This document shows positions 1-64,000 of a stretch of DNA of 64,000 bases, piece after piece. Made by a program: the position numbers and the translations under genes. This stretch comes from Sphingomonas sp. 8AM (GTDB taxonomy: Bacteria > Pseudomonadota > Alphaproteobacteria > Sphingomonadales > Sphingomonadaceae), in NCBI RefSeq assembly GCF_902506455.1, contig NZ_LR733844.1, positions 1,977,260 to 2,041,259 of the forward strand, given 5' to 3'. A model generated the notes under the pieces. That model was not told the DNA's origin. It made no database searches and was given only the letters and a program-made list of their open reading frames with translations. Numbering within the stretch: the stretch's first letter is position 1; every line of letters begins with the position of its first letter.

Positions 1-984
1 CCGCCGAGCCCGCCCGGCCCGCACCCGGTCGAGGCAAAGGCGGCGGATGGTGGCGCACTCCACGCGCGCACGATCACGCTCACCACGCGCCGCGGCGACG
101 TGACGCTGACCGCGGCCGCTCCGCGCGACGTGATCGCGCGCCCGATAGAAGGGGCGCTCGCGCCGCTACTGCTGGCGCTCGCGGGTGTCGCGGCGTTGCT
201 CACCGGGGCGTTGCTCGTCCAGCTCCGCGTCGCGCTGCGGCCGCTGCACCGGCTGCGCGAACAGGTCGCGGCGATCCGTACCGGTGCGCGCGGCCGGGTC
301 GATGAAGACCAGCCCGCGGAACTCGCGCCATTGGCGAGCGAACTCAACGCGCTGACGGCAGACACTGCCGCCGCGCTCGCGACCGCGCGCGCCTCGGCCG
401 CGAACCTTGCCCATGCGCTCAAGACCCCGGTCGCCGCGCTGGCGATCGACCTCCGCGATCAGCCCCACCTCGCCGCGACCGTCGCGCGGATCGACCGCAC
501 GATCCGCCACCATCTCGCCCGCGCGCGCGCCGCCGCGGTCAACCGCCGCGTCGCCACCCCGCTTGCCCCGGCGGTCGCGGACATCGCGGTGGTGGTGGAG
601 CGGCTCCACGACGGTCCGCCGCTCACGATCGTCCGCGAGATCGCGGACGACATCGCCGTCGCGGTCGACGCGCAGGACCTCGACGAACTGCTCGGCAACC
701 TGCTCGACAATGCCGCGCGCCACGCTGCGTCGCGGATCGCCGTCGCCGCGCGCCGGGACGGGCGCAGCGTCGCGGTGACGATCGCCGACGACGGCCCCGG
801 CATCCCCGCCGCCGCGCGCGCGCAGGTGCTGCAACCCGGAACGCGGCTCGACGAACGCGGCGACGGGCACGGCTTCGGCCTGCCGATCGTCGCGGAGCTG
901 GCGAGTCTATATGGTGGGGCGGTGACGCTGGCGGAAAATGCTCCGCACGGCCTGCTGGTCACGCTGACGTTGCCGGCTGCGTAA
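1..984 (+). CDS. Sensor histidine kinase, C-terminal part (5' end outside window)
   Basis: The reading frame is open to the left window edge, so the N-terminus is missing; about 327 residues are visible. In order they show part of a sensor domain, a membrane segment at about nt 160-225, a HAMP-like linker (LRPLHRLREQV), a dimerisation helix with the phospho-accepting histidine in LAHALKTP (codon 412-414), an N box (LLGNLLDNAARHA), a G1 box (IADDGPGIP) and a G2 region (GFGLPIV). This is the layout of an inner-membrane two-component kinase of the HisKA type, similar to the PhoQ/QseC/EnvZ kinases. The partner response regulator is probably just upstream, outside the window. The input signal cannot be judged from what is visible. 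Confidence 0.9.
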   Translation, partial: PPSPPGPHPVEAKAADGGALHARTITLTTRRGDVTLTAAAPRDVIARPIEGALAPLLLALAGVAALLTGALLVQLRVALRPLHRLREQVAAIRTGARGRVDEDQPAELAPLASELNALTADTAAALATARASAANLAHALKTPVAALAIDLRDQPHLAATVARIDRTIRHHLARARAAAVNRRVATPLAPAVADIAVVVERLHDGPPLTIVREIADDIAVAVDAQDLDELLGNLLDNAARHAASRIAVAARRDGRSVAVTIADDGPGIPAAARAQVLQPGTRLDERGDGHGFGLPIVAELASLYGGAVTLAENAPHGLLVTLTLPAA

Positions 985-986
985 CC

Positions 987-1073
987 GTCATCCCGGACTT
1001 GATCCGGGATCCCGCTTCTTCTTGCCTCGACCGCGAGTAAGAAGCGGGGCCCCGGATCAAGTCCGGGGCGACG
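987..1073. repeat. Intergenic inverted repeat (CCGGACTTGATCCGGG family)
   Basis: Two arms, each containing a CCGGACTTGATCCGG-type core, face each other across a short spacer. The left arm continues into CCCGCTTCTTC and the right arm begins GAAGCGGGGCC, so the whole element can fold into a long hairpin. It lies between two convergent genes and could end transcription in both directions. A second copy is at 5815-5898. Confidence 0.8.
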
Positions 1074-1091
1074 AAGCAGGGTAGGAACCGC

Positions 1092-1952
1092 TCACCAATC
1101 CGCAATCGCCTCGCCCGCGCGGATCGGCTGCCCCTCCTGCAATCCCTCGCGCAACCACGCTGCGGCCGGCAGGAACATCACGATTGTCGAGCCATGCTCG
1201 AACCACCCCATCTCCGCGCCCTTGGTCACCGCCACATCGCACGCCCGCCGCCCCGGTCCGTGCTCGCGCAGCGTCCGCTCGGTATCGAGGAAGGTCAGCC
1301 GGATGCTCGCCACCAGCACCGCCGCGACCGGCACCAGCAGCAGCTCACGCCCGCCCGCCGCGCGCGCCTCGATCACCGCCCGCTCGTTGCGGCAGAACAG
1401 GCGCTCGACCCGGCGCAGCGCGATCGGATTGACGTTCCAGCAATCGCCCGATTGATAGCTCACCGCCTCGACCGTCAGGTCGGCGGGCGCATGGAAGCGG
1501 TGATACATTCCCGCGGTCAGCCGCAACGTCACGAACCATCCATTCGCGAATCGGGCCGCCAGCGCCGTATCGGGCACCAGCTCGTCAAGCCGATAAGGAA
1601 ACCCCTTCACCTGATAGAGTTGCCCGTTCTCGACCCGCCCATGAGCGCCGACGATCGCGTCGCACGGACTCGCCACCACATCGTCGCCGCCCGCGAACAC
1701 CCGCGCGCCATCGCGCAACCGCCGGATGAATCCATCGCGCAGGGAGGCAAAGCGCGTCGTCTCGGCATCGCGCAGGTCGACGTCGCAAAACAACCGCCAC
1801 GCCGCCAGCGCCGGCTTCGCCACCAGCGGATGCTCGATCGCGGCGATCCGCCCGACCAATTTCGTCGCCCAGCGCCGCGGCAGCCGGTTGGTCAGCAAGA
1901 AATTGAGATCCTCCTGCATCAGCACGCGCATCAGTCCGGTTCGCATTGTCAC
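1092..1952 (-). CDS. psd: Phosphatidylserine decarboxylase family protein
   Basis: This 286-residue protein resembles phosphatidylserine decarboxylases, which convert phosphatidylserine to phosphatidylethanolamine at the inner membrane. The diagnostic self-cleavage site is FEHGST near the C-terminus. Cleavage before Ser255 would give a 32-residue alpha chain carrying the pyruvoyl group, the usual size for the proteobacterial enzyme. YHRFHAP in the middle matches the conserved histidine region. The start MTMRTGL was kept; a start two codons later is equally possible. The gene is divergent from the class III aminotransferase with a 32-bp gap, so the two probably share a promoter region. PE made here would be the substrate of the PmtA-like methyltransferase at 4519-5163. 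An additional housekeeping psd elsewhere in the genome is possible. Confidence 0.85.
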   Translation of the reverse strand: MTMRTGLMRVLMQEDLNFLLTNRLPRRWATKLVGRIAAIEHPLVAKPALAAWRLFCDVDLRDAETTRFASLRDGFIRRLRDGARVFAGGDDVVASPCDAIVGAHGRVENGQLYQVKGFPYRLDELVPDTALAARFANGWFVTLRLTAGMYHRFHAPADLTVEAVSYQSGDCWNVNPIALRRVERLFCRNERAVIEARAAGGRELLLVPVAAVLVASIRLTFLDTERTLREHGPGRRACDVAVTKGAEMGWFEHGSTIVMFLPAAAWLREGLQEGQPIRAGEAIADW

Positions 1953-1984
1953 ACCTGCGTCATCGCGGCGCGCGTAGTGGCGCC

Positions 1985-3643
1985 ATGGAGAAAAAGACCC
2001 TCGCCGCCGTCGCCGGGCTCGTCGCCGGCACGTTGTTCGCCGCGACCAAGGGCCGCGAGCGGCTCGCGCTGTCGCGCGCCAAGCACCCCGGCCCCGGCGG
2101 GCACGTCCGCATGGCGAAGCGGATCGCCGGACAGATCCCTTATTACGCTCACGTCGAGGAACGCTTCTTCCGCGCCGATGCGTGCGACGCGGATGTCGCC
2201 GCCCGCCGCCGCGCCGGGTTCGAGCGGCTTACGGCGCTCTACGCCGAGCGTTTCCCGAAGACGCTCGCGCTGACCGCGGAGACGCGCCAGGGATTGTCCG
2301 ACCTGCAATTCACCGGCCGCTACCGCGTGCCCTTCCCCTTCGCGGCGACGGTGCGCGCGCATCTCCCGGTCGGCGCGTTCATGGCGCGCTCGGACGGCGC
2401 GTGGCTGACCGACCTCGACGGCAACCGCTTCATCGACCTGACCGGCAGCTACGGCGTCAACGTGCTCGGCAACGATTTCTACAAGGCGACGATGCGCGAG
2501 GCGCTCGACACCGCCGAGCCGCTCGGTGGCGTGCTGGGCAGCTATCACCCGGTCGTCGCCGACAACGTCCGCCGCCTGCGCGCCTTGTCCGGGCTCGACG
2601 AGGTGTCGTTCCACATGTCCGGCACCGAGGCGGTGATGCAGGCGGTGCGGCTGGCGCGCTATCACACCGGCAAGCGCCGGCTGGTGCGGTTCGCGGGCGC
2701 GTACCACGGCTGGTGGGGCGACGTGCAGCCCGGCATCGGCAACCCCGTCCCCGCCGACCACACGCTGACGCTCGCCGACGAGTCCGAACAGACGCTGGCG
2801 GTGCTCGCCACTCGCAAGGACATCGCCTGCGTGCTGGTCAACCCGTTGCAGGCGCTTCACCCCAACGGCGGCGCGCCGGCCGACAGCCAGCTGGTCGACA
2901 GCGCACGCGCGGCGGGGGCGGACCTGCCCGCGTATATCGCGTGGCTCCGGCGCCTCGCCGAGACGTGCCGCGCGAACGGCATCGTGCTGATTTTCGACGA
3001 GGTGTTCATGGGCTTCCGCCTCGCACCGGGCAGCGTCGCGCGCGCGTGGGGGATCGCGCCGGACATGATCGTCTGGGGCAAGACGCTGGGCGGCGGGCTG
3101 CCGATCGGCGTGCTGACCGGGCGCGCGGCGTTGATGAAGCGCTGGCGCGACGATCGTCCGGTCGACATCTGCTTCGCGCGCGGGACGTTCAACGCGCACC
3201 CTTATGTGATGGCCGCGACCGACGCCTTCCTGCGCCGGCTCGACACACCCGAGGTTGCTGCGCTGTACGAGGGTATGACCGCGCGCTGGAACGCGCGAGC
3301 CGTACGGCTCAATGCGCTGATGGCGGCCGCGGGATTGCCGCTGTCGGTCGCGCATCTCGAAACGGTGTGGACGATCCTCTACACCCGCCCGTCGCGCTAT
3401 AACTGGATGCTGCAATATTACCTCCGCGCCGAGGGGCTGGCGCTGTCGTGGGTCGGCACCGGGCGGTTGATCTTCAGCCTCGACATCAATGACGCGCTGT
3501 TCGGGCAGATCGCCGCGCGGATCGTCGCAGCCGGGCACGCGATGCTGGCGGACGGCTGGTGGGACGGGCCGGTGGCGAGCAACAAGCAGTTGAAGCGGCA
3601 GGCGTTGCGGGAGTCGCTAGCGGCCCGGGTCACGGGAGGGTGA
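1985..3643 (+). CDS. Class III PLP-dependent aminotransferase, glutamate-1-semialdehyde aminomutase-like
   Basis: A 552-residue class III (fold type I) aminotransferase. The PLP-binding aspartate is in IFDEVFMGFR (D338) and the Schiff-base lysine in WGKTLGGGLP (K366). The start chosen is ATG 1985 (MEKKTLAAV); earlier codons run into the divergent gene. The N-terminus has a short hydrophobic stretch (AAVAGLVAGTLFAA) not usual for soluble aminotransferases, which suggests membrane association. At 552 residues it is longer than hemL products (about 430), with about 100 extra N-terminal residues before the catalytic domain. Next to lipid genes it may act on a lipid-linked or long-chain amino compound, but that is inference from context. 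The substrate is unknown. Confidence 0.85.
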   Translation: MEKKTLAAVAGLVAGTLFAATKGRERLALSRAKHPGPGGHVRMAKRIAGQIPYYAHVEERFFRADACDADVAARRRAGFERLTALYAERFPKTLALTAETRQGLSDLQFTGRYRVPFPFAATVRAHLPVGAFMARSDGAWLTDLDGNRFIDLTGSYGVNVLGNDFYKATMREALDTAEPLGGVLGSYHPVVADNVRRLRALSGLDEVSFHMSGTEAVMQAVRLARYHTGKRRLVRFAGAYHGWWGDVQPGIGNPVPADHTLTLADESEQTLAVLATRKDIACVLVNPLQALHPNGGAPADSQLVDSARAAGADLPAYIAWLRRLAETCRANGIVLIFDEVFMGFRLAPGSVARAWGIAPDMIVWGKTLGGGLPIGVLTGRAALMKRWRDDRPVDICFARGTFNAHPYVMAATDAFLRRLDTPEVAALYEGMTARWNARAVRLNALMAAAGLPLSVAHLETVWTILYTRPSRYNWMLQYYLRAEGLALSWVGTGRLIFSLDINDALFGQIAARIVAAGHAMLADGWWDGPVASNKQLKRQALRESLAARVTGG

Positions 3644-3708
3644 AGCGTCGAAGGTGAGGAGGTCGAGGGGCGGGCAAGGAAACGCGCTCCCCCTAACCGC
3701 CGCCACCC

Positions 3709-3832
3709 GTCATTCCCGCGAAGGCGGGAATCCAGAAGCCATGTCGTTACGACTCTATCGAGACGATCGGAACCACCGTCTCGATCCTCACCGACCACCG
3801 CGCGTCTGGATCCCCGCCTTCGCGGGAATGAC
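3709..3832. repeat. Paired REP-like repeats (GTCATTCCCGCG...GGAATCCAGA)
   Basis: GTCATTCCCGCGAAGGCGGG at 3709 continues to AATCCAGA (3736). Its inverted partner (TCTGGATCCCCGCC... GGGAATGAC) is at 3805-3832, about 70 bp away. Each arm is itself a short hairpin. The pair fills the 231-bp space between the convergent aminotransferase and membrane-protein genes, where no gene is visible. A related arm is at 10408. Confidence 0.8.
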
Positions 3833-3874
3833 GATAAGGGCGCGAGACAGAAACTCCGCGCGCTGACCCCGCCC

Positions 3875-4522
3875 TCACGCCGCGGCGTGATGGTCGTCGC
3901 TACGCCCGTGCTTGATCAACCGCGCCGGTGCGGTGCGATACAGGCGGAAGTCGCTGAACGGATCGGTGACGATCTTCGTCGCCCAGACGATCCCGGTTTC
4001 CAGATCGCGTTCGATCCACAATTGCCCGACGCGGAACAGGATCGCCGCGACGCCGAAGAACAGCCACCCGAACCCGACATGCCGCAGGAAGTCCATCGCT
4101 CCCTCGGGCCGCTCCAGCACACCGAACAACGTCGGCGACAGCGCCAGCACCACCGGGATCGCCAGCCACAGCCCCATCAGCACATATTTGCGCATCAGGT
4201 TATAGCCGACCTTCACTTCTTCCTTATATTCATTGGTGACGCCATTCTCTTCGTCATAGTCTTTCGGCTCGAAGAAGAAATGCCCCGCCTGCCGGCTGGT
4301 CATCGCGACGCCCCACGCCAGCAGGCTCGCCAGAGCGGCGTCGACGAACAGCAACGCATAAGCGGTGATGAACGTGCAGGCGCTGACGAAATGCAGGCTC
4401 TGGTTGATCAAATCGTGGTGGTAATAACGATGATCGTCCCAGCGCTGCTCCTTCAGTTGCGCGCGGAACCCGGGATTGCCCTGCTCATCCTCGAAACGGA
4501 GCTTGCGAAGCGACGGCATCAT
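3875..4522 (-). CDS. Membrane protein, possibly Mpo1-like (2-hydroxy fatty acid dioxygenase family)
   Basis: A 215-residue integral membrane protein with about four hydrophobic segments. The first half has a histidine-rich layout, HHDLINQSLHFVSA followed by SRQAGHFFFEP, which resembles the HxxxxN...LH and GHxxFE pattern of Mpo1/DUF962 proteins. In yeast Mpo1 is an iron-dependent dioxygenase that shortens 2-hydroxy fatty acids from sphingoid bases. The match is by eye and only moderate. The start MMPSLRKL overlaps the stop of the upstream methyltransferase gene by 4 nt (ATGA), so the two are probably translationally coupled. A role with hydroxylated fatty acids would suit a sphingolipid-containing organism, but this is inference; it could also be another small membrane hydroxylase. 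Confidence 0.6.
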   Translation of the reverse strand: MMPSLRKLRFEDEQGNPGFRAQLKEQRWDDHRYYHHDLINQSLHFVSACTFITAYALLFVDAALASLLAWGVAMTSRQAGHFFFEPKDYDEENGVTNEYKEEVKVGYNLMRKYVLMGLWLAIPVVLALSPTLFGVLERPEGAMDFLRHVGFGWLFFGVAAILFRVGQLWIERDLETGIVWATKIVTDPFSDFRLYRTAPARLIKHGRSDDHHAAA

Positions 4523-5163
4523 GCCTTCTCCTTGGCGATACGGACCAGCGAGAAATGCCCGAACGGCGGGATCGCGCGCCGCTCGGTCAGCGACACGTCG
4601 CTGCGCGTCGCGATCCAGTCGGTATAGAGCGCGAACGGGAAGTCGGTGCGGAAGCCGAGCCGCTCGGTGATCGGCATCAGCGCGCGCTCGATCCCGCCGC
4701 GCAGCCCCTGCTCGGCGCCGACGCGGGTCGTGATGATGATCTCGCCGCCCGGCCGGCAGACGCGCGCGAATTCATCCAGCGCACGCCGCGGGTTGGCGAC
4801 CGCGCTCACCACATATTGCGCGACCACGACATCGAAGGATTCGTCCGGATAATCCAGCGCCTCGGCATCACCGACGCGGATCGCGTCGATGTTCGGCAGG
4901 TTGAGCCGCCGGGTGCGGGCGCGCGCCTTGTCGAGCATGTCCTCCGAGATATCGATGCCGGTCACGCGGCTGGTGGTGGCATATTGCGGCAGCGAGATGC
5001 CGGTGCCGACCCCGACCTCCAGGATACGCCCGCCGATCCGGTCGGCGGCACGGATCGCCGCCGCGCGGCCCTGTCGAAACACCGGGCCGAACACCAGATC
5101 ATACACCGGTGCCCACCGATCATAGGCCAGCGCCACGCCGGCCGTCGTCATCGTCGCTGTCAT
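4519..5163 (-). CDS. pmtA: SAM-dependent methyltransferase, PmtA-like (phosphatidylethanolamine N-methyltransferase)
   Basis: A 214-residue class I methyltransferase. SAM-binding motif I is ILEVGVGTG (residues 48-56), the acidic residue after beta-2 is in TGIDISED (D71), and motif IV is FDVVVAQYVVS. The N-terminal AYDRWAPVYDLVFGPVF and the later RVCRPGGEIII are typical of the Rhodobacter/Rhizobium PmtA type that methylates PE stepwise to phosphatidylcholine. It is the first gene of a two-gene unit with the Mpo1-like protein, overlapping it by 4 nt. A phosphatidylserine decarboxylase gene lies 2.6 kb away. A ubiquinone-type (UbiE) methyltransferase is the main alternative; the VYDLVFGP start favours PmtA. 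Confidence 0.75.
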   Translation of the reverse strand: MTATMTTAGVALAYDRWAPVYDLVFGPVFRQGRAAAIRAADRIGGRILEVGVGTGISLPQYATTSRVTGIDISEDMLDKARARTRRLNLPNIDAIRVGDAEALDYPDESFDVVVAQYVVSAVANPRRALDEFARVCRPGGEIIITTRVGAEQGLRGGIERALMPITERLGFRTDFPFALYTDWIATRSDVSLTERRAIPPFGHFSLVRIAKEKA

Positions 5164-5400
5164 TCCCGCCGCTTACCTTCGCTGAGCAGCCCCGCCGGGG
5201 CCTTGGGACCGGGACCCTTGTGCGACGGCGAGGTGTCAGCGTGACGACGATTGAGTGACGGTCGGCGTCATCGAAGCGAAATGATAATGACACATCCGCC
5301 AGTTGAACCTTTATCTCTTAACTTGATCTGCATCACGGACCCAAGTGCAGCGGCCCGTCGTTCGCCGCCCGGGACTTTTCTCCCACAAAGGAAATCGCCG

Positions 5401-5781
5401 ATGGCCGTGAAATTCGCCGGAACGATGAACGCGATCAATCGCGGACTCGACGAGACCAAGCCCGCCAAGGGCGTCGACATGATCGAGGACTGGGAGGCCG
5501 CGCTCGCCGACGTCGATACGCCCGGCGCGAAAGGCATCCTGCGCGACCTCGGCTCGCTGCGCAAGCAACTGGAGAAGGACGCGCCCGACGCCGACCGCGT
5601 GCACGCGCTGCTCCACCGGCTCGGCGCGGCGACCACCAGGATCGCCGACAAGGCCGAGAAGTCGCAGGACAAGCTGAAGTCGCTCGGCGAGGCACTGACC
5701 GAGGCGGGCGAAGAGGAACATGACGAGGAGGAGGACGCTGCAGCGGCCGCCGCCCCGAAGCGCGCACGCAAGACGAAGTGA
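5401..5781 (+). CDS. Small hypothetical protein with acidic stretch and basic tail
   Basis: The 126-residue product starts at ATG 5401 (MAVKFAGTMN), preceded by AAAGGAAA as ribosome-binding site; longer in-frame starts upstream give a low-complexity leader and are unlikely. The protein is predicted almost entirely helical, with heptad-like regions (LRKQLEKDAPD, ADKAEKSQDKLKSLGEAL). It ends in an acidic block (EEEHDEEEDA), an alanine run, then PKRARKTK. The lysine-rich end recalls DNA- or RNA-associated small proteins. No known family was recognised. It stands alone, with its own upstream region of about 235 bp. Confidence 0.7.
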   Translation: MAVKFAGTMNAINRGLDETKPAKGVDMIEDWEAALADVDTPGAKGILRDLGSLRKQLEKDAPDADRVHALLHRLGAATTRIADKAEKSQDKLKSLGEALTEAGEEEHDEEEDAAAAAAPKRARKTK

Positions 5782-5814
5782 TCGGTTCGAGGGCAGCCGA
5801 CACCCTGCCCTCCA

Positions 5815-5898
5815 CCGTCGCCCCGGACTTGATCCGGGGCCGCGCTTCTTCTGCCAACGCCGGTGAGAAGCGCGGTCCGGATCAAGTCCGGGACGACG
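5815..5898. repeat. Intergenic inverted repeat (second CCGGACTTGATCCGGG copy)
   Basis: GCCCCGGACTTGATCCGGGG faces CCGGATCAAGTCCGGG, with CGCGCTTCTTC and GAGAAGCGCGG as inner arms. It closely resembles the element at 987-1073 and again sits between convergent genes (the small protein and ald), so a bidirectional terminator role is plausible. Confidence 0.8.
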
Positions 5899-5905
5899 AA
5901 ATTAC

Positions 5906-6994
5906 TTACCCCGCGACGCCGAGCGCCTCGGCCACCACCTTGTTGACAATCTTGCCGCCACGCACGTTGACGCCCGCCATTAACCCGGCATCCGCCTCGG
6001 CCGCGGCATAGCCACGATCGGCCAGCGCCAGCCCGTACGGCAGCGTCGCATTGTTGAGCGCGTGGCTGCTGGTCAGCGGCACCGCACCCGGCATGTTCGC
6101 GACGCAATAATGGATCACGCCATCGACCTCATAGGTCGGCTCGGCATGGGTGGTGGCATGGCTGGTCTCGAAACACCCGCCCTGATCGATCGCGACATCG
6201 ACCAGCACCGCACGCGGCTTCATCAGCTTTAGCATCGGGCGCATCACCAGCTTCGGCGCCGAAGCCCCGGGGATCAGCACCGCGCCGATCACCGCATCGG
6301 CCTCCGAAATCTCGTGCTCGATCGACTCCAGCGTCGACACGCGCGTCCGCACGCGGCCCTGGAACAGCTCGTCCAGCTCGCGCAGCCGCGGGATCGAGCG
6401 ATCGATGATCGTCACCTCCGCGCCGAGCCCGACCGCCATTCGCGCCGCATGCGTGCCGACCACGCCGCCGCCCAGCACGACGATCCGCGCCGGCTGCACG
6501 CCGGGGACGCCGCCGATCAGCACGCCGCGGCCGCCGTTGACCGCCTTCAGCGCGGTGCCCGCCGCCTCGATCGACAGTCGCCCGGCGACCTCGCTCATCG
6601 GCGCAAGCAGCGGCAGGTGCCCGCGCGCATCGGCCACCGTCTCATACGCCACTGCGGTGACACCCGACGCCTGCAAGCCCTTGGCCTGCTCGGGATCGGG
6701 CGCGAGGTGGAGGTAGGTGAACAGGATCTGGTCCTCGCGCAGCTGCACCCACTCGCCCGGCTGCGGCTCCTTGACCTTCACCACCATCTGCGCGGTCGCG
6801 AACACTTCCTCGGCGGTGTCGACGATCCTGGCACGGGCGGCGCGATAGGCATCGTCATCGGCGGCGATCCCGGCACCCGCGCCGGTCTGCACGATCACCT
6901 CATGGCCATGTGCGACATACTCGCGCACCGCGCCCGGGGTGAGGCCGACACGATATTCGTGGTTCTTGATTTCCTTGGGCACGCCGATGCGCAT
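5906..6994 (-). CDS. ald: Alanine dehydrogenase
   Basis: A 362-residue NAD-dependent L-alanine dehydrogenase, which interconverts alanine with pyruvate plus ammonia. The start MRIGVPKEIKNHEYRV is the family's conserved N-terminus; the upstream GAGGAGATGGACCC supplies the ribosome-binding site. Catalytic Lys75 (VVKVKEPQ) and His96 (LFTYLHLAPD) fall at the classic positions. The NAD-binding loop is VLGGGVVGTHAA and the conserved Asp is in VDVAIDQGGC. The divergent Lrp/AsnC gene is probably its regulator, as for AldR-ald pairs. It would allow growth on alanine as carbon and nitrogen source. Confidence 0.95.
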   Translation of the reverse strand: MRIGVPKEIKNHEYRVGLTPGAVREYVAHGHEVIVQTGAGAGIAADDDAYRAARARIVDTAEEVFATAQMVVKVKEPQPGEWVQLREDQILFTYLHLAPDPEQAKGLQASGVTAVAYETVADARGHLPLLAPMSEVAGRLSIEAAGTALKAVNGGRGVLIGGVPGVQPARIVVLGGGVVGTHAARMAVGLGAEVTIIDRSIPRLRELDELFQGRVRTRVSTLESIEHEISEADAVIGAVLIPGASAPKLVMRPMLKLMKPRAVLVDVAIDQGGCFETSHATTHAEPTYEVDGVIHYCVANMPGAVPLTSSHALNNATLPYGLALADRGYAAAEADAGLMAGVNVRGGKIVNKVVAEALGVAG

Positions 6995-7104
6995 GGGTCC
7001 ATCTCCTCGTTTGGCGACAGCATAGCGCGATTGCGACGCCGAAACCGGGCGAACTGCGCACGGGCGGCGTGACAAGTCGGCGAAATCCTGCATGAACCCC
7101 TGGC

Positions 7105-7587
7105 ATGACGCAGGAAAGCTACGTTCCCGACCGAATCGACCGCCGGTTGATTGCGCTGCTGCTCGACAATGCGCGCGCCACCGCTTTCACGCTCGCCGAG
7201 GCGATCGGTCGCTCCGCCACCGCGGTCGCGCGGCGGCAGCGGGCGCTGGAGGAGGCGGGGATCATCACCGGCTATACCGCGCGGCTCGATCTCGCCCGGC
7301 TGGGCCGCCAGATGACCGTTCACATCAAGGTGACGCTGGAGAGCCAGCGGATCGACGTCCTCGACGCATTCGAAACCGCGATCGCCGCCAGCCCCTCGGT
7401 GGCACGATGCGAGCTGATGTCGGGCAGCTACGACTATCTCGTCACGGTTCAGGCGCGCGACCTCACCGATTTTGCACATATTCATCGCGACGAACTGTCG
7501 CGGCTGCCGGGGGTCACCCAGATGGAGAGCGGGTTCGTGCTGCGCGAGGTGGTGGCGCCGCGCCTGCCACTTTCCTTGCTGGATTAA
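7105..7587 (+). CDS. Lrp/AsnC family transcriptional regulator (probable ald activator)
   Basis: A 160-residue Lrp/AsnC protein. The N-terminal winged helix (DRRLIALLLDNARATAFTLA, then GRSATAVARRQRALEEAGII) binds DNA. The C-terminal RAM/ACT-like domain (about residues 70-150, with GSYDYLVTVQARDL) binds an amino acid and forms oligomers. The gene is divergent from ald with a 110-bp gap, the usual arrangement of AldR-type regulators that sense alanine. No operator was assigned by eye. Confidence 0.92.
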   Translation: MTQESYVPDRIDRRLIALLLDNARATAFTLAEAIGRSATAVARRQRALEEAGIITGYTARLDLARLGRQMTVHIKVTLESQRIDVLDAFETAIAASPSVARCELMSGSYDYLVTVQARDLTDFAHIHRDELSRLPGVTQMESGFVLREVVAPRLPLSLLD

Positions 7588-7659
7588 GCACATAGCCGCT
7601 CAGAACAATCCTGATTGAAATCGGACCATGCTTGCGCGCCTTTTTTGCCGACCTGAACG

Positions 7660-7680
7660 GAAATAGTTTGTCGCTATTTC
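7660..7680. promoter_or_regulatory. Perfect inverted repeat GAAATAG-N7-CTATTTC
   Basis: A perfect 7-bp inverted repeat with a 7-nt spacer lies in the 207-bp gap between the Lrp gene and the chemoreceptor gene, about 115 bp before the receptor's start. Its AT-rich arms stand out locally. It could be an operator or a hairpin; there is no evidence which. Confidence 0.4.
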
Positions 7681-7794
7681 GAGGGCCGGCAATCGCACTC
7701 ATCTTAACCCGGCATTTAACAAGTCGGGCCAAATACCAGCATCACTGATCTCGGTTGGTCGAATTGCTTGGGACAAGGTGCGGAAGGAATAGAA

Positions 7795-9243
7795 ATGCTC
7801 AAGTGGTTTCAACAACATGCGCCGATTCGCGTCAAATTTGCGATTCTCGCCCTGCTCTACGGCAGCCTCTCGACGCTTTCGCTGGCGGCGACGATCGGCG
7901 CGGCGCAGGAGCTGCTGTCCGGCACCGTCGCGATGACTGTCGCCACGCTCGCATGGGCGGCGGTGGTCGCCACCGCGGTCGTGTCACGCACGCTGATCTG
8001 CGACCCGTATGTCGCCACCGTCGTCCGCATGGAAGCGCTCGCCGCCGACGACCTCGACACCGCGATCGCCTTCACCGACCATCGCGACTGCGTCGGGCGG
8101 ATGACCAAGGCGATGGAGGTGTTTCGTCGCAACGGCAAGGCGGTGCTGACGGCGGCGCAGACCCAGCGCGCGGTGGTCGAGGCGCTCGGCGCCGGGCTCG
8201 GCCATCTCGCCGACAACGACCTGACCTTCCAGATCGAGCGTCCCTTTCCGGCCGATTACGACACGCTCCGCATCAACTTCAACCGCGCGATGACGGCGGT
8301 ATCGAACACGATCGAGGCGGTGGCGACCGCGAGCAACGGCATCAACAGCGGCGCGGCCGACATCCGCCAGGCGTCGGACGACCTGTCGCAGCGCACCGAG
8401 CAGCAGGCCGCCTCGCTCGAAGAGACCGCGGCCGCGATGGACGAGATCACCACCACCGTGCGCGAGACCGCTGCGGGCGCGCGCCGCGCCAATGACGCCG
8501 TCGTCGAGGCGCGCAGCGAGGCGGAAAGCTCGGGCGACGTCGTGCGGCGCGCGGTCGACGCGATGGGCGGGATCGAGCGCTCCTCGGCCGAGATCAGCGA
8601 GATCATCAGCGTCATCGACGGGATCGCATTTCAGACCAACCTTCTGGCGCTCAACGCCGGGGTCGAGGCGGCGCGGGCCGGCGATGCAGGCAAGGGCTTC
8701 GCGGTCGTCGCCAGCGAGGTGCGCGCGCTGGCGCAGCGCTCGGCAGACGCCGCCAAGGACGTCAAGACCAAGATCAACGCCTCGTCCGAGCAGGTCGAGG
8801 CCGGGGTGACGCTGGTCAGCGACACCGGCAAGGCGCTCGAACGCATCATCGCCCGGATCGGCGAGATCAGCACGCTCGTCTCCGCGATCGCGCAATCGGC
8901 CGAACAGCAGGCGACCGGCCTGCAGCAGGTCAACACCGCCGTTACCGAAATGGACGGCGTGACCCAGCAGAATGCCGCGATGGTCGAGGAAGCGACCGCG
9001 GCCGCACGCAGCCTCGCCGAAGAGGCCGATCGCCTGACGAGTGAGGTCGCGCGCTTCCGCACGGGGACGACCGTGACACGACCGGTGGTCGCGGTCGCCA
9101 GTCCACCCGCCTCGCCGGTTCACGACCTTCAGGCGCGCGCCGCGCAGGCCGGACGCGACCTTGCCCGCTCCGCCCGGCGCCCGGTTACCGGCACGCGCGG
9201 GACCGCGCTGGCGGTGGCGGACGAGGAATGGGCAGACTTCTAA
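7795..9243 (+). CDS. Methyl-accepting chemotaxis protein with minimal periplasmic region
   Basis: A 482-residue chemoreceptor starting at ATG 7795 (MLKWFQQ) behind GGAAGGAA. Two hydrophobic segments (about residues 12-32 and 42-62) are separated by only about ten residues, so there is essentially no periplasmic sensor domain. HAMP-like regions follow, then the long signalling hairpin whose tip is GIAFQTNLLALNAGVEAARAG with GKGFAVVASEVRALAQRS. Methylation helices flank the tip. The protein ends EEWADF, which fits the xWxxF CheR/CheB tether found at the end of high-abundance receptors. It may sense membrane energy state or a cytoplasmic signal. It stands alone, with no che genes next to it. Confidence 0.92.
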   Translation: MLKWFQQHAPIRVKFAILALLYGSLSTLSLAATIGAAQELLSGTVAMTVATLAWAAVVATAVVSRTLICDPYVATVVRMEALAADDLDTAIAFTDHRDCVGRMTKAMEVFRRNGKAVLTAAQTQRAVVEALGAGLGHLADNDLTFQIERPFPADYDTLRINFNRAMTAVSNTIEAVATASNGINSGAADIRQASDDLSQRTEQQAASLEETAAAMDEITTTVRETAAGARRANDAVVEARSEAESSGDVVRRAVDAMGGIERSSAEISEIISVIDGIAFQTNLLALNAGVEAARAGDAGKGFAVVASEVRALAQRSADAAKDVKTKINASSEQVEAGVTLVSDTGKALERIIARIGEISTLVSAIAQSAEQQATGLQQVNTAVTEMDGVTQQNAAMVEEATAAARSLAEEADRLTSEVARFRTGTTVTRPVVAVASPPASPVHDLQARAAQAGRDLARSARRPVTGTRGTALAVADEEWADF

Positions 9244-9378
9244 GCCGTTAGGTAGCTCAGCCCCGTCGAGTCGCCGTCGTCCCGCGCCGGACCCGCGGCT
9301 CCGCCTCGTCGCAGCGCGCGGCAGTGACGCTGTACCCGGCATCAAGGCAACGGCCGCGATGTCGGGACGGGATGACCG

Positions 9379-10380
9379 TTAGTGCGTATCCTGCCCCGCC
9401 GCATAGATCGCGTCGAGCACCCGCGCGGTCGCGACATGGTCTTCCGCCGCCGCGTCGAACCGTGCGCCAGCCGCCAGCCGTTCCGCCCAGTCGACTGCGG
9501 CGCGCCCGCCCCAGTCGTCGGGCGGCACCGCCAGCGTCTCGCGCGCGGTGCCGCGGAAATGCTCGGCGGTGAAATCGTAGAACGAGCCCGCGACGTTGCG
9601 CAGCGCCGCGCCGCCCTCGGTGCCATAGAACGCCGCCTCGATCACCGCATCCTGCCCGGCGTGGAGCCGCCACGAACAGGCCAGTCGTACGACGACGCCG
9701 TTATCCAGCCGCACCGTCGCCGCCGCATAATCCTCGACCGCGTCCGCCGCGACCGGCGCCCCGCCAGCGTAGAGCGCAGCACCGACCCGCTCGGCCGTCG
9801 CCCCCGGATTGAGCCACAAGGCGAGGTCGGCAAGGTGGATGCCAAGATCCATGACGCACCCGCCGCCGGACTGCGCGCGGTCGTAGAACCACGGCTTGTC
9901 CGGGCCATAGGCATTGTGGAACGTCAGATCGATCGCGAACAGCTTTCCCAGCGCACCGCTCCGCACCAGCGGCGCGATCGCGCGCATTCCCGCGGTGTGG
10001 CGATAGGACAGATCGACCCCGAGCAACCGGTCGGCGCGCCGTGCCGCCGCAACCACCGCCGCATTCTCGGCGGCATCGCGCCCGAGCGGCTTCTGGCAGA
10101 ACACCGCCACCCCGGCGTCCAGCGCCACGATCGACTGCGCGGCATGGAGCGCGCTCGGGCTGGCGATCACCACCCCGTCGAGCCCGAGCGCCAGCATCTC
10201 CTCCAGTGACGCGCAGACCTGCGCGCCGGGTGCGTCCTGCACCGCCGCCGCCGCCATCTCCACCGACGGATCGCTGATCGCGACCGCCTCGACCGCGCCG
10301 CTGCCGACCATTGCGCCCATTCGGTGCCGCCCGATCCAGCCGGTGCCGAGGAAGCCGATACGGGGTTTGGCGTGACTCAT
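9379..10380 (-). CDS. Gfo/Idh/MocA family NAD(P)-dependent oxidoreductase
   Basis: A 333-residue sugar dehydrogenase-like enzyme. The N-terminal Rossmann fold begins IGFLGTGWIGRHR, and the EKP-type motif is present as QKPLGRD, with the lysine used in hydride transfer. GGCVMDLGIHLADLA matches the conserved C-terminal-domain histidine region. The start at 10380 (MSHAKPRIG) follows GAAGGA; a start at 10398 (MKDDLF) is also possible. Such enzymes oxidise or reduce a ring hydroxyl of sugars, inositols or nucleotide sugars. It lies downstream of the MDR dehydrogenase on the same strand, and the pair flanks the glycan locus. The substrate is unknown. Confidence 0.88.
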   Translation of the reverse strand: MSHAKPRIGFLGTGWIGRHRMGAMVGSGAVEAVAISDPSVEMAAAAVQDAPGAQVCASLEEMLALGLDGVVIASPSALHAAQSIVALDAGVAVFCQKPLGRDAAENAAVVAAARRADRLLGVDLSYRHTAGMRAIAPLVRSGALGKLFAIDLTFHNAYGPDKPWFYDRAQSGGGCVMDLGIHLADLALWLNPGATAERVGAALYAGGAPVAADAVEDYAAATVRLDNGVVVRLACSWRLHAGQDAVIEAAFYGTEGGAALRNVAGSFYDFTAEHFRGTARETLAVPPDDWGGRAAVDWAERLAAGARFDAAAEDHVATARVLDAIYAAGQDTH

Positions 10381-10407
10381 GAAAAGATCGTCCTTCATCT
10401 ACTTTCC

Positions 10408-10666
10408 GTCATTCCCGCGCAGGCGGGAATCCAGACACGCCAACGTCGCGGGTCTTTCAATGCCGCAGAGGTTCCGGAGTCCCGCCTTCGCGAGGCCTCT
10501 GCGAAAGTGCGGGATCATGCCCTTTGTCGGCCGTTCCCCGGCAGAGGCCGGGGTCAAGTCGGGAAGGTATTTCCGTTAGTTACAAACATGCCCCAACTGG
10601 GCCCCGGCCTTCGCCGGGGTACAAGAAGGAGCCATTTGCAGCGGTCTCGCCTGCGCGGGAACGACG
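10408..10666. repeat. Cluster of degenerate REP-like palindromes
   Basis: The 290-bp space between the MDR and Gfo/Idh genes holds only repeats. GTCATTCCCGCGCAGGCGGG starts at 10408 and a degenerate reverse arm (CCTGCGCGGGAACGAC) ends near 10666. Between them are shorter palindromes around CCGGCAGAGGCCGG and CCCCGGCCTTCGCCGGGG. No gene is seen. Confidence 0.65.
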
Positions 10667-10670
10667 GTGG

Positions 10671-11630
10671 TCACCCGAACGTCACCACCGCCTTCACGAA
10701 CCCGGCAGGCTTGTCGCGCGTCGCGGCAACCGCCTCGTTCAGTTCCGCCAACGTAAAGCGATGCGTCAGCAGCGCCGCCAGATCGACGCGCCCCCCGGCC
10801 ACCGCTGCCACCGCCTCGTTGAGCCCGCGCAAATTCACCCGCGGATCGCGTTCATGCGCGTTGATCACGTCGATGCCCTTCCAGTTCCAGTCCTGCATGT
10901 TCACCTGCCGCGGCCCGTCCTGATGATAGCCCGCCACCATCAGCCGCCCGCCGAACCCGACGATCGCCGAGGCGAGGTCGAGCGGCCATTGCTTGCCGAC
11001 CGCCTCGATCACGCGTTCGCACAACGCCTCACCGGTCAGCTGCTTGACCCGCTCGATGATCGCCCAGTGATCGTCCATCGCGATCGTCTCGGCCGCACCG
11101 TTCGCGCGCGCCAGCGCCAGCGACTCCTCACGCCGTGAGATCGCGATCACCCGCGCCCCGGCGTCGCTCGCCAGCTTCGTCAGTACGGCGCCGAGAAAGC
11201 CGATCCCGACGATCGCCACCGTCTGCCCAGGCAGCACGTCGGCGCGGCGGAAGATGTTCATCGCGCACGCCAGCGGCTCGCCCGGAAACGCCTGCCCGTC
11301 GAGCGCGGCTGGCAGCCGCACCAGTTGATCGACCGAAGCCACGTCATACGGCGCGAAGCTATGCCCCGACAGCATCGTCACCCGCTCGCCGATCGCAACG
11401 TCGTCGACGCCCGCGCCCAGCGCATCGACGACGCCCCAGCCCTCATGCCCCATCCCGCCGGTCTCACTGGGATAGGTCGACCACGGTTGTCCCTCCCACG
11501 GCTCGACGTTCGACGCGCAGACGCCGCAGCCCTCCAGCCGCACGCGCACCTCGCCCGCGCCCGGTTGCGGCACCGGCGCGTCGCGCACCTCGAACCGCCC
11601 GGGCGCCACCAGCACCGCCGCCGGCATCAT
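10671..11630 (-). CDS. Zinc-type alcohol dehydrogenase family protein (MDR superfamily)
   Basis: A 319-residue medium-chain dehydrogenase. The N-terminal GroES-like domain has CGVCASNVE and GMGHEGWG, the positions of the catalytic zinc ligands. The nucleotide-binding loop is VAIVGIGFLGAVL. It lacks the four-cysteine structural zinc lobe. The ATG at 11630 was chosen; a second ATG directly follows, and GGAAG lies just upstream. The start is 35 bp from the divergent DUF1003 gene. Together with the downstream Gfo/Idh gene it could oxidise a sugar alcohol or sugar, but the substrate cannot be read from the sequence. Confidence 0.85.
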   Translation of the reverse strand: MMPAAVLVAPGRFEVRDAPVPQPGAGEVRVRLEGCGVCASNVEPWEGQPWSTYPSETGGMGHEGWGVVDALGAGVDDVAIGERVTMLSGHSFAPYDVASVDQLVRLPAALDGQAFPGEPLACAMNIFRRADVLPGQTVAIVGIGFLGAVLTKLASDAGARVIAISRREESLALARANGAAETIAMDDHWAIIERVKQLTGEALCERVIEAVGKQWPLDLASAIVGFGGRLMVAGYHQDGPRQVNMQDWNWKGIDVINAHERDPRVNLRGLNEAVAAVAGGRVDLAALLTHRFTLAELNEAVAATRDKPAGFVKAVVTFG

Positions 11631-11665
11631 GCTTCCATTATCGTGCGACAATCGTTGGACTTCCC

Positions 11666-12175
11666 ATGAATGAACCGCGTGATCTGAACGGCGCGCTCGC
11701 CGACAACATCCACCGCCTTGCCGAGCGCCAGCGCCGCGTCGAGGCCGATGCTCCCTGGTCGGACCGGCTGGCCGCCCGGATCACCGGCTTCACCGGGTCG
11801 ATGACCTTCGTCGCGCTCCACCTGACGTACTTTGGCGGCTGGATCGTATGGAACCTGTATTTGTCGCCCAAGTTCGACCCGACCTTCGTCGTGCTGGCGA
11901 TGATCGCGTCGGTGGAGGCGATCTTCCTTTCCACCTTCGTCCTCATCAGCCAGAACCGCATGGCCGCGCAGGCACAGGCGCGCGCCGACCTCGACCTCCA
12001 CATCAACCTGCTCGCCGAGCACGAACTGTCGCGGCTCACCGCGGTCGTCCGCCAGATCGCCGAGCGGGTCGGGGTCGAACCGCCCGACGACATCGCCGAG
12101 ATCGAACGCGACGTCCGCGCCGAAGACGTGCTCGACACGCTCGACCGCGTTATGCCGTCGCCGTCCGGCTCGTGA
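11666..12175 (+). CDS. DUF1003-family membrane protein
   Basis: A 169-residue inner-membrane protein of the DUF1003 type. It has a soluble N-terminus (DRLAARITGFTGSMTFV), two membrane segments (about residues 48-70 and 78-102; WIVWNLYLSP between them, then EAIFLSTFVLISQNRM) and a helical cytoplasmic tail with the family's RADLDLHINLLAEHELS. The function of DUF1003 is unknown. The start is ATG 11666 (MNEPRDLNG). Its last 26 bp overlap the end of the convergent hydrolase gene. It interrupts the glycan locus and may not belong to it. Confidence 0.85.
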   Translation: MNEPRDLNGALADNIHRLAERQRRVEADAPWSDRLAARITGFTGSMTFVALHLTYFGGWIVWNLYLSPKFDPTFVVLAMIASVEAIFLSTFVLISQNRMAAQAQARADLDLHINLLAEHELSRLTAVVRQIAERVGVEPPDDIAEIERDVRAEDVLDTLDRVMPSPSGS

Positions 12176-13067
12176 CCGCCGCAGGCGCGTAGCGGTCGAT
12201 CATCCACGCGCAAAAATCCGCGAAGGCCTGCGGATCGCGCGCCGCGCTGGTGTGATGCGGCTGGATGCCGAGATGCTCGGGGGTGAAGCAGAACGTCACC
12301 GTCGTATCGAACTCGGCGAGCGCTTCCATCTGCCGGTCGAACCAGTCGGTCGCATTGGGACGGAAGCTGTCGGCCCAGCTCAACCCGGTGCGCAGCTTCT
12401 TCGTCCCCAGCCGCTTCATCCACGTGACCGCGTCGTCGAGCCGCGGGTCCTCGAAGTGGAACCATTGCATCAGCCCCATCTCCGACGCGACCCTGGCATA
12501 GCTGTCGAGCGACGGCTTGGGCGTGCCGTCCTCGCGGATCAGCCCCATGTAGAAGTGGCGGTAATAGCTCGATCCCTCCGCCTCGCGATGGCGGGTGGTC
12601 GCGCCCCATTCCTGCGGCAGGTCGAACAGCGAATACCAATAGACGCGCGGCACGCGCCCGATCAGCAGCTCGGCGGTCTTCTCGACCCCGAACACCTGCA
12701 CCTCCTCCGCGCCGAACGAGCCGACGCCGACCTCGGTGACCCACACCGGCTTGTCGGTGACCGCCTCGATCTCGGCGATCTTCGCGGGCCAGTCGTGGAT
12801 CGACCACAGGTTCCAGTCGAGCGGAAAGCCGTGCACCGCCAGCACGTCGACCGCGTCGAGGCAGCCGTGTGCCTCCAGCCGCTTCACCCACAACGGGTCG
12901 ATTGGCGACATGCCCCCCAGCACGCGCGTCACCGCCGGATTGACCGCCGCGATCGAAGTCCCGGCGCGCTTGACGGTATCGGCGAACAGCGACCAGTCGG
13001 GGTCGACCTCCGGGTCCCAATGCGACTTGTTGTTCGGCTCGTTCCAGATCATCGCGGCTTCGATCAC
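12150..13067 (-). CDS. Clan-A glycoside hydrolase (beta-xylosidase-like), apparently circularly permuted
   Basis: A 305-residue protein starting at GTG 13067, whose GTGA overlaps the methyltransferase stop. It opens almost at once with IWNEPN (residues 7-12), the acid/base strand beta-4 of clan-A TIM barrels. VDVLAVHGFPLDW, then KPVWVTEVGVGSF (nucleophile on beta-7) and YWYSLFDLP (beta-8) follow. Only after these come LGTKKLRTGLSWAD, TVTFCFTPEHLG and FADFCAWMIDRYAP, which resemble strands beta-1 to beta-3 that normally precede the NEP strand. The domain order therefore looks rotated, while both catalytic glutamates are kept. The longer upstream reading frame only shadows the methyltransferase. 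No signal peptide is seen, so it should act in the cytoplasm. The substrate is unknown. Confidence 0.8.
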   Translation of the reverse strand: MIEAAMIWNEPNNKSHWDPEVDPDWSLFADTVKRAGTSIAAVNPAVTRVLGGMSPIDPLWVKRLEAHGCLDAVDVLAVHGFPLDWNLWSIHDWPAKIAEIEAVTDKPVWVTEVGVGSFGAEEVQVFGVEKTAELLIGRVPRVYWYSLFDLPQEWGATTRHREAEGSSYYRHFYMGLIREDGTPKPSLDSYARVASEMGLMQWFHFEDPRLDDAVTWMKRLGTKKLRTGLSWADSFRPNATDWFDRQMEALAEFDTTVTFCFTPEHLGIQPHHTSAARDPQAFADFCAWMIDRYAPAAVTSRTATA

Positions 13068-13852
13068 GCGCGCACTCCCCCCGTGGATGGATAGACCGCC
13101 GCCGGCCCGTGCTCGGCAAAGGGCACGTCGCTGATGCGGCAGAGATAGACATCGTCCTGCGGATGCGCCGTCACGGTAAAGCCCGCCGCGCGCAGCATCG
13201 CTTCCGAGCAGGCGCGGTTCGGCGCCCACCAATTGGTCCAGTCGCCCGCGAACTTGCGCTCGATGAAGTGCAGCTTCGGATAGTCGCGATCGTCGAAATA
13301 TTCGGGCGGGGTCCAGGTGCCGGGCACGTAGAAGGGGTGATCCTCCGGTACCTGCGCGTCGTCCTTCGACCCCTGCTGCATCGTCTGGAACAGCATCAGG
13401 TCGCCGGCGACATGCTCGCGGATCAGGTCGAGCGCGAGCAGCGGATGCCGAAGGTGATACAGCACCCCCATGAAGATCACGAGATCGAACCGTTCGCCGA
13501 GCTGCGCGACGTCATAGACCGACAGGTTACGGAACTCGACGCTGCCGGCGAACCCCAAAGCCTCGCTCGCCAGCCGCGCCTGCGCCAGATAGCGGTCATC
13601 GGAATCGATCCCCACCACCCGCGCCGCGCCGCGACGCTTCATCTCGACCGAATAGAAGCCGGCGTTGCACCCGACATCCAGCACCGTCTTGCCGGTCAGA
13701 TCCTCGGGCAGGCAGACGCCGAATTCGGCGAACTTGTTGCCGGGATAATCGAGCAGAAAATGATCGGGCGCGGTCTGCACACCGCCGGGCAGATGAATGT
13801 TGTGGAACCACGGGGCCAGCTCGGCGACCCGCGCACGCAAATCTTCGGTCAT
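13064..13852 (-). CDS. Class I SAM-dependent methyltransferase (TIGR04290/CmoB-like)
   Basis: The 262-residue protein starts at MTEDLRARVAELAPW, 4-5 nt after GGGGGA. The SAM motif is VLDVGCNAGFYS; VVGIDSDDRYL and FDLVIFMGVLYHLRHP follow. The early WFHNIHLPGG and DYPGNKF recall the CmoB-related methyltransferases and, from memory, the family TIGR04290. CmoB modifies tRNA, but this relative sits in a glycan locus and shares a 4-nt overlap with the permuted hydrolase, so a sugar or lipid-sugar substrate is as likely. The upstream 120 bp are shared with the divergent GT9-like gene. Confidence 0.85.
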   Translation of the reverse strand: MTEDLRARVAELAPWFHNIHLPGGVQTAPDHFLLDYPGNKFAEFGVCLPEDLTGKTVLDVGCNAGFYSVEMKRRGAARVVGIDSDDRYLAQARLASEALGFAGSVEFRNLSVYDVAQLGERFDLVIFMGVLYHLRHPLLALDLIREHVAGDLMLFQTMQQGSKDDAQVPEDHPFYVPGTWTPPEYFDDRDYPKLHFIERKFAGDWTNWWAPNRACSEAMLRAAGFTVTAHPQDDVYLCRISDVPFAEHGPAAVYPSTGGVRA

Positions 13853-13925
13853 CAATCCCCCGTCACCCATCGACAGCATCAACTATCCTTGCGAGGCCCC
13901 GTTCCGCCTACTGATCTCGCTCAAT

Positions 13926-13933
13926 ATTATAAT
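13926..13933. promoter_or_regulatory. Possible overlapping divergent -10 elements
   Basis: ATTATAAT contains TATAAT on the plus strand (13928-13933) and on the minus strand (13926-13931) in an otherwise GC-rich 120-bp divergent gap. It could drive both the methyltransferase/hydrolase pair and the GT9-like/DUF6165 pair. No good -35 sequence was found. Confidence 0.35.
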
Positions 13934-13971
13934 GCGGAACCGCCGCCGGGGTGCGCCGCGTTTGCGGCGGC

Positions 13972-14883
13972 ATGAGCGATCACGGCTGGACCCGGGCGAT
14001 GCGCGAGGAGCGCTACGAGGACGCCTGGGCGATCGAGCGCGCGGTGCTCGCCGCGCGCGATCCGGCGACATGCGACGATCCGACGCTCCCCTATCACCAG
14101 CGCTGGGTCTGGGACGGAAGCGCGGTCGACGATCGCGACGTGCTGGTGCGCTGCTATCACGGGCTCGGCGACACGCTGCAATTCGCGCGGTTTCTCCCAG
14201 TGCTGGCACGACGCGCGCGGTCGGTGGCGGTCGAGGCACCCGCGCGACTTCACCCGTTGCTGCGCTTCCCCGGCATCGCGCTGGCTGCGTTCGACGATGC
14301 ACACCCGCTGCCGCCGTCCGGCTGCGACATCGAGATCACCGAACTGGCATTCGCGCTACGCTGTGCCCCTCGCGACGTACCCGTTCCCTATCTCCACACC
14401 ACCCCCGCCCCGCTCCCCCACGACACGGTCGGGCTCTGCTGGCAGGCCGGCGACTGGGATGCCGACCGCTGGGTGCCCCCCGCGCTGCTCGAACCGATCG
14501 CGGCGCGGCACCGCTGCCTGTCGCTGGTGAGCGCGCCGACCACGCTACCGGTCATCAACCCCGAAGGCTGCCCGTTCGACCTCGCCGCGACCGCCGCGCT
14601 GGTCGCGGGCTGCGCGCTGGTCATCACCGTCGACACGATGATCGCGCATCTCGCTGGCGCGCTCGGGCGCCCGACGTGGCTGCTGCTCAAGGCCGCGCCC
14701 GACTGGCGCTGGGACCCCGCGCGCCGCGACAGCGCCTGGTACCCGCACACCCGCCTCTACGCACAGCCGACCGCGGGCGACTGGCAGACGCCGCTCGCCA
14801 CGATCGCGCGCGATCTCGACATGATCCAAGGAGAAGACCATGGCCAGCCTCCCCAGCCCGTCCGTGCCCGTGTCCTGGGGTGA
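13972..14883 (+). CDS. Glycosyltransferase family 9-like protein
   Basis: A 303-residue protein (start MSDHGWTR at 13972) resembling the GT9-type domain found in TPR-linked glycosyltransferases and, distantly, LPS heptosyltransferases. Signs are VRCYHGLGDTLQFARFLP near residue 60 (the N-terminal loop), GLCWQAGDWDADRW and the acceptor/donor region ITVDTMIAHLAGALGRPTW. No TPR repeats precede it. The nucleotide-sugar donor cannot be inferred. Its final 44 bp overlap the DUF6165-like gene in another frame, so expression is tightly coupled. It probably acts in the cytoplasm or at the inner membrane face. Confidence 0.8.
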   Translation: MSDHGWTRAMREERYEDAWAIERAVLAARDPATCDDPTLPYHQRWVWDGSAVDDRDVLVRCYHGLGDTLQFARFLPVLARRARSVAVEAPARLHPLLRFPGIALAAFDDAHPLPPSGCDIEITELAFALRCAPRDVPVPYLHTTPAPLPHDTVGLCWQAGDWDADRWVPPALLEPIAARHRCLSLVSAPTTLPVINPEGCPFDLAATAALVAGCALVITVDTMIAHLAGALGRPTWLLLKAAPDWRWDPARRDSAWYPHTRLYAQPTAGDWQTPLATIARDLDMIQGEDHGQPPQPVRARVLG

Positions 14884-15238
14884 GTTGCTCGACAAGATCA
14901 CGATCCTCGAAATCAAGCAGCACCGCATCGACCGTGCCGACGCCCGCGCCAATGTCGCGCGCGAACATTCGCTGTTGTCGCGGATCGGCGCAGGGGTGCT
15001 CGGGCAGGACGAAGTCGCGCCGCTCTACGCGCGACTGAAGTCCGTCAACGAGGATCTGTGGGAGATCGAGGACGCGATCCGCCGCGAGGAAGCCGCACGC
15101 AGCTTCGGCGGCGAGTTCATCCGGCTGGCGCGCGCAGTGTACGTCAAGAACGACGAACGCGCGGCACTGAAGCGCGCCATCAACGTCGCGCTGGAATCGG
15201 ACCTGATCGAAGAGAAGAGTTATGCGGCGGTGAATTGA
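14840..15238 (+). CDS. DUF6165-like small protein
   Basis: A 132-residue soluble protein starting at ATG 14840 after AAGGAGAAGACC. The N-terminal VPVSWGELLDKITILEIKQHRI is the recognisable core of the DUF6165 family; the rest is helical. To my knowledge the function is unknown, and relatives are often seen beside surface-polysaccharide or TPR-glycosyltransferase genes, as here. It begins inside the GT9-like gene, so the two are probably translated together and may work as partners. Confidence 0.8.
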   Translation: MASLPSPSVPVSWGELLDKITILEIKQHRIDRADARANVAREHSLLSRIGAGVLGQDEVAPLYARLKSVNEDLWEIEDAIRREEAARSFGGEFIRLARAVYVKNDERAALKRAINVALESDLIEEKSYAAVN

Positions 15239-15293
15239 GTTTTTTTGACACAGCCGCGGCGTGTTCGGGGCGACAACACCGCTAGATTAGATA

Positions 15294-15364
15294 GACATGG
15301 GCCCCTGCCTGCGCAGGGGCGACAAGAAGAACCGTCGCCCCTGCGCAGGCAGGGGCCTATGTCT
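15294..15364. repeat. Long near-perfect inverted repeat (GCCCCTGCCTGCGCAGGGGC type)
   Basis: GACATGGGCCCCTGCCTGCG and its complement (ending CAGGGGCCTATGTC) face each other across a spacer of about 15 nt. Each arm also contains the self-complementary CCCTGCGCAGG. The element fills most of the 169-bp gap between the convergent DUF6165-like and phosphatase genes. Confidence 0.8.
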
Positions 15365-15407
15365 GTGAAGTCCATCCCGACGACGCGCCGGTCACAACGA
15401 CAATGTG

Positions 15408-15989
15408 TCACATACAACGCTCATTCACCGCCACCACCATCGCCCCCTCGCCCTCCAGCGAAAGCGTCGTCACCGACCCCGGATCGCACCCCAGCGAGAA
15501 GATCCGCTCCAGCGGCAATCCGAGATAATGCGCCACCACCCCGCGGATCACATCGCAATGCGACACACATAACGTCACACCCTCCCCGCACGCGGCGACG
15601 AACGTGACCGCGCGCGCCACCGCCTCCGCCATCGTCTCACCGCCCGGACAACGCGCGGTCCCGCGCTCGGCATTCCAGCGCTGCCAGTCGGGATCGCCGT
15701 CGAGCGCCGCGAACGACCGTCCGGTAAAATCACCGAAGTCGATTTCATCCAGCGCCGCGTCCGCCATCACCGGCAGTTGCAACGCCGCCGCGACCACCGC
15801 TGCCGTTTCGCGGGTCCGTGCACGCGGGCTCGTTACGATCCGCCTCACCCCGCGCGCCGCCACCAGTCGTGCAAGCGCGGCAGCCTCCGCCTGTCCCTGC
15901 TGGTTCAGGGAGATATTGGAACGACCGCTCAGAACGCGGCCGACTTCTTGGTGATGCCCGTGCCGGGCAAGCAAAATACTTCTCGCCAT
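15408..15989 (-). CDS. Histidine phosphatase family protein
   Basis: A 193-residue member of the phosphoglycerate mutase-like histidine phosphatases. The phospho-histidine is in LLARHGHHQ (His10), the second catalytic histidine in LCVSHCDVIRG, and TSPRARTRETA and EIDFGDFTG are the other family landmarks. Such enzymes dephosphorylate small sugar phosphates, cobalamin intermediates or other metabolites. In this locus a sugar-phosphate phosphatase role is plausible but not proven. It is divergent from the epimerase operon with a 164-bp gap. Confidence 0.88.
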   Translation of the reverse strand: MARSILLARHGHHQEVGRVLSGRSNISLNQQGQAEAAALARLVAARGVRRIVTSPRARTRETAAVVAAALQLPVMADAALDEIDFGDFTGRSFAALDGDPDWQRWNAERGTARCPGGETMAEAVARAVTFVAACGEGVTLCVSHCDVIRGVVAHYLGLPLERIFSLGCDPGSVTTLSLEGEGAMVVAVNERCM

Positions 15990-16141
15990 TCCGGATTGAT
16001 CTGCGTCAGTTCAGAAGCGCTGTCCATGAAAATTACGCTGGCGCAATAATTTCAGGAACCAAGCTAAGTAGAAGATGTTCTTACTGACGCAATCAACCAG
16101 CAATGAACGTGCGTGTCATTGATGGAGATCAAGTGCGGGGC

Positions 16142-16147
16142 GGAGGA
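16142..16147 (+). promoter_or_regulatory. Ribosome-binding site that decides the epimerase start
   Basis: GGAGGA lies 6 nt before GTG 16154 (GTG GAA ACC ATT). This is a much better start context than the in-frame ATG at 16103, which has no comparable site and would add 17 residues ahead of the Rossmann strand. Confidence 0.65.
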
Positions 16148-16153
16148 ACATTC

Positions 16154-17266
16154 GTGGAAACCATTCTCATCACCGGCGGGGCCGGCTTCATCGGTCGTTT
16201 CGTAGCCGATGAACTGCTGGCACGCGGCCATGAGGTGCGGGTACTGGACAGCCTGATCGAGCAAGTCCACGGCGATTGCGAGCGCCCGCCGCTCCTCAAC
16301 GACGCGGTCGAGCTGATCCGCGGCGACATCCGCAACGGCGATGTCGTCAGCAAGGCGCTCGACGGCGTCGACAGCGTCATCCACCTCGCTGCCGAGGTCG
16401 GCGTCGGCCAGTCGATGTACGAGGTCGAACGCTACACCTCCACCAACGACGTCGGCACCGCCGTGCTCTTCGAGAAGCTGATCGACAAGCCGGTCCGCCG
16501 CGTCGTCACCGCCTCCTCGATGTCGATCTATGGCGAGGGGCTGTACCGCGATGCCGACGGCAATCTGGTGCAGGACGCCGAGCGCAAGGGGCTGCGCGAC
16601 GGGCTGACCAACTGGGAGCCGGTCGATGCACAGGGTCGTCCGCTGACGCCCGTCGCGACGCCGGAGTGGAAGCAGCCCAACCTCGCCTCGATCTACGCGC
16701 TCAACAAATATGTGCAGGAGCGCACCACGCACATCATGGCCGCGCCCTATGGGATCGAAGGCGTGTGCCTGCGGCTGTTCAATGTCTACGGCCCGGGCCA
16801 GGCGCTCTCCAACCCCTATACCGGCGTGCTCGCAATCTTCGCGTCGCGTCTCCTCAACGGCCAGAAGCCGATGATCTTCGAGGACGGCGAGCAGCGCCGC
16901 GACTTCGTCCATGTCAGCGACGTGGCGCGTGGCTTCGCCGATGCCTTGTTCCTTCCGCAGGCGGTCGGCGGCACGTTCAACATCGGCTCGGGTCACGACC
17001 GTTCGGTCACCGAAGTCGCGACCGAACTCGCCAAGGCGATGGGCAAGAACGACCTGACGCCGGAGATCGTCGGCAAGGCGCGGATCGGCGACATCCGCCA
17101 CTGCTTCTGCGACACCACGCTCGCGCAGGAACGGCTCGACTTCCGCGCGACGCAGGACTTCACCGCCGGCCTTGCCGAACTCGCCGAATGGGTCGCGGAA
17201 CAGACCGCCGAGGACAAGGTCGCGACGATGCGCGCCGAGCTCGAGCGCCGCGGGCTGGTCGCATGA
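16154..17266 (+). CDS. NAD-dependent epimerase/dehydratase (nucleotide-sugar, extended SDR)
   Basis: A 370-residue extended SDR. It begins ETILITGGAGFIG (NAD-binding GxxGxxG at residues 8-14), has HLAAEVGVGQSM, the serine region TASSMSIYGEG and the catalytic YALNKY (YxxxK). FNVYGPGQ and RRDFVHVSDVARGF are typical of UDP-glucose 4-epimerase and dTDP-glucose dehydratase relatives. It is the first gene of a six-gene run and overlaps the next gene by ATGA. The likely role is to make an activated sugar for the transferases downstream; the exact sugar is not identifiable. A relatively long C-terminal helix (AELERRGLVA) is present. Confidence 0.88.
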   Translation: METILITGGAGFIGRFVADELLARGHEVRVLDSLIEQVHGDCERPPLLNDAVELIRGDIRNGDVVSKALDGVDSVIHLAAEVGVGQSMYEVERYTSTNDVGTAVLFEKLIDKPVRRVVTASSMSIYGEGLYRDADGNLVQDAERKGLRDGLTNWEPVDAQGRPLTPVATPEWKQPNLASIYALNKYVQERTTHIMAAPYGIEGVCLRLFNVYGPGQALSNPYTGVLAIFASRLLNGQKPMIFEDGEQRRDFVHVSDVARGFADALFLPQAVGGTFNIGSGHDRSVTEVATELAKAMGKNDLTPEIVGKARIGDIRHCFCDTTLAQERLDFRATQDFTAGLAELAEWVAEQTAEDKVATMRAELERRGLVA

Positions 17267-18330
17267 GCGGGCCGGTGCTGGTTACCGGCGGCGCCGGGTT
17301 CATCGGCTCCAACCTCGTCGACCGGCTTGCGAGTGAGGGGCATGACGTGGTGATCTACGACGCGCTCGCCCGCGCCGGGGTGGAGCGCAATCTCGCATGG
17401 CTGCGCCAGCGCCACGGCACGCGCATCCGCTTCGTCCACGCCGACATCCGCGACGCCGCGCGGCTCGCCGACGAGGTCGCGGGCGCATCGGCGGTGTTTC
17501 ACTTCGCCGCACAGGTGGCGGTGACCACCAGCCTCGACGACCCCGCCGACGATTTCACCACCAACATCACCGCCACCTTCCAGTTGCTGGAGGCAATCCG
17601 CACCCGCGCACCCGAAGTGCCGCTGATCTTTGCCTCGACGAACAAAGTGTACGGCGATCTCGCAGACCTCGACTTCGTGCTGGAAAACGAGGCCTATCAC
17701 CCCGTCGACCCGCACGTCCGCGCGCACGGCATCGGCGAGGCGCGCCCGCTCGACTTCCACACGCCTTACGGCGTGTCGAAGGGTGCCGCCGACCAGTACG
17801 TCCTCGATTACGCACGCAGCTTCGGGCTCAAGACCTGCGTCTTTCGAATGAGCTGCATCTACGGCCAGCGCCAGATGGGCACCGAGGATCAGGGCTGGGT
17901 CGCACATTTCCTGATCCGCGCGCTGAATGGCGAGCCGATCACCTTGTATGGCGACGGGCATCAGGTCCGCGACGTGCTCGACGTCCGCGATGCGGTGAAC
18001 GCCTATCTCGCCGCGTGGCGGCGGATCGACGATGTCGCCGGGCGCGCCTTCAATCTCGGCGGCGGCCCCGACAATGCCGTCAGCCTGCGCCAGTTGCTCG
18101 CGCATATCGCGACGCTCACCGGCCGCCCGGTCGATGTCCGCTATTCCGGCTGGCGCGCCGGCGATCAGCGCTATTTCGTCGCCGATGCGCGCGCTGCCGC
18201 AGCGACGCTCGCGTTGCCCGAACGCCGCGACTGGCGCGAGGGCGTCGGCGCGCTCGCCGACTGGTTGCAGCGCGAACATGCCGCCGCCCTCACGACCGCT
18301 GACGCAACCCCGATCGAGGTCGCTGCGTGA
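17263..18330 (+). CDS. NAD-dependent epimerase, CDP-paratose 2-epimerase-like
   Basis: A 355-residue extended SDR with VLVTGGAGFIGSNLVD, HFAAQVAVTTSLDDP, FASTNKVYGDL and the catalytic YGVSKGAAD. The ASTNKVYG motif and QVRDVLDVRDAVNAY resemble CDP-paratose 2-epimerase (RfbE/Tyv), which makes CDP-tyvelose for O-antigens. No CDP-glucose pathway genes are nearby, so the true substrate may differ. It overlaps the genes before (ATGA) and after (GTGA) by 4 nt. With the first epimerase it suggests a rare sugar made on the spot. Confidence 0.85.
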   Translation: MSGPVLVTGGAGFIGSNLVDRLASEGHDVVIYDALARAGVERNLAWLRQRHGTRIRFVHADIRDAARLADEVAGASAVFHFAAQVAVTTSLDDPADDFTTNITATFQLLEAIRTRAPEVPLIFASTNKVYGDLADLDFVLENEAYHPVDPHVRAHGIGEARPLDFHTPYGVSKGAADQYVLDYARSFGLKTCVFRMSCIYGQRQMGTEDQGWVAHFLIRALNGEPITLYGDGHQVRDVLDVRDAVNAYLAAWRRIDDVAGRAFNLGGGPDNAVSLRQLLAHIATLTGRPVDVRYSGWRAGDQRYFVADARAAAATLALPERRDWREGVGALADWLQREHAAALTTADATPIEVAA

Positions 18331-19412
18331 CAGGACGGCTGTTGATGACCGCCGATGCCGTCGGCGGGGTATGGCAATATGCGCTTCAACTCGCCGGCGA
18401 TCTGGTCCGCACCGGCTGGTCGGTCGACCTTGCCACGCTCGGCCCCGCCCCCTCGCCCGCGCACCACGCGCAGGCCGGGGCGGCAGGCGTCACGCTGATC
18501 GACACGCGTCTCCCGCTCGACTGGCTCGCCAGGGATGCGCAGGCAGTCGCCGTCGCCGCCGATGCGATCGCCGCACTCGCCGCCGCGCGCGCGGTCGATG
18601 TCGTCCAGCTCAACCAGCCCGCGCTCGCCATCGCCGATTTCGCCATGCCCGTCGTCGCGGTCGTCCATAGCTGTGTCGCAAGCTGGTGGGAGGCGGTCGA
18701 GCAAGGCCCGCTCCCCGCCGATCTCGCCTGGCAGACCGAACTGGTCGCGCGCGGCCTCGCCCGGGCCGACGCGATCGTCTGCCCGACCCGCGCCTTCGCC
18801 GCGACGATCCAGCGGCTCTATGCGCTCCCGGTCGCGCCGCGCGCGATCCACAACGGTCGCACGCTCCCGGCCGCCACCGGCGCGCTCGACGCGCGCGCCT
18901 TCACCGCCGGGCGGCTGTGGGATCGCGGCAAGAACATCGCGACGCTCGACCGCGCCGCCGCCACGCTGCCGCTGACGTTCCGCGCCGCCGGCCCCGCACG
19001 CGGTCCGCACGGCGAACACCACAAGCTCCACCACCTCGAACCGCTCGGCCGGATCAGCGACGCCGCGATCGCCGCCGCGCTGTCGACCCGCCCGATCTTC
19101 GCCTCCGCCGCCTGGTACGAGCCGTTCGGGCTCGCGGTGCTGGAAGCGGCGCTGACCGGCTGCGCGCTGGTACTGTCCGACATCCCGACCTTTCGCGAAT
19201 TGTGGGACGGCGTCGCGACCTTCGTCGCCGCCGACGACGCCGAGGGCTTCGCGCGCGCGATCGCCAACCTCGCCGCCGACACCGAGTTGCGGCTGGCACG
19301 CGGCGCGCTCGCCCGCACCCGCGCGCTCGATTACGCGCCCGAACGGACCGCGCGCGCGATGGCCGCGCTTTTCGATCGCGTCACCACCACCGGCGAGCGG
19401 GTCGCGGCATGA
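18327..19412 (+). CDS. Glycosyltransferase family 4-type (GT-B fold)
   Basis: A 361-residue GT-B glycosyltransferase. The start is GTG 18327 (GTG ACA GGA), overlapping the previous stop by GTGA; an ATG six codons later is possible. The C-terminal domain has the donor-binding EPFGLAVLEAALTG with the EX7E motif, followed by LSDIPTFRELWDG. AVGGVWQYA near the N-terminus is the usual acceptor-domain glycine loop of this group. It has no membrane segment and would work on the cytoplasmic side. It precedes three CgeB-like transferases in the same overlapped operon. Confidence 0.88.
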   Translation: MTGRLLMTADAVGGVWQYALQLAGDLVRTGWSVDLATLGPAPSPAHHAQAGAAGVTLIDTRLPLDWLARDAQAVAVAADAIAALAAARAVDVVQLNQPALAIADFAMPVVAVVHSCVASWWEAVEQGPLPADLAWQTELVARGLARADAIVCPTRAFAATIQRLYALPVAPRAIHNGRTLPAATGALDARAFTAGRLWDRGKNIATLDRAAATLPLTFRAAGPARGPHGEHHKLHHLEPLGRISDAAIAAALSTRPIFASAAWYEPFGLAVLEAALTGCALVLSDIPTFRELWDGVATFVAADDAEGFARAIANLAADTELRLARGALARTRALDYAPERTARAMAALFDRVTTTGERVAA

Positions 19413-20521
19413 AGCTGGTTTATTTCACCCACAGCCTCGCCTCGTGCTGGAACCACGGCAACGCACACTTCCTGCGCGGCGTCCTCTCCGAACTGATCGC
19501 GCGCGGGCACGACGTGCGCGTCTACGAACCGGCCGGCGCATGGAGCCTCGAAAACCTGCTCGCCGACAACGGCGACGCCGGGCTTGACGCCTATCGCACC
19601 GCCTACCCTGAACTGTCCTCCCACACCTTCACCCCCGACGCCGATCTCACCGAACTGGTCGACGGTGCGGACGTGGTGATCGTCCACGAATGGAACGCGC
19701 ACGATCTCGTCGCCGCGCTCGGCAAGCTGCGCCGCGACGGGGCAGGCTTCACGCTGCTGTTCCACGACACGCATCACCGCGCGGTCAGCGCGCCCGAGGA
19801 GATGCGCGCCTACGATCTCGACGGGTACGACGGCGTGCTCGCGTTCGGCGAGGCGCTGTCGCGCGTCTATCGCGACTGGGGCTGGGGCGACCGTGTCTGG
19901 ACGTGGCACGAAGCTGCCGATACGCGCCGCTTCTTCCCGGTCGACAGCGCGGAGCGCGACGGCCTCGTCTGGATCGGCAATTGGGGCGATGGCGAGCGCA
20001 CTGCCGAGATCGAGAACTATCTGCTCGCCCCCGCGCGCGACGCCGGGCTGCCGCTCGACATCTACGGCGTCCGCTACCCCGACGCGGGCAAGGCGATGCT
20101 CGCGGCGTATGGCGCGCGCTATCACGGCTGGGCACCCAACGCCGCCGCGCCCGCGCTTTTCGCGCGCGCACTGGCGACCGTCCATGTGCCCCGCCGCTAT
20201 TACACGACGATTCTGCCCGGCATCCCGACGATCCGCATGTTCGAGGCGCTCGCCTGCGGCCTGCCGCTCGCCAGTGCGCCATGGGACGATGCCGAGCATC
20301 TGTTCCGCCCCGGCACCGACTTCCTGTTCGCGCAGACGCCCGACGACATGACGCGCATCCTCGGCGACCTGCGCCACGACGCCGGTCTGCGCGCGTCGCT
20401 GGCCAGTGCCGGGCTCGAAACCATCCACGCGCGCCACACCTGCGCGCACCGCGTCGACGAACTGCTGGCAATCCTCGCCGGCCTCGACGCCCCTTCCCAT
20501 TTACGGAGCATCCCAGCGTGA
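19409..20521 (+). CDS. CgeB-like glycosyltransferase, copy 1
   Basis: A 370-residue protein starting MKLVYFTHSLASCWNHG with an ATGA overlap. It has the two-domain GT-B outline of the spore-maturation protein CgeB family: an acceptor half with RGVLSELIARGHDVRVYEP, and a donor half with VPRRYYTTILPGIPTIRM and FEALACGLPLASAPWD. CgeB in Bacillus is linked to spore-surface glycosylation; relatives occur widely in Gram-negative glycan loci. The three copies differ enough to suggest successive, distinct transfer steps rather than a recent duplication. Confidence 0.82.
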   Translation: MKLVYFTHSLASCWNHGNAHFLRGVLSELIARGHDVRVYEPAGAWSLENLLADNGDAGLDAYRTAYPELSSHTFTPDADLTELVDGADVVIVHEWNAHDLVAALGKLRRDGAGFTLLFHDTHHRAVSAPEEMRAYDLDGYDGVLAFGEALSRVYRDWGWGDRVWTWHEAADTRRFFPVDSAERDGLVWIGNWGDGERTAEIENYLLAPARDAGLPLDIYGVRYPDAGKAMLAAYGARYHGWAPNAAAPALFARALATVHVPRRYYTTILPGIPTIRMFEALACGLPLASAPWDDAEHLFRPGTDFLFAQTPDDMTRILGDLRHDAGLRASLASAGLETIHARHTCAHRVDELLAILAGLDAPSHLRSIPA

Positions 20522-21606
20522 AGATCGCCTTCTACGGGTCCAGTCTGCTGTCCTCCTACTGGAACGGCGCCGCGACCTATTATCGCGGCATCCTGCGCGC
20601 GCTCGGTGAGCGCGGCTACGACATCACCTTCTACGAACCCGATGCGTTCGAGCGGCAACAGCATCGCGACATCGACCCGCCCGCCTATGCCAAGGTCGTC
20701 GTCTATCCCGCGACGCACGATGCGCTGCGCGATGTATTGGCCGAGGCGGCAGACGCCGACATCGTCGTCAAGGCGAACGGCGTCGGCGTCTTCGATCGCG
20801 AACTGCTCGAAGGCATCATCGCGCACGCCCGTCCCGATGCGCTCAAGATCTTCTGGGACGTCGACGCCGCCGCGACGCTCGATGAGATGCGCGCCGACCC
20901 CGATCATCCGGTCACCGCCGCGCTGCCGCACCTCGACATGGTGCTCACCTACGGTGGCGGCGATCCGGTCGTGAACGCCTATCGCGCGTTCGGCGCGGTG
21001 AAGTGCGTGCCCGTTTACAACGCCTTGGACCCGCAGACCCACCACCCGGTCCCTGCCGACGACCGCTTCGCCTGCGACCTCGCCTTCCTCGGCAACCGCC
21101 TCCCCGACCGCGAGGCGCGCGTCGAAGAGTTCTTCCTCCGCCCCGCCGCCCTGCTCCCGCAGCAGAGCTTCCTGATCGGCGGCAACGGCTGGGATTCCAA
21201 ACACATGCCCTGCAACGTCCGCCACCGCGGCCATGTCTTCACCGCCGAGCACAACGCCTTCAACTGCACGCCGCGCGCAGTCCTCAACGTCGCGCGTGAC
21301 TCGATGGCGCATATCGGCTTCTCGCCCGCCACGCGCGTCTTCGAGGCCGCCGGCGCCGCCGCCTGCCTCATCACCGACGCTTGGGAAGGGATCGAGCTGT
21401 TCCTGATCCCCGATCAGGAAGTGCTGGTCGCGCGCGACGGACAGGACGTCGCCGACCATCTCGCCGCGCTCACCACCGAACGCGCGCAGCAGATCGGACA
21501 AGCCGCACTCAAGCGCGTCCTCGCCGAACACACCTATGATCTGCGCGGCGCGCAGGTCGACACTTTGTTCAAGGCGCACGCCGCCCGCCAGCGCGAGGCT
21601 GCGTGA
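20518..21606 (+). CDS. CgeB-like glycosyltransferase, copy 2
   Basis: The product has 362 residues and starts at GTG 20518 (GTG AAG ATC GCC), whose GTGA overlaps the previous stop. The N-terminus reads IAFYGSSLLSSYWNGAATYY, closely like the other two copies; RGILRALGERGYDITFYEPD follows. The donor half has RDSMAHIGFSPATRVFEAAG and CLITDAWEGIELF. A CNVRHRGHVF stretch and FLGNRLPDREARVEEFF are shared features of this family. Middle member of the tandem array; donor and acceptor unknown. Confidence 0.82.
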   Translation: MKIAFYGSSLLSSYWNGAATYYRGILRALGERGYDITFYEPDAFERQQHRDIDPPAYAKVVVYPATHDALRDVLAEAADADIVVKANGVGVFDRELLEGIIAHARPDALKIFWDVDAAATLDEMRADPDHPVTAALPHLDMVLTYGGGDPVVNAYRAFGAVKCVPVYNALDPQTHHPVPADDRFACDLAFLGNRLPDREARVEEFFLRPAALLPQQSFLIGGNGWDSKHMPCNVRHRGHVFTAEHNAFNCTPRAVLNVARDSMAHIGFSPATRVFEAAGAAACLITDAWEGIELFLIPDQEVLVARDGQDVADHLAALTTERAQQIGQAALKRVLAEHTYDLRGAQVDTLFKAHAARQREAA

Positions 21607-22688
21607 TGAAGCTCGTCGTCCTCGGCCTCTCGCTCAGCTCCAGCTGGGGCAACGGCCACGCCACCACCTTCCGCGCGCTGCTCCGCGCCTTTGCCGCGCG
21701 CGGGCACGACGTGCTGTTCCTCGAACGCGACATGCCCTGGTACGCCGCGCACCGCGACGAACCCGCGCCCGATTACTGCCGGCTCGAACTCTACGACAGC
21801 CTCGCGGCGCTGGCCGATTGGCGCACCGAGATCGAACAGGCCGATGCGGTGATGGTCGGCTCCTACGTCCCCGACGGAATCGACATCGGCAGACTGGTCC
21901 AGCAATGGCCGCGCGGCGTGACGACCTTCTACGACATCGACACGCCGGTCACGCTCGCAAAACTCGCGCGCGGCGCGTGCGACTATGTCTCGCCCGAGGT
22001 CATCCCCGGCTACGACGTCTATTGCTCGTTCACGGGCGGCCCGACGCTGCGGCTGATCGAGGCGCGCTACAAGAGTCCCGCCGCGCGCGCGCTCTATTGC
22101 TCGGTCGATGCTGACCGCTACCGCCCGACCGGCGTCGACAAGCGCTGGGACCTGTCGTATCTCGGCACTTATAGCGACGATCGCCAGCCGACGCTCGACC
22201 GCCTGCTGATCGAGCCCGCGCGACGTCACCCGGAAAAGCGCTTCGTCGTCGCCGGCCCGCAATACCCCGACACCATAGACTGGCCCGCCAACGTCGAGCG
22301 GATCGAGCATCTCGCCCCCGCCGACCACGCCGATTTCTATTCGGCGAGCCGCGCCACGCTCAACGTCACCCGCGCCGACATGATCGCCGCCGGCTGGTCG
22401 CCGTCGGTGCGGCTGTTCGAGGCGACCGCCTGCGGCACGCCGATCGTCTCGGATCGCTGGCCGGGAATCGACGAATTGCTGACGCCGGATGCCGAGATCC
22501 TGCTCGCCGATACCAGCGACGACGTCGAGGCGGCGCTCGCCCGCCCCGATCTCGATGCGATCGGCACCGCCGGCCGCGCCCGCGTGCTCGCCGAGCACAC
22601 CGCGCACCACCGCGCCGCCGAACTGGAAGCGCACCTCCACGAAGCGGCGGCGGCGAAACTGGCCACCCCGTCGTCAGTGCCAGCGTAG
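21606..22688 (+). CDS. CgeB-like glycosyltransferase, copy 3
   Basis: The product has 360 residues. The ATG at 21606 (MKLVVLGLSLSSSWGNGH) shares one base with the previous stop; a GTG three bases earlier would restore the GTGA overlap seen elsewhere. Family landmarks are FRALLRAFAARGHDVLFLERD, LSYLGTYSDDRQPTL and SPSVRLFEATACGTP followed by SDRWPGIDELL. The last four residues and the TAG stop are read from a REP-type repeat arm, so the natural C-terminus may have been altered by repeat insertion. Last gene of the six-gene run. Confidence 0.82.
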   Translation: MKLVVLGLSLSSSWGNGHATTFRALLRAFAARGHDVLFLERDMPWYAAHRDEPAPDYCRLELYDSLAALADWRTEIEQADAVMVGSYVPDGIDIGRLVQQWPRGVTTFYDIDTPVTLAKLARGACDYVSPEVIPGYDVYCSFTGGPTLRLIEARYKSPAARALYCSVDADRYRPTGVDKRWDLSYLGTYSDDRQPTLDRLLIEPARRHPEKRFVVAGPQYPDTIDWPANVERIEHLAPADHADFYSASRATLNVTRADMIAAGWSPSVRLFEATACGTPIVSDRWPGIDELLTPDAEILLADTSDDVEAALARPDLDAIGTAGRARVLAEHTAHHRAAELEAHLHEAAAAKLATPSSVPA

Positions 22689-22747
22689 CAAAGCAATCCA
22701 GCACATCCTGAGCCGACACTCGCTTCCTTCGCCTCGCGCGCAATGAC
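22673..22747. repeat. Degenerate REP element overlapping the end of a gene
   Basis: The left arm GTCAGTGCCAGCGTAGCAAAG continues to GCAATCCAG at 22701, and a degraded right arm ends CGCGCAATGAC. It belongs to the GTCATTGCGAGCG family seen at 30727, 33659, 35455 and 46750. Its left arm encodes the last residues and stop of the third CgeB-like gene. Confidence 0.7.
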
Positions 22748-22755
22748 GGGTCGGC

Positions 22756-22781
22756 GGAACGAACCGGGCCTGATCCCGGTT
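22756..22781 (+). promoter_or_regulatory. Candidate EcfG (general stress sigma factor) promoter
   Basis: GGAAC at 22756-22760 and GGTT ending at 22781 are separated by 17 nt. This fits the alphaproteobacterial EcfG consensus GGAAC-N16/17-CGTT except for the first base of the second element. It lies about 60-85 bp before the start of the CsbD-like stress gene, a typical member of this regulon. Confidence 0.5.
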
Positions 22782-22842
22782 ATGCCCCCCGAACCCGCGA
22801 CGGACACTCCGGCGCGGTGGATCGCAACCAAGGAGATGTTCG

Positions 22843-23115
22843 ATGAACAGCGATACGCTGACCGGCACGACCACCGATCTGGGCGGCAAGCTGAAGGAAG
22901 GCCTCGGCAAGGCGTTCGGCGACGACAAGCTGCGCGCCGAGGGTTCGGCCGATCGTGCCGAGGGCACCGTGCAGAAGACCTATGGTGAAGCCAAGGACAA
23001 TGTCCGCCCGCTGATCGATCAGGCGCGTCGCTTCGTCAACGAGCGGCCGTTCGCTGCCGCCGCCGTTGGCGGCGTGATCGGTCTCGCGCTGCTCAACACG
23101 CTGCGCGGTAAGTAA
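22843..23115 (+). CDS. CsbD-like stress protein with C-terminal membrane anchor
   Basis: A 90-residue protein starting at ATG 22843 behind AAGGAG. The first half (TDLGGKLKEGLGKAFGDDKL, then AEGSADRAEGTVQKTYGEA) is the CsbD repeat-like amphipathic region. The end (ERPFAAAAVGGVIGLALLN) is a membrane segment like that of DUF883/ElaB proteins. Such small proteins are general-stress products of unknown mechanism. It has its own candidate EcfG promoter and a strong terminator directly after it, so it is a one-gene unit. Confidence 0.85.
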   Translation: MNSDTLTGTTTDLGGKLKEGLGKAFGDDKLRAEGSADRAEGTVQKTYGEAKDNVRPLIDQARRFVNERPFAAAAVGGVIGLALLNTLRGK

Positions 23116-23123
23116 ATAGGAAC

Positions 23124-23150
23124 GGGGGGAGCATTTAGCTCCCCCCTTTT
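23124..23150 (+). terminator. Rho-independent terminator after the CsbD-like gene
   Basis: GGGGGGAGC and GCTCCCCCC form a perfect 9-bp stem with the loop ATTTA, followed by TTTT. It starts 9 nt after the stop codon. Confidence 0.9.
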
Positions 23151-23217
23151 CGTTGCCCCGGCCTGACCCCGGAGCAACGCTGCTCTCGTCTGCAGCCACT
23201 TAGACGACCGGCGAAAA

Positions 23218-23598
23218 TCAGGCCGCCCGCCGCGCCGCGCAGCCTCGCAGCGCCTCCGCCAGCGCATCCGGCGCACTCGGCTTCGGACACACCGTCGCAC
23301 TGGGATAGCGCAACCGCAGCGCCGCATCGTCGGCATGTCCCGAATGGAACAGCAGCGGGACCCCCGCCGCATGCAGCCGGTCCGCCGCCGGGAACACGGT
23401 CCCGTCCGCCAGCCGCACGTCCAGCACTGCCGCAGCGAAGCGTGCGGCATGCGTCTCGATCGCGGCCTCCGCCTCGACGACGGTCGCGCACGGCCCCACC
23501 ACGTGGAAGCCGGCACCCTCGATCGTTTCCTGAAGATCGAGCGCGATGAACAACTCGTCCTCCACCAGCAGGACGTCGATGTCGGCAGGATCAGTCAC
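23218..23598 (-). CDS. Single-domain response regulator
   Basis: A receiver domain only, about 126 residues. The acidic pocket is in LLVEDE, the phospho-acceptor aspartate in AVLDVRLADG, the switch serine in LFHSGH and the conserved lysine in VCPKPS. There is no output domain. The start chosen is GTG 23598, overlapping the kinase stop by 8 nt; GTG 23610 would add four residues. Its position after an HWE kinase and a LOV protein resembles LovK-LovR in Caulobacter, where the receiver acts as a phosphate sink for the stress response. That role is inferred. Confidence 0.88.
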   Translation of the reverse strand: MTDPADIDVLLVEDELFIALDLQETIEGAGFHVVGPCATVVEAEAAIETHAARFAAAVLDVRLADGTVFPAADRLHAAGVPLLFHSGHADDAALRLRYPSATVCPKPSAPDALAEALRGCAARRAA

Positions 23599-26500
23599 GG
23601 GCAAGCACACTCGCAGGCAGTTTCATTCGCAGCCGAAACGATCGGCCAGCAACCTCGCTCCGTACCTCGCCAAGTAATTGTCGGACACTTGTCTGGACCA
23701 GCAGCGATCCGAAGCCCCGCGGCGCGCCGTCCGCATCGGCTCCGGCGTCAGCGCGACCGGTCTCGTCCCACTCCAGCGCCAGTCCGTCGTCGTTCACCTC
23801 CCAACGCACGGTCAATCCGGTGCCGCCATCGGCCTCACCGTCGCGGTTTTCGCCGCACAAGGCGCCGTATTTGACCGAGTTGGTCGCCCACTCATGAAGG
23901 ACCAGCGCCAGCGACGACAGGCACTGCCGCTTGAGCGCCACCGTCGGCCCCTCGATCGTGATATGCGAATGATCGCGATACGGCGCGAGCGTCGCCGCCA
24001 CCAGTTCGTCGAGCGCGATCGCCTGCGGCTGACCCGCCGGTGCCGCCAGCGAATGCGCCGATCCCAGCGCCGCGATCCGCTGCCGCAGGTCGGTCGCGAA
24101 CGGCCGCACCTCGTCATGGTTGCGCGCCGCGACGGTGATCATCCCCGCGATTACCGCGAACAGGTTCTTCACGCGGTGGTTCATCTCGCGCAGCATCAGC
24201 TCGCGCGTTTCGGCCAGCGTATATTCGGGCGTCACGTCGATCGACACGCCGACCAGCCGCGGCGGGTTGCTCCCCGCGATGACCCGGCCAAAGCCCTTGA
24301 CCCAGCGCGGCTCGCCGTCGATCGGGCGCAACCGGAACGTCGCCTCGTAATCGCCGTTGCGCTCCACGGCGCGGCGGAGCGCGGTTTCCACCGTACCGCG
24401 ATCCTCGGGCTCGATCCGGCCGAGCAGCGGGTCGATCCGCGTCGCTTCCTCACCCGCGATATCGAACAGGCGCTGCTCGACACCGTCGAGCACCGTCTCG
24501 CCGGTCTCCGGACAATATTCCCACACGCCGATCCCGGCGGCCTTGATCGCCAGATCGAGCCGCTCGCGCTCGGCGGCGAGCTGCCGCTCCAGCGACAGCG
24601 CCTCGGTGATGTCGGTCAGCACCAGCGTCGTGCCGTCGACCGCGCCGCTCTGCGTACGATACGGCAGCACGCGCAGCGACAGCACGCGTTCGCCGTCGCT
24701 GGTCGTCACGCGGCGCTGCGTCGCCGGCGCCCCGGCCGCCACCGCCCGGGCGTCGTCGAGGAACTCGTTACCGCGCAACCGGCTGGCGACATCGCTCAGC
24801 GGCCGGCCGCGATCGGCGGGCTGCAACGGGAAGATCGAGACCGCCGCCTCGGTGTAGCTGCGCACCTTCAGATCGGCATCGAGCACCACCACCGCCAGTT
24901 CGGTCGACTGATGGAAGTTGCGCAGATCGGAATTGGCGACCGTCAGCTGCTCGACCTTGCCCTTCAGCTCGTCGTTGACGGTCGACAATTCCTCGTTCGT
25001 CGATTGAAGCTCCTCGTTCATCGACATCATTTCTTCGTTGGAGCTTTTCAGCTCCTCGTTCGCGGTCTCCAGTTCCTCGATCGCGGTACGCAAGCGGTGG
25101 CGCGTCAGCCGTAGCTCGTCCTCGATCGCCTCCAGATGGTCGTCGGTGGCGGCCAGGTCCTCCAGCTCGCCCTGGTCCGACGGCCGGAACGCGCCGCTGT
25201 CACGGAACACGAACAGCAAGGTGCCGTCGCCCAGCGGGTCGCAAATCACCTCGACCGGCTGGATGCCGTAATCGGTTTCGACCTCCACGTCGCGCGCCAC
25301 CACACGGCGACGCTCGTCGCGCGCCTGCCGCAGCAGCGGACCGATCACCGTGCGCAACCCGGGCCGGGCGAGGTTCACCGCGCTGCTGCCGCCCGTCCGC
25401 GTCACCGGGAAGTCGAAATAGCGGCTCAGCTTGCCATAGGCTGCGATAATCCCGCCGTCCTGATCGACGATCAGGCTGGCCGGCGCATAGCGGTCGACGA
25501 TCCGCCGGATCGCGGCGCTCTCGTTGGTCAACGCCGGGCTGTCGCCGCGGCCGTCGCGCTCGCGGCGTGCCCCGGTCGGGCGCGCGTTGCCCGGCAGGTC
25601 GATCGGGTAGATCGGCGCGCCCGGCGCGCGCTCGAACAGCCGCGCATGCTGGTCGACCACGGAGAACAGATGCTCGAACCGCCCGATGCTCTCCGACGGC
25701 CCCAGAAACAGGAAACCGCCGGGACGCAGCGCATAATGGAACAACGGCAAGACCGCCTGCTGCAGCCGATCGTCGAAATAGATCAGGAGGTTACGGCACG
25801 AGACCAGATCGACGCGCGAAAACGGCGGATCCTTGACCAGGCTGTGGCTCGAAAAGCGGATCATGTCCCGGATCTGCCCCGCGATCGTGAACCGCTCGGC
25901 GTGCGGCACGGTGTAGCGCTCGCGCAAATGGGGCGGCAGATCGACCAGCGCCGCCGCCGGATAGCTCCCCTCGCGCGCGATCGTCAGCATCTGCTCGTCG
26001 ATGTCGGTGGCGAAGATCTGCACTGCCAGCGGCTGGCCCGAGGTGCGCGCCGCCTCGGCGAACAGCATCGCAATCGTATAGGCTTCCTCCCCGCTCGAAC
26101 AGCCGGGCACCCAGACGCGCAGGTCGTCGTCAGTGGCGCGCTCGCGCAGCAACGGCTCGATGACCTGGGTGCGCAGCGTCTCGAATGCCTCGGCGTCACG
26201 GAAAAAGCGCGTGACGTTGATGAGCAGATCGCGGAACAGCGCCTCGCATTCATCGGCATCGCTGCGCACCCGCGCCAGATAGTCGCGACCGGTGCCGATC
26301 CCCAGCACATGCATCCGCCGCTCGACCCGCCGGATAAGCGTCGAGCGCTTGTAGCCCGAGAAATCATGTCCGATCGCGTTGCGCAACACGCGGCAAAGAT
26401 CGTCGACATGATCGGCGACGACGCTCGCCTCCTGCTCACCCGGCTCGGTGCTGCGACGCCGGAAGAAGCCGCGGAGACATTCGAGGATCTCGCCGGGCGG

Positions 26501-27061
26501 CCTAACGAAGTCGATCAGCCCGGTGCCGACCGCCGAGGTCGGCATCCCGTCGTAGCGCGCGCTCTCCGGTTCCTGCACGACCGCGACGCCGCCATTCTCC
26601 TTGATCGCGCGCAGCCCGGTGGTGCCGTCCGCCCCGGTGCCCGACAGGATCACGCAGGCGGCATTCGCCTGCTGGTCGCCGGCCAGCGACTGGAAGAAGT
26701 CGTCGATCGGGCGGCGCAGCCCGCGCGGCTGCGCGAAGTCGGTCAGCTCCAGCACGCCGTCGCGGATCGCCAGCCCGCGGCCGGGCGGAATGATATAGAC
26801 CGTGTCGGCCTCAATCCGCTCGCCACCGGCGCTTTGCAGCACGTCCAGCGCCGTCGCGCGATCGAGCAGTTCGGCCAGCATGCTCTCGTGATTGGGATCG
26901 AGATGCTGGACGACCACGAACGCCAGCCCGGTCGGCCGCTGCGCCGGCGCCAGCATCTCGCGCAATGCCTCGAGCCCGCCCGCCGACGCGCCGATCCCGA
27001 CCACCGGCACCGCTGGCCGGTCCGCGGAGGAGGCGGTGGGCGACCCGCTGCCGTTATGCAC
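23591..27061 (-). CDS. CheB-CheR-PAS-HWE histidine kinase fusion
   Basis: An 1156-residue soluble multidomain kinase. A CheB-type methylesterase domain comes first (GIGASAGG with Ser27, VVQHLDPNH with His53, SGTGADG). A CheR-type methyltransferase domain follows (YKRSTLIRRVERRM, VPGCSSGEEAYTIA). Then come a long coiled coil (ELETANEELKSSNEEM), PAS regions (one around VVLDADLKV, another near ETGETVLDGVEQ) and a C-terminal HWE/HisKA_2 kinase with MNHRVKNL (His962), HEWATNSVKYGAL and the WxE motif in ALEWDETG. It starts at GTG 27061, 8 nt inside the LOV gene end. No membrane segment is seen. HWE kinases in alphaproteobacteria often feed the PhyR/EcfG stress pathway; the methyl-transfer domains may have regulatory rather than chemotactic functions. 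Confidence 0.92.
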   Translation of the reverse strand: MHNGSGSPTASSADRPAVPVVGIGASAGGLEALREMLAPAQRPTGLAFVVVQHLDPNHESMLAELLDRATALDVLQSAGGERIEADTVYIIPPGRGLAIRDGVLELTDFAQPRGLRRPIDDFFQSLAGDQQANAACVILSGTGADGTTGLRAIKENGGVAVVQEPESARYDGMPTSAVGTGLIDFVRPPGEILECLRGFFRRRSTEPGEQEASVVADHVDDLCRVLRNAIGHDFSGYKRSTLIRRVERRMHVLGIGTGRDYLARVRSDADECEALFRDLLINVTRFFRDAEAFETLRTQVIEPLLRERATDDDLRVWVPGCSSGEEAYTIAMLFAEAARTSGQPLAVQIFATDIDEQMLTIAREGSYPAAALVDLPPHLRERYTVPHAERFTIAGQIRDMIRFSSHSLVKDPPFSRVDLVSCRNLLIYFDDRLQQAVLPLFHYALRPGGFLFLGPSESIGRFEHLFSVVDQHARLFERAPGAPIYPIDLPGNARPTGARRERDGRGDSPALTNESAAIRRIVDRYAPASLIVDQDGGIIAAYGKLSRYFDFPVTRTGGSSAVNLARPGLRTVIGPLLRQARDERRRVVARDVEVETDYGIQPVEVICDPLGDGTLLFVFRDSGAFRPSDQGELEDLAATDDHLEAIEDELRLTRHRLRTAIEELETANEELKSSNEEMMSMNEELQSTNEELSTVNDELKGKVEQLTVANSDLRNFHQSTELAVVVLDADLKVRSYTEAAVSIFPLQPADRGRPLSDVASRLRGNEFLDDARAVAAGAPATQRRVTTSDGERVLSLRVLPYRTQSGAVDGTTLVLTDITEALSLERQLAAERERLDLAIKAAGIGVWEYCPETGETVLDGVEQRLFDIAGEEATRIDPLLGRIEPEDRGTVETALRRAVERNGDYEATFRLRPIDGEPRWVKGFGRVIAGSNPPRLVGVSIDVTPEYTLAETRELMLREMNHRVKNLFAVIAGMITVAARNHDEVRPFATDLRQRIAALGSAHSLAAPAGQPQAIALDELVAATLAPYRDHSHITIEGPTVALKRQCLSSLALVLHEWATNSVKYGALCGENRDGEADGGTGLTVRWEVNDDGLALEWDETGRADAGADADGAPRGFGSLLVQTSVRQLLGEVRSEVAGRSFRLRMKLPASVLARD

Positions 27062-27611
27062 TGTGGTCGTACTCGAGGCTGGCGAGCATCATCTTGGCCT
27101 GTGCGACGGTTGCAGCGCTGTTCGCGATCGTCAGCAGCGTGCCCTCCACCACGATCCCCGCATCCCCTGCGATCGGCGTAAGCCGCCCCAGCGTCCGCCC
27201 GAGTTCGTCGTCATAGTCGCTGAGCAGGTCCGGCTGCGAGCGGCTGACGTCGAATTGCGAGGCGAAGATGTAGCGGGCGGTGCCGTCGAGCGCCCGCAGC
27301 CGCGACATATAAAGCAGGTTGACGAACGGCGTCCCATCCTTGCGAAAGTTGACGATCGAGGTGCGGACATTCTCCTGCCGCGGGTTGCCCAGGAACTCGC
27401 GCAATCGCGAACGCGGCTCCTCGTTGGCGGCCGACCGCTGCAACATCCGGCAGTTGCGCCCAACGACATCCTCCGGCGCATAACCGGTCAGCGCGCTGAA
27501 ACGGTCGCTGACCGCGAGCAGGTGGTTGTCGTCATCGGCGGTCGCGATCGCCAGCGCCACCCGCGACAGCCGCAGATACTCGCGCAACGCAGGAGGAAGT
27601 TCGGGGGTCAC
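27054..27611 (-). CDS. LOV-domain blue-light photoreceptor (short LOV protein)
   Basis: A 185-residue PAS/LOV protein. The photoactive cysteine is in GRNCRMLQ (Cys54), a one-residue variant of the canonical GRNCRFLQ. Flavin contacts expected in LOV domains are present: Asn88 and Asn98 in VNFRKDGTPFVNLL, and Gln119 in FASQFDVS. About 65 residues of helix follow, with no catalytic domain. It starts at GTG 27611 after GGAG. Being first in an operon with an HWE kinase and a receiver, it probably tunes kinase output with blue light; this coupling in trans is inferred. Confidence 0.88.
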   Translation of the reverse strand: MTPELPPALREYLRLSRVALAIATADDDNHLLAVSDRFSALTGYAPEDVVGRNCRMLQRSAANEEPRSRLREFLGNPRQENVRTSIVNFRKDGTPFVNLLYMSRLRALDGTARYIFASQFDVSRSQPDLLSDYDDELGRTLGRLTPIAGDAGIVVEGTLLTIANSAATVAQAKMMLASLEYDHSA

Positions 27612-27724
27612 GCATACTCCGATCCGGACGATCTAAATCTGGATTACGCCCGAAGGCGTCCCCTCTACAACCGTCTTCGCTCGCCCGAGTGCCCCGCAAC
27701 CGGGCGATGCCTGTTGCCGGGCTA

Positions 27725-29137
27725 TCAACACTCCACCACGTTCACCGCCAACCCGCCAAGGCTGGTCTCCTTATACTGCGTCCGCATGTCCTCGCCGGTC
27801 TGGCGCATCGTCTCGATCACCGCGTCGAGGCTGACGACATGGCTGCCGTCGCCGCGCAGCGCCAGATAGGCAGCGTTGATCGCCTTGACCGCGCCCATCG
27901 TGTTGCGCTCGATACACGGGATCTGCACCAGCCCGCCGATCGGATCGCAGGTGAGCCCGAGATTGTGCTCCATGCCGATCTCGGCGGCATTCTCGATCTG
28001 CCGATTGCTGCCCCCGAGCGCCGCCGCCAGCGCCCCCGCCGCCATCGAGCAGGCGACCCCGACCTCGCCCTGGCACCCCATTTCCGCCGCCGAGATCGAG
28101 GCGCGCTTCTTGTAGAGCATCCCGATCGCCGCCGCGGTGTAGAGGAAGCACCGCACGCCCTGCTGCCGCACCGGCGCGGGCTTGGTCTGCGCGACCAGCG
28201 TCTCGTAGAAGCGCAGCACCGCCGGCAGCACCCCCGCCGCGCCATTGGTCGGCGCAGTGACGACGCGCCCGCCGGCGGCATTTTCCTCATTGACCGCCAG
28301 CGCCCACAGGCTGACCCATTCGAACACCTCCGCCGGGTTGCGGCCCGGCGTGTTGCCGGTCAGCGCCTGCTCCAGCGCGCGCGCGCGCCGGCGCACCTTC
28401 AGCCCGCCGGGCAGCAGCCCGTCCTGCGCGATACCGCGATCGATGCAGGCGTTCATTGCCGCGTGCACGGCGTCGAGGAACGCATCTGCCTCCGCGCCGC
28501 TGCGCCACGCTTCCTCGTTGGCGCGGACCAGTTGCGCGATCGTCAGCCCGGTCGCATCGCCCAGCGCCAGCAGTTCGGCGCTCGACGAGAAGGAATGCCG
28601 CACCGCGATATTCTCCGCCGCGACCGGCGCGCCCTTGCGCAGGATCGCACCGCCGCCAATCGAGAAATAGGTCTCGGCATAGCCGGTCCCGTCCGCCAGC
28701 CGCGCGGTGAAGCTGATGCCATTGGGATGTTCGGGCAGGAAGTCGCGCGGATGGAAGACGATGTCCGCCGCCTCGGCGAACGGGATCGTACGCGCGCCCG
28801 CCAGCCGCAGTCGCGAGGTCTCGCGGATCGTCGCCAGTATCGCGGGCGCTCCATCCGGGTCGATGCGCTCCGGCTCCCACCCCGCCAACCCGAGGATCGC
28901 CGCGGTATCGGTGGCATGGCCGCGCCCGGTCAGCGCCAGCGAGCCGTACAGGTCGCAGCGCACCGCGACCACGTCCTGCGCCAGCCCGACCGCCCGCTGC
29001 GCGAAGTCGAACGCCGCACGCATCGGCCCGACGGTGTGCGAGCTGGACGGCCCGACACCAATCGTGAACAATTCGGCCACGCTGATCGGGCGGGTCGCGC
29101 AGCGATCGAGCGGCTTGTGGGTCGTGTCGGCGTGCAT
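27725..29137 (-). CDS. sdaA: L-serine dehydratase (iron-sulfur, single chain)
   Basis: A 470-residue L-serine ammonia-lyase that makes pyruvate and ammonia from serine. The N-terminal domain starts [20 protein letters not shown], the family signature. The C-terminal domain holds the [4Fe-4S]-binding cysteines in [17 protein letters not shown] and [11 protein letters not shown], with LTCDPIGG between them. The start is ATG 29137 (MHADTTHK), preceded by GGGGAGAG. A tandem glycine riboswitch lies directly upstream on the same strand, so excess glycine, after conversion to serine, should be drained to pyruvate. Confidence 0.95.
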
Positions 29138-29174
29138 GTGCTCTCCCCGGACGCCGCGCGCGGCGCCATCATGC

Positions 29175-29337
29175 CCCATCTGTCCCTTGCGCCTGAGATC
29201 GCTATCCCGTCGGCGGACGCCAGGAGGACTGCCCCTCGCGCCTCTCTCCAGATGTCCGTCGTCGATCTGGTCCTTCTGCCTGAGAGTTTCCGGGGCGGTT
29301 GCTCCTTCGGCGCCGGGCGTCACCCGGTCTCTCCCAA
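29175..29337 (-). promoter_or_regulatory. Tandem glycine riboswitch upstream of sdaA
   Basis: Reading the minus strand from 29337, aptamer 1 shows GGGAGAGACC, then GCCGAAGGAGCAACCGC and AAACTCTCAGGCAGAAGGAC. After a linker of about ten nucleotides, aptamer 2 shows ATCTGGAGAGAGGCG, CGCCGACGGGATAGCGA and TCTCAGGCGCAAGGGACAGAT, with ATCTG/CAGAT as its closing stem. These are the conserved blocks of the gcvT-type glycine aptamer, present twice. A GCCGCGCGCGGC self-complementary stretch lies between aptamer 2 and the ribosome-binding site, so control may be at translation initiation. Confidence 0.9.
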
Positions 29338-29411
29338 ATCGACCGGGACGGTATCGGGGAGCGCAGGGGGCCGGTCAAGCGCCCCTCGACGGCGCGGGTC
29401 GGCATCATTAT

Positions 29412-29425
29412 ATACCGGCCGTTAT
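29412..29425. promoter_or_regulatory. Operator-like palindrome at the TetR gene start
   Basis: ATACC-GGCC-GTTAT is a 5+4+5 palindrome with one mismatch and runs into the ATG of the TetR gene. It shares its flanks (TTATATACC...TATGGAAT) with the site at 30107-30120, suggesting the same regulator binds both. A site at the start codon fits autoregulation. Confidence 0.55.
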
Positions 29426-30047
29426 GGAATCGATCACCACCGCCGACGCCCCTGCCCCCACCCGGGGGCGTCCGCGCGAATTCTGCCCCGACGCCGCGCT
29501 CACCGCGGCGCTCGGCGTGTTCTGGGCCAAGGGCTATGACGGCGCGTCGATGGCGGATCTGACCGCCGCGATGGGCATCACCAAGCCCAGCCTCTACGCT
29601 GCGTTCGGCAACAAGGAACAGCTCTTCCATCAGGCGCTCGACCGCTACGAGGCGGAGAAGCTGGCCTATACCCGCGAGGCGCTGAAGCAGCCGACCGCAC
29701 GCGCGGTGGCGGAGCATTTCATGCGCGGCGCGGTCGCGGCGCAGACCAGCACGTGCGATCCCAAGGGCTGCATGGGCGTGGTGAGCGCCAGCGCGTGTGG
29801 CGCGGAGGGCGATTCGATCAAGGCGCACATCATGCAGCGCCGGCAATCCTCGAACGCCGCGCTGGTCGCGCGCTTCGAGCAGGCGCGGCAGGATGGCGAC
29901 CTGCCGCAGCACCTCGATCCGCAGGGGCTCGCTTTTTACCTCTATGCGATCCTGCAGGGGATGGCGGTGCTCGCCACCTCCGGCGCGACCCGCGACGATC
30001 TCGACGGCGTGGTGACGATTGCGCTGTCGATGTGGCCGACAAGCTGA
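29424..30047 (+). CDS. TetR/AcrR family transcriptional regulator
   Basis: A 207-residue TetR-type repressor. The N-terminal helix-turn-helix is FWAKGYDGASMADLTAAMG followed by TKPSLYAAFGNKEQLFHQAL, the strongly conserved TetR pattern. The C-terminal half is the ligand-binding helical domain, with STCDPKGCMGV carrying two cysteines; a similar cysteine patch is seen in the AcuR/YcdC-like group. The start is ATG 29424; no clear ribosome-binding site is visible and the operator overlaps the start, so a leaderless transcript is possible. Likely targets are itself and the region at 30061-30120. Confidence 0.92.
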   Translation: MESITTADAPAPTRGRPREFCPDAALTAALGVFWAKGYDGASMADLTAAMGITKPSLYAAFGNKEQLFHQALDRYEAEKLAYTREALKQPTARAVAEHFMRGAVAAQTSTCDPKGCMGVVSASACGAEGDSIKAHIMQRRQSSNAALVARFEQARQDGDLPQHLDPQGLAFYLYAILQGMAVLATSGATRDDLDGVVTIALSMWPTS

Positions 30048-30060
30048 CGGTAAAATAAAT

Positions 30061-30120
30061 TACCGATCGGTACACAAAGCCGTTGACGGGCGTTCGGACG
30101 CTTTATATACCACGCGGTAT
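30061..30120. promoter_or_regulatory. Two further operator-like palindromes (TACC-N4-GGTA)
   Basis: TACCGATCGGTA (30061-30072) is a perfect palindrome. ATACC-ACGC-GGTAT (30107-30120) is a perfect 5+4+5 palindrome with the same half-site as the one at 29412. They lie in the 264-bp region after the TetR gene and before the small gene at 30312. A short hairpin (GAGGAGCC...GGTTCCTC, 30126-30146) follows. The region probably carries a TetR-controlled promoter. Confidence 0.55.
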
Positions 30121-30311
30121 GGAATGAGGAGCCAGCGCGGTTCCTCCTCATCGCAGGAGCCGCTCATGGATCCTCGTTGCTTCGTTCGTACCGGCGCGTC
30201 GTGAGAGGCGCGCGACCCGCCCGTTCTTTGTTTGCCACCTGCCAGCGCTCCCACCCGTCGTCCGCGACGCCGGGAACGGCTGCGCCCGTCCGTTTCCAAG
30301 GGAGTTCGCCC

Positions 30312-30719
30312 ATGGCCTATCTGATGCTCGACGACGATCGCTCGGTTGTCACCACCGCCCCCCTCCCCGCCGCCATCACGCCGTGCGCCGATCCGCTGCC
30401 GACTGACGCGCCCGCGCGGCTCAGCGCGCTCGAATGGTCGGTGGTGGCGCTGGCGCGCAAGGACCGGCTGTGGTCGCTCGACAAGCCCGGCCGGATCGCC
30501 AGGGCGATGTCGGTGCTCTTCAAGCCGCCGCACAACCACATGCTCGCCGACGATCGGCTCGAGGCGCTGCGCCGCATCGCGGTGCTCGGCTGGCACTATG
30601 GCTATACGATCCCGACCGACGAGCTGAAGCGCTTCCTCCGCGCCGGCTTCTCGCCCGCGCAATACGAGTTGATGATGGACAGCATCGGCGTCGCCAGACT
30701 GCGTAGCGCGCAACGGTGA
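30312..30719 (+). CDS. Hypothetical protein, 135 residues
   Basis: It starts at ATG 30312 after AAGGGAG. No known family was recognised. The protein is mostly helical and soluble; it has a proline/alanine-rich N-terminal third and a compact core with ALEWSVVALARKDRLWSL, LEALRRIAVLGWHYGYTIP and FLRAGFSPAQYELMMDSIG. The tryptophan- and arginine-rich core resembles small DNA-binding or regulatory domains, but this is impression only. Its upstream region contains the TetR-type operators, so it may be that regulator's target. Confidence 0.7.
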   Translation: MAYLMLDDDRSVVTTAPLPAAITPCADPLPTDAPARLSALEWSVVALARKDRLWSLDKPGRIARAMSVLFKPPHNHMLADDRLEALRRIAVLGWHYGYTIPTDELKRFLRAGFSPAQYELMMDSIGVARLRSAQR

Positions 30720-30726
30720 CCGGCCC

Positions 30727-30801
30727 GTCATTGCGAGCGTAGCGCGGCAATCCAGGGCGTCCTGATCCGGCCCTGGATTGCTTCGCTACGCTCGCAATGA
30801 C
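30727..30801. repeat. REP-like inverted repeat (GTCATTGCGAGCG family)
   Basis: GTCATTGCGAGCGTAGCG and its complement (CGCTACGCTCGCAATGAC) flank a CAATCCAGGGCG...CCCTGGATTG core, so the whole element is one long hairpin. It lies between the convergent small gene and the ArsB-like gene. Confidence 0.85.
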
Positions 30802-30804
30802 GGT

Positions 30805-32055
30805 TTACCCGATCAACAACCTCACCCCCAGCGCCGCGACCAGCGCGGGGATCATCGTCGCCGCACCGACCCTCAGGAACCGCCAGAACCCGACATCCTC
30901 GCCCTCGCGCCGGATCGCCTGCAACCACAGGATCGTCGCGAGGCTCCCGGTGATCGACAGGTTCGGCCCCAGATCGACCCCGATCAGCAGCGCATCGACG
31001 ATCACCCGCGGCGGCTGCGCCTGCGCCACCGCGGTGCTCGCGATCAGCCCGGCGGGCAGGTTGTTCATCAGGTTCGACCCGAAGGCGAGGATCGTCCCGC
31101 TCCACGCCGCGCCGCGCACCGGGTCCGCCGCCAGCCCACGCAGCCCGTCCGCCACCCACGCGATCACGCCGGTGCGATCGAGCGCCTCGACCAGCACGAA
31201 CAGCCCCGCGACCAGCGGCAGCACGCTCCACGACACCGCCCGCACCGTCGCGAGCGGCGAGCGCCGCACCAGCGCCGCCACCCCCAGCATCGTCGCCACG
31301 CCGGCGATACAGGTCGGCAATCCCAGCGGCCGGTCGAGCGCCGAGACGACCAGCAACAGCAACGCCGTCGCCGCAATCCCCGCCAGCGCCGCCTTGCCCG
31401 CCACACTCAGCGGCTCGCGCATCACCGCCGCCTCGCACGTCCCCCGCAGCCGCGCGCGCTCGACGTAGCGCAAGGCAAGGAACGTCACGACGATCGCCGC
31501 CACCGACGGCAGTGCGAACGACGCGAACCACGCCCCCAGCGGCGGCATCCTGCCCCCGTACAACACCAGGTTCGCGGGGTTCGAGATCGGCAGCACGAAG
31601 CTCGCCGCATTGGCGATCAGCGCGCAGACGAACAGCAACGGCAGCGGCTCGGCCTTCGCCTTGCGCGCGGCGGCATAAACCGCCGGGGTCAGCACCACCG
31701 CGGTCGCGTCGTTCGACAGGAAGGTCGTCGTCACCACACCCGTCGCATAGACCAGCAGGAACAGCCGCGTCGGCGAGCCCCCGGCATGGCCGACCGCGGT
31801 CGCCGCCACCCAGTCGAACAGCCCCTGCTCACGCGCGGTCTCGCTCAACAGCATCATGCCGATCAGGAACAGATAGACGTCGCCGCCCTTCGCCACCGCC
31901 CCCAGCGCGTCGCCGGGGCTGACCAGCCCGAACAGCAGCAACGCCCCCGCTCCCGCCACCGCCCAGATCGCCTCCGGCCAGCGGAACGGTCGCGCGATCA
32001 CCCCCGCGGTTGCGGCGGCACAAATCCCCCAGGTCGCACCCGTGGCAAGGATCAT
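30805..32055 (-). CDS. ArsB-like inner-membrane anion transporter
   Basis: A 416-residue polytopic membrane protein of the ArsB/NhaD ion transporter superfamily, with about ten to eleven hydrophobic segments. Diagnostic pieces are TTFLSNDATAVVLTPAVY, ANAASFVLPISNPANLVLYG and FGSNLMNNLPAGL, the two re-entrant motifs of ArsB. ArsB extrudes arsenite, but no ars regulator or reductase is adjacent, so the substrate could be another oxyanion. It starts at ATG 32055, 70 bp after the stop of the MFS gene on the same strand, and may be co-transcribed with it. Confidence 0.82.
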   Translation of the reverse strand: MILATGATWGICAAATAGVIARPFRWPEAIWAVAGAGALLLFGLVSPGDALGAVAKGGDVYLFLIGMMLLSETAREQGLFDWVAATAVGHAGGSPTRLFLLVYATGVVTTTFLSNDATAVVLTPAVYAAARKAKAEPLPLLFVCALIANAASFVLPISNPANLVLYGGRMPPLGAWFASFALPSVAAIVVTFLALRYVERARLRGTCEAAVMREPLSVAGKAALAGIAATALLLLVVSALDRPLGLPTCIAGVATMLGVAALVRRSPLATVRAVSWSVLPLVAGLFVLVEALDRTGVIAWVADGLRGLAADPVRGAAWSGTILAFGSNLMNNLPAGLIASTAVAQAQPPRVIVDALLIGVDLGPNLSITGSLATILWLQAIRREGEDVGFWRFLRVGAATMIPALVAALGVRLLIG

Positions 32056-32125
32056 CGCGAACGGCCGGACAGCATCATCATACCGCCCCCCTGCCCCAGC
32101 GCACGCCGCTTCACCAGCACCCGCA

Positions 32126-33394
32126 TCACGCCTGCGCCGTCGCGCACGCCTCGCGCACCACGCCCGCGAACACGACCCACAACGCCACGCTGATCAATGC
32201 GAAGCTGCCCAGCACATAGAAAGCAATGTGATAGCCGAGTTCCTGCGCCAGCCACCCGCCGATCGCCGGGCTCAGCGACGCGCCGACGCCCTGCACCGTC
32301 ATCACCGCGCCCTGCCCGACATTGACCCGCCCGGTGCCGTTCAACAGGCACGCGACCAGCCCCGGCACCGCGACGCTCTGCAACCCCGCGCCGATCCCGT
32401 CGAGCGCCTGCACCGGCCACACGCCCCAATGTTCGATAAACGTCCCCGCCAGCGCGCCGCGCAGCGGCAGCGCCGCGAACGAGATCAGCAGCACCAGCCA
32501 GTATCCGCGCCCCGCCGACATCCGCGTCGCGATCAGCGAAGCGACGATCATCACCGCTTGCGCCACCACCACGGTCTCGGCGGTGAAGATCGCAGCATTG
32601 CCCTTCCCCGCGCCGACCACCGCCAGCCCGTACAGCGGCAGCATCGCACCGTTGCCGAGATGGAAACACGCCAGCGCGGCGGCGAGTACCAGCATCGGCT
32701 TGTTGCGGAGCAGCGCACGAAAACCTTCGGCCTGCCCGCCCTCCGCGTCCTCGTCATCGCCTTTTTCCAGCCCGCGCGCCGCACGATGGTCGATCGCTTT
32801 CTCCGGGATCATCAGCACGCTGGTGATCGCCAGCACCCCGAACACCGCGGCGAGATAGAAGATCGCCGGCATCCCGAACCGCCAGCCGAGATAGCCGGAC
32901 AGCCCCGCGCCGATCATGTTGCCGGCATGGTTCCACGCCTGATTGCGCCCGTTCTGCGCGTTGAAGCCTCGCTGGCGGACGATCCCCAGCGTCATGCCCG
33001 TCACCGCCGGGCCGATCGCCGCACCGGCGATCGCGGTTGCGACCTGGCTGACCGTCACCACCCAGCCGGCCTGCGAGAACAGGATCAGGAACGACGCCAG
33101 CACCGTGCAGATGCCGGTGACGATCACCACCAGCCGCTTCTTCTCGGTATGGTCGATGAACGCGCCGGCCGGAACGGTCATCAACATGCCCGCAACCCCG
33201 CCGGCGGTCATCACCGACCCGATCGGCCCCGCGGTCCAGCCGCGCTGCTGAAGGAACACGCCCAGAAACGGGCCGATCCCTGCCTGCATGTCCGCCATGA
33301 AGAAGTTGAGCGCCTCCAGCGGGCGCGTCGCGCGCTCCCGCTCGTCGTCACGCGACGGTGAAGCTCCACTAGGCGTGTCCGCCACCGTCGCCAT
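32126..33394 (-). CDS. MFS transporter
   Basis: A 422-residue major facilitator with about twelve membrane segments in two halves and a charged central loop (LEKGDDEDAEGGQAEG). The loop between segments 2 and 3 has GAFIDHTEKKRL, the usual basic MFS motif. FFMADMQAGIGPFLGVFL forms the first segment. It starts at ATG 33394 behind GGAGGAG. The start is preceded by a long repeat-filled gap. The substrate is unknown; efflux of a small molecule is a reasonable guess. Confidence 0.88.
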   Translation of the reverse strand: MATVADTPSGASPSRDDERERATRPLEALNFFMADMQAGIGPFLGVFLQQRGWTAGPIGSVMTAGGVAGMLMTVPAGAFIDHTEKKRLVVIVTGICTVLASFLILFSQAGWVVTVSQVATAIAGAAIGPAVTGMTLGIVRQRGFNAQNGRNQAWNHAGNMIGAGLSGYLGWRFGMPAIFYLAAVFGVLAITSVLMIPEKAIDHRAARGLEKGDDEDAEGGQAEGFRALLRNKPMLVLAAALACFHLGNGAMLPLYGLAVVGAGKGNAAIFTAETVVVAQAVMIVASLIATRMSAGRGYWLVLLISFAALPLRGALAGTFIEHWGVWPVQALDGIGAGLQSVAVPGLVACLLNGTGRVNVGQGAVMTVQGVGASLSPAIGGWLAQELGYHIAFYVLGSFALISVALWVVFAGVVREACATAQA

Positions 33395-33573
33395 GGTCCG
33401 CGCTCCTCCATCGTTCGCGCGCCCAACCCGGCAACAGTTCGAAATATCCCGGTGAAACCTGATTTATATTGCTGACCGGCATTCAGAAGCCGGCTCGTCA
33501 CCCCGGCGAGGGCGGGGTCTAGTGGAGGACGCTGATGAAGCGTGCTCCGCGCTTCGTACCAATCGCCCGTCAC

Positions 33574-33794
33574 CCCGGACCCTTCGGCAGGCTCAGGACA
33601 GGCTTGATCGAGGCCGGCTTCTTACCGCCGCCGCAGGAAGATACGACACCCTTCCGCCGTCATTGCGAGCGCAGCGAAGCAATCCAGTGCCGGACCACGA
33701 CGCCCTGGATTGCTTCGCTACGCTCGCAATGACAAAAAAAGCCGGACCCGGATCAAGCCTGTCCTGAGCCTGCCCCGAAGGGTCCGGGATGACC
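33574..33794. repeat. Nested composite of two inverted-repeat families
   Basis: The outer arms are GACCCTTCGGCAGGCTCAGG (extending to CAGGCTTGATC, 33609) and its complement starting at 33751. Inside lies a complete GTCATTGCGAGCG hairpin (33659-33733). The composite occupies half of the 434-bp gap between the MFS and deaminase genes. No gene was seen in the rest of the gap. Confidence 0.75.
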
Positions 33795-33828
33795 ACATCG
33801 GCCAAGCGGCGGGGTACGTTATCCCGCT

Positions 33829-34320
33829 CTACAGGTTCGCCTGCTCCTCCTCCGGCAGCTCGGCGTCGGGCGGATAGTAGAGCGACGCACATTCCTCGCG
33901 CAGGCACCCGCCCTCGATCACGATGTCATCGCGATAGGCGTCCGCGATGAACGACAGCGTATCGATGTGCCTGTCCTCGAAATACATCTCGTGAACGTCA
34001 TCGCGCCCGGCGCCATAGACGACGCGCCCGACCTTCGACCAGATCGACGCCATCGTGCACATCCCGCACGGTTGCAGCGTCGAATAGAGCGTCGCGTCGC
34101 GCAGCTCCAGTTCGCCCTCCGCCTCGCAGCCGCGCCGGATCGCCATCATCTCGGCATGTGCGGTGGCATCGGGCAGTTCGTGGGTCTGGTTGCGCTCGGC
34201 GGCGATCACCCGCCCGCCGCGCACGATCACCGCTCCCAGCGGCGAGGTGGAAGGGTCGCTTCCCTTGGACCGCGCGACCTTGATCGCCTCGCGCATCCAG
34301 CGTTCGTCATCCTGTGTCAT
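33829..34320 (-). CDS. Nucleoside/base deaminase (CMP/dCMP deaminase superfamily)
   Basis: A 163-residue zinc deaminase. The zinc and proton-shuttle residues are in ATAHAEMMAI (HAE) and STLQPCGMCTMASIW (PCxxC). It begins MTQDDERWMREAI at 34320; earlier in-frame codons are not conserved-looking. Size and DRHIDTLSFIADAY resemble guanine/cytosine-type deaminases more than TadA. It is divergent from the patatin gene with 100 bp between. A salvage or detoxifying role is likely; the base is not certain. Confidence 0.88.
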   Translation of the reverse strand: MTQDDERWMREAIKVARSKGSDPSTSPLGAVIVRGGRVIAAERNQTHELPDATAHAEMMAIRRGCEAEGELELRDATLYSTLQPCGMCTMASIWSKVGRVVYGAGRDDVHEMYFEDRHIDTLSFIADAYRDDIVIEGGCLREECASLYYPPDAELPEEEQANL

Positions 34321-34420
34321 CGCCGCTGAACGCCGCATCATGCGATCGGGTGCCGTCGTCCGCACCCTTTCGCGGCGCGCAACGGTTGAAGGCACGGGCA
34401 CCAATCGCACGGGATATTCT

Positions 34421-35410
34421 ATGGCCACCGCTCCCACCTGTGACATCGCGCTGGTGCTGAGCGGCGGCAACGCGCTGGGCGCGTATCAGGCCGGCGCATA
34501 TCAGGCGCTCGACGACGCCGGGATCGTCCCCGACCGGATCGTTGGCACCTCGATTGGCGCGATCAACGGTGCACTGATCGCCGGCAACGCACCCGCCGAC
34601 CGCCTGCCGCGGCTCGCCGATTTCTGGCGACCCGCGCCCGCTGCCGCCGCCGACTGGCTGGCGATCCCGGATGACTGGCGACGAACGGGCGAGGTGCTCG
34701 GCACAATGCTCCGCGGCCGCGCGGGCATGTTCTCGCCGCCCGGCGCGACGCTGCCCGGCGGGCGCCCTGCGCTTTACGATACCGCGCCGCTGATGCGCAC
34801 GCTCGCGCAGTCGATCGATTTCGACCGGCTCAACACCGGCGCGATCCGCTACACGGCCACCGCGGTCGATCTCGACACCGGCTGCGACGCGACCTTCGAC
34901 ACCGCCGCGCTGCGCGTCACCCCCGCGCATATCTGCGCCAGCGGCTCGCTCCCGCCCGGCTTCCCGCCGGTCACCATCGATGGCGTCCGCTATGTCGACG
35001 GCGGCCTGTCGGCGAACCTGCCGCTCGACCCGTTGCTCTCGGACCCCGGCGACCGCCCCCTATGGTGCATCGCCATCGACCTGCTCCCGCTCGCCGCGCA
35101 CAACCCCGCGACACTTGGGGCGATGGCCGAACGCGCCCAGGACCTCACCTTCGCGATCCAGTCCCGCCGCAGCATCACGCGGTGGCGGGAACGCTACGCC
35201 ACCGATCCCGCGTTCGCGGAGCGCGCGGTGACGCTCAGCCCGCTAACCTACGCCGACCAGCAGCCGGAAGTGGCGGGCAAGGCGATGGACTTCTCCCCCG
35301 CCTCGGTGCGCCGCCGCTGGGACGCCGGCCATCGCGACGCCAGCGCGCTCGTCGCCCGCTGGGGGCAAGGCGCGCTCCCGATCGGCGAACGCGGCCTGCA
35401 TCTCGGCTAA
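34421..35410 (+). CDS. Patatin-like phospholipase
   Basis: A 329-residue patatin-family lipid hydrolase. The oxyanion loop is LVLSGGNALGAYQAG, the nucleophile is Ser44 in the GxSxG motif VGTSIGAING, and the catalytic dyad aspartate is Asp193 in RYVDGGLSANLPL. No signal peptide is present, so it is probably cytoplasmic or membrane-peripheral. It starts at ATG 34421. The C-terminal 100 residues contain the DUF3734-like region (QDLTFAIQSRRSI) seen in bacterial patatins. It stands alone. Confidence 0.9.
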   Translation: MATAPTCDIALVLSGGNALGAYQAGAYQALDDAGIVPDRIVGTSIGAINGALIAGNAPADRLPRLADFWRPAPAAAADWLAIPDDWRRTGEVLGTMLRGRAGMFSPPGATLPGGRPALYDTAPLMRTLAQSIDFDRLNTGAIRYTATAVDLDTGCDATFDTAALRVTPAHICASGSLPPGFPPVTIDGVRYVDGGLSANLPLDPLLSDPGDRPLWCIAIDLLPLAAHNPATLGAMAERAQDLTFAIQSRRSITRWRERYATDPAFAERAVTLSPLTYADQQPEVAGKAMDFSPASVRRRWDAGHRDASALVARWGQGALPIGERGLHLG

Positions 35411-35454
35411 CGACGATCGACGCCACTGACCCAAGTTCCCCCAGCAGCAGTCTC

Positions 35455-35529
35455 GTCATTGCGAGCGTAGCGAAGCAATCCAGAGCCGGACCAGGACGCG
35501 CTGGATTGCTTCGCTACGCTCGCAATGAC
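35455..35529. repeat. REP-like inverted repeat (GTCATTGCGAGCG family)
   Basis: GTCATTGCGAGCGTAGCGAA and its complement flank AGAGCCGGACCAGGACGCGC, giving a long hairpin. It lies between the convergent patatin and molybdenum-enzyme genes. Confidence 0.85.
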
Positions 35530-35552
35530 GAAGCGGCGGATCAACGAACCAC

Positions 35553-37895
35553 CTACAACAACTTGTCCAACGTAATCGGCAGCTCCCGCACCCTTTTGCC
35601 CGTCGCATGCCACACCGCATTGGCGACCGCCGCCGCGACGCCGGTGATCCCGATCTCGCCGATCCCGTGCGCGCCCATCGGCGTGTGCGGATCGGGGATG
35701 TCGGTCCACAGCACGTCGATCTCCGGCACGTCCATATGCACGGGCAGATGATATTCGGCGAGGCTCGGGTTCATGATCCGCCCGTTGCGCTCGTCGAACT
35801 GCGTCTCCTCCATCAACGCCATCCCCAGCCCCATGATCATCCCGCCACGGAACTGGCTGGCGGCGGTGCGCGGATTGAGGATGCGACCGCAATCAAACGA
35901 CCCCAGCAAGCGGCTGACACGCAGCTCGCCGGTCACCGCATTGACGCGCACCTCGCAGAAGATCGCGCTGTGCGAATGCATCGACCAGTGCATCAGCTCC
36001 AGCGGCATCGATCCCGCCTTGGTCACCGATACCGCGCCGCGCTGCGCGCGCGACAGGATCGACGCATAGCTCTCGCGCCGCGCCGGATCGGTGCGGCTCG
36101 CCAGCCCGCCGTCGACGCTGCCGACCTCGTCCGCCGACAGCCCCGCCAGCGGCGAGTCGTTGCCCGCCAGCTTCAGCAAGTCGGCGACCAGCGCATTATG
36201 CGCCGCGATCACCGCCGCGCCGATCGCCGCGGTCTGTTGCGACCCGCCCGCCATGATCGCGCCCGGGATCGAGGAGTCGCCGTACCCGACCTCGACCTGC
36301 TCGATCGGCAGCGCCAGCCGCTCCGCCGCGACGATCGCGGTGGTGGTGGAGGTGCCCATCCCCATCTCCGCCGCCGCGACCTCGACGTGCGCGCGTACCG
36401 CATCGCCGTCGCGCGTCAGCGTGATCCGCGCCTCCGCGCCCGGCATCCGGTAATAGGGATAGGTGCCCGTCGCGCAGCCGGTGCCGATCAGCCACTCGCC
36501 CTCGCGCCGCACGCCGGCACGCGGATCGCGCCCGGCCCAGCCGAACCGCTCCGCCCCCTGCCGCCATGCGGTAACGATATGCCGCGAAGAAAACGGCAAC
36601 CCGCTCAGCGGGTCCTTCTCCGGCTCGTTGATGATCCGCAACTCGACCGGATCGATCCCCAGCTCGGCGGCCAGTTCGTCGACCGCCACCTCCAGCGCGA
36701 AGGTGCCGACCGCCTCGCCCGGCGCGCGCATGAAGGTGTTGGCGAGCATGTTCATCCGCGCCACCTCGACCTTCAGCGCGAAGCTGCGCGCGGCATAGGT
36801 GCAGCGCGTGCCCAGGATGAACGGCTCGGGCATGTTGTTGTGCGGGGTCATCACCGACATGCCGGTGTGGACGATCGCGTCGAACGTCCCGTCCGCTTGC
36901 GCGCCGATCGCGACGCGCTGCTCGGTCAGCGTCCGCCCGCCGACCGTGCGGTACACGCCCTCGCGCGACAGCGTGATCCGCACCGGGCGTCCTGCGAGCT
37001 TGGCGGCGGCGGCACCGATCACCTGATGGTCCCACAGCCCCTTGCTGCCGAACCCGCCGCCGACATAGGGCGAGGTCAGCCGCACCTTGTCCGCCGCCAG
37101 CCCGAACACCGCGCCGATCGACTCGGCCTGTTGCGACACCATCTGGCTGGCGTCGTGGATCACCAGCCCGCCGTCGACCCACGCGATCGTCGCGGCGTGC
37201 GGCTCGATCGGATTGTGGTTGTGGCGCGGCGTGCGATAGACCCGATCGACCTTGACCGGCGCCTTCGCCAGCAGCGCGTCGGCATCGCCGACATCGTTGC
37301 GCAGCGGCTGGCCGAAGAACATCGCCTGCTCGGTCCCGTTCACCACCGCTTCCGCGACCGTGGTGGTCGACGCCTCGGCCTCATAGCGGACGTCCAGCAG
37401 CGCGGCGGCGTGATCGGCCTGCTCCTGCGTCTCGCCAAGCACGCACGCGACCGGCTGCCCGTTCCAGTGGATGCGATCGTCCTGCAAGACCGGCAGGTTG
37501 TGCGGCCCGACCGCGTTCGGTGCCGAGCCGAACACCGGCATGTCCTTCATCCGCGGCGCATTCAGGTGCGTCATCACCAGCACCACGCCCGGCGCATTCT
37601 CCGCCGCCGCGCTGTCGATCGCCGCAATCCGCCCGCGCGCGATCGGCGCATAGACCAAAGCGGCATAGGTCATGTGCTCGAAGCGATATTCCGCCGCGAA
37701 CGCCGCCGCGCCCGTCACCTTCAGCGCCCCGTCCCGCCGCGACACCGGCGTCCCGATCAGTCCGTGCTTGCGCGCGATCAGCGGGTCCGGCACCCCGCCC
37801 GGTATCCAGCTGTCGGGCGCGAGCGGCACCAGCTTCTGCATCGCGCTCATCATCAGTCCCTGTGCGGCCTGCTTGGCGTCGTTGACGATGCTCAT
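35553..37895 (-). CDS. paoC: Molybdopterin-binding subunit of aldehyde oxidoreductase (PaoC-like)
   Basis: A 780-residue large subunit of the xanthine oxidase family. It starts at ATG 37895 (MSIVNDAKQAAQG), ATGA-overlapping the FAD subunit. Moco-binding signs are GGGFGSKGLWD and AAEMGMGTSTTTAI; the likely catalytic glutamate is Glu747 in GAHGIGEIG near the C-terminus. DAVAADD-type domains typical of dehydrogenases are replaced by PaoC/YagR-like sequence. It oxidises an aldehyde to the acid by hydroxylation. With the two small subunits it forms the heterotrimer. The physiological substrate is unknown, perhaps an aldose-derived or aromatic aldehyde from the hydrolase locus. Confidence 0.88.
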   Translation of the reverse strand: MSIVNDAKQAAQGLMMSAMQKLVPLAPDSWIPGGVPDPLIARKHGLIGTPVSRRDGALKVTGAAAFAAEYRFEHMTYAALVYAPIARGRIAAIDSAAAENAPGVVLVMTHLNAPRMKDMPVFGSAPNAVGPHNLPVLQDDRIHWNGQPVACVLGETQEQADHAAALLDVRYEAEASTTTVAEAVVNGTEQAMFFGQPLRNDVGDADALLAKAPVKVDRVYRTPRHNHNPIEPHAATIAWVDGGLVIHDASQMVSQQAESIGAVFGLAADKVRLTSPYVGGGFGSKGLWDHQVIGAAAAKLAGRPVRITLSREGVYRTVGGRTLTEQRVAIGAQADGTFDAIVHTGMSVMTPHNNMPEPFILGTRCTYAARSFALKVEVARMNMLANTFMRAPGEAVGTFALEVAVDELAAELGIDPVELRIINEPEKDPLSGLPFSSRHIVTAWRQGAERFGWAGRDPRAGVRREGEWLIGTGCATGTYPYYRMPGAEARITLTRDGDAVRAHVEVAAAEMGMGTSTTTAIVAAERLALPIEQVEVGYGDSSIPGAIMAGGSQQTAAIGAAVIAAHNALVADLLKLAGNDSPLAGLSADEVGSVDGGLASRTDPARRESYASILSRAQRGAVSVTKAGSMPLELMHWSMHSHSAIFCEVRVNAVTGELRVSRLLGSFDCGRILNPRTAASQFRGGMIMGLGMALMEETQFDERNGRIMNPSLAEYHLPVHMDVPEIDVLWTDIPDPHTPMGAHGIGEIGITGVAAAVANAVWHATGKRVRELPITLDKLL

Positions 37896-38881
37896 GCCGT
37901 TTCTCCCGTCTTCAGCGCGTTCAGCACCGCGACCAGCGTTCGCGTCGCCAGCGCCGGCTTGAACGCATTGTCGCGCAACACCTGCGCCGCCGCGAACTCC
38001 CGCGCCGCCGCCGCACCGATCGCCTCGTCGGTCAGCGCCGCACCGCGCAGCGCGTCCTCGATCCGCGTCGCGCGCCACGGCTTGTGCGCCACCCCGCCGA
38101 ACGCGACGCGGATATCCGCGACCCGGTCTCCCTCGATCTCCAGCGCCGCGGCCACCGAGATCAGCGCAAAGGCGTAGCTCGCGCGATCCCGCACCTTGCG
38201 ATACGTCGACCGCCCCGCGACCGGCAGCGCCGGCAGCTCGACCGCGGTAATCAGCTCGCCCGGCTCCAGCACGGTATCGAGATCGGGCCGCTCGCCCGGC
38301 AAGCGGTGGAACTCCCCGAACGCCACTGTCCGCGCCGTGCCCTCCCGCTCGACATGCACCACCGCATCCAGCGCCGCGAGCGCCACGCACATATCGGACG
38401 GATGCGTCGCAACGCACGCCTCGCTCGCGCCCAGCACCGCATGGATGCGTGTAAAGCCGCCGCGCGCATCACACCCGCTGCCCGGTTCGCGCTTGTTACA
38501 GCGCGACCCGTCGGTGTCATAGAAATAGGTGCACCGCGTCCGCTGCATCAGATTGCCGCCGACCGTCGCCATGTTGCGGATCTGCGCCGACGCCCCCGCA
38601 AGGATCGCGCGCGACAACACCGGATAGCGCTCGCGCACCACCGGATGCGCCGCCAGCGTGGTGTTGCGCACCCCCGCCCCGATCAGCAGCCCGCCCTCGC
38701 CAGTCTCGGTGATCGCATCCGACAGCGCCGAGACATCGACCAGCCGCTCCGGCCGCGCCACCGTCTCGCGGAGCAGGTCGACCAGATTGGTCCCGCCGCC
38801 CAGATAAGCAGCGCCCGGCGCCGCCCCCATCCGCACCGCCTCGGCGACATCGCCCGCGCGGTCATAGCTGAACGGCGTCAT
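37892..38881 (-). CDS. paoB: FAD-binding subunit with extra [4Fe-4S] site (PaoB-like)
   Basis: A 329-residue FAD subunit. The flavin loop is AYLGGGTNLVDL, and IRNMATVGGNLMQRTRC continues it. Unlike CoxM/XdhB proteins it has an inserted cysteine region, RTRCTYFYDTDGSRCNK then GSGCDA and EACVATH (Cys117, 128, 137 and 156). This matches the extra [4Fe-4S] cluster known in E. coli PaoB. It overlaps both neighbours by 4 nt (ATGA). It passes electrons between the 2Fe-2S subunit and an acceptor. Confidence 0.88.
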   Translation of the reverse strand: MTPFSYDRAGDVAEAVRMGAAPGAAYLGGGTNLVDLLRETVARPERLVDVSALSDAITETGEGGLLIGAGVRNTTLAAHPVVRERYPVLSRAILAGASAQIRNMATVGGNLMQRTRCTYFYDTDGSRCNKREPGSGCDARGGFTRIHAVLGASEACVATHPSDMCVALAALDAVVHVEREGTARTVAFGEFHRLPGERPDLDTVLEPGELITAVELPALPVAGRSTYRKVRDRASYAFALISVAAALEIEGDRVADIRVAFGGVAHKPWRATRIEDALRGAALTDEAIGAAAAREFAAAQVLRDNAFKPALATRTLVAVLNALKTGETA

Positions 38882-39384
38882 GCGCCCGCCTCCATCATGG
38901 CCGTCTCCAGAATCGCGTCGATGATCCCGTTATGCGCGCCGCAGCGGCACAGATTGCCGCTCATCCGCTCCTGCACTTCCTCGCGCGTCAGCGTCACCGC
39001 GCCGCCAAGGTCCGCGCTGACATGGCTCGGCACCCCGCGCTTCGCCTCCTCGGCCATCCCGATCGCCGAGCAGATCTGCCCCGGCGTGCAATAACCGCAC
39101 TGGAACCCGTCATGTTCGATGAACGCGGCCTGCAACGGATGCAGCGCGTCGCCCTCCGCCAGCCCCTCGATCGTCGTCACGTCGCGCCCGTCATATTGCA
39201 CCGCCAGCGCGAGGCACGACAGGATGCGCTCGCCGTCGACCAGCACCGTGCACGCGCCGCACGCGCCCTGGTTGCAGCCCTTCTTGGTACCGGTCAGGTG
39301 CAACGTCTCGCGGAGGTGATCCAGCAGCGACACGCGCGGATCGCCGGGCGGTGCCACCGCCAGGCCATTGACGACGATCGACAT
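38878..39384 (-). CDS. paoA: [2Fe-2S] subunit of aldehyde oxidoreductase (PaoA-like, no Tat signal)
   Basis: The product has 168 residues and begins MSIVVNGLAVAPPG at ATG 39384, after GGAGAG. The plant-ferredoxin cluster is KKGCNQGACGACTV plus LSC, and the second cluster is QCGYCTPGQ with NLCRCGAH. E. coli PaoA carries a long twin-arginine signal; here none is present, so this complex should be cytoplasmic. It is the first gene of the three-gene unit, 78 bp after the lactonase gene on the same strand. Confidence 0.9.
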   Translation of the reverse strand: MSIVVNGLAVAPPGDPRVSLLDHLRETLHLTGTKKGCNQGACGACTVLVDGERILSCLALAVQYDGRDVTTIEGLAEGDALHPLQAAFIEHDGFQCGYCTPGQICSAIGMAEEAKRGVPSHVSADLGGAVTLTREEVQERMSGNLCRCGAHNGIIDAILETAMMEAGA

Positions 39385-39462
39385 CCCACTCTCCATCTTC
39401 AGACAGAAACACAGGATAACAATCATTTCGCGTGGCGGAAGCCCCGCGCGCGAAGATCGTCG

Positions 39463-40560
39463 TCAGATACCGATGAACACCGCCGACGGGATCCGCACCA
39501 CCTGCGTCGGGCGCGCCACCACGCCGTCGCGCCCGACCGGCAGCCGCGCGACATCGCCCGAGCGCTGGTTGGCGACCAGCAACTCGCCCGATTCCTCCAG
39601 CAACCGGAAATAGCGCGGCCAATGCCCGCCGCTGGCGACATGCCCGATCAGCCGCAGGTCGCCCCGACCATCGATCGCGAAGGTCGCGATACTGTCGTGC
39701 CCGCGGTTCGAGACGTACAGCCGCGTCCCCGCCGCGTTCATCGCGATATGCCCGGCATAGGTCTCGCCACGGTAGCCGGCCGGCGCCGTCGGAACCACCT
39801 TGCGCGCCACGAAGCGCCCATCCGGCAGCGCGCGCAGCACCGTGACCGTGTTCGCCAGCTCGGCGACCAGATAGGCGACCGGCAGGCGCGGATGCCGCGC
39901 CAGATGCCGCGGCCCCGATCCCGGCACCGCGCGATAGGCGATGTCAGTACTCGTGACGCCCGACGGCCCGAGCCGGTGCGCGAAGATCGCATCCGCGCCC
40001 AGATCGACCGAATGCAGCGTCCGCCCGTCGCGCGTGAAGCCGACCCAATGCGCGTGCGGCCCGGCCTGCCGTTCCTTGTTGGGACCGCTGCCCTTGTGCT
40101 GGAGCGCGAGCACCGGCCCCTTCGGCAGCCCGGTCGCACGGTCGAGCGTCCACAAGGCGACGCTCCCGCTCGAATAATTGGCCGCCGCCAGCATCCCGCC
40201 ATCCGGCGACAGCGCGGCATGGCACGGGTCCGCGCCCAACGTCGGCGATACCGCCACCCGGCGGAAACCACGATCGTAGACGCCGAGCCCGCCCTTCCAC
40301 TGCTCATCGAGCACGTAGCGCAGCCCGCGCGCGCCGCCGACCGCAAACGAGGCGTTGCGAATGCCCGGCACCGCCGCGCCGCTCCCCCACGCATCACCAA
40401 CCTTGCGCAGCGGCATCACGCCCGCCCCGCCCTCGGCGACATAGGTGCCGACCCATAACGCCGGCGCCGCGACCGCCGCCCGCACCGGCAACGCGCCCAG
40501 CGCCAGCAGACCACCGACGCAGGCGCGCCGCGTCATCATCAGGGTTCGATCATCGTTCAT
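39463..40560 (-). CDS. Exported lactonase of the 6-phosphogluconolactonase (PGL) beta-propeller family
   Basis: The product has about 365 residues from ATG 40560 (MNDDRTLMMTRRACVGG); a start at 40539 (MTRRACVGG) would give a cleaner signal. The N-terminus has twin arginines and a hydrophobic stretch ending PVRAAVA, an export signal that may use the Tat route. The rest is a seven-bladed propeller with repeated HAALSPDGGMLAAANYSSG, AHWVGFTRDGRTLHSVDLG and RLYVSNRGHDSIATF segments. It hydrolyses a sugar lactone, probably in the periplasm. It lies 35 bp after the GH2 gene in the same direction. Confidence 0.82.
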   Translation of the reverse strand: MNDDRTLMMTRRACVGGLLALGALPVRAAVAAPALWVGTYVAEGGAGVMPLRKVGDAWGSGAAVPGIRNASFAVGGARGLRYVLDEQWKGGLGVYDRGFRRVAVSPTLGADPCHAALSPDGGMLAAANYSSGSVALWTLDRATGLPKGPVLALQHKGSGPNKERQAGPHAHWVGFTRDGRTLHSVDLGADAIFAHRLGPSGVTSTDIAYRAVPGSGPRHLARHPRLPVAYLVAELANTVTVLRALPDGRFVARKVVPTAPAGYRGETYAGHIAMNAAGTRLYVSNRGHDSIATFAIDGRGDLRLIGHVASGGHWPRYFRLLEESGELLVANQRSGDVARLPVGRDGVVARPTQVVRIPSAVFIGI

Positions 40561-40595
40561 GACCGCAGCCAACGCTTTTTGTCCCGCGTCGTCAA

Positions 40596-43500
40596 TCACC
40601 CGGCCGGCACCGTCGCAGCGGGCACGTTCCACCCGCCCAGCGTCACGCGCGGCGTCGCCGCCACCGCCACCGGATAGCGGATCGCGATCACCCGCCGCTC
40701 GCCGGGCAGCAACGACACGTAATTGTCGTCGTAGAACGCCGGCAGGATGCGCTTGCCCTGCGCATCGACCAGCGTCAGCTTGGCGTTGAGCGCCGGGGTC
40801 GCGGTATCGTTCGCCAGCGTCACCCGCACGACCCGGTCCGCCCCCTCGACCACCGCCGCCGCCGCGCGCGCCGTCAGCGCCGCCGGGGCCAGCGTATTGA
40901 GCGCCCGGTACGCGCTCTCGTCACGCCCGCGCCAATAGAAGTTCTCCGACACCGCCGCGCCGGCCGCACCGACCAGCGACAGCTTGACCAGCACCATCGG
41001 GTTCGTCGCAAACAAGCGCTCGAGCGGCACCGCCGCCAGCGCGGTCGCGCGATTGGCGAGCGCATCCAGCTTCGTGTCGCGGGCGAACAATTCACGATTA
41101 TCGAGGCCCACCACCTTCACCCGCGCAATCAGCCCCTTCGCATCGGCCTGCGTGGTGTTGAGCACGATCAGTTCGTTGCCGGGCAGGTTGAGCTGGACGT
41201 GCAGCGGCTCGACCGCCTTCTTCGCCCCGTAATAGGACGCCGGCGTGTCATAGTCCCACGAATAGATCTGCCACGCGTTCGACGGCCACGCCGGGTGCGT
41301 CATCCACAGCAAGCGCCCCGAGTTCTTGGTCCACAGATGCCCCAGGAACCCCTCGTACATCGCCTTGTGCGTTTCGAGGTTCATCATCTGCGCCTTGCGC
41401 TCGAAATCGGCAAAGCTGGTGCCCGCGCCATACATGCGGTCGAGCGCGGCCATGAACGTCCTGGTGTCGCCGTTCCCGCCGAAATGCCAGTCGTGATACG
41501 CCAGCACGTCGCCCAGCGGCCAGCGGTCGCCCGCCGGGACATAGCTGGCGATCGACTCCGCGGTCGAGAAGGACGGCGTCCCGGTCTCGACCGAGAAACC
41601 GGTGGCGAGATCGGTAAAATAGCCGACCGGCGCGCGGTAATTATACGGCCCCGACCCTTGCAAATTCACGACGTTCGAGCTGCCGGTGAACCAGCGCGTC
41701 CCGTCCAGCTCGAACACCGCCTTCGCCAGCCCCTCGTTGAGCACCGGATACGGCACGCCCTCGTTGCGCCCGAACCACAGGATGATCGACGGATGGTTGC
41801 GATAGCGCGCGATCGTGTCCCGCGCATTGTCGAGGAACAGCGACGCATCTTCCGGCTCGATCTGGAAATTTTGCGTCGACTGCCAGAAGTCGTTGAGGAC
41901 CATCATGCCGTTCTCGTCGGCGAGGTCGAAGAATTCCTCTTCGTTGTTATTGCCCATCCAGTTGCGGATGATGTTCATATGTGCCTCGCGCTGGAGGCGG
42001 AAATAGGGCGCGAGCCGCTCATAGCTGACGCGCTTCATCGCATCGTCCATGCCCCAATTGCCGCCACGCGCCGCGATCCGCACGCCGTTGACGCGGATCG
42101 TCAGATGCGGCTCCGGCAAGGTTTCGGTGATCGGCGTCACCCCGCGCGACCGCTCGCCCGCCGGTGTCAGCGACTCTGCCCAGCCGGTCGGCGATTGCTT
42201 GATCGCGGCATGGCGAATGTCGATCAGCGGCGTCCCCGCCAGCCCGCCGTCGGTGGTCTGGACGTTGACGCGCCGCAGCGCCCCCGCGGCGTCGAACAGC
42301 GACAGGTCGTAACTGACCTCCCGAATCCCGAACCGCGCCTTGCGCTGGTCGGACACGCCCCGCGCATCCGCAACCTGATAGGTCACGTCATACAGATGCG
42401 GCTCGCCATAGCCGTTCGGCCACCAGAGCTTCGGACTGGCGACGCTCAACTGCCGGAACTCGGCGGGCGTGAACCTCACCTCGCTCTTGCCCGTAGGCGC
42501 ATTCACCTGCTTCTCGACCGTCACACCCTCGAACGCGACGCGTACCGTCACCGGCGTTGCGGGACCGGCATTGTCGAGCGGCACCGTGACATAGACGTCG
42601 GCACGATCGGTGCGCGGCAGCGGCAGGTCAGTGACCACATGCGGATCACCGATCCGCACCGCGCCGGTCGCGATCAATTCAACCGGTCGCCACAGCCCGG
42701 TGTTGCGGTCGCGGATGCCGGGGATCCAGTCCCAGCCCTCGGTCGCGACGAAGGTCGGGCCATCGATCGCGAGCTGCCCGCCATTCTCGCCGACCCCGGC
42801 GCTCACCGACTGTTCGTGCGGGATGCCGGGATGGGGCGGCGGCGAGACGCGCACCGCGATGACATTCTCGCCCGCGACCGGCACGTAATCGAACTGCCCA
42901 CGCACGAACGCGCCATGCGTCTCGCCGACGCGCTGCCCATTCGCCCAGATTTCCGATGCGTAATTGATCCCGCCGAACACCAACGTCAGCCGCTTGCCCG
43001 CGGCAGCAGCCGGGACGGTGAAGCGCGTCCGATACCAGTAATCCTGCCGCGCGAGGCTTTCGGGGATCTTGAGGTTGTTCAGCCCGTAATAGGGATCGGG
43101 ATAGACGCCGCGATCGACCAGCGTTTGCAACACCGTCCCCGGCACCGTCGCCGCGCGCCACGTCCCCGACGGCGAACCGGGCCGTGACAATGTCGCGCCG
43201 TCCCCCTTCACCTCGGGCGCGGCGGCGAGCGTCCAGCCGTTCACCTGCCAGCGGTTGTCGGCGATCGGCTGCATCACCGCGACATTCGAGACCGGCCTGG
43301 CGACCGGCGCGCTATAGGCGCCATCGCGCGACTGTGGCAGCGTCCACGCGTCCTGCTGCGTCGTCAGCCCGATATTGGCCTGCTTCTGGAACGGCCAGCC
43401 GACCCCGACCTCGGTCATCTGCACCAGCGCCGCATCGGGCTTGGCGCGTGCCACCGCCGCGACCTGCCGGGCGTCGAGCACCGCGCCGGTGATGCGCGCG

Positions 43501-44006
43501 TCGATCAACTCGCCGCCGAAATGCGGCTGGCCGTGCTCCGCCGGCGCAATCGCGATCTGCGGCGCGACCGCACTCGCCCGCGCCGCACCGCCGCCCACGC
43601 GACGACCGTCGAGATACAGCGTCACCCGCGCGCCGTCCGAAACCGCGGCGAGATGATGCCAACCTTTCGGCACAACCGCACCACGCAGCACCGACGCGCC
43701 ATCACGCAGCACCATACGCCCGTTTTCGAGCGACAAGGCGCGTCCGGTGGCTGGTATTCCGAGGCGGATCAGCGTCCCCGACGCGTCATTGCGCGCACCC
43801 GCGTCGACCCAAGTCGCGATCGTGTACGGCGCGCCCGCCGCCACCAGCGCGTCGGCCCGCTCCAGCGGCCGCTCGATCCCGATCCCGCCTTGCAAAAAGC
43901 GCGCATTATACGGCCCCGCGTTGCCGATTTCCTGCGCCCGCACGCTCCCGGCCAGCACGGTTCCGGCCAGTAACAGCCCGGCGATCATCCTCGTTGCGCG
44001 CATCAT
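40596..44006 (-). CDS. Secreted GH2 family enzyme (exo-beta-glucosaminidase/mannosidase-like) with LamG domain
   Basis: The product has 1136 residues. A signal peptide (GLLLAGTVLAGSVRAQ) is followed by a LamG-like concanavalin domain (about 30-190), a GH2 sugar-binding jelly roll (WYRTRFTVPAAAAG, ASEIWANGQRVGE), Ig-like domains and a TIM barrel. The likely acid/base is Glu749 in FGRNEGVP; the nucleophile is Glu807 in FSVETGTPS, close to the FNxETGPG pattern of exo-beta-D-glucosaminidases. RGGNWGMDD is the usual GH2 loop. It acts in the periplasm or outside. Its start directly follows the ROK gene stop with no gap. The true substrate could be a beta-galactoside, mannoside or glucosaminide. Confidence 0.85.
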   Translation of the reverse strand: MMRATRMIAGLLLAGTVLAGSVRAQEIGNAGPYNARFLQGGIGIERPLERADALVAAGAPYTIATWVDAGARNDASGTLIRLGIPATGRALSLENGRMVLRDGASVLRGAVVPKGWHHLAAVSDGARVTLYLDGRRVGGGAARASAVAPQIAIAPAEHGQPHFGGELIDARITGAVLDARQVAAVARAKPDAALVQMTEVGVGWPFQKQANIGLTTQQDAWTLPQSRDGAYSAPVARPVSNVAVMQPIADNRWQVNGWTLAAAPEVKGDGATLSRPGSPSGTWRAATVPGTVLQTLVDRGVYPDPYYGLNNLKIPESLARQDYWYRTRFTVPAAAAGKRLTLVFGGINYASEIWANGQRVGETHGAFVRGQFDYVPVAGENVIAVRVSPPPHPGIPHEQSVSAGVGENGGQLAIDGPTFVATEGWDWIPGIRDRNTGLWRPVELIATGAVRIGDPHVVTDLPLPRTDRADVYVTVPLDNAGPATPVTVRVAFEGVTVEKQVNAPTGKSEVRFTPAEFRQLSVASPKLWWPNGYGEPHLYDVTYQVADARGVSDQRKARFGIREVSYDLSLFDAAGALRRVNVQTTDGGLAGTPLIDIRHAAIKQSPTGWAESLTPAGERSRGVTPITETLPEPHLTIRVNGVRIAARGGNWGMDDAMKRVSYERLAPYFRLQREAHMNIIRNWMGNNNEEEFFDLADENGMMVLNDFWQSTQNFQIEPEDASLFLDNARDTIARYRNHPSIILWFGRNEGVPYPVLNEGLAKAVFELDGTRWFTGSSNVVNLQGSGPYNYRAPVGYFTDLATGFSVETGTPSFSTAESIASYVPAGDRWPLGDVLAYHDWHFGGNGDTRTFMAALDRMYGAGTSFADFERKAQMMNLETHKAMYEGFLGHLWTKNSGRLLWMTHPAWPSNAWQIYSWDYDTPASYYGAKKAVEPLHVQLNLPGNELIVLNTTQADAKGLIARVKVVGLDNRELFARDTKLDALANRATALAAVPLERLFATNPMVLVKLSLVGAAGAAVSENFYWRGRDESAYRALNTLAPAALTARAAAAVVEGADRVVRVTLANDTATPALNAKLTLVDAQGKRILPAFYDDNYVSLLPGERRVIAIRYPVAVAATPRVTLGGWNVPAATVPAG

Positions 44007-45221
44007 CTATCGCCTTTTGTCCGGTGAAATCATCGCTGTAGGCTGCCGCCCCGGCGTATCGGCAGGCAGCATCAGATGCCCGAACGCCAGTAGCGCCGCG
44101 CCGATCGCAGGCGAGTCCTCCGCCAGCGCGGCGGTACGGATCGGTGCTAGAACAGGCGCATAGCCGCCATCACGCTGCATCAATTCACTGGTCGCCTGCC
44201 CAAGCCGCTCGACCAGAGGGACCGGCAACCGCCCGCCGACCAGCACCGCCCCGGGATTGAGCAGGCAACTGACCGCCACCAGCGGCGGCGCCAGCGCCGC
44301 TGCAGCGCGCGCCACCCAGTCGTCGGTCACCGCCGCCACCGCCGGATCGTCCAGATCCAGAGCGTGAATCGCTTGCCCGCCCAGCCCCTTAGCCTCCAGC
44401 GAGCGCGCCAGCCCACCGATCGACAGCACCTCCTGCAACGGCACTCGCCGCGCATCGCCGTCCGCGACCATCAGGAAGCCGATCTCGCCGCTCCGCCCGT
44501 TCGCACCCCTGTCGTAGAGCGAGTTGACCACCACCCCACCGCCGAGCCCGACCGTAATCAACAGATAGAAAAAGCTCGCATATTGCTGCCCGAGCCCGAA
44601 CTGCATCTCCCCGATCGCCGCGGCCGCGGCGTCATTCTCGACCGTCACCGGCAGATCGAGCGGCGTGGAGAACAGCGAGGCGACATCGTGCGTCGACCAG
44701 CAATCATAGTCGCGCGGTCGTCCCGGCAGGTCGATCGCGCCGAGATCGTCCGGCCGCGCCACCCCGATCCCGCTCAGCACCTCCGCGGCGATCCCGCCCT
44801 GTTCCAGCAGCTTATGGACATGTTCGCGATAGAAGCTCTGGACGTCCTCGGGGCTCGAATAGGCGACCTCGCGACTGATCCGCGCGCGTGAGCGTCCCTC
44901 GAAATCGACCACCACCATGGTCAGGTGATCGCGATCGATATTCACCCCGATCGCGAACGCGCCATCGGGGTTGACGCACAGCCGCGTCGCCGGCTGCCCG
45001 CGCCCGCCGCGCCGCTGCCCGGCGCGGCCGAGCAGGCCCTCTTCGAGCAAGCGATTGGTAATATTGGTGACGGTCGCGGTCGTCAGCCCGGTGACCGCCG
45101 CCACCTCGGCGCGCGTCGCGGAGCCTGCGACGCGGATCGCGTGCAGCACGACGCGCTGGTTGTGGAGTCCGGCATGTTCAATATTGGCGCCGGTGAGGCG
45201 CAACAGCGTCGAGACGTTCAT
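44007..45221 (-). CDS. ROK family transcriptional regulator
   Basis: A 404-residue NagC/XylR-type regulator. The N-terminal winged helix includes TRAEVAAVTGLTTATVTNIT and NRLLEEGLLG. The C-terminal ROK sugar-kinase-like domain has AIGVNIDRDHLTMVVVD, VTVENDAAAAAIGE and LLITVGLGGGVVVN. The zinc-binding cysteines of ROK kinases are lacking, as expected for a regulator. It overlaps the halogenase-like gene by 4 nt and abuts the GH2 gene, so it lies inside the operon it probably controls. The AT-rich sites at 49971-49999 are possible targets. Confidence 0.9.
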   Translation of the reverse strand: MNVSTLLRLTGANIEHAGLHNQRVVLHAIRVAGSATRAEVAAVTGLTTATVTNITNRLLEEGLLGRAGQRRGGRGQPATRLCVNPDGAFAIGVNIDRDHLTMVVVDFEGRSRARISREVAYSSPEDVQSFYREHVHKLLEQGGIAAEVLSGIGVARPDDLGAIDLPGRPRDYDCWSTHDVASLFSTPLDLPVTVENDAAAAAIGEMQFGLGQQYASFFYLLITVGLGGGVVVNSLYDRGANGRSGEIGFLMVADGDARRVPLQEVLSIGGLARSLEAKGLGGQAIHALDLDDPAVAAVTDDWVARAAAALAPPLVAVSCLLNPGAVLVGGRLPVPLVERLGQATSELMQRDGGYAPVLAPIRTAALAEDSPAIGAALLAFGHLMLPADTPGRQPTAMISPDKRR

Positions 45222-46723
45222 GCCCGGCCTGCATGGACGCGGGTGAGGAAATCGGCATGCGGCTCGGCATGGCGCAGCGTGCCTTCGATCGCCTCGCGCA
45301 TCCGCATCAGGCTGTCGCGCAGGTCTGCCCCGGGTATCTGGTCCGTCAGTGGCGCGTAACGTGCGGGCAGATCATCGAATCCCGCATACATGCTCAGCCA
45401 GCTCGCATCCTGGAACGTATCCCACTCACGCCGCACGAATTCGCCCGCCGCGCGCCACGCATCGAGCTTGCCCTGCAACCCCTCGGTCGGCTCGATCGCG
45501 CGGACATGATCCCAGAAGGGCTCACCGAAACGGCGGTTGCCGCTGTAATGCAGCATCAGGAAGTCACGGATCCGCTCGAACTCCAGCACCGATTGGCGAT
45601 TGTAGGTCGCGGCCAGCCGCGGATCGAAGTCGCGGGTAGGGAACAGCGGGATCAGCCGCTCCAGCCCCGACTGGATCAGTGTGATGCTTGTCGATTCAAG
45701 CGGTTCGAGGAACCCGGACGACAGCCCGAGCCCGACGACATTCTTCTCCCAAAAGCGCGCGCGATGTCCGGGGGTGAAGCGGATGCGGTTCGGCGCGGCG
45801 ATCGGCTCGCCCTCCAGCGCCCCCAGTAGCTCATCCTCCGCCGCCGCGTCGTCGATGAACTCGGAGCAATAGACGTGCCCGTTGCCGACGCGGTGGCGCA
45901 GCGGGATATGCCAGCGCCATCCCGCGCTCGTGGCGGTCGCGGTCGTGAACGGACGATGCACCTGCGCGGCCTTGCACGGAATCGCCACCGCACGGTCGCA
46001 CGGCAGCCAGCGCCGCCAGTCGACGAACGGCACCTCCAGCGCCTCGCCCAGCAACAGGCTGCGGAACCCCGAACAGTCGATCCACAGATCGCCCGCGATG
46101 TCCTGTCCGCTGTCGAGCGTCACCGCGGTGACGCGCCCGTCCTCGCCGTCGCGCATGACATCGGTGATCCGCGCGTCGACATGCTGCACGCCATTCGCGA
46201 GCGCGAGCCGCCGCAGCAGCGCCGCGAACTTCGACGCGTCGAAATGTACCGCAAAGTTGAACACGCCCAGATCGTTGGCCGGCCGGTCCACCGACGGCAG
46301 GAACAGTCCGCGCTCCGCCAGTTGCGTCGCCAGGCAATAAGCGCCGAGCGGCGTCGCGTCGCCGCCCGCGCGCAGCTTCAGCCAGTAATGATGGAACGCC
46401 ACGCCATGCGCCCCGACCCCGTAAAGGCCGAACGGATGGAAGAAGTCGTGCCCGCGTTCTTTCCATCCCGCGAAGCGGATGCCGTATTTGATCGTCGCTT
46501 CGGTCTCGCGAAGCACGTCCGCCTCGCCGAGTTCGATCGCGGCGAAAAAGTCGCGAATCGCGGGCACGGTGGCCTCGCCGACCCCGATCGTCCCGATCGC
46601 GGAGCTTTCGACGACGGTGATCGCCAGCCGCAGATGCGCCAGCCGCCGTGCAAGGAACGTCGCGGCCATCCAGCCTGCCGTTCCCCCGCCGACGATCACG
46701 ATCGATCGTATCGGATCACGCAT
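45218..46723 (-). CDS. Tryptophan-halogenase-like flavoprotein
   Basis: A 501-residue FAD-dependent flavoprotein of the tryptophan 7-halogenase family. The FAD loop is VIVGGGTAGWMAA, the WxWxIP signature is present as WRWHIP, and the lysine that forms the chloramine in PrnA is at the same place (Lys79 in ATIKYG). FLEPLESTSI matches the conserved C-terminal stretch. Such genes are typical neighbours of TonB receptors in sphingomonads and Caulobacter, where their real substrate is unknown. A partner flavin reductase is not nearby. Its stop overlaps the ROK start by ATGA. Confidence 0.88.
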   Translation of the reverse strand: MRDPIRSIVIVGGGTAGWMAATFLARRLAHLRLAITVVESSAIGTIGVGEATVPAIRDFFAAIELGEADVLRETEATIKYGIRFAGWKERGHDFFHPFGLYGVGAHGVAFHHYWLKLRAGGDATPLGAYCLATQLAERGLFLPSVDRPANDLGVFNFAVHFDASKFAALLRRLALANGVQHVDARITDVMRDGEDGRVTAVTLDSGQDIAGDLWIDCSGFRSLLLGEALEVPFVDWRRWLPCDRAVAIPCKAAQVHRPFTTATATSAGWRWHIPLRHRVGNGHVYCSEFIDDAAAEDELLGALEGEPIAAPNRIRFTPGHRARFWEKNVVGLGLSSGFLEPLESTSITLIQSGLERLIPLFPTRDFDPRLAATYNRQSVLEFERIRDFLMLHYSGNRRFGEPFWDHVRAIEPTEGLQGKLDAWRAAGEFVRREWDTFQDASWLSMYAGFDDLPARYAPLTDQIPGADLRDSLMRMREAIEGTLRHAEPHADFLTRVHAGRA

Positions 46724-46749
46724 GTCGCTTATCGTCCCCGCCCTTGCCC

Positions 46750-46825
46750 GTCAGTGCGAGCGGCGCGAAACCATCCAGAGCATCACACGCCGCGCCCTGG
46801 ACCGGTTCGCTCCGTTCGCAATGAC
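46750..46825. repeat. Degenerate REP-like inverted repeat
   Basis: GTCAGTGCGAGCGGCGCGAA faces TTCGCTCCGTTCGCAATGAC around CATCCAGAGC...GCCCTGG. It is a weathered copy of the GTCATTGCGAGCG family, lying between the TonB receptor and the halogenase-like gene. It may lower expression of the downstream genes relative to the receptor. Confidence 0.7.
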
Positions 46826-46873
46826 GCAGCAAATAGGCGGGTCGTCAATCTGTGACGACCCGCCCCCCTGCGA

Positions 46874-49800
46874 TCAGAAACGCACGCGCGCGCCGGCGAT
46901 GAAGCGCCGCTCGTAGATGTTCTCGTTGAACACCTGATCGGTCCAGGTCAGGTAATAACGCTCGGTCTCGCCGGTCAGGTTCGACGCCTGCCCGTAGAGC
47001 GTGATGAACGGCGTCACGTCATAGGAGATCGACGCATCGAGATAGTTGGTCGGCGCCTGATATTGCGCCAGCCCGACGATCCCGCCGTAGTTCGACGACA
47101 CCAGTCGCTTCGAGCGGTAATTGTAGGCAACGCGCGCCTGCAACCCGTACTTCTCGAACCACAAAGCCGCATTGACCTGGTGCTTGGAATTGTCCTGGAA
47201 CGGCTGGTTGTTGCCGGCCAGATCGACCAGCCCGGCATCACCCAGCGACAGGGTGTAGTTCGCATCCACGCCAAAGCCGCCGAAGAAGCCGTTGACGCCG
47301 TAATCGGCCAGCGACTGCCGCGCGGACGCCTCGATCCCCTTCAGCACGCCGCCCTCGCCCTGCGCCAGCGTGTTGGTGACGACCGGACGACGGATCACGC
47401 CGTCATTGTCGGGGATGTCGTTGCGGATCTCGGTGCTGTTGGCGATGAAGCTGTCGACCGCGATGTAGAAGGCGCCGATCGCAAGCAGGCTGGAGCGGCC
47501 GGTGTAATATTCGAGGCTGCCTTCAACGTTGGTCGCGCGCCATGGATTGAGGTTCGGGTTGCCGACCGAAGTCGCGGTCTGCGCCTCGAAGCGCGCCGGG
47601 TTGATCGTGGTGTTGATCGCATAGCCGACGTTCAGACCACCACCCCATTGCTGGAAGTCGAGCAGCGTCATCGTCTTCGAGAAAGCGGCGCGCGCGCGCA
47701 GCTTGCTGGTCACGTCAAAGGCGATGTTGATCGACGGCAGGAAGTCGGTGAACTCGCGCTTGGTCACGAAGTCACCCGCATCCACTCCCGATACGCCATA
47801 GGGCTGCGGGTTGCCGACGATATTCTGACGAACGTTGAGCTTCGTATTGACGACCTGCAGACCACCGTTCGCGCGGAACGGCATCCCGAGCAGCTCGCCC
47901 TCACCCGACACCTGCGCATAGCCGGAGATCTGGCGCGTGTGGACGTCGAACGACAACGCCGGGTTCACGAGGTTCTGGCTGCCCGGGTAGAATTTGTTCT
48001 GCCACGCCTCGCTGTCGTCCATCGCCTTGGGATCGAGCGCATAGAGGTTCGGCGCGCCGTTGGCGGGCAGCGCATATTGCTTGATCAGCCCGGCGAAGAT
48101 CGGGTCGGTCGCCTGCCGCGTCAGACCGGCGGTATAAGCGTTGCCCTGCGCGTCGAGCACCGGGCATGACTTGTCGTTGAGGTTGACGTCGAACGCCTTC
48201 CACTTGACGAGGCAGCCCGCCGCCGGGTTCGCCGCATTGTCGCGGTTGCCGGCATAGAAGGGCGAAACGCGGTCGAAGGTGAACTGGTTGACGCTGCGCT
48301 CGCCATAACGGCCACCGAATGCGACCTTCAACTGATCGTTGGCCTGCCATTCGGCATCGGCGCGCAACGCCCAGATGTCGCCCTTCTGGTAGACGTTTCC
48401 TTCCGACGAGATCGTCTTCAGGCCGTAACGCGACGGATCGGACGCCTGCGCAAGGAAGCCCGGCGAGAAGCCGAAGGCAGGCGCGCCGCTCGAATAGTCG
48501 ACGGTCGCGGTGTCGCTGTAGATCTGATAGCCGGTCGGATTGAAGGTGACGTCGCCGCCGGGGTAATTGCCGACGCCGTTATACGCCCACTGCTTGCCGT
48601 TGGTCAGGCTGAACTGGGTATAGGACTGATCGCGATTCTTGTACGCCTTGCCGTAGATACCGCGCACGGTCGCCTTGAAAGTCTCGGACGGCTTCCAGTC
48701 GAGCTGCAGGTTATAGTTCTGCGACTCGCTCTTGGTGCGGAAGGTCTCCGAATAGCTGTCGAAGTTGGGCAGGCCGTAGGTGTATTGCTGAACGGTGTTG
48801 ACGTTGTAGCCACCCGACGTCGCGCCGGTGTCGCGCGACTTGGTCGGCAGGAACGGCGACGACAACCAGTCAACGTTCTGGAACTGGAAGCCCGCGGTGC
48901 GATCGTACTGCGTCTGGCGCGTGTAGAAGCCATCGGCCGTCAGCTGCAACGCGTCGTTGATCTCGAACTGCAGCGACGCGTTCGCGCCGAAGCGCTGGCG
49001 ATCGGTGATGCGGTTCCACGCGGTATGCGACTGCGGGGTGATGAACGCGTCATTGGAATCACCGTCACCATTGACGTCATAGCCGGCGATCGCGCCATTG
49101 CCGTTACGCACCGGCGTGCCACGGCTGACGCCGTTGTTGCCGGTGGCGAAGTCGCCGGCGTTGGTGGCGCTCCCGCTCTCGTTCTTCAGCGCGACACCAT
49201 AGTCCTGGATCCCGCGGAAGCTGTTGGCCAGGGTCAGGTCGCTGTACGCGGCCGACACCAGCAGGCCAATGCGCTCGCCATGGAAAGCGATCAGGCCGTT
49301 GGCAGACGGGTTCCACTTCTTGGTCTTGTCGCCATATTGCCCTTCAGCGGCAGCCGAGAAGGTCACTCCGCGCTTCAGGTCGAACGGACGCCGCGTCAGC
49401 AGATCGACGGTGCCCGAGAGGCCCGCCTGCTGCAGCGAGGCGGTTGGCGACTTGAAGACGGTCGCGCCCGAGAAGAGCTGCGACGGAATGTCGGTGAAGT
49501 TCGGCTGGACGCTCGTCACCGAATTGGCGCCGAGGAACTGCTCGCCGTTGAGCAGCGTCGTCACCTGCGGCAGGCCGCGGATGTTGATCGCCGCGCCCTC
49601 GCCCGCGTCACGGCGGATCTGCACGCCCGCGATACGCTGGAGCGAGTCCGAGATGGTGACGTCGGGCAGCTTGCCGATGTCCTGCGCGCTGATCGCCTCG
49701 ACGACGCTGTCAGCGTTGCGCTTCACCTCGATCGCACGCGCCTGCGACGCGCGGATGCCGGTGACGACGATGTCGCCCGCACTGTCATCGGCCTGCGTCG

Positions 49801-49939
49801 GCGCAGCGACCTGATCGGCCGAAGTGGCCACGGCGTCGGGCGTGGTGGTCTGCGCCGAGGCGCTTCCGGCCATCGCCATGGTGAGCACGACCGGCGAGGC
49901 GGCGGCCAGCATGGCGCCGCGCATGGTGATCTTACGCAT
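46874..49939 (-). CDS. TonB-dependent outer-membrane receptor
   Basis: The product has 1021 residues. The signal peptide ends around SASAQ; the TonB-box region is DIVVTGIRASQARAIE. The plug follows with AISAQDIGKLPDVTISDSLQ, RIAGVQIRR and INIRGLPQVTTLLNGEQ, a form typical of carbohydrate-type receptors in sphingomonads and Xanthomonas/Caulobacter. The beta-barrel ends in the outer-membrane signature FIAGARVRF. It imports oligosaccharides, probably those released by the neighbouring hydrolases. It heads a strand with the halogenase-like, ROK and GH2 genes. There is no N-terminal signalling extension for an anti-sigma factor. Confidence 0.93.
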   Translation of the reverse strand: MRKITMRGAMLAAASPVVLTMAMAGSASAQTTTPDAVATSADQVAAPTQADDSAGDIVVTGIRASQARAIEVKRNADSVVEAISAQDIGKLPDVTISDSLQRIAGVQIRRDAGEGAAINIRGLPQVTTLLNGEQFLGANSVTSVQPNFTDIPSQLFSGATVFKSPTASLQQAGLSGTVDLLTRRPFDLKRGVTFSAAAEGQYGDKTKKWNPSANGLIAFHGERIGLLVSAAYSDLTLANSFRGIQDYGVALKNESGSATNAGDFATGNNGVSRGTPVRNGNGAIAGYDVNGDGDSNDAFITPQSHTAWNRITDRQRFGANASLQFEINDALQLTADGFYTRQTQYDRTAGFQFQNVDWLSSPFLPTKSRDTGATSGGYNVNTVQQYTYGLPNFDSYSETFRTKSESQNYNLQLDWKPSETFKATVRGIYGKAYKNRDQSYTQFSLTNGKQWAYNGVGNYPGGDVTFNPTGYQIYSDTATVDYSSGAPAFGFSPGFLAQASDPSRYGLKTISSEGNVYQKGDIWALRADAEWQANDQLKVAFGGRYGERSVNQFTFDRVSPFYAGNRDNAANPAAGCLVKWKAFDVNLNDKSCPVLDAQGNAYTAGLTRQATDPIFAGLIKQYALPANGAPNLYALDPKAMDDSEAWQNKFYPGSQNLVNPALSFDVHTRQISGYAQVSGEGELLGMPFRANGGLQVVNTKLNVRQNIVGNPQPYGVSGVDAGDFVTKREFTDFLPSINIAFDVTSKLRARAAFSKTMTLLDFQQWGGGLNVGYAINTTINPARFEAQTATSVGNPNLNPWRATNVEGSLEYYTGRSSLLAIGAFYIAVDSFIANSTEIRNDIPDNDGVIRRPVVTNTLAQGEGGVLKGIEASARQSLADYGVNGFFGGFGVDANYTLSLGDAGLVDLAGNNQPFQDNSKHQVNAALWFEKYGLQARVAYNYRSKRLVSSNYGGIVGLAQYQAPTNYLDASISYDVTPFITLYGQASNLTGETERYYLTWTDQVFNENIYERRFIAGARVRF

Positions 49940-49970
49940 TGATCCTCCCCTTCATCCCTGAAAACACGTT

Positions 49971-49999
49971 TTATTTAATAAGGCTTTTTTATTTAATGA
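49971..49999. promoter_or_regulatory. Tandem AT-rich near-palindromes upstream of the TonB receptor
   Basis: TTATTTAATAA (49971-49981, perfect around its central base) and TTATTTAATGA (49989-49999) are repeated 18 bp apart. They lie 32-60 bp before the receptor start in a GC-rich genome. ROK-family NagC/Mlc sites are AT-rich palindromes of this kind, so the ROK protein is a candidate binder. Confidence 0.45.
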
Positions 50000-50076
50000 G
50001 CAGCGCCGCAATTTTGTCAAGCGCCACCCGCAGCGAACAGCTTGATCTGTCACGCTTCTGGACACTTTCTTCAATG

Positions 50077-50083
50077 GTATACG
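50077..50083. promoter_or_regulatory. CGTATAC motif in the TonB receptor upstream region
   Basis: GTATACG on the plus strand (CGTATAC on the minus) lies 138 bp before the receptor start, in the 342-bp gap that separates it from the GH27 gene. It shares CCGTATACC with the site at 59954. No gene was found in this gap. Confidence 0.4.
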
Positions 50084-50281
50084 GAGTACGACGGTGCCGT
50101 GACTTGATCCGGTCAGGAGTCGCTCGCCCATAACCACGACAAGTCTTGGAAACCAAAAGCTTACCAATTTCAAGCGGGTTCTTGTATTGGCATGGTCAAT
50201 CCGAGACGCAGGACGTAACCATTATCAACCTTCAGATGGGGCACCGCCGCGCCATGTCGCGTGCTGAAGGACAGATACCGC

Positions 50282-51826
50282 TTACCGCGGCTCGCCGTCA
50301 GCCCTAAGCAGGACGGTTGCGTGCGCCGGCACGGTAAAGGTCGTGGCGGACAGCGGCACCTCCGCATCGCGCCACAGGTCGCGCACCGCAGCGAAGCGGG
50401 TAAGGGCCGCATCCGCCGGCGTCACCGTCATTTGCACCGGCCCGTCCCCGCGATTGAAGAGCGCAAGCGCCACCCCGCCATCGGAGAGCCGCTTCGCCCA
50501 GACCTCCTGCTTGCCGGCGACGCGCACCGCCTTGCCCTGCACGCCCGCCGCATCCTGATCGATCGCGATCACCGCGCGATGCGACAGCAGCGCCAGCGCC
50601 GCCGGGCCGGTCGTGCGCACGTCATGCCCCATCATCAGCGGCGCCGCTGACATCGCCCACAACGTCATGTGCGTACGATATTCGTCCTCGCTCATCCCGC
50701 CGTTGCCGATCTCGAGCATGTCGGGATCGTTCCATCCGCCCGGCCCGGCATGGCCGAAGCGCGGATTACGCTCGAAGCCGATCTCGCTCATCTTGGCATA
50801 ATCATCGGTGATGTCGCCGGTGGTGCGCCACAGATGCCCGCCGACCGACCGCCCCCACGCTGCCACATCGAAACGTCCGTACTCGCAAAGCGAATAGACG
50901 ATCGCGCGCCCGGTCGCCTTCAGCGCCGTGCCCATCTCGTAATAGGCGCGCCGCACGGTGTCGGCGCTGTCATACTGCCACTCGCCCGAGCACAGGTCGT
51001 ATTTCAGATAGTCGACGCCCCAGCGCGCGAACGTCCGGGCATCCTGCGCGACATGGCCGTAGCTGCCGGTATAGCCTGCGCAGGTCTTGAGCCCCGGCGA
51101 GCTGTAGAGCCCCAGCTTCAGCCCGCGCGCATGGACGTAATCGGCCAGCGCCTTCATGTCGGGAAACTTCGCGTTCGGCCGCAATTCACCGTCGGCGCCG
51201 CGCTTGCCCTGCCAGCCATCGTCGATGTTGACGTAGCGATAGCCGGCGTCGCGCAGCCCGGTCGACACCATCGCGTCGGCGATCGCGCGGATCGTGCGAT
51301 CGTCGATCCGTTCGGCGAACCTGTTCCAGCTGCTCCAGCCCATCGGCGGCGTCGCTGCCAGCCCATCGGGTGCGATCGTGCCGAGCGGCGGGAGCGCCAC
51401 CGCATGATGCGCCAGCGTCGCGGCGCGCGCCGCCCCGACCACACGTCCGGTCTGCCGCACCTCCGAAAACCAGATCCCGCCGGTCAGCGCGACCTTGGTC
51501 GGCGTCAGCGTCGCCGTCCAGCGCCGCACGGGCACGCCGGGCGTGTTGATGTTGCGCACGTCGAAGCTGATGGCGTTGCCGCGGCGGACGACGTTCCGCA
51601 TCGGCATCACGCCATACCAGTCGGAGGTGAGCTGCCCCTGCCATCCGGCGCGCGTCCGCGTCAGCTCGAGCAGTCGCACGCCCGGGCGCGGCGCACGCTG
51701 GTCGAAGGCGACATGCAAGGTCGCGCCCGTCCTGACCGGCACCGCAGGCGCCGCCTCGCGCGCCAACGCGGGCGCCACGGGGACACCGGCGACCATCACT
51801 GAAAACACCATCCAGAATTTACGCAT
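50282..51826 (-). CDS. GH27 glycosidase (alpha-galactosidase or beta-L-arabinopyranosidase)
   Basis: A 514-residue exported GH27 enzyme, start MRKFWMVFS at 51826 after GGAGGG. The signal peptide ends near PALA. About 120 residues of beta-sandwich precede the barrel, which begins PPMGWSSWN; YVNIDDGWQ follows. The nucleophile is Asp277 in LKYDLC, and the acid/base lies in GGWNDPDMLEIG. The C-terminal antiparallel domain is present. GH27 covers alpha-galactosidases and beta-L-arabinopyranosidases; with two arabinofuranosidases nearby the second is worth testing. It is divergent from the first GH127/146 gene, with a 99-bp shared promoter region. Confidence 0.9.
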   Translation of the reverse strand: MRKFWMVFSVMVAGVPVAPALAREAAPAVPVRTGATLHVAFDQRAPRPGVRLLELTRTRAGWQGQLTSDWYGVMPMRNVVRRGNAISFDVRNINTPGVPVRRWTATLTPTKVALTGGIWFSEVRQTGRVVGAARAATLAHHAVALPPLGTIAPDGLAATPPMGWSSWNRFAERIDDRTIRAIADAMVSTGLRDAGYRYVNIDDGWQGKRGADGELRPNAKFPDMKALADYVHARGLKLGLYSSPGLKTCAGYTGSYGHVAQDARTFARWGVDYLKYDLCSGEWQYDSADTVRRAYYEMGTALKATGRAIVYSLCEYGRFDVAAWGRSVGGHLWRTTGDITDDYAKMSEIGFERNPRFGHAGPGGWNDPDMLEIGNGGMSEDEYRTHMTLWAMSAAPLMMGHDVRTTGPAALALLSHRAVIAIDQDAAGVQGKAVRVAGKQEVWAKRLSDGGVALALFNRGDGPVQMTVTPADAALTRFAAVRDLWRDAEVPLSATTFTVPAHATVLLRADGEPR

Positions 51827-51874
51827 TATGCCCTCCACCCCACCCAACCGTCACACTTGCTTCGCGACAGATAT

Positions 51875-51881
51875 CGTATAC
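51875..51881. promoter_or_regulatory. CGTATAC motif centred in the GH27/GH127 divergent promoter
   Basis: GATATCGTATACG lies almost midway between the two divergent starts (49 and 45 bp away). CGTATACG is itself an 8-bp palindrome. It shares GATAYCGTATAC with the site at 59954. A central operator here could control both genes. Confidence 0.45.
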
Positions 51882-51925
51882 GTTTTATGGCCAAGTAGAG
51901 CTGAGCGATCAATAGGAGTACATGG

Positions 51926-54301
51926 ATGTCGGCCCTTACCCGCCGCACACTGATGACGGGGGCGGCTGTCCTGACGGCCGCGACGGCGCTGCCGCGCGCC
52001 CTTCAGGCCGCGGGCCGCGCGCGCCTCCCGGCGCAGGCCACACCGCTGCCGCTTTCCGGCATCCGGCTCGCCCCCTCCGATTTCGCGACCGCGGTCGAGG
52101 CGGATCGCGCCTACCTGCTCGGGCTCAGCGCTGACCGGCTGCTCCACAATTTCCGGAAATATGCCGGCCTTGAGCCGAAAGGCGAGATCTACGGCGGGTG
52201 GGAGAGTGACTCGCTCGCCGGCCACACGCTCGGTCATTATCTGACCGCGCTGGTGCTGATGCATCAGCAGACCGGCGACGCCGAGTGCCGCCGCCGCGCC
52301 GATTACATCGTCGCCGAACTCGCCGAGGCGCAGGCGAAGCGTGGCACCGGCTATGTCGGCGCGCTGGGCCGCAAGCGGAAGGGCGAGACCGCGATCGTCG
52401 ACGGCGAGGAAATCTTCCCCGAGCTGATGCGCGGAGAAATCCGCTCGGGCGGGTTCGACCTCAACGGTTCGTGGTCGCCGCTCTATACCGTGCACAAGCT
52501 CTTCGCGGGGCTGCTCGACGTCCATGCCGCCTGGGGCAATGCGCAGGCGCTCAAGGTGGTGCTCGGGCTCGCCACCTATTTCGAGCGCGTGTTCGCCGCG
52601 CTCGACGACGAGCAGATGCAGAAGGTGCTGGGCTGCGAATATGGCGGGCTGAACGAAAGCTATGCCGAACTCTATGCGCGCACCAGGGACCCGCGCTGGC
52701 TCGCCGTCGCAAAGCGTATCTACGATCGCCGTGTCCTCGATCCGCTCGCCAATCAGGACGACAAGCTCGCCGGCTTCCACGCCAATACGCAGGTGCCCAA
52801 GCTGGTCGGGCTGGCGCGCCTTTACGAGCTGACCGGCGAACAACGCTATCGCACTGCGTCGCAATTCTTCTGGGATCGCGTGACGAAGCATCACAGCTAC
52901 GTCATCGGCGGCAATGCCGATCGCGAATATTTCTTCGGTCCGGATCGCATCGCGCGCAACCTCAGCGAAGCGACCTGCGAGCATTGCAACACCTACAATA
53001 TGCTCAAACTGTCGCGGCAATTGTTCGCGCAGACACCGAACGGCGCGTACTTCGACTATTACGAGCGCGCGCACCTCAACCACACGCTGTCGCAGATCAA
53101 CCCGCGCACGCGCGGCTTCACCTATTTCACCCCGATGCTGTCGGGCGCGGCGCGCGACCACGCACCGGCCGGTCAGGAAGGCTTCGTCTGCTGCGGCGGC
53201 AGCGGAATGGAGGCGCACGCCAAGCACGGCGACTCGATCTTCTGGGAAGGCGAGGGCATGTTGCTGGTCAACCTCTACATTCCCGCGCAGGCGCAATGGC
53301 CCGCCCGCAACGCGACGCTGACGCTGGCGACCGGCTATCCCTATGAGCCCGAGGCGCGACTGACCTTCGCGACGCTCGGCAAGCGCGGGCGCTTCCCGGT
53401 CGCGCTGCGCGTGCCCGCATGGGCAGCGGGCGCCGAGCGCGTCACCGTCAACGGCGAGCCGGTCGCGACCGAACATGCCGGCGGCTATGCGATCGTCGAG
53501 CGCCGCTGGAAGGCGGGTGACACGCTCGCGATCACGCTGCCGCTGGAGTTGCGCACCGAGACCGCGCAGGGCGGCGGCCCGGTCGCGGTCCTGCGCGGCC
53601 CGCTGGTGCTCGCCGCCGACATGGGCCCGGCGACGGCGCCGTGGCAGGGCGCCGAGCCGGCGCTGGTCGGCGACAATGTCCTCGCCGCCTTCACCCCCGT
53701 CGCGGGCGCGGCGGGCACCTTCGCCACGAAGGGCGTGGGTCGCCCCGGCGACCTGACCTTCGTCCCCTTCTACCGCCAGTACGAACGCCGCAGCGCAGTG
53801 TACTTCCGCGAGTTCACCGAGGGCGAGTGGCGCAACGAGGAGGCCGCCTTCCGCGCCGAACAGGCGCGTCAGCAGGATGTGGCGGCACGCTCGATCGACG
53901 TCATGCACTTCGGCGAGATGCAGCCCGAGCGCGACCACAATCTCGAAAGCGAGAAGTCGTGGCCGGTCAGCTATCGCGGCCGCAACGGGCGCGACGTGCG
54001 CTCCGGCGGCTACATGGCGTTCACGCTCAAGGCGCGACCCGGCCCGCTGGTGCTGCAGGCGACCTATTGGGGCGACGACAGCAATCGCGGTTTCGACATC
54101 CTGGTCGACGACGTGAAGGTCGCCAGCGAGTTGCTCAAGGGCGGCGCACCCGGCCGCTTCGTCGACATCGACTATCCGCTGCCGCAGGCGCTGACCCGCG
54201 GCAAGACGGCGCTGCGCGTCCGCGTGGTGCCGCATGACGGACAGACCGCCGGCCCGCTCTTCGGGGCGCGGCTGCTCGCCGAAAAGGGAGCCGTAAAGTG
54301 A
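51926..54301 (+). CDS. Exported beta-L-arabinofuranosidase (GH127/GH146-type)
   Basis: A 791-residue enzyme. The N-terminus has a twin-arginine signal (LTRRTLMTGAAVL, then a cut after QAAG). The (alpha/alpha)6 catalytic domain shows YGGWESDSLAGHTLGHYLTA and the zinc-thiolate site typical of this family, with EATCEHCNTYN and GFVCCGGSGMEAH. HGDSIFW follows. C-terminal beta domains fill about residues 480-790. The family removes beta-linked L-arabinofuranose from hydroxyproline-rich glycoproteins and pectin side chains, using a cysteine nucleophile. Its GTGA overlap with the GH43 gene shows operon structure. Confidence 0.9.
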   Translation: MSALTRRTLMTGAAVLTAATALPRALQAAGRARLPAQATPLPLSGIRLAPSDFATAVEADRAYLLGLSADRLLHNFRKYAGLEPKGEIYGGWESDSLAGHTLGHYLTALVLMHQQTGDAECRRRADYIVAELAEAQAKRGTGYVGALGRKRKGETAIVDGEEIFPELMRGEIRSGGFDLNGSWSPLYTVHKLFAGLLDVHAAWGNAQALKVVLGLATYFERVFAALDDEQMQKVLGCEYGGLNESYAELYARTRDPRWLAVAKRIYDRRVLDPLANQDDKLAGFHANTQVPKLVGLARLYELTGEQRYRTASQFFWDRVTKHHSYVIGGNADREYFFGPDRIARNLSEATCEHCNTYNMLKLSRQLFAQTPNGAYFDYYERAHLNHTLSQINPRTRGFTYFTPMLSGAARDHAPAGQEGFVCCGGSGMEAHAKHGDSIFWEGEGMLLVNLYIPAQAQWPARNATLTLATGYPYEPEARLTFATLGKRGRFPVALRVPAWAAGAERVTVNGEPVATEHAGGYAIVERRWKAGDTLAITLPLELRTETAQGGGPVAVLRGPLVLAADMGPATAPWQGAEPALVGDNVLAAFTPVAGAAGTFATKGVGRPGDLTFVPFYRQYERRSAVYFREFTEGEWRNEEAAFRAEQARQQDVAARSIDVMHFGEMQPERDHNLESEKSWPVSYRGRNGRDVRSGGYMAFTLKARPGPLVLQATYWGDDSNRGFDILVDDVKVASELLKGGAPGRFVDIDYPLPQALTRGKTALRVRVVPHDGQTAGPLFGARLLAEKGAVK

Positions 54302-55860
54302 ACCGCTACATCATCGCCGCCGCGCTCGCCGCGGCCCCCGCCGCGCTACTCGCGCAGGACGGCGTTCCGGTCGTCGCGCCGGGCAATCCGATCCTCGCCG
54401 ACGGCCGCTATTACTCGACCGATCCCGCGCCGTTCGTCGATGGCGACACCTTGTGGATCCTCGCCGGTCGCGACGAGGCCCCGCCGAACGTCAACGACTT
54501 CATCATGAACGAATGGCAGTTGCTGTCGACCAAAGACCCGGCCTCGGGTCGCTGGCGGCACTATCCGTCGATCGCGCGGCCGGAGGCGGTGTTCGCCTGG
54601 GCGGAGCCGGGCCGCGCCTATGCGGGGCAGATCGTCAAGGGCTTCGACGGCCGCTATTACATGTACGCACCGGTGATGCAGCGGAACAGCGACGCGCGCG
54701 ACCGGTTCGCGATCGGCGTCGCGGTCGCCGACCGCATCACCGGGCCGTGGCGCGATGCGCATCCGTCCGGCCCGATCATCTCGCAGCGCGTCGGCGTCCC
54801 CAACGACATCCAGAACATCGACCCTACCGTGCTGATCGACGACGACAAGCGCGTCTACTTCTATTGGGGGACGTTCGGCCAGTTGCGCGGCATCGAACTG
54901 GCGCAGGACATGGTGACGCCGAAGGGTCAGGCGATCAGCGTCAACTCGCTGACCGGCTTCTTCGAGGCGCCGTGGCTAATGAAGCGCAAGGGCACCTATT
55001 ACATGCTCTATGCGGCCAATCATGCGGGGCCGAAATCGCCCTGCACCCCGGCCGTCTATCACGCCTGCATCGCCTATGGCAGCGCGCCCTCCCCGCTGGG
55101 CCCATGGACCTATCGCGGCGTCGTGCTGCCGCCGGTCAGCTCCACCACCGACCATTCCGGCGCGGTCGAGTTCAAGGGGCAATGGTACCTCACTTACCAT
55201 ACCGCCGATGCGGTCGGCGGCGGGCATTTCCGCCGCAGCGTCGCGATCGACCGGATGGATTGGGACGACAGCGTCACCCCCGCCGCGATCCGCCCGGTCA
55301 CCCCGACCCGCCGCCCGCAGCCGCCCGCGGCCCCGACGCGCAACATCGCCGCGACCGCCTACGCTGCTGCCTCGAACGAGCCGATCCCGCTGCAATATTG
55401 GATCAAGTCGCTTAACGACGGCGTAGTGAAGGACGCGCCGCTGCCGCCCGATCTGTGGGGAAGCTGGTCGCCGCACAACCCGCCGCAGCAATGGATCGAA
55501 TATCGCTGGGCGAAGCCGGTGACGCTGGACGGCAGCCGCATCCGCTTCTGGGGCGACCACCCCGCCGGCGCTGACGAAGGCGTCGCGCCACCGCGCGCCT
55601 GGCATCTCGACTATTGGGACAACGAGTGGAAGCCGGTCCCAGGCGCCAGCGGCTATGGCGCCGTCGTCGATGGCTGGCAGGCAGTGCGCTTCCGACCGAT
55701 CACCACCCGCTGCCTGCGGGCGGTCTTCGACGCCTCCGGGCAAGCGGGCAAATATGCCGGAGTCGCTGTGCAGGAATGGGAAGCCCTTGCCCCCCGTGCT
55801 TCGTTACCCGCGAAGAAGGGGTCGGGGTTTATCGGGGGCTGCGACGCAGCGAAGGGCTGA
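54298..55860 (+). CDS. Exported GH43-like glycosidase with C-terminal discoidin-like module
   Basis: The product has 520 residues, from GTG 54298, with a Sec signal ending LLAQ. The five-bladed propeller carries STDPAPFVDGDTL (base), NIDPTVLIDDD and FFEAPWLMKRKGTYYM (acid), the three acidic landmarks of GH43. The C-terminal 170 residues (WIEYRWAKPVTLDGSRIRFW, WHLDYWDNEWKPVPGA) form a discoidin-like sugar-binding module that resembles the N-terminal module of the second GH127 protein. Likely activity is on arabinan or arabinoxylan side chains. Confidence 0.85.
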   Translation: MNRYIIAAALAAAPAALLAQDGVPVVAPGNPILADGRYYSTDPAPFVDGDTLWILAGRDEAPPNVNDFIMNEWQLLSTKDPASGRWRHYPSIARPEAVFAWAEPGRAYAGQIVKGFDGRYYMYAPVMQRNSDARDRFAIGVAVADRITGPWRDAHPSGPIISQRVGVPNDIQNIDPTVLIDDDKRVYFYWGTFGQLRGIELAQDMVTPKGQAISVNSLTGFFEAPWLMKRKGTYYMLYAANHAGPKSPCTPAVYHACIAYGSAPSPLGPWTYRGVVLPPVSSTTDHSGAVEFKGQWYLTYHTADAVGGGHFRRSVAIDRMDWDDSVTPAAIRPVTPTRRPQPPAAPTRNIAATAYAAASNEPIPLQYWIKSLNDGVVKDAPLPPDLWGSWSPHNPPQQWIEYRWAKPVTLDGSRIRFWGDHPAGADEGVAPPRAWHLDYWDNEWKPVPGASGYGAVVDGWQAVRFRPITTRCLRAVFDASGQAGKYAGVAVQEWEALAPRASLPAKKGSGFIGGCDAAKG

Positions 55861-55878
55861 GCACGACGCCATCAAGCT

Positions 55879-55895
55879 GGGGGATCACAACCCCC
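55879..55895. terminator. Possible bidirectional hairpin between convergent genes
   Basis: GGGGG and CCCCC flank ATCACAA in the 211-bp gap after the GH43 gene. There is no U-tract, so its function as a terminator is uncertain. No gene is seen in the gap. Confidence 0.35.
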
Positions 55896-56071
55896 GTCAC
55901 TTATGACCCGTCCGGGGCTCGCTTCTCGGCCGCCGCCGCCGAGACAAAAGCAGGCCTCCGGTTCACGTCCGGGGTGATGAGGGGCGCGGCAGGCGCGAGA
56001 CGCCGACCATCTGTTCAGGAGGTCGGCCTTCCTTGTTCGACAGGTCCGGGAAGCGGGGCATTCCCCCGCTC

Positions 56072-56995
56072 TCAACAGACCTCTGCGGTCGGCGGCGGAG
56101 GAGCGCCCGGCACTGCGCCGGGCGGCACCCGCGCGGGATGCATGTAGAAGACATCTCCGGACAGCCGGTGGTTGTCGCCGTACACCTCCGACAACACGTT
56201 GTAGAGCGCCGGGTCATACGCCAGCAGATCGGCGTCGTTGAGAATGATGCGCCCGTCGATTACCACACGCTTGTTCGAGTTGAACCAGAATTGCGTGCCC
56301 TCGGCCCAATATTCGTCGATCGTGGTCATCCCGTACTCGCCCTTCCACAGGCCGCTCGCCTGCGCCGCGGCATAGGCGTGCTCGACGCGGGCGTAGAGCG
56401 CCGGATCGGCCTTGCGGGCGGCATGAAGGATGCCGTGCGAGAACTCGTGGACGAAGATGTTTTCGCCGTAATAACGCGTTCCCGGCAGCCCCAGCAGATT
56501 TTCGGTCGCGGCGCTGGTCAGGTTGCCACCCATCCCGCGCGCGCGCGAATTCCAATATTGCGCGTCGGTCAGCCGGCCGATCCGCTCGTCATAGTGTTTG
56601 CGCTCGCACACGGTCAGCCGCGGATCATCGCGCGCCGGTTTCTCCCAGCCGTGCTGTTCGGGCACGTCCGTCGTGCCCTCGGTTTCGGCCATGATGACGA
56701 CCCGGAATCCACGCGCGATCATCGCGCGGCGCAGATCGGGGCGCTCGATCAGCATTTCGGTGACGATATCGCGCGCACGGAGCAGCGCAAGATCGGGCAC
56801 TGCCGCTGACGAGGTGATCGGCAGCCCGACGGCATCGATATGACGCTTGTAGAACGGGTCCAGCTTCAGCTGCGCAGGCGGCGCTCCGATCACGCTTGCG
56901 GCATAATCACCGGTCGGCGCCTGCGCTGCCGCCGCGCCGGCCATGCTTCCCGCCGCCAGCAGCAGCGCGGCGCGTACCATCTTCATCGCCTTCAT
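56072..56995 (-). CDS. Secreted zinc metallopeptidase-like protein
   Basis: A 307-residue protein with a signal peptide (ALLLAAGSMAGAAAAQA). The zinc motif HEFSH is at residues 183-187 (IFVHEFSHGIL), and a candidate third ligand is in DEYWAEGTQFWF about 45 residues later, the gluzincin spacing. No specific peptidase family was recognised. The gene starts 1 bp after the stop of the second GH127 gene, so the two are co-transcribed. A protease in an arabinofuranosidase operon could act on the protein part of hydroxyproline-rich glycoproteins; this is inference. It may also have lost activity. Confidence 0.75.
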   Translation of the reverse strand: MKAMKMVRAALLLAAGSMAGAAAAQAPTGDYAASVIGAPPAQLKLDPFYKRHIDAVGLPITSSAAVPDLALLRARDIVTEMLIERPDLRRAMIARGFRVVIMAETEGTTDVPEQHGWEKPARDDPRLTVCERKHYDERIGRLTDAQYWNSRARGMGGNLTSAATENLLGLPGTRYYGENIFVHEFSHGILHAARKADPALYARVEHAYAAAQASGLWKGEYGMTTIDEYWAEGTQFWFNSNKRVVIDGRIILNDADLLAYDPALYNVLSEVYGDNHRLSGDVFYMHPARVPPGAVPGAPPPPTAEVC

Positions 56996-56996
56996 C

Positions 56997-59849
56997 TCAG
57001 GCCTGCACCCTCTTCGCCTGTTCGATCCACACCAGCGATTGCGGCCCCGTCGCCGCGCGCCGCTCGTCCGCCACCGCTTGCTGCCCTCCGCCCGCGCTCA
57101 CGCTGCCGGGCGCATATTCGACGCCCGACCGACCGGGAAACTCATGGATCGGCCCGCCGACGCGGTTCATCCGCGCATAATTCGGGATCGCGGTCAGCGG
57201 TGAGCCATCCGCCCAGCGCCCGCGGATCGCGACCACGCCGCCCAGCAGGTCACCGCGCCATTCCGGCACCAGCGCGTCGTTGCCGATCGGCAGGTCGATC
57301 CGCCGCTGGTCGGCCTTCTCGACGTTGTAAACCAGCGGCCCATACCGCAGCGCCACCTTGCCGCGCGTCGCCTCGATCCGCTGGTCGGCGGTGACGCGCT
57401 GCACCGCCATCGGCAGTTCCAGCTCGACCTTGTCGCCCTTGCGCCACTCGCGCGTGATGACCGCATAACCTTTCTCGATATGCGGCGTCACCGCCTCGCC
57501 GTTCACCGCCAGCCGCACCAGCCCGCCGACCGCCGGCTCGGCATGGTAGAGCACGCTCGTCTTGCGCTGCGGCACGCGAATGCGCAGCGCGAAGCGGCGC
57601 GTCTCCTGCGGGTTGACGGTGATCGCCACCGCCCCCTTCCACGGATAGTCGGTTTCCTGCACCATCTCGACCGGCGTCCCCGCCACCTCGCCCACCTGGA
57701 TGCGGCTGCCGACGAACAGATTGACATACAGCCCGTCGTCGCCCTTCACATAGGTCCAGGTCGGCATCATCAACAGCGTGCGCGGAATGTTGCCGACGCA
57801 GCACGGACAGGTGTGCCAGCGCGCGCGCTCGGTATCGACCAGCGGATTGGTGTAGCAGAAGCTGGTACCGGCCAGATCGGTCGCGCCGAGCAGCGCGTTG
57901 TACATCGTCTCCTCGTAAAGATCGGCGTATTTGGCGTCGTGATACGCCAGGTTCAGCTTGTACTGGAAGAAAATCAGCCCGCAGCTCGAACAGGATTCGC
58001 AATAGGCATTGTTGCGCAGCGCATAATTGCCGCCAAACCCTTCCGACGTATCCCCGCTGCCGACCCCGCCGGTGACGTAATACTTACGATTGACCATATT
58101 GTCCCAGAGCGACATCACCGCGCTCTGGTAATCGCGATCGCCGGTCTCGGCGGCGATGTCCGCCATCCCCGAATAGAAATAGACCGCGCGCACCGCATGG
58201 CCGACCGCTTCATATTGCTGCTCGGGCGGCAAATGGCTTTGGTCGTACTCCGACCCACCCTCGCGGGAATCGAGCAGGAAGCGCGCCAGCTTGATGTACG
58301 CATCGCCACGCCCGTGGCCTTCGACATCGTTGACGAACCGCCCGAAGCGCACCAGCGCCTGTTCCATCTCCTGATGGCCGTCGAACCACGGCTTCTTGCC
58401 CGGCCCGAGATGCGCGACCCAGCAATCCGCGAGCTTCTTGGCGGCGTTGTACAGCCGCAGGTCGCGCCCGCCGGTCAGCGTGTGATGGTTGATCGCCGAT
58501 TCGATGAAATAGCCCGCGACATAGCCCTCGTGGTCGGCGCGATGCTCGGGCGACCAGCGCTCCGGCCAGTTGCGGCGATCGGCGAGCGTATAGGCGGTGT
58601 GCAGATAGCCGTCGCGCTCCTGCGCGGCGAGGATGATCGGGATCCAGCGCTCCAGCGTCGCGTGCATCTTCGCCTGCGCCTGCGCGATCTCGGCATCGCC
58701 CTGCGGATCGACCATAAGCGCGATGCACATCGATTCCACCGTCTGGTGCACCCAGGCGTTGGAGAAGACGTAGCCCTTGTGCCGCGCATGCGGTTCGCCG
58801 CGCAGCGCCTTGCCCGCTTCGATGAAATTGTCGATCCCGCCCTGCCCGTCGGTCAGGTCGGTGCGCTCGCAATAGGCGATGCAATGCGGGATCCAGTTGA
58901 CGATCAACGCCTTGGCGCGCGCATTCCACAGCGGGCTGTGGATCGCATAGGGCGTGGTGTAGACGACATCCAGCCGCTTGGCGGGCGGCGGCGTCTCGGC
59001 ACGCAAGGCGAGCGTCGACTCCGAGGTCTTGCGCTGCGCGCTCGCCGCAAGCCGCAACACATAGTCACCCGGCTGCGTCACCATCGCGCGCGTCGCCGTC
59101 GCGCCGGCATCGGCGAACACCACCTTGCCCGGCCCGCTCACCTGCGACCAGCGGACGGTATCGCCCGAACTGCGTTGCAGCCATTCGGCCTTGCCCGCCA
59201 GCCAGGTCTGACCGCCGACCACCATGGCGCGGTCGACCCCCGCACCGACCACCGGCGCAAAGGCGGGCACTGGTCCGGCGTTATAGACCTTCCATTGCAG
59301 CACGCCGACCGACTTCTGCCCGTCACCGACGAACGACAGCTTCAGTTTAGGCGTGGTGACTCGATCGAAGGTGGTGCGATTGAAGCGATCTCCCGCCACC
59401 CCGCCGCCCCGCGCGTTGCGCACGGGGACGAACGCCTTCCCGTCCCACCAGGAGAGCTGCGCCGAGGTCGGCAGCGCAATGCCCTGTCCGTCCTGCCACC
59501 AATAGACGTCGATGCTGTCGGTCGAAACCGGCTGATCCCATTCATAGATCACCCATTGCGGCCCGGTCTGCGGCCATGTCCCGTACGCGCCGCGCGCCGC
59601 ATCGGCGGAGGCCTGCGGCTCGGCACCGTTGTTCAGCGCCGCAACGCTCGTATCCCCGGACACGAACTTGGCGGTCGCCCGCGCCACCTTGGCCAGATTG
59701 ATCCGTTCCGACACCGGCGCCGCTTCGGCGATCCCGCCCGACGCCAGCGGCAAACCGAGCCCGGTCGCCAGCCCCGCCAATACCTTACGCCGCCCGACCT
59801 TGGTAGCGGGTCCCGGCGCACCGCCGTCGTTTACCTGATCGTGCCCCAC
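56997..59849 (-). CDS. Exported GH127 beta-L-arabinofuranosidase with accessory N-terminal modules
   Basis: A 950-residue enzyme with a twin-arginine signal (VGRRKVLAGLATGLGLPL). A discoidin-like module (about 60-190; WVIYEWDQPVSTDSIDVYWW) and a PKD/Ig-like module (about 215-300; WSQVSGPGKVVFAD) precede the catalytic domain. The catalytic zinc-thiolate site is NAYCESCSSCG (Glu618, Cys620) and WHTCPCCVGN, which match Glu338, Cys340 and Cys417/418 of the known enzyme HypBA1. It is the first gene of a two-gene unit with the metallopeptidase. Its promoter region holds CGTATAC. It should remove terminal beta-arabinofuranose. Confidence 0.9.
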   Translation of the reverse strand: MGHDQVNDGGAPGPATKVGRRKVLAGLATGLGLPLASGGIAEAAPVSERINLAKVARATAKFVSGDTSVAALNNGAEPQASADAARGAYGTWPQTGPQWVIYEWDQPVSTDSIDVYWWQDGQGIALPTSAQLSWWDGKAFVPVRNARGGGVAGDRFNRTTFDRVTTPKLKLSFVGDGQKSVGVLQWKVYNAGPVPAFAPVVGAGVDRAMVVGGQTWLAGKAEWLQRSSGDTVRWSQVSGPGKVVFADAGATATRAMVTQPGDYVLRLAASAQRKTSESTLALRAETPPPAKRLDVVYTTPYAIHSPLWNARAKALIVNWIPHCIAYCERTDLTDGQGGIDNFIEAGKALRGEPHARHKGYVFSNAWVHQTVESMCIALMVDPQGDAEIAQAQAKMHATLERWIPIILAAQERDGYLHTAYTLADRRNWPERWSPEHRADHEGYVAGYFIESAINHHTLTGGRDLRLYNAAKKLADCWVAHLGPGKKPWFDGHQEMEQALVRFGRFVNDVEGHGRGDAYIKLARFLLDSREGGSEYDQSHLPPEQQYEAVGHAVRAVYFYSGMADIAAETGDRDYQSAVMSLWDNMVNRKYYVTGGVGSGDTSEGFGGNYALRNNAYCESCSSCGLIFFQYKLNLAYHDAKYADLYEETMYNALLGATDLAGTSFCYTNPLVDTERARWHTCPCCVGNIPRTLLMMPTWTYVKGDDGLYVNLFVGSRIQVGEVAGTPVEMVQETDYPWKGAVAITVNPQETRRFALRIRVPQRKTSVLYHAEPAVGGLVRLAVNGEAVTPHIEKGYAVITREWRKGDKVELELPMAVQRVTADQRIEATRGKVALRYGPLVYNVEKADQRRIDLPIGNDALVPEWRGDLLGGVVAIRGRWADGSPLTAIPNYARMNRVGGPIHEFPGRSGVEYAPGSVSAGGGQQAVADERRAATGPQSLVWIEQAKRVQA

Positions 59850-59953
59850 CGACTACTCTCCACTCTCCAACGGTCACCCGTCACTCCGGCTGCCTCCGTC
59901 CACGATCGTCCGGGCGGAGAGCCAGCGACCAAGCGCCCTGAAAACGTAGATAC

Positions 59954-59960
59954 CGTATAC
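59954..59960. promoter_or_regulatory. CGTATAC motif upstream of the second GH127 gene
   Basis: GATACCGTATACCG lies 105 bp before the start of the GH127/peptidase unit. It shares GATAYCGTATAC with 51875 and CCGTATACC with 50077. Confidence 0.45.
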
Positions 59961-60062
59961 CGAACTGAAGGTTGGGCAAGTGCCCGGGGAACAATCTGGG
60001 TCAAGTAGAACGGCAACCGGCGTCACCTTCTGCATCACCAAGCCGGATTTTGCGCGCCAGGC

Positions 60063-60815
60063 TCAGCTCCCGCGCGCCACCTGAAACCCCGCGAACGACT
60101 GCGTGACCGGCATCAGTTCGACGCGATTGATGTTCAGGTGCGCGGGCAGCGTCGCGATCCACAGCACGGTGGCGGCGATGTCGTCGGCGGTCATCGGTGC
60201 CGCGCTATCATAGAGCGTGTCAGACGCCTGCTGATTGCCCCCGGTCCGCACCAACGTGAACTCCGTCTCGACCATCCCGGGATCGATGGTGCTGACGCGC
60301 ACGCCCGTCCCGTGCAGATCCGATCGCAGGTTCAGCGCGAATTGCTGCACGAACGCCTTGGTCCCGCCGTAGACGTTGCCGCCCGTGTACGGATAACTCC
60401 CCGCCACCGACGCGATGTTCACGATCGCGCCCTTGCGCGCGATCAATCCGGGCAACAGCTGGTGCGTGATCGCGACCAGCGCCGTGACGTTGGTGTCGAT
60501 CATCGTCCGCCATTGCGCGAGGTCGGCCTGCTGCGCGGGCGCCGTGCCGAGCGCGAGGCCGGCGTTGTTGACGAGAAGGTCGATGCCGCGGAACCGCTCC
60601 GGCAGGGTGTCGAGGGCGGCATCGCGGCCGGCATCGTCGCGGATGTCGAACGCCGCGGTATGAACACGCTCGCCATGCTGGTCGGCAAGCGCCGCCAGCC
60701 GGTCCGCGCGGCGCCCCGTCGCAATCACCTGCCAGCCCGCCTCGACCAGCGCTTTCGTGGTCGCACGCCCGATCCCCGATGTCGCGCCGGTGACGATCGC
60801 AGTCTTCATGGTCAT
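60063..60815 (-). CDS. SDR family oxidoreductase, YdfG-like
   Basis: A 250-residue classical short-chain dehydrogenase. The NADP loop is TAIVTGATSGIGRAT, the NNAG motif is LLVNNAGLALG, and the catalytic pair is in VYGGTKAF (YxxxK). GRRADRL after beta-2 favours NADP. TIDPGMVETEF is typical of the YdfG group, which oxidises serine and other 3-hydroxy acids. The start is ATG 60815; ATG 60809 is possible. It stands alone, divergent from the ATP-grasp operon, with a 317-bp gap. Confidence 0.88.
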   Translation of the reverse strand: MTMKTAIVTGATSGIGRATTKALVEAGWQVIATGRRADRLAALADQHGERVHTAAFDIRDDAGRDAALDTLPERFRGIDLLVNNAGLALGTAPAQQADLAQWRTMIDTNVTALVAITHQLLPGLIARKGAIVNIASVAGSYPYTGGNVYGGTKAFVQQFALNLRSDLHGTGVRVSTIDPGMVETEFTLVRTGGNQQASDTLYDSAAPMTADDIAATVLWIATLPAHLNINRVELMPVTQSFAGFQVARGS

Positions 60816-61046
60816 TCCATCCTCGTTCTCAACGGTCCTGCGGACACGATGCAGCTACGTCGATCCGCTCACATATGCGCAGACGCCGTTCGTTGCGCCG
60901 GACGCATGACGACGCCCTTCGATCCGGCTGCCGGCCGGCTCAGCGTGGGCCGGCCAACGCTTACCCGCGACATCCCGGTTGCGCCTGCGACCGGTGCATA
61001 GCGTCCTGCCGCCTGCGCGCGAAGAGCCGCGCGACCGACGATACTC

Positions 61047-61122
61047 AAGCTGCGCTAGGCGCGGCCAAAGCCGAATTGCTGACCCTTGTACCCGGTCACC
61101 GGCTAGCTAGCGCGGACAGCTT
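61047..61122 (+). promoter_or_regulatory. Candidate structured mRNA leader (12-bp closing stem)
   Basis: AAGCTGCGCTAG (61047-61058) can pair with CTAGCG (61107-61112) and, after a 4-nt CGGA bulge, CAGCTT (61117-61122). Inside are two small hairpins: CGGC-CAAA-GCCG (61062-61073) and CCGG-TCA-CCGG (61092-61102). The closing stem ends right before the AGGAA ribosome-binding site of the ATP-grasp gene, the arrangement expected of a translation-controlling leader. It does not match SAM-I or SAM-II consensus by eye. The remaining 317-bp gap (60816-61046) shows nothing recognisable. Confidence 0.45.
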
Positions 61123-61132
61123 CAGGAACCGC

Positions 61133-62047
61133 ATGACCGATCTCGTCCTCCTCTACGAACATCCGATGTGGTTCCGGCCGCTCTTCGCCGCACTGGACGA
61201 GGCGGGGATCGGCTATCGTGCGATCCATGCCGATGGCTTCGCCCTCGATCCGGCCGCGCCGACCCCTCCCGCACCGGTCGTCTTCAACCGGATCGCGATG
61301 TCGAGCTTCCTCCGCAGCCCGGAACATCCGATCTTCCACGCTGCGGCGGCACTGGCCCATTGGGAAGCCCGCGGCGCGCGCGTGCTGAACGGTGCGGCGG
61401 CGCTGGCGATCGACGCGTCCAAGGCGCGGCAATTATCGCTGATCGCCGGTCTGGGGCTCGCGATCCCGGCGACGCGGGTCGTGCACCGCGCGGTCGACCT
61501 GCCCGCTGCGGCGGCCGGACTACGCTTCCCGGTGGTGGTCAAGGCGAATATCGGCGGCTCGGGCGCGGGGATCGTGCGCTACGACAGCGCCGACGCGCTG
61601 GCCGCGGCGGTGGCGGACGGCAGCACGCCGGACAGCATCGACCGCGTGCTGCTGGTGCAGGAATATATCCCGGCGCGCGGCGGCACGATCACCCGGATCG
61701 AGACGCTCGGCGGGCGGTTCCTCTATGCCATTGCGGTGGACGGCGGCGGAAGTTTCGATCTGTGCCCGGCGGATGCCTGCGCGCTGCCCGGCCGGCCGAC
61801 GATCACGATGACGCGCGTCGATCCCGACCCGGCGCTGATCGCGGCGGCCGAGGCGATCGTCGGCGCAGCGGGGATCGATGTCGGCGGCGTAGAGGTGCTG
61901 ATCGACGACCGCGACGGCGTGGCGCGCTTCTACGACATCAATGCCCTGTCGAACTTCGTCGCCAGCCCGCTCGACGTCCTTGGCTGGGATCCGCACGCCC
62001 GGCTGGTCGATTGGCTGGCCGCAACGATCGCGGAGACGGTGACGTGA
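61133..62047 (+). CDS. ATP-grasp family protein (RimK-like)
   Basis: A 304-residue ATP-grasp protein starting at ATG 61133 (MTDLVLLYEHPMW) after AGGAA. The ATP-binding lysine strand is FPVVVKANIGGSGAGI, the glutamate-bearing strand is LLVQEYIPARGG and the metal-binding end is FYDINALSNFV. Such enzymes ligate an amine to a carboxylate, often glutamate or another amino acid to a peptide or metabolite. Nothing in the sequence tells the substrates. It is the first gene of a run linked by GTGA/ATGA overlaps with a monooxygenase and a methionine-type ABC importer, so it may act on an imported sulfur compound. Confidence 0.82.
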   Translation: MTDLVLLYEHPMWFRPLFAALDEAGIGYRAIHADGFALDPAAPTPPAPVVFNRIAMSSFLRSPEHPIFHAAAALAHWEARGARVLNGAAALAIDASKARQLSLIAGLGLAIPATRVVHRAVDLPAAAAGLRFPVVVKANIGGSGAGIVRYDSADALAAAVADGSTPDSIDRVLLVQEYIPARGGTITRIETLGGRFLYAIAVDGGGSFDLCPADACALPGRPTITMTRVDPDPALIAAAEAIVGAAGIDVGGVEVLIDDRDGVARFYDINALSNFVASPLDVLGWDPHARLVDWLAATIAETVT

Positions 62048-63060
62048 GATACGGGTTCTGGATGCCGGTCTTCGGCGGCTGGCTGCGCAACGTCCCCGAC
62101 GAGGGCATGGCGGCAACATGGGATTATGCCAGGCGACTGACCCAGGCGGCGGAGCGATGGGGCTATGACCTGACGCTGATCGCCGAGCTGAACCTCAACG
62201 ACATCAAGGGCGTGGAGCAGCCGGCGCTCGACGCATGGTCGACTGCCGCCGCGCTGGCCGCGGTGACCGAGCGAATCGAGCTGATGGTCGCGGTCCGTCC
62301 CAACTTCCACCACCCCGCCCTGTTCGCCAAGGCAGCGGCGAACATCGACCGGATCGCGGGCGGCCGGCTGTCGCTCAACGTCGTCTCCAGCTGGTGGGCG
62401 GACGAGGCGCGGCAATACGGCCTGCAATTCGATCGGCACGACGATCGCTACGCGCGCACCGCCGAGTGGCTGACGGTGGTCGATGGCCTGTGGACCGAGG
62501 ACAGGTTCAGCTTCGACGGACGCTTCTACCGCACCGAACAGGCGATCTGCGCCCCCAAGCCGGTCGCGAGGCCGATCGTCTATGCGGGCGGCGAAAGCGA
62601 GGCGGCGAAGACGATGATCGCCACGCAATGCGACGCCTATGTGATGCACGGCGACCCGGTGTCGGCGATCGCGCCGAAGCTCGCCGACATGCGCGCGCGG
62701 CGGGCGGCGGCGGGCGGCGGGCCGATGCGCTTCGGCATGGCCGCCTACGCGATCGTCCGCGACAGTGCGGCCGAGGCGCAGCGTGAGCTGGAGCGGATCA
62801 CCACCGTCACCGAACTTCCCGCCGGCTACGCCAATTTCGACCAGTGGCTGTCGGGAACCCAGCTCGAACGCGAGCTGAAGCTACAGGAATATTCGGTCTC
62901 CAACCGTGGATTGCGCCCCAATCTGGTCGGCACGCCCGAACAGCTGAAGGAGCGGATCGCGGAATATGAGGCCGCCGGGCTCGACCTGCTGTTGCTCCAG
63001 ATGAGCCCGCAGGCCGAGGAGATGGAGCGGTTTGCGACGCAAGTGATGGGGACGGCATGA
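62044..63060 (+). CDS. LLM-class flavin-dependent monooxygenase (SsuD/SfnG-like)
   Basis: A 338-residue bacterial luciferase-like enzyme, starting at GTG 62044 (VRYGFWMPVFGGW). Landmarks are LTLIAELNLNDIKG, VAVRPNFHHPALFAK, GGRLSLNVVSSWW and YAGGESEAAK, which point to the alkanesulfonate/dimethyl sulfone monooxygenases using FMNH2. Next to a MetNI-type importer it could release sulfite from an organosulfur compound. It overlaps the ATP-grasp gene (GTGA) and the ABC ATPase gene (ATGA) by 4 nt. Confidence 0.88.
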   Translation: MRYGFWMPVFGGWLRNVPDEGMAATWDYARRLTQAAERWGYDLTLIAELNLNDIKGVEQPALDAWSTAAALAAVTERIELMVAVRPNFHHPALFAKAAANIDRIAGGRLSLNVVSSWWADEARQYGLQFDRHDDRYARTAEWLTVVDGLWTEDRFSFDGRFYRTEQAICAPKPVARPIVYAGGESEAAKTMIATQCDAYVMHGDPVSAIAPKLADMRARRAAAGGGPMRFGMAAYAIVRDSAAEAQRELERITTVTELPAGYANFDQWLSGTQLERELKLQEYSVSNRGLRPNLVGTPEQLKERIAEYEAAGLDLLLLQMSPQAEEMERFATQVMGTA

Positions 63061-63782
63061 TCACGCTGCGCGGCGTCTGCAAACATTTCCCGGACGGCAC
63101 ACGCGCGCTGGATGACGTGTCGCTCGATGTGCCGCGCGGGGCGATCTTCGGCGTGATCGGCCGATCGGGGGCGGGCAAGTCGACGCTGCTTCGGCTGCTC
63201 AACGGACTTGAGCAGCCCAGCGCGGGGACGGTGCAGGTCGACGGCGTCGACCTCGGCGCGCTCGATCGGCCCGGCCTGCGCGCGCTGCGCCGCCGCACCG
63301 GCATGATCTTCCAGTCGTTCGGCCTGCTCGCCAACCGCAGCGTTGCCGCCAACGTGGCGCTGCCGCTCGAACTGGCCGGCGTGGCGCGCGGCGAGCGCGA
63401 CGCGCGGGTGTCGGCGCTGCTCGACCGGGTCGGGCTCGCGGACAAGGCGGCGAGCTATCCCGCGCAACTGTCGGGCGGTCAGCGGCAACGCGTCGGGATC
63501 GCCCGCGCCCTGGCGACCCGCCCCGACGTCCTGCTCTGCGACGAGCCGACGAGCGCGCTCGATCCCGAAACGACGCGCTCGGTGCTGACGTTGCTCGGCG
63601 AGCTGAACCGCGAACTCGGGCTGACGATCGTGCTCATCACCCATGAGATGTCGGTGGTCCGCGCGGTGTGCAGCCATGTCGCGGTGCTCGATCGCGGTCG
63701 CGTGATCGACAGCGGGCCGCTGGACGTCGTGCTGGACGGCGATCATGCCGCGACCCGTGCGCTGCTCGGGGAAGCGGCATGA
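63057..63782 (+). CDS. MetN-like ABC transporter ATPase (without C-terminal regulatory domain)
   Basis: The product has 241 residues. Walker A is GRSGAGKST, the signature is LSGGQRQRVGIARAL and Walker B is VLLCDEPTSALD; the switch histidine is in LITHEM. Sequence style matches MetN of the methionine importer. It ends about 100 residues short of E. coli MetN, lacking the C2 methionine-sensing domain, so trans-inhibition should be absent. It overlaps the MetI-like gene by 4 nt. The substrate may be methionine or another sulfur compound. Confidence 0.9.
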   Translation: MITLRGVCKHFPDGTRALDDVSLDVPRGAIFGVIGRSGAGKSTLLRLLNGLEQPSAGTVQVDGVDLGALDRPGLRALRRRTGMIFQSFGLLANRSVAANVALPLELAGVARGERDARVSALLDRVGLADKAASYPAQLSGGQRQRVGIARALATRPDVLLCDEPTSALDPETTRSVLTLLGELNRELGLTIVLITHEMSVVRAVCSHVAVLDRGRVIDSGPLDVVLDGDHAATRALLGEAA

Positions 63783-64000
63783 CCGGCTGGTTCGCCAACG
63801 TCATCTGGAGCGACATCGCCGTCGCGACCCGCGACACGCTGGTGATGCTCGCCGCATCGCTCGCGCTGACGATTCTCGCCGGCGTCCCGCTTGGCGTGTT
63901 GCTGTTCGTCAGCGCGCGCGGACAGATCGCCGAGGCGCGCTGGCTCAACCGTCTGCTGGGCATCGTCGTCAACGTGCTGCGCTCCGTCCCGTTCGTCATC
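63779..64000 (+). CDS. MetI-like ABC permease, 5' part (cut by the window end)
   Basis: Only 74 residues are visible before the right edge. They show a first membrane segment (TLVMLAASLALTILAGVPLG) and the start of the permease core with NRLLGIVVNVLRSVPFVI, a motif of the MetI family. The ATGA overlap with the ATPase gene shows co-translation. A substrate-binding MetQ-like gene would be expected just downstream. Confidence 0.85.
   Translation, partial: MTGWFANVIWSDIAVATRDTLVMLAASLALTILAGVPLGVLLFVSARGQIAEARWLNRLLGIVVNVLRSVPFVI

Follow-up and report, generated by a model that had tools for sequence, protein, structure and literature searches.

Glycosidases of clan GH-A, to which GH10 belongs, carry an Asn-Glu acid/base at the end of β-4 and a Glu nucleophile at the end of β-7. 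In the barrel of GH70 (clan GH-H), motif I lies on β-3 and motif II on β-4. GH70 is an example of a permuted glycosidase barrel, its motifs running in the order II-III-IV-I (PMC11299179). Transaldolase B and class I aldolase are also permuted TIM barrels, offset by two units (PMC2213659); unlike the protein described here, they are not glycosidases. Other permuted cases named in the literature are MalS of GH13, a permuted CE4 enzyme and a GH3 enzyme whose domains are permuted, and one paper that also mentions GH10 counts 54 permuted Pfam domain cases. With motif I on β-3 and motif II on β-4, the GH70 motif order places the chain opening at the same site as in our hydrolase, a notable parallel between two clans; GH70 glucansucrases differ in belonging to clan GH-H and in being large multi-domain enzymes that act on α-glucans. 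Excerpts of papers mentioning both permutation and GH10 yielded no natural GH10 permutant, and a mostly open-access search, covering sources in part, yielded no natural permuted clan GH-A barrel, which is weak evidence of absence. By sequence, the nearest solved structure to the hydrolase is PslG, a periplasmic GH39 endo-β-glucanase of Pseudomonas aeruginosa encoded in a polysaccharide operon; its acid/base is Glu165 and its nucleophile Glu276 (PMC11912335).

The window (the whole 64,000-nucleotide stretch of DNA that was analyzed) encodes a 305-residue permuted glycoside hydrolase at 12150..13067 on the minus strand, as judged from an open reading frame check together with the profile, relatives and predicted model described below. 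The GTG start at 13067 shares bases (GTGA) with the stop of the upstream methyltransferase gene. By profile and model, residues 1 through 185 (12513..13067, minus strand) correspond to β-4 to β-8 of a normal barrel and come first in the chain, and residues 194 through 294 (12186..12488, minus strand) correspond to β-1 to α-3 and come last. The acid/base strand (IWNEPN, residues 7 through 12) thus stands at the start, followed by the nucleophile strand (KPVWVTEVG, residues 106 through 114), as the sequence-only reading had it; further along are residues 220 through 233 (LGTKKLRTGLSWAD), 256 through 267 (TVTFCFTPEHLG) and 282 through 295 (FADFCAWMIDRYAP). In Pfam, PF11790 (Glyco_hydro_cc) passes its gathering score (28 bits against 21), yet covers only residues 3 through 124 of 305, so that less than half of such a permuted protein is recognized; a GH53 match is weak (E 0.21), and no NCBIfam model matches at E up to 0.1. 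Public records list the orthologues under the names beta-xylosidase, glycosyl hydrolase or hypothetical protein. Codon changes relative to five relatives fall mostly at third positions (a sixth, L091, was left out because an indel threw the alignment off).

A profile of normal segment order was built from six normal-order domains (329 positions; the decayed copy L030, described below, was left out). On the native protein it aligns as two blocks, profile positions 121 through 297 with residues 6 through 184 (95.4 bits) and positions 12 through 114 with residues 194 through 294 (48.1 bits); the latter bears out the earlier claim that segments like β-1 to β-3 and the RY helix are C-terminal. The check proposed with that claim, duplication of the protein head to tail, gave one unbroken match across the join (profile 12 through 297 of 329, residues 194 through 489, 142.0 bits). 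A rotation scan over 31 cut points has one clear maximum of 144.8 bits, with the cut after residue 190. Among 200 duplicated shuffles, 87 had any match, the best at 2.9 bits; as the normal-order profile finds two swapped blocks and shuffles reach no more than this, the order of segments is not due to chance. Of 15 permuted proteins duplicated in this way, 13 have the unbroken match as their top hit (the window protein and 12 of 14 relatives); the blocks stayed separate in L004 and L010, the longest chains of the 15. An alignment of 13 permuted and 3 rotated normal-order proteins has 54 invariant columns, 35 in residues 1 through 185 and 19 in residues 186 through 305, and identity to the three normal-order proteins is 56 to 61 of 173 positions in the first part and 31 to 34 of 106 to 110 in the second (about 29 to 35% per half). 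Over the whole domain, then, the N-terminal part resembles the C-terminal part of the relatives and the reverse. Profile, relatives and predicted model all support the reading of a circularly permuted TIM barrel, and by sequence and predicted model the gene product is a circularly permuted clan GH-A (GH39/PslG-like) barrel whose chain is opened between α-3 and β-4.

A contig scan of named genomes returned at least 562 relatives, of which the best 80 were kept (71 to 98% identity). All of these best 80 have the permuted order, each as one colinear match, which excludes an assembly fault. Counted from aligned residue 1, their chains are 303 to 337 residues long, and 76 of the 80 have a start codon (ATG, GTG or TTG) at residue 1; the other four would need to start at Met6 or further upstream, although in two of these four a stop codon lies just two codons before that position. 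Of the 80 relatives, 19 carry an in-frame stop no more than 20 codons upstream. A missing N terminus had been named as something that would overturn the permuted reading, and no extra β-1 to β-3 region was found in these best 80 of at least 562 relatives, nor any hydrolase-like sequence in the 700 bases before their starts. They include Sphingomonas, Sphingobium, Paracoccus, Microvirga, Rubellimicrobium and one record labeled Lysobacterales. A search of plasmids matched 147 records, and in 97 the match covered 80% or more of the query; viral contigs gave no relative. The flag of one TGA at L046 proved to be the gene's own stop, the alignment continuing for ten codons beyond it into LWN, which is too short for a relic.

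Glu10 (WNEPN; 13038..13040, minus strand) is the probable acid/base and Glu112 (WVTEVG; 12732..12734, minus strand) the probable nucleophile; they align with Glu165 and Glu276 of PslG. Both are invariant in three alignments (15 permuted proteins; 54 permuted proteins; 13 permuted and 3 rotated normal-order proteins), so the claim that both catalytic glutamates are kept stands. In accordance with the clan GH-A rule, Asn9-Glu10 follows the strand at residues 2 through 7 (equivalent to β-4), and Glu112 lies in the strand at residues 108 through 113 (equivalent to β-7). A search with the permuted profile matches PslG (PDB: 4zn2, 5bx9) with its blocks in swapped order, at a weak E of 4.6e-6 in total: profile 4 through 154 aligns with chain residues 133 through 302 (21.9 bits) and profile 200 through 296 with residues 25 through 131 (a weak 6.2 bits that alone is not significant). 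Glu10 and Glu112 fall on PslG chain residues 139 and 250, which are 111 apart, the same spacing as Glu165 and Glu276. The two proteins share catalytic glutamates, local barrel motifs and, in PslG as here, a gene among those for saccharide synthesis, whereas PslG is periplasmic and has the normal segment order.

A structure was predicted with AlphaFold2 from 54 sequences, the window protein and 53 of the 80 loci (near-identical sequences were left out, as were the four that lack a start codon at residue 1). The model has a mean pLDDT of 84.8 and a pTM of 0.86, with pLDDT below 50 at residues 82 through 84, 155 through 167 and 299 through 305. Its strands span residues 2-7, 47-53, 75-79, 108-113, 142-145, 198-200, 224-230 and 254-260; helices lie between the strands, and the final helix covers 279-293. 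By profile alignment these eight strands are β-4 to β-8, followed by β-1 to β-3. The model has the (β/α)8 architecture of a clan GH-A barrel, and we infer that the hydrolase folds as one closed barrel. A C-terminal half forming a separate domain, the other finding that would have spoken against permutation, was not seen: the predicted model is one eight-strand barrel, and residues 1 through 297 align with known TIM barrels in VIA-align (best Z 13.3, GH20, 245 residues at 4.0 Å; a designed barrel, Z 12.5, 215 residues at 3.5 Å). The best VIA matches are unrelated TIM barrels, and Foldseek TM-scores by model length are poor (0.29 to 0.44 in 28 matches with E up to 0.001). Both programs align sequentially and are therefore blind to rotation; PslG and GH39 are absent among the 50 Foldseek and 50 VIA matches listed, an absence that does not exclude the family.

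The normal segment order occurs in relatives fused to an epimerase. Searching 398 genomes of the phylum with the window protein gave 21 matching genomes: 12 with a full-length permuted orthologue (the window's own included), two (G315 and G265) in which a part like residues 197 through 294 or 188 through 294 directly precedes a part like residues 7 through 184, and seven with weaker matches, five of them from one family and termed PslG-like. In both reversed cases the hydrolase forms the N-terminal domain of a protein fused to an epimerase. A search of 385 genomes of the class with the normal-order domain matched 14, six with the normal form only, six with the permuted form only and two with both; as 2 of 14 carry both, the forms are not strictly exclusive. 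In one of these two genomes (G709), the epimerase-fused normal copy (L030; 1168-2040, plus strand) has lost both catalytic glutamates, its WNEPN stretch being replaced and ITEAG changed to ITGTG, and the permuted copy (L039) is intact. In the other (G578), the contig end truncates the normal copy, so that only the part from the nucleophile glutamate onward is present. A 37-residue match to the normal form in G617 (L049) looks like chance, its frame reading neither as hydrolase nor as epimerase. Proteins at seven loci (L013, L014, L025-L029) combine a GH-A-like hydrolase domain with an NAD-dependent sugar epimerase; in the annotated records listed, they are annotated only as epimerase. Compared with the window protein, the epimerase-fused hydrolases (RHE_RS22270 of Rhizobium etli CFN 42, that of Tistrella mobilis) have a matching cluster, the same active-site motifs and ∼29 to 35% identity in both halves (three proteins); they differ in that β-1 comes first and in that the hydrolase is one part of a two-domain protein.

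The hydrolase gene lies in a cluster that spans 9379 to 22688 of the window. On the minus strand it includes a Gfo/Idh/MocA oxidoreductase (9379..10398; the closest NCBIfam model, inositol 2-dehydrogenase, scores below its cut-off), a zinc-binding dehydrogenase (10671..11651; family models and cluster comparison), a TIGR04290 family methyltransferase directly upstream of the hydrolase (13064..13882; 359 bits, cut-off 300) and a histidine phosphatase (15408..15989), with two further genes between the last two. On the plus strand are two NAD-dependent epimerases, epimerase 1 (16103..17266; family models and cluster comparison) and epimerase 2 (17263..18330), whose counterpart in the other type of cluster bears the normal-order hydrolase N-terminally. 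Four glycosyltransferase genes follow (18345-19412, 19409-20521, 20518-21606 and 21606-22688, plus strand), with counterparts annotated as glycosyltransferases in R. etli.

Twenty such regions from 19 genomes were compared. The permuted hydrolase is present in 14, each time beside TIGR04290; nine of these have adjacent epimerases 1 and 2 without a hydrolase domain, and five lack that pair in the stretch. The remaining six have the normal-order domain fused before epimerase 2 (one is the decayed L030 copy), with TIGR04290 in five and the permuted hydrolase in none within the stretches. Among the 398 genomes TIGR04290 scores above its cut-off in 14, and these are precisely those that carry the permuted enzyme (12) or the normal-order one (2). 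In the best 80 of at least 562 relatives it is directly upstream on the same strand in 74 and anywhere in the stretch in 76, histidine phosphatase is found in 69 and inositol-3-phosphate synthase in 48. In Sphingobium yanoikuyae, Azospirillum lipoferum and Sinorhizobium medicae the genes for synthase and hydrolase lie in line. The synthase was not found in the 64-kb window, and the stretch fetched from R. etli CFN 42 has neither it nor histidine phosphatase, which makes the connection to inositol weak in these organisms. The permuted form is found in Sinorhizobium meliloti 1021 (pSymB, about 257,009-257,896 by tblastn) and the normal one in R. etli CFN 42, and their clusters share dehydrogenases, epimerases, glycosyltransferases and TIGR04290. 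Our literature search found no paper naming TIGR04290 or TIGR04295. In three further examples of the conserved cluster (L151, L152 and L155), the records show inositol-3-phosphate synthase, histidine phosphatase, TIGR04290, dehydrogenases, epimerases and four glycosyltransferases; two records also have a UDP-glucuronate decarboxylase, and one has a B12-binding radical SAM protein of family TIGR04295.

Taken as one joint reading, it is highly probable that the gene encodes a naturally permuted (β/α)8 glycosidase of clan GH-A, with PslG (GH39) nearest, that is cytoplasmic and serves the surrounding cluster. By sequence and predicted model, the normal chain was opened between α-3 and β-4, and a linker some nine residues long connects its old ends, α-8 and β-1; the barrel is thereby built in the order 4-5-6-7-8-1-2-3. 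Glu10, at the end of the first strand (normally β-4), and Glu112, at the end of the fourth (normally β-7), would share one rim, and catalysis would follow the retaining double-displacement mechanism of the clan, with Glu10 as putative acid/base and Glu112 as putative nucleophile. A barrel strand is predicted from residue 2, which leaves no room for a signal peptide; this, and the fusion of the counterpart to an epimerase, suggest a cytoplasmic location. The enzyme likely acts on a glycosidic intermediate that the cluster around it produces, and would probably trim or transfer a sugar during synthesis of a possibly inositol-linked glycoconjugate. The role that we propose is thus that of a cytoplasmic retaining glycosidase in making a glycoconjugate whose inositol link is possible, to judge from neighboring genes. 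In other genomes its place in the cluster would be filled by the normal-order enzyme fused to epimerase 2; as relatives with the same kind of cluster carry that enzyme, one job is seemingly done with both wirings.

Two readings would deny the permutation itself. That the protein is an N-terminally truncated barrel, having lost β-1 to β-3 and gained an unrelated C-terminal domain, would fit the recognition of its first part only by Pfam (PF11790), but residues 194 through 294 match β-1 to α-3 of normal relatives at 48.1 bits and hold 19 of the 54 invariant columns, and the model has all eight strands; we regard truncation as scarcely credible. We give equally little credence to the idea that the chain only looks rotated because of the eightfold pseudo-symmetry of TIM barrels. 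In its favor, sequential fold comparison does align the whole model with unrelated TIM barrels; the rotation, however, is defined by motifs that occur once per barrel (WNEPNN, HGFP, RTxLSWA and RY), and against the single clear maximum of the rotation scan no unrotated profile alignment scored as high.

Other alternatives accept the permuted barrel and concern its function and history. It is improbable that it has ceased to be a glycosidase and now serves the biosynthetic machinery as a binding or scaffold protein: the normal-form L030 is indeed still kept as an epimerase-fused domain with both glutamates lost, whereas in the permuted form both glutamates and the surrounding motifs are invariant across 15 and 54 proteins. 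The permutation could also have arisen by fission and fusion, the fused gene being split and its pieces rejoined in the other order, rather than through a tandem duplication that was later trimmed. Since the normal form makes up one domain of a fusion gene, these genes have been rearranged, and in the best 80 of at least 562 relatives there is no trace of a second copy: apart from the gene's own end, the 700 bases in front of the gene and the 600 behind it hold no hydrolase-like sequence, and with the longest chain at 337 residues there is no tandem duplicate among them. Old traces of duplication would fade with time, however, and no separate half-genes were found; we hold this route to be less likely than not. 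In a tree of 31 permuted, 6 normal-order and 5 PslG-like sequences (L030, being decayed, L016, L017 and most of the 80 relatives were left out), the normal clade joins inside the permuted sequences by a very long branch. Constraining the permuted sequences to stay together costs 0.12 log units (p-AU 0.434); the tree did not place the origin of the permutation, and a single origin is allowed by it but not shown.

For the permuted clan GH-A glycosidase, we lean slightly toward a wider claim: that its family, probably numbering hundreds beyond the members seen and found chiefly in Alphaproteobacteria, represents the first natural clan GH-A permutation and has displaced the normal-order epimerase-fused version within one biosynthetic cluster, and that where both occur the normal form can decay (L030 against L039 in G709). 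In matching clusters the permuted and the normal form seem to fulfil one and the same task, even between two genera of a single family (S. meliloti 1021 and R. etli CFN 42); on that account folding order, the cost or gain of permutation and the replacement of one topology by another become directly testable. The cluster itself points to an undescribed, possibly inositol-linked, glycoconjugate pathway.

A gene at 11666-12175 of the window (plus strand), which we take to encode a DUF1003 protein, lies inside the operon on the opposite strand, and the 3' ends of this gene and the hydrolase gene overlap by 26 bases; the annotation of a public record places a DUF1003 gene close to the cluster. On the Sphingobium yanoikuyae plasmid (L155), genes for a sigma-70 factor, a Crp/Fnr regulator, a manganese catalase and DUF892 lie near the cluster; these stress-type genes may hint at a role of the product in stress.
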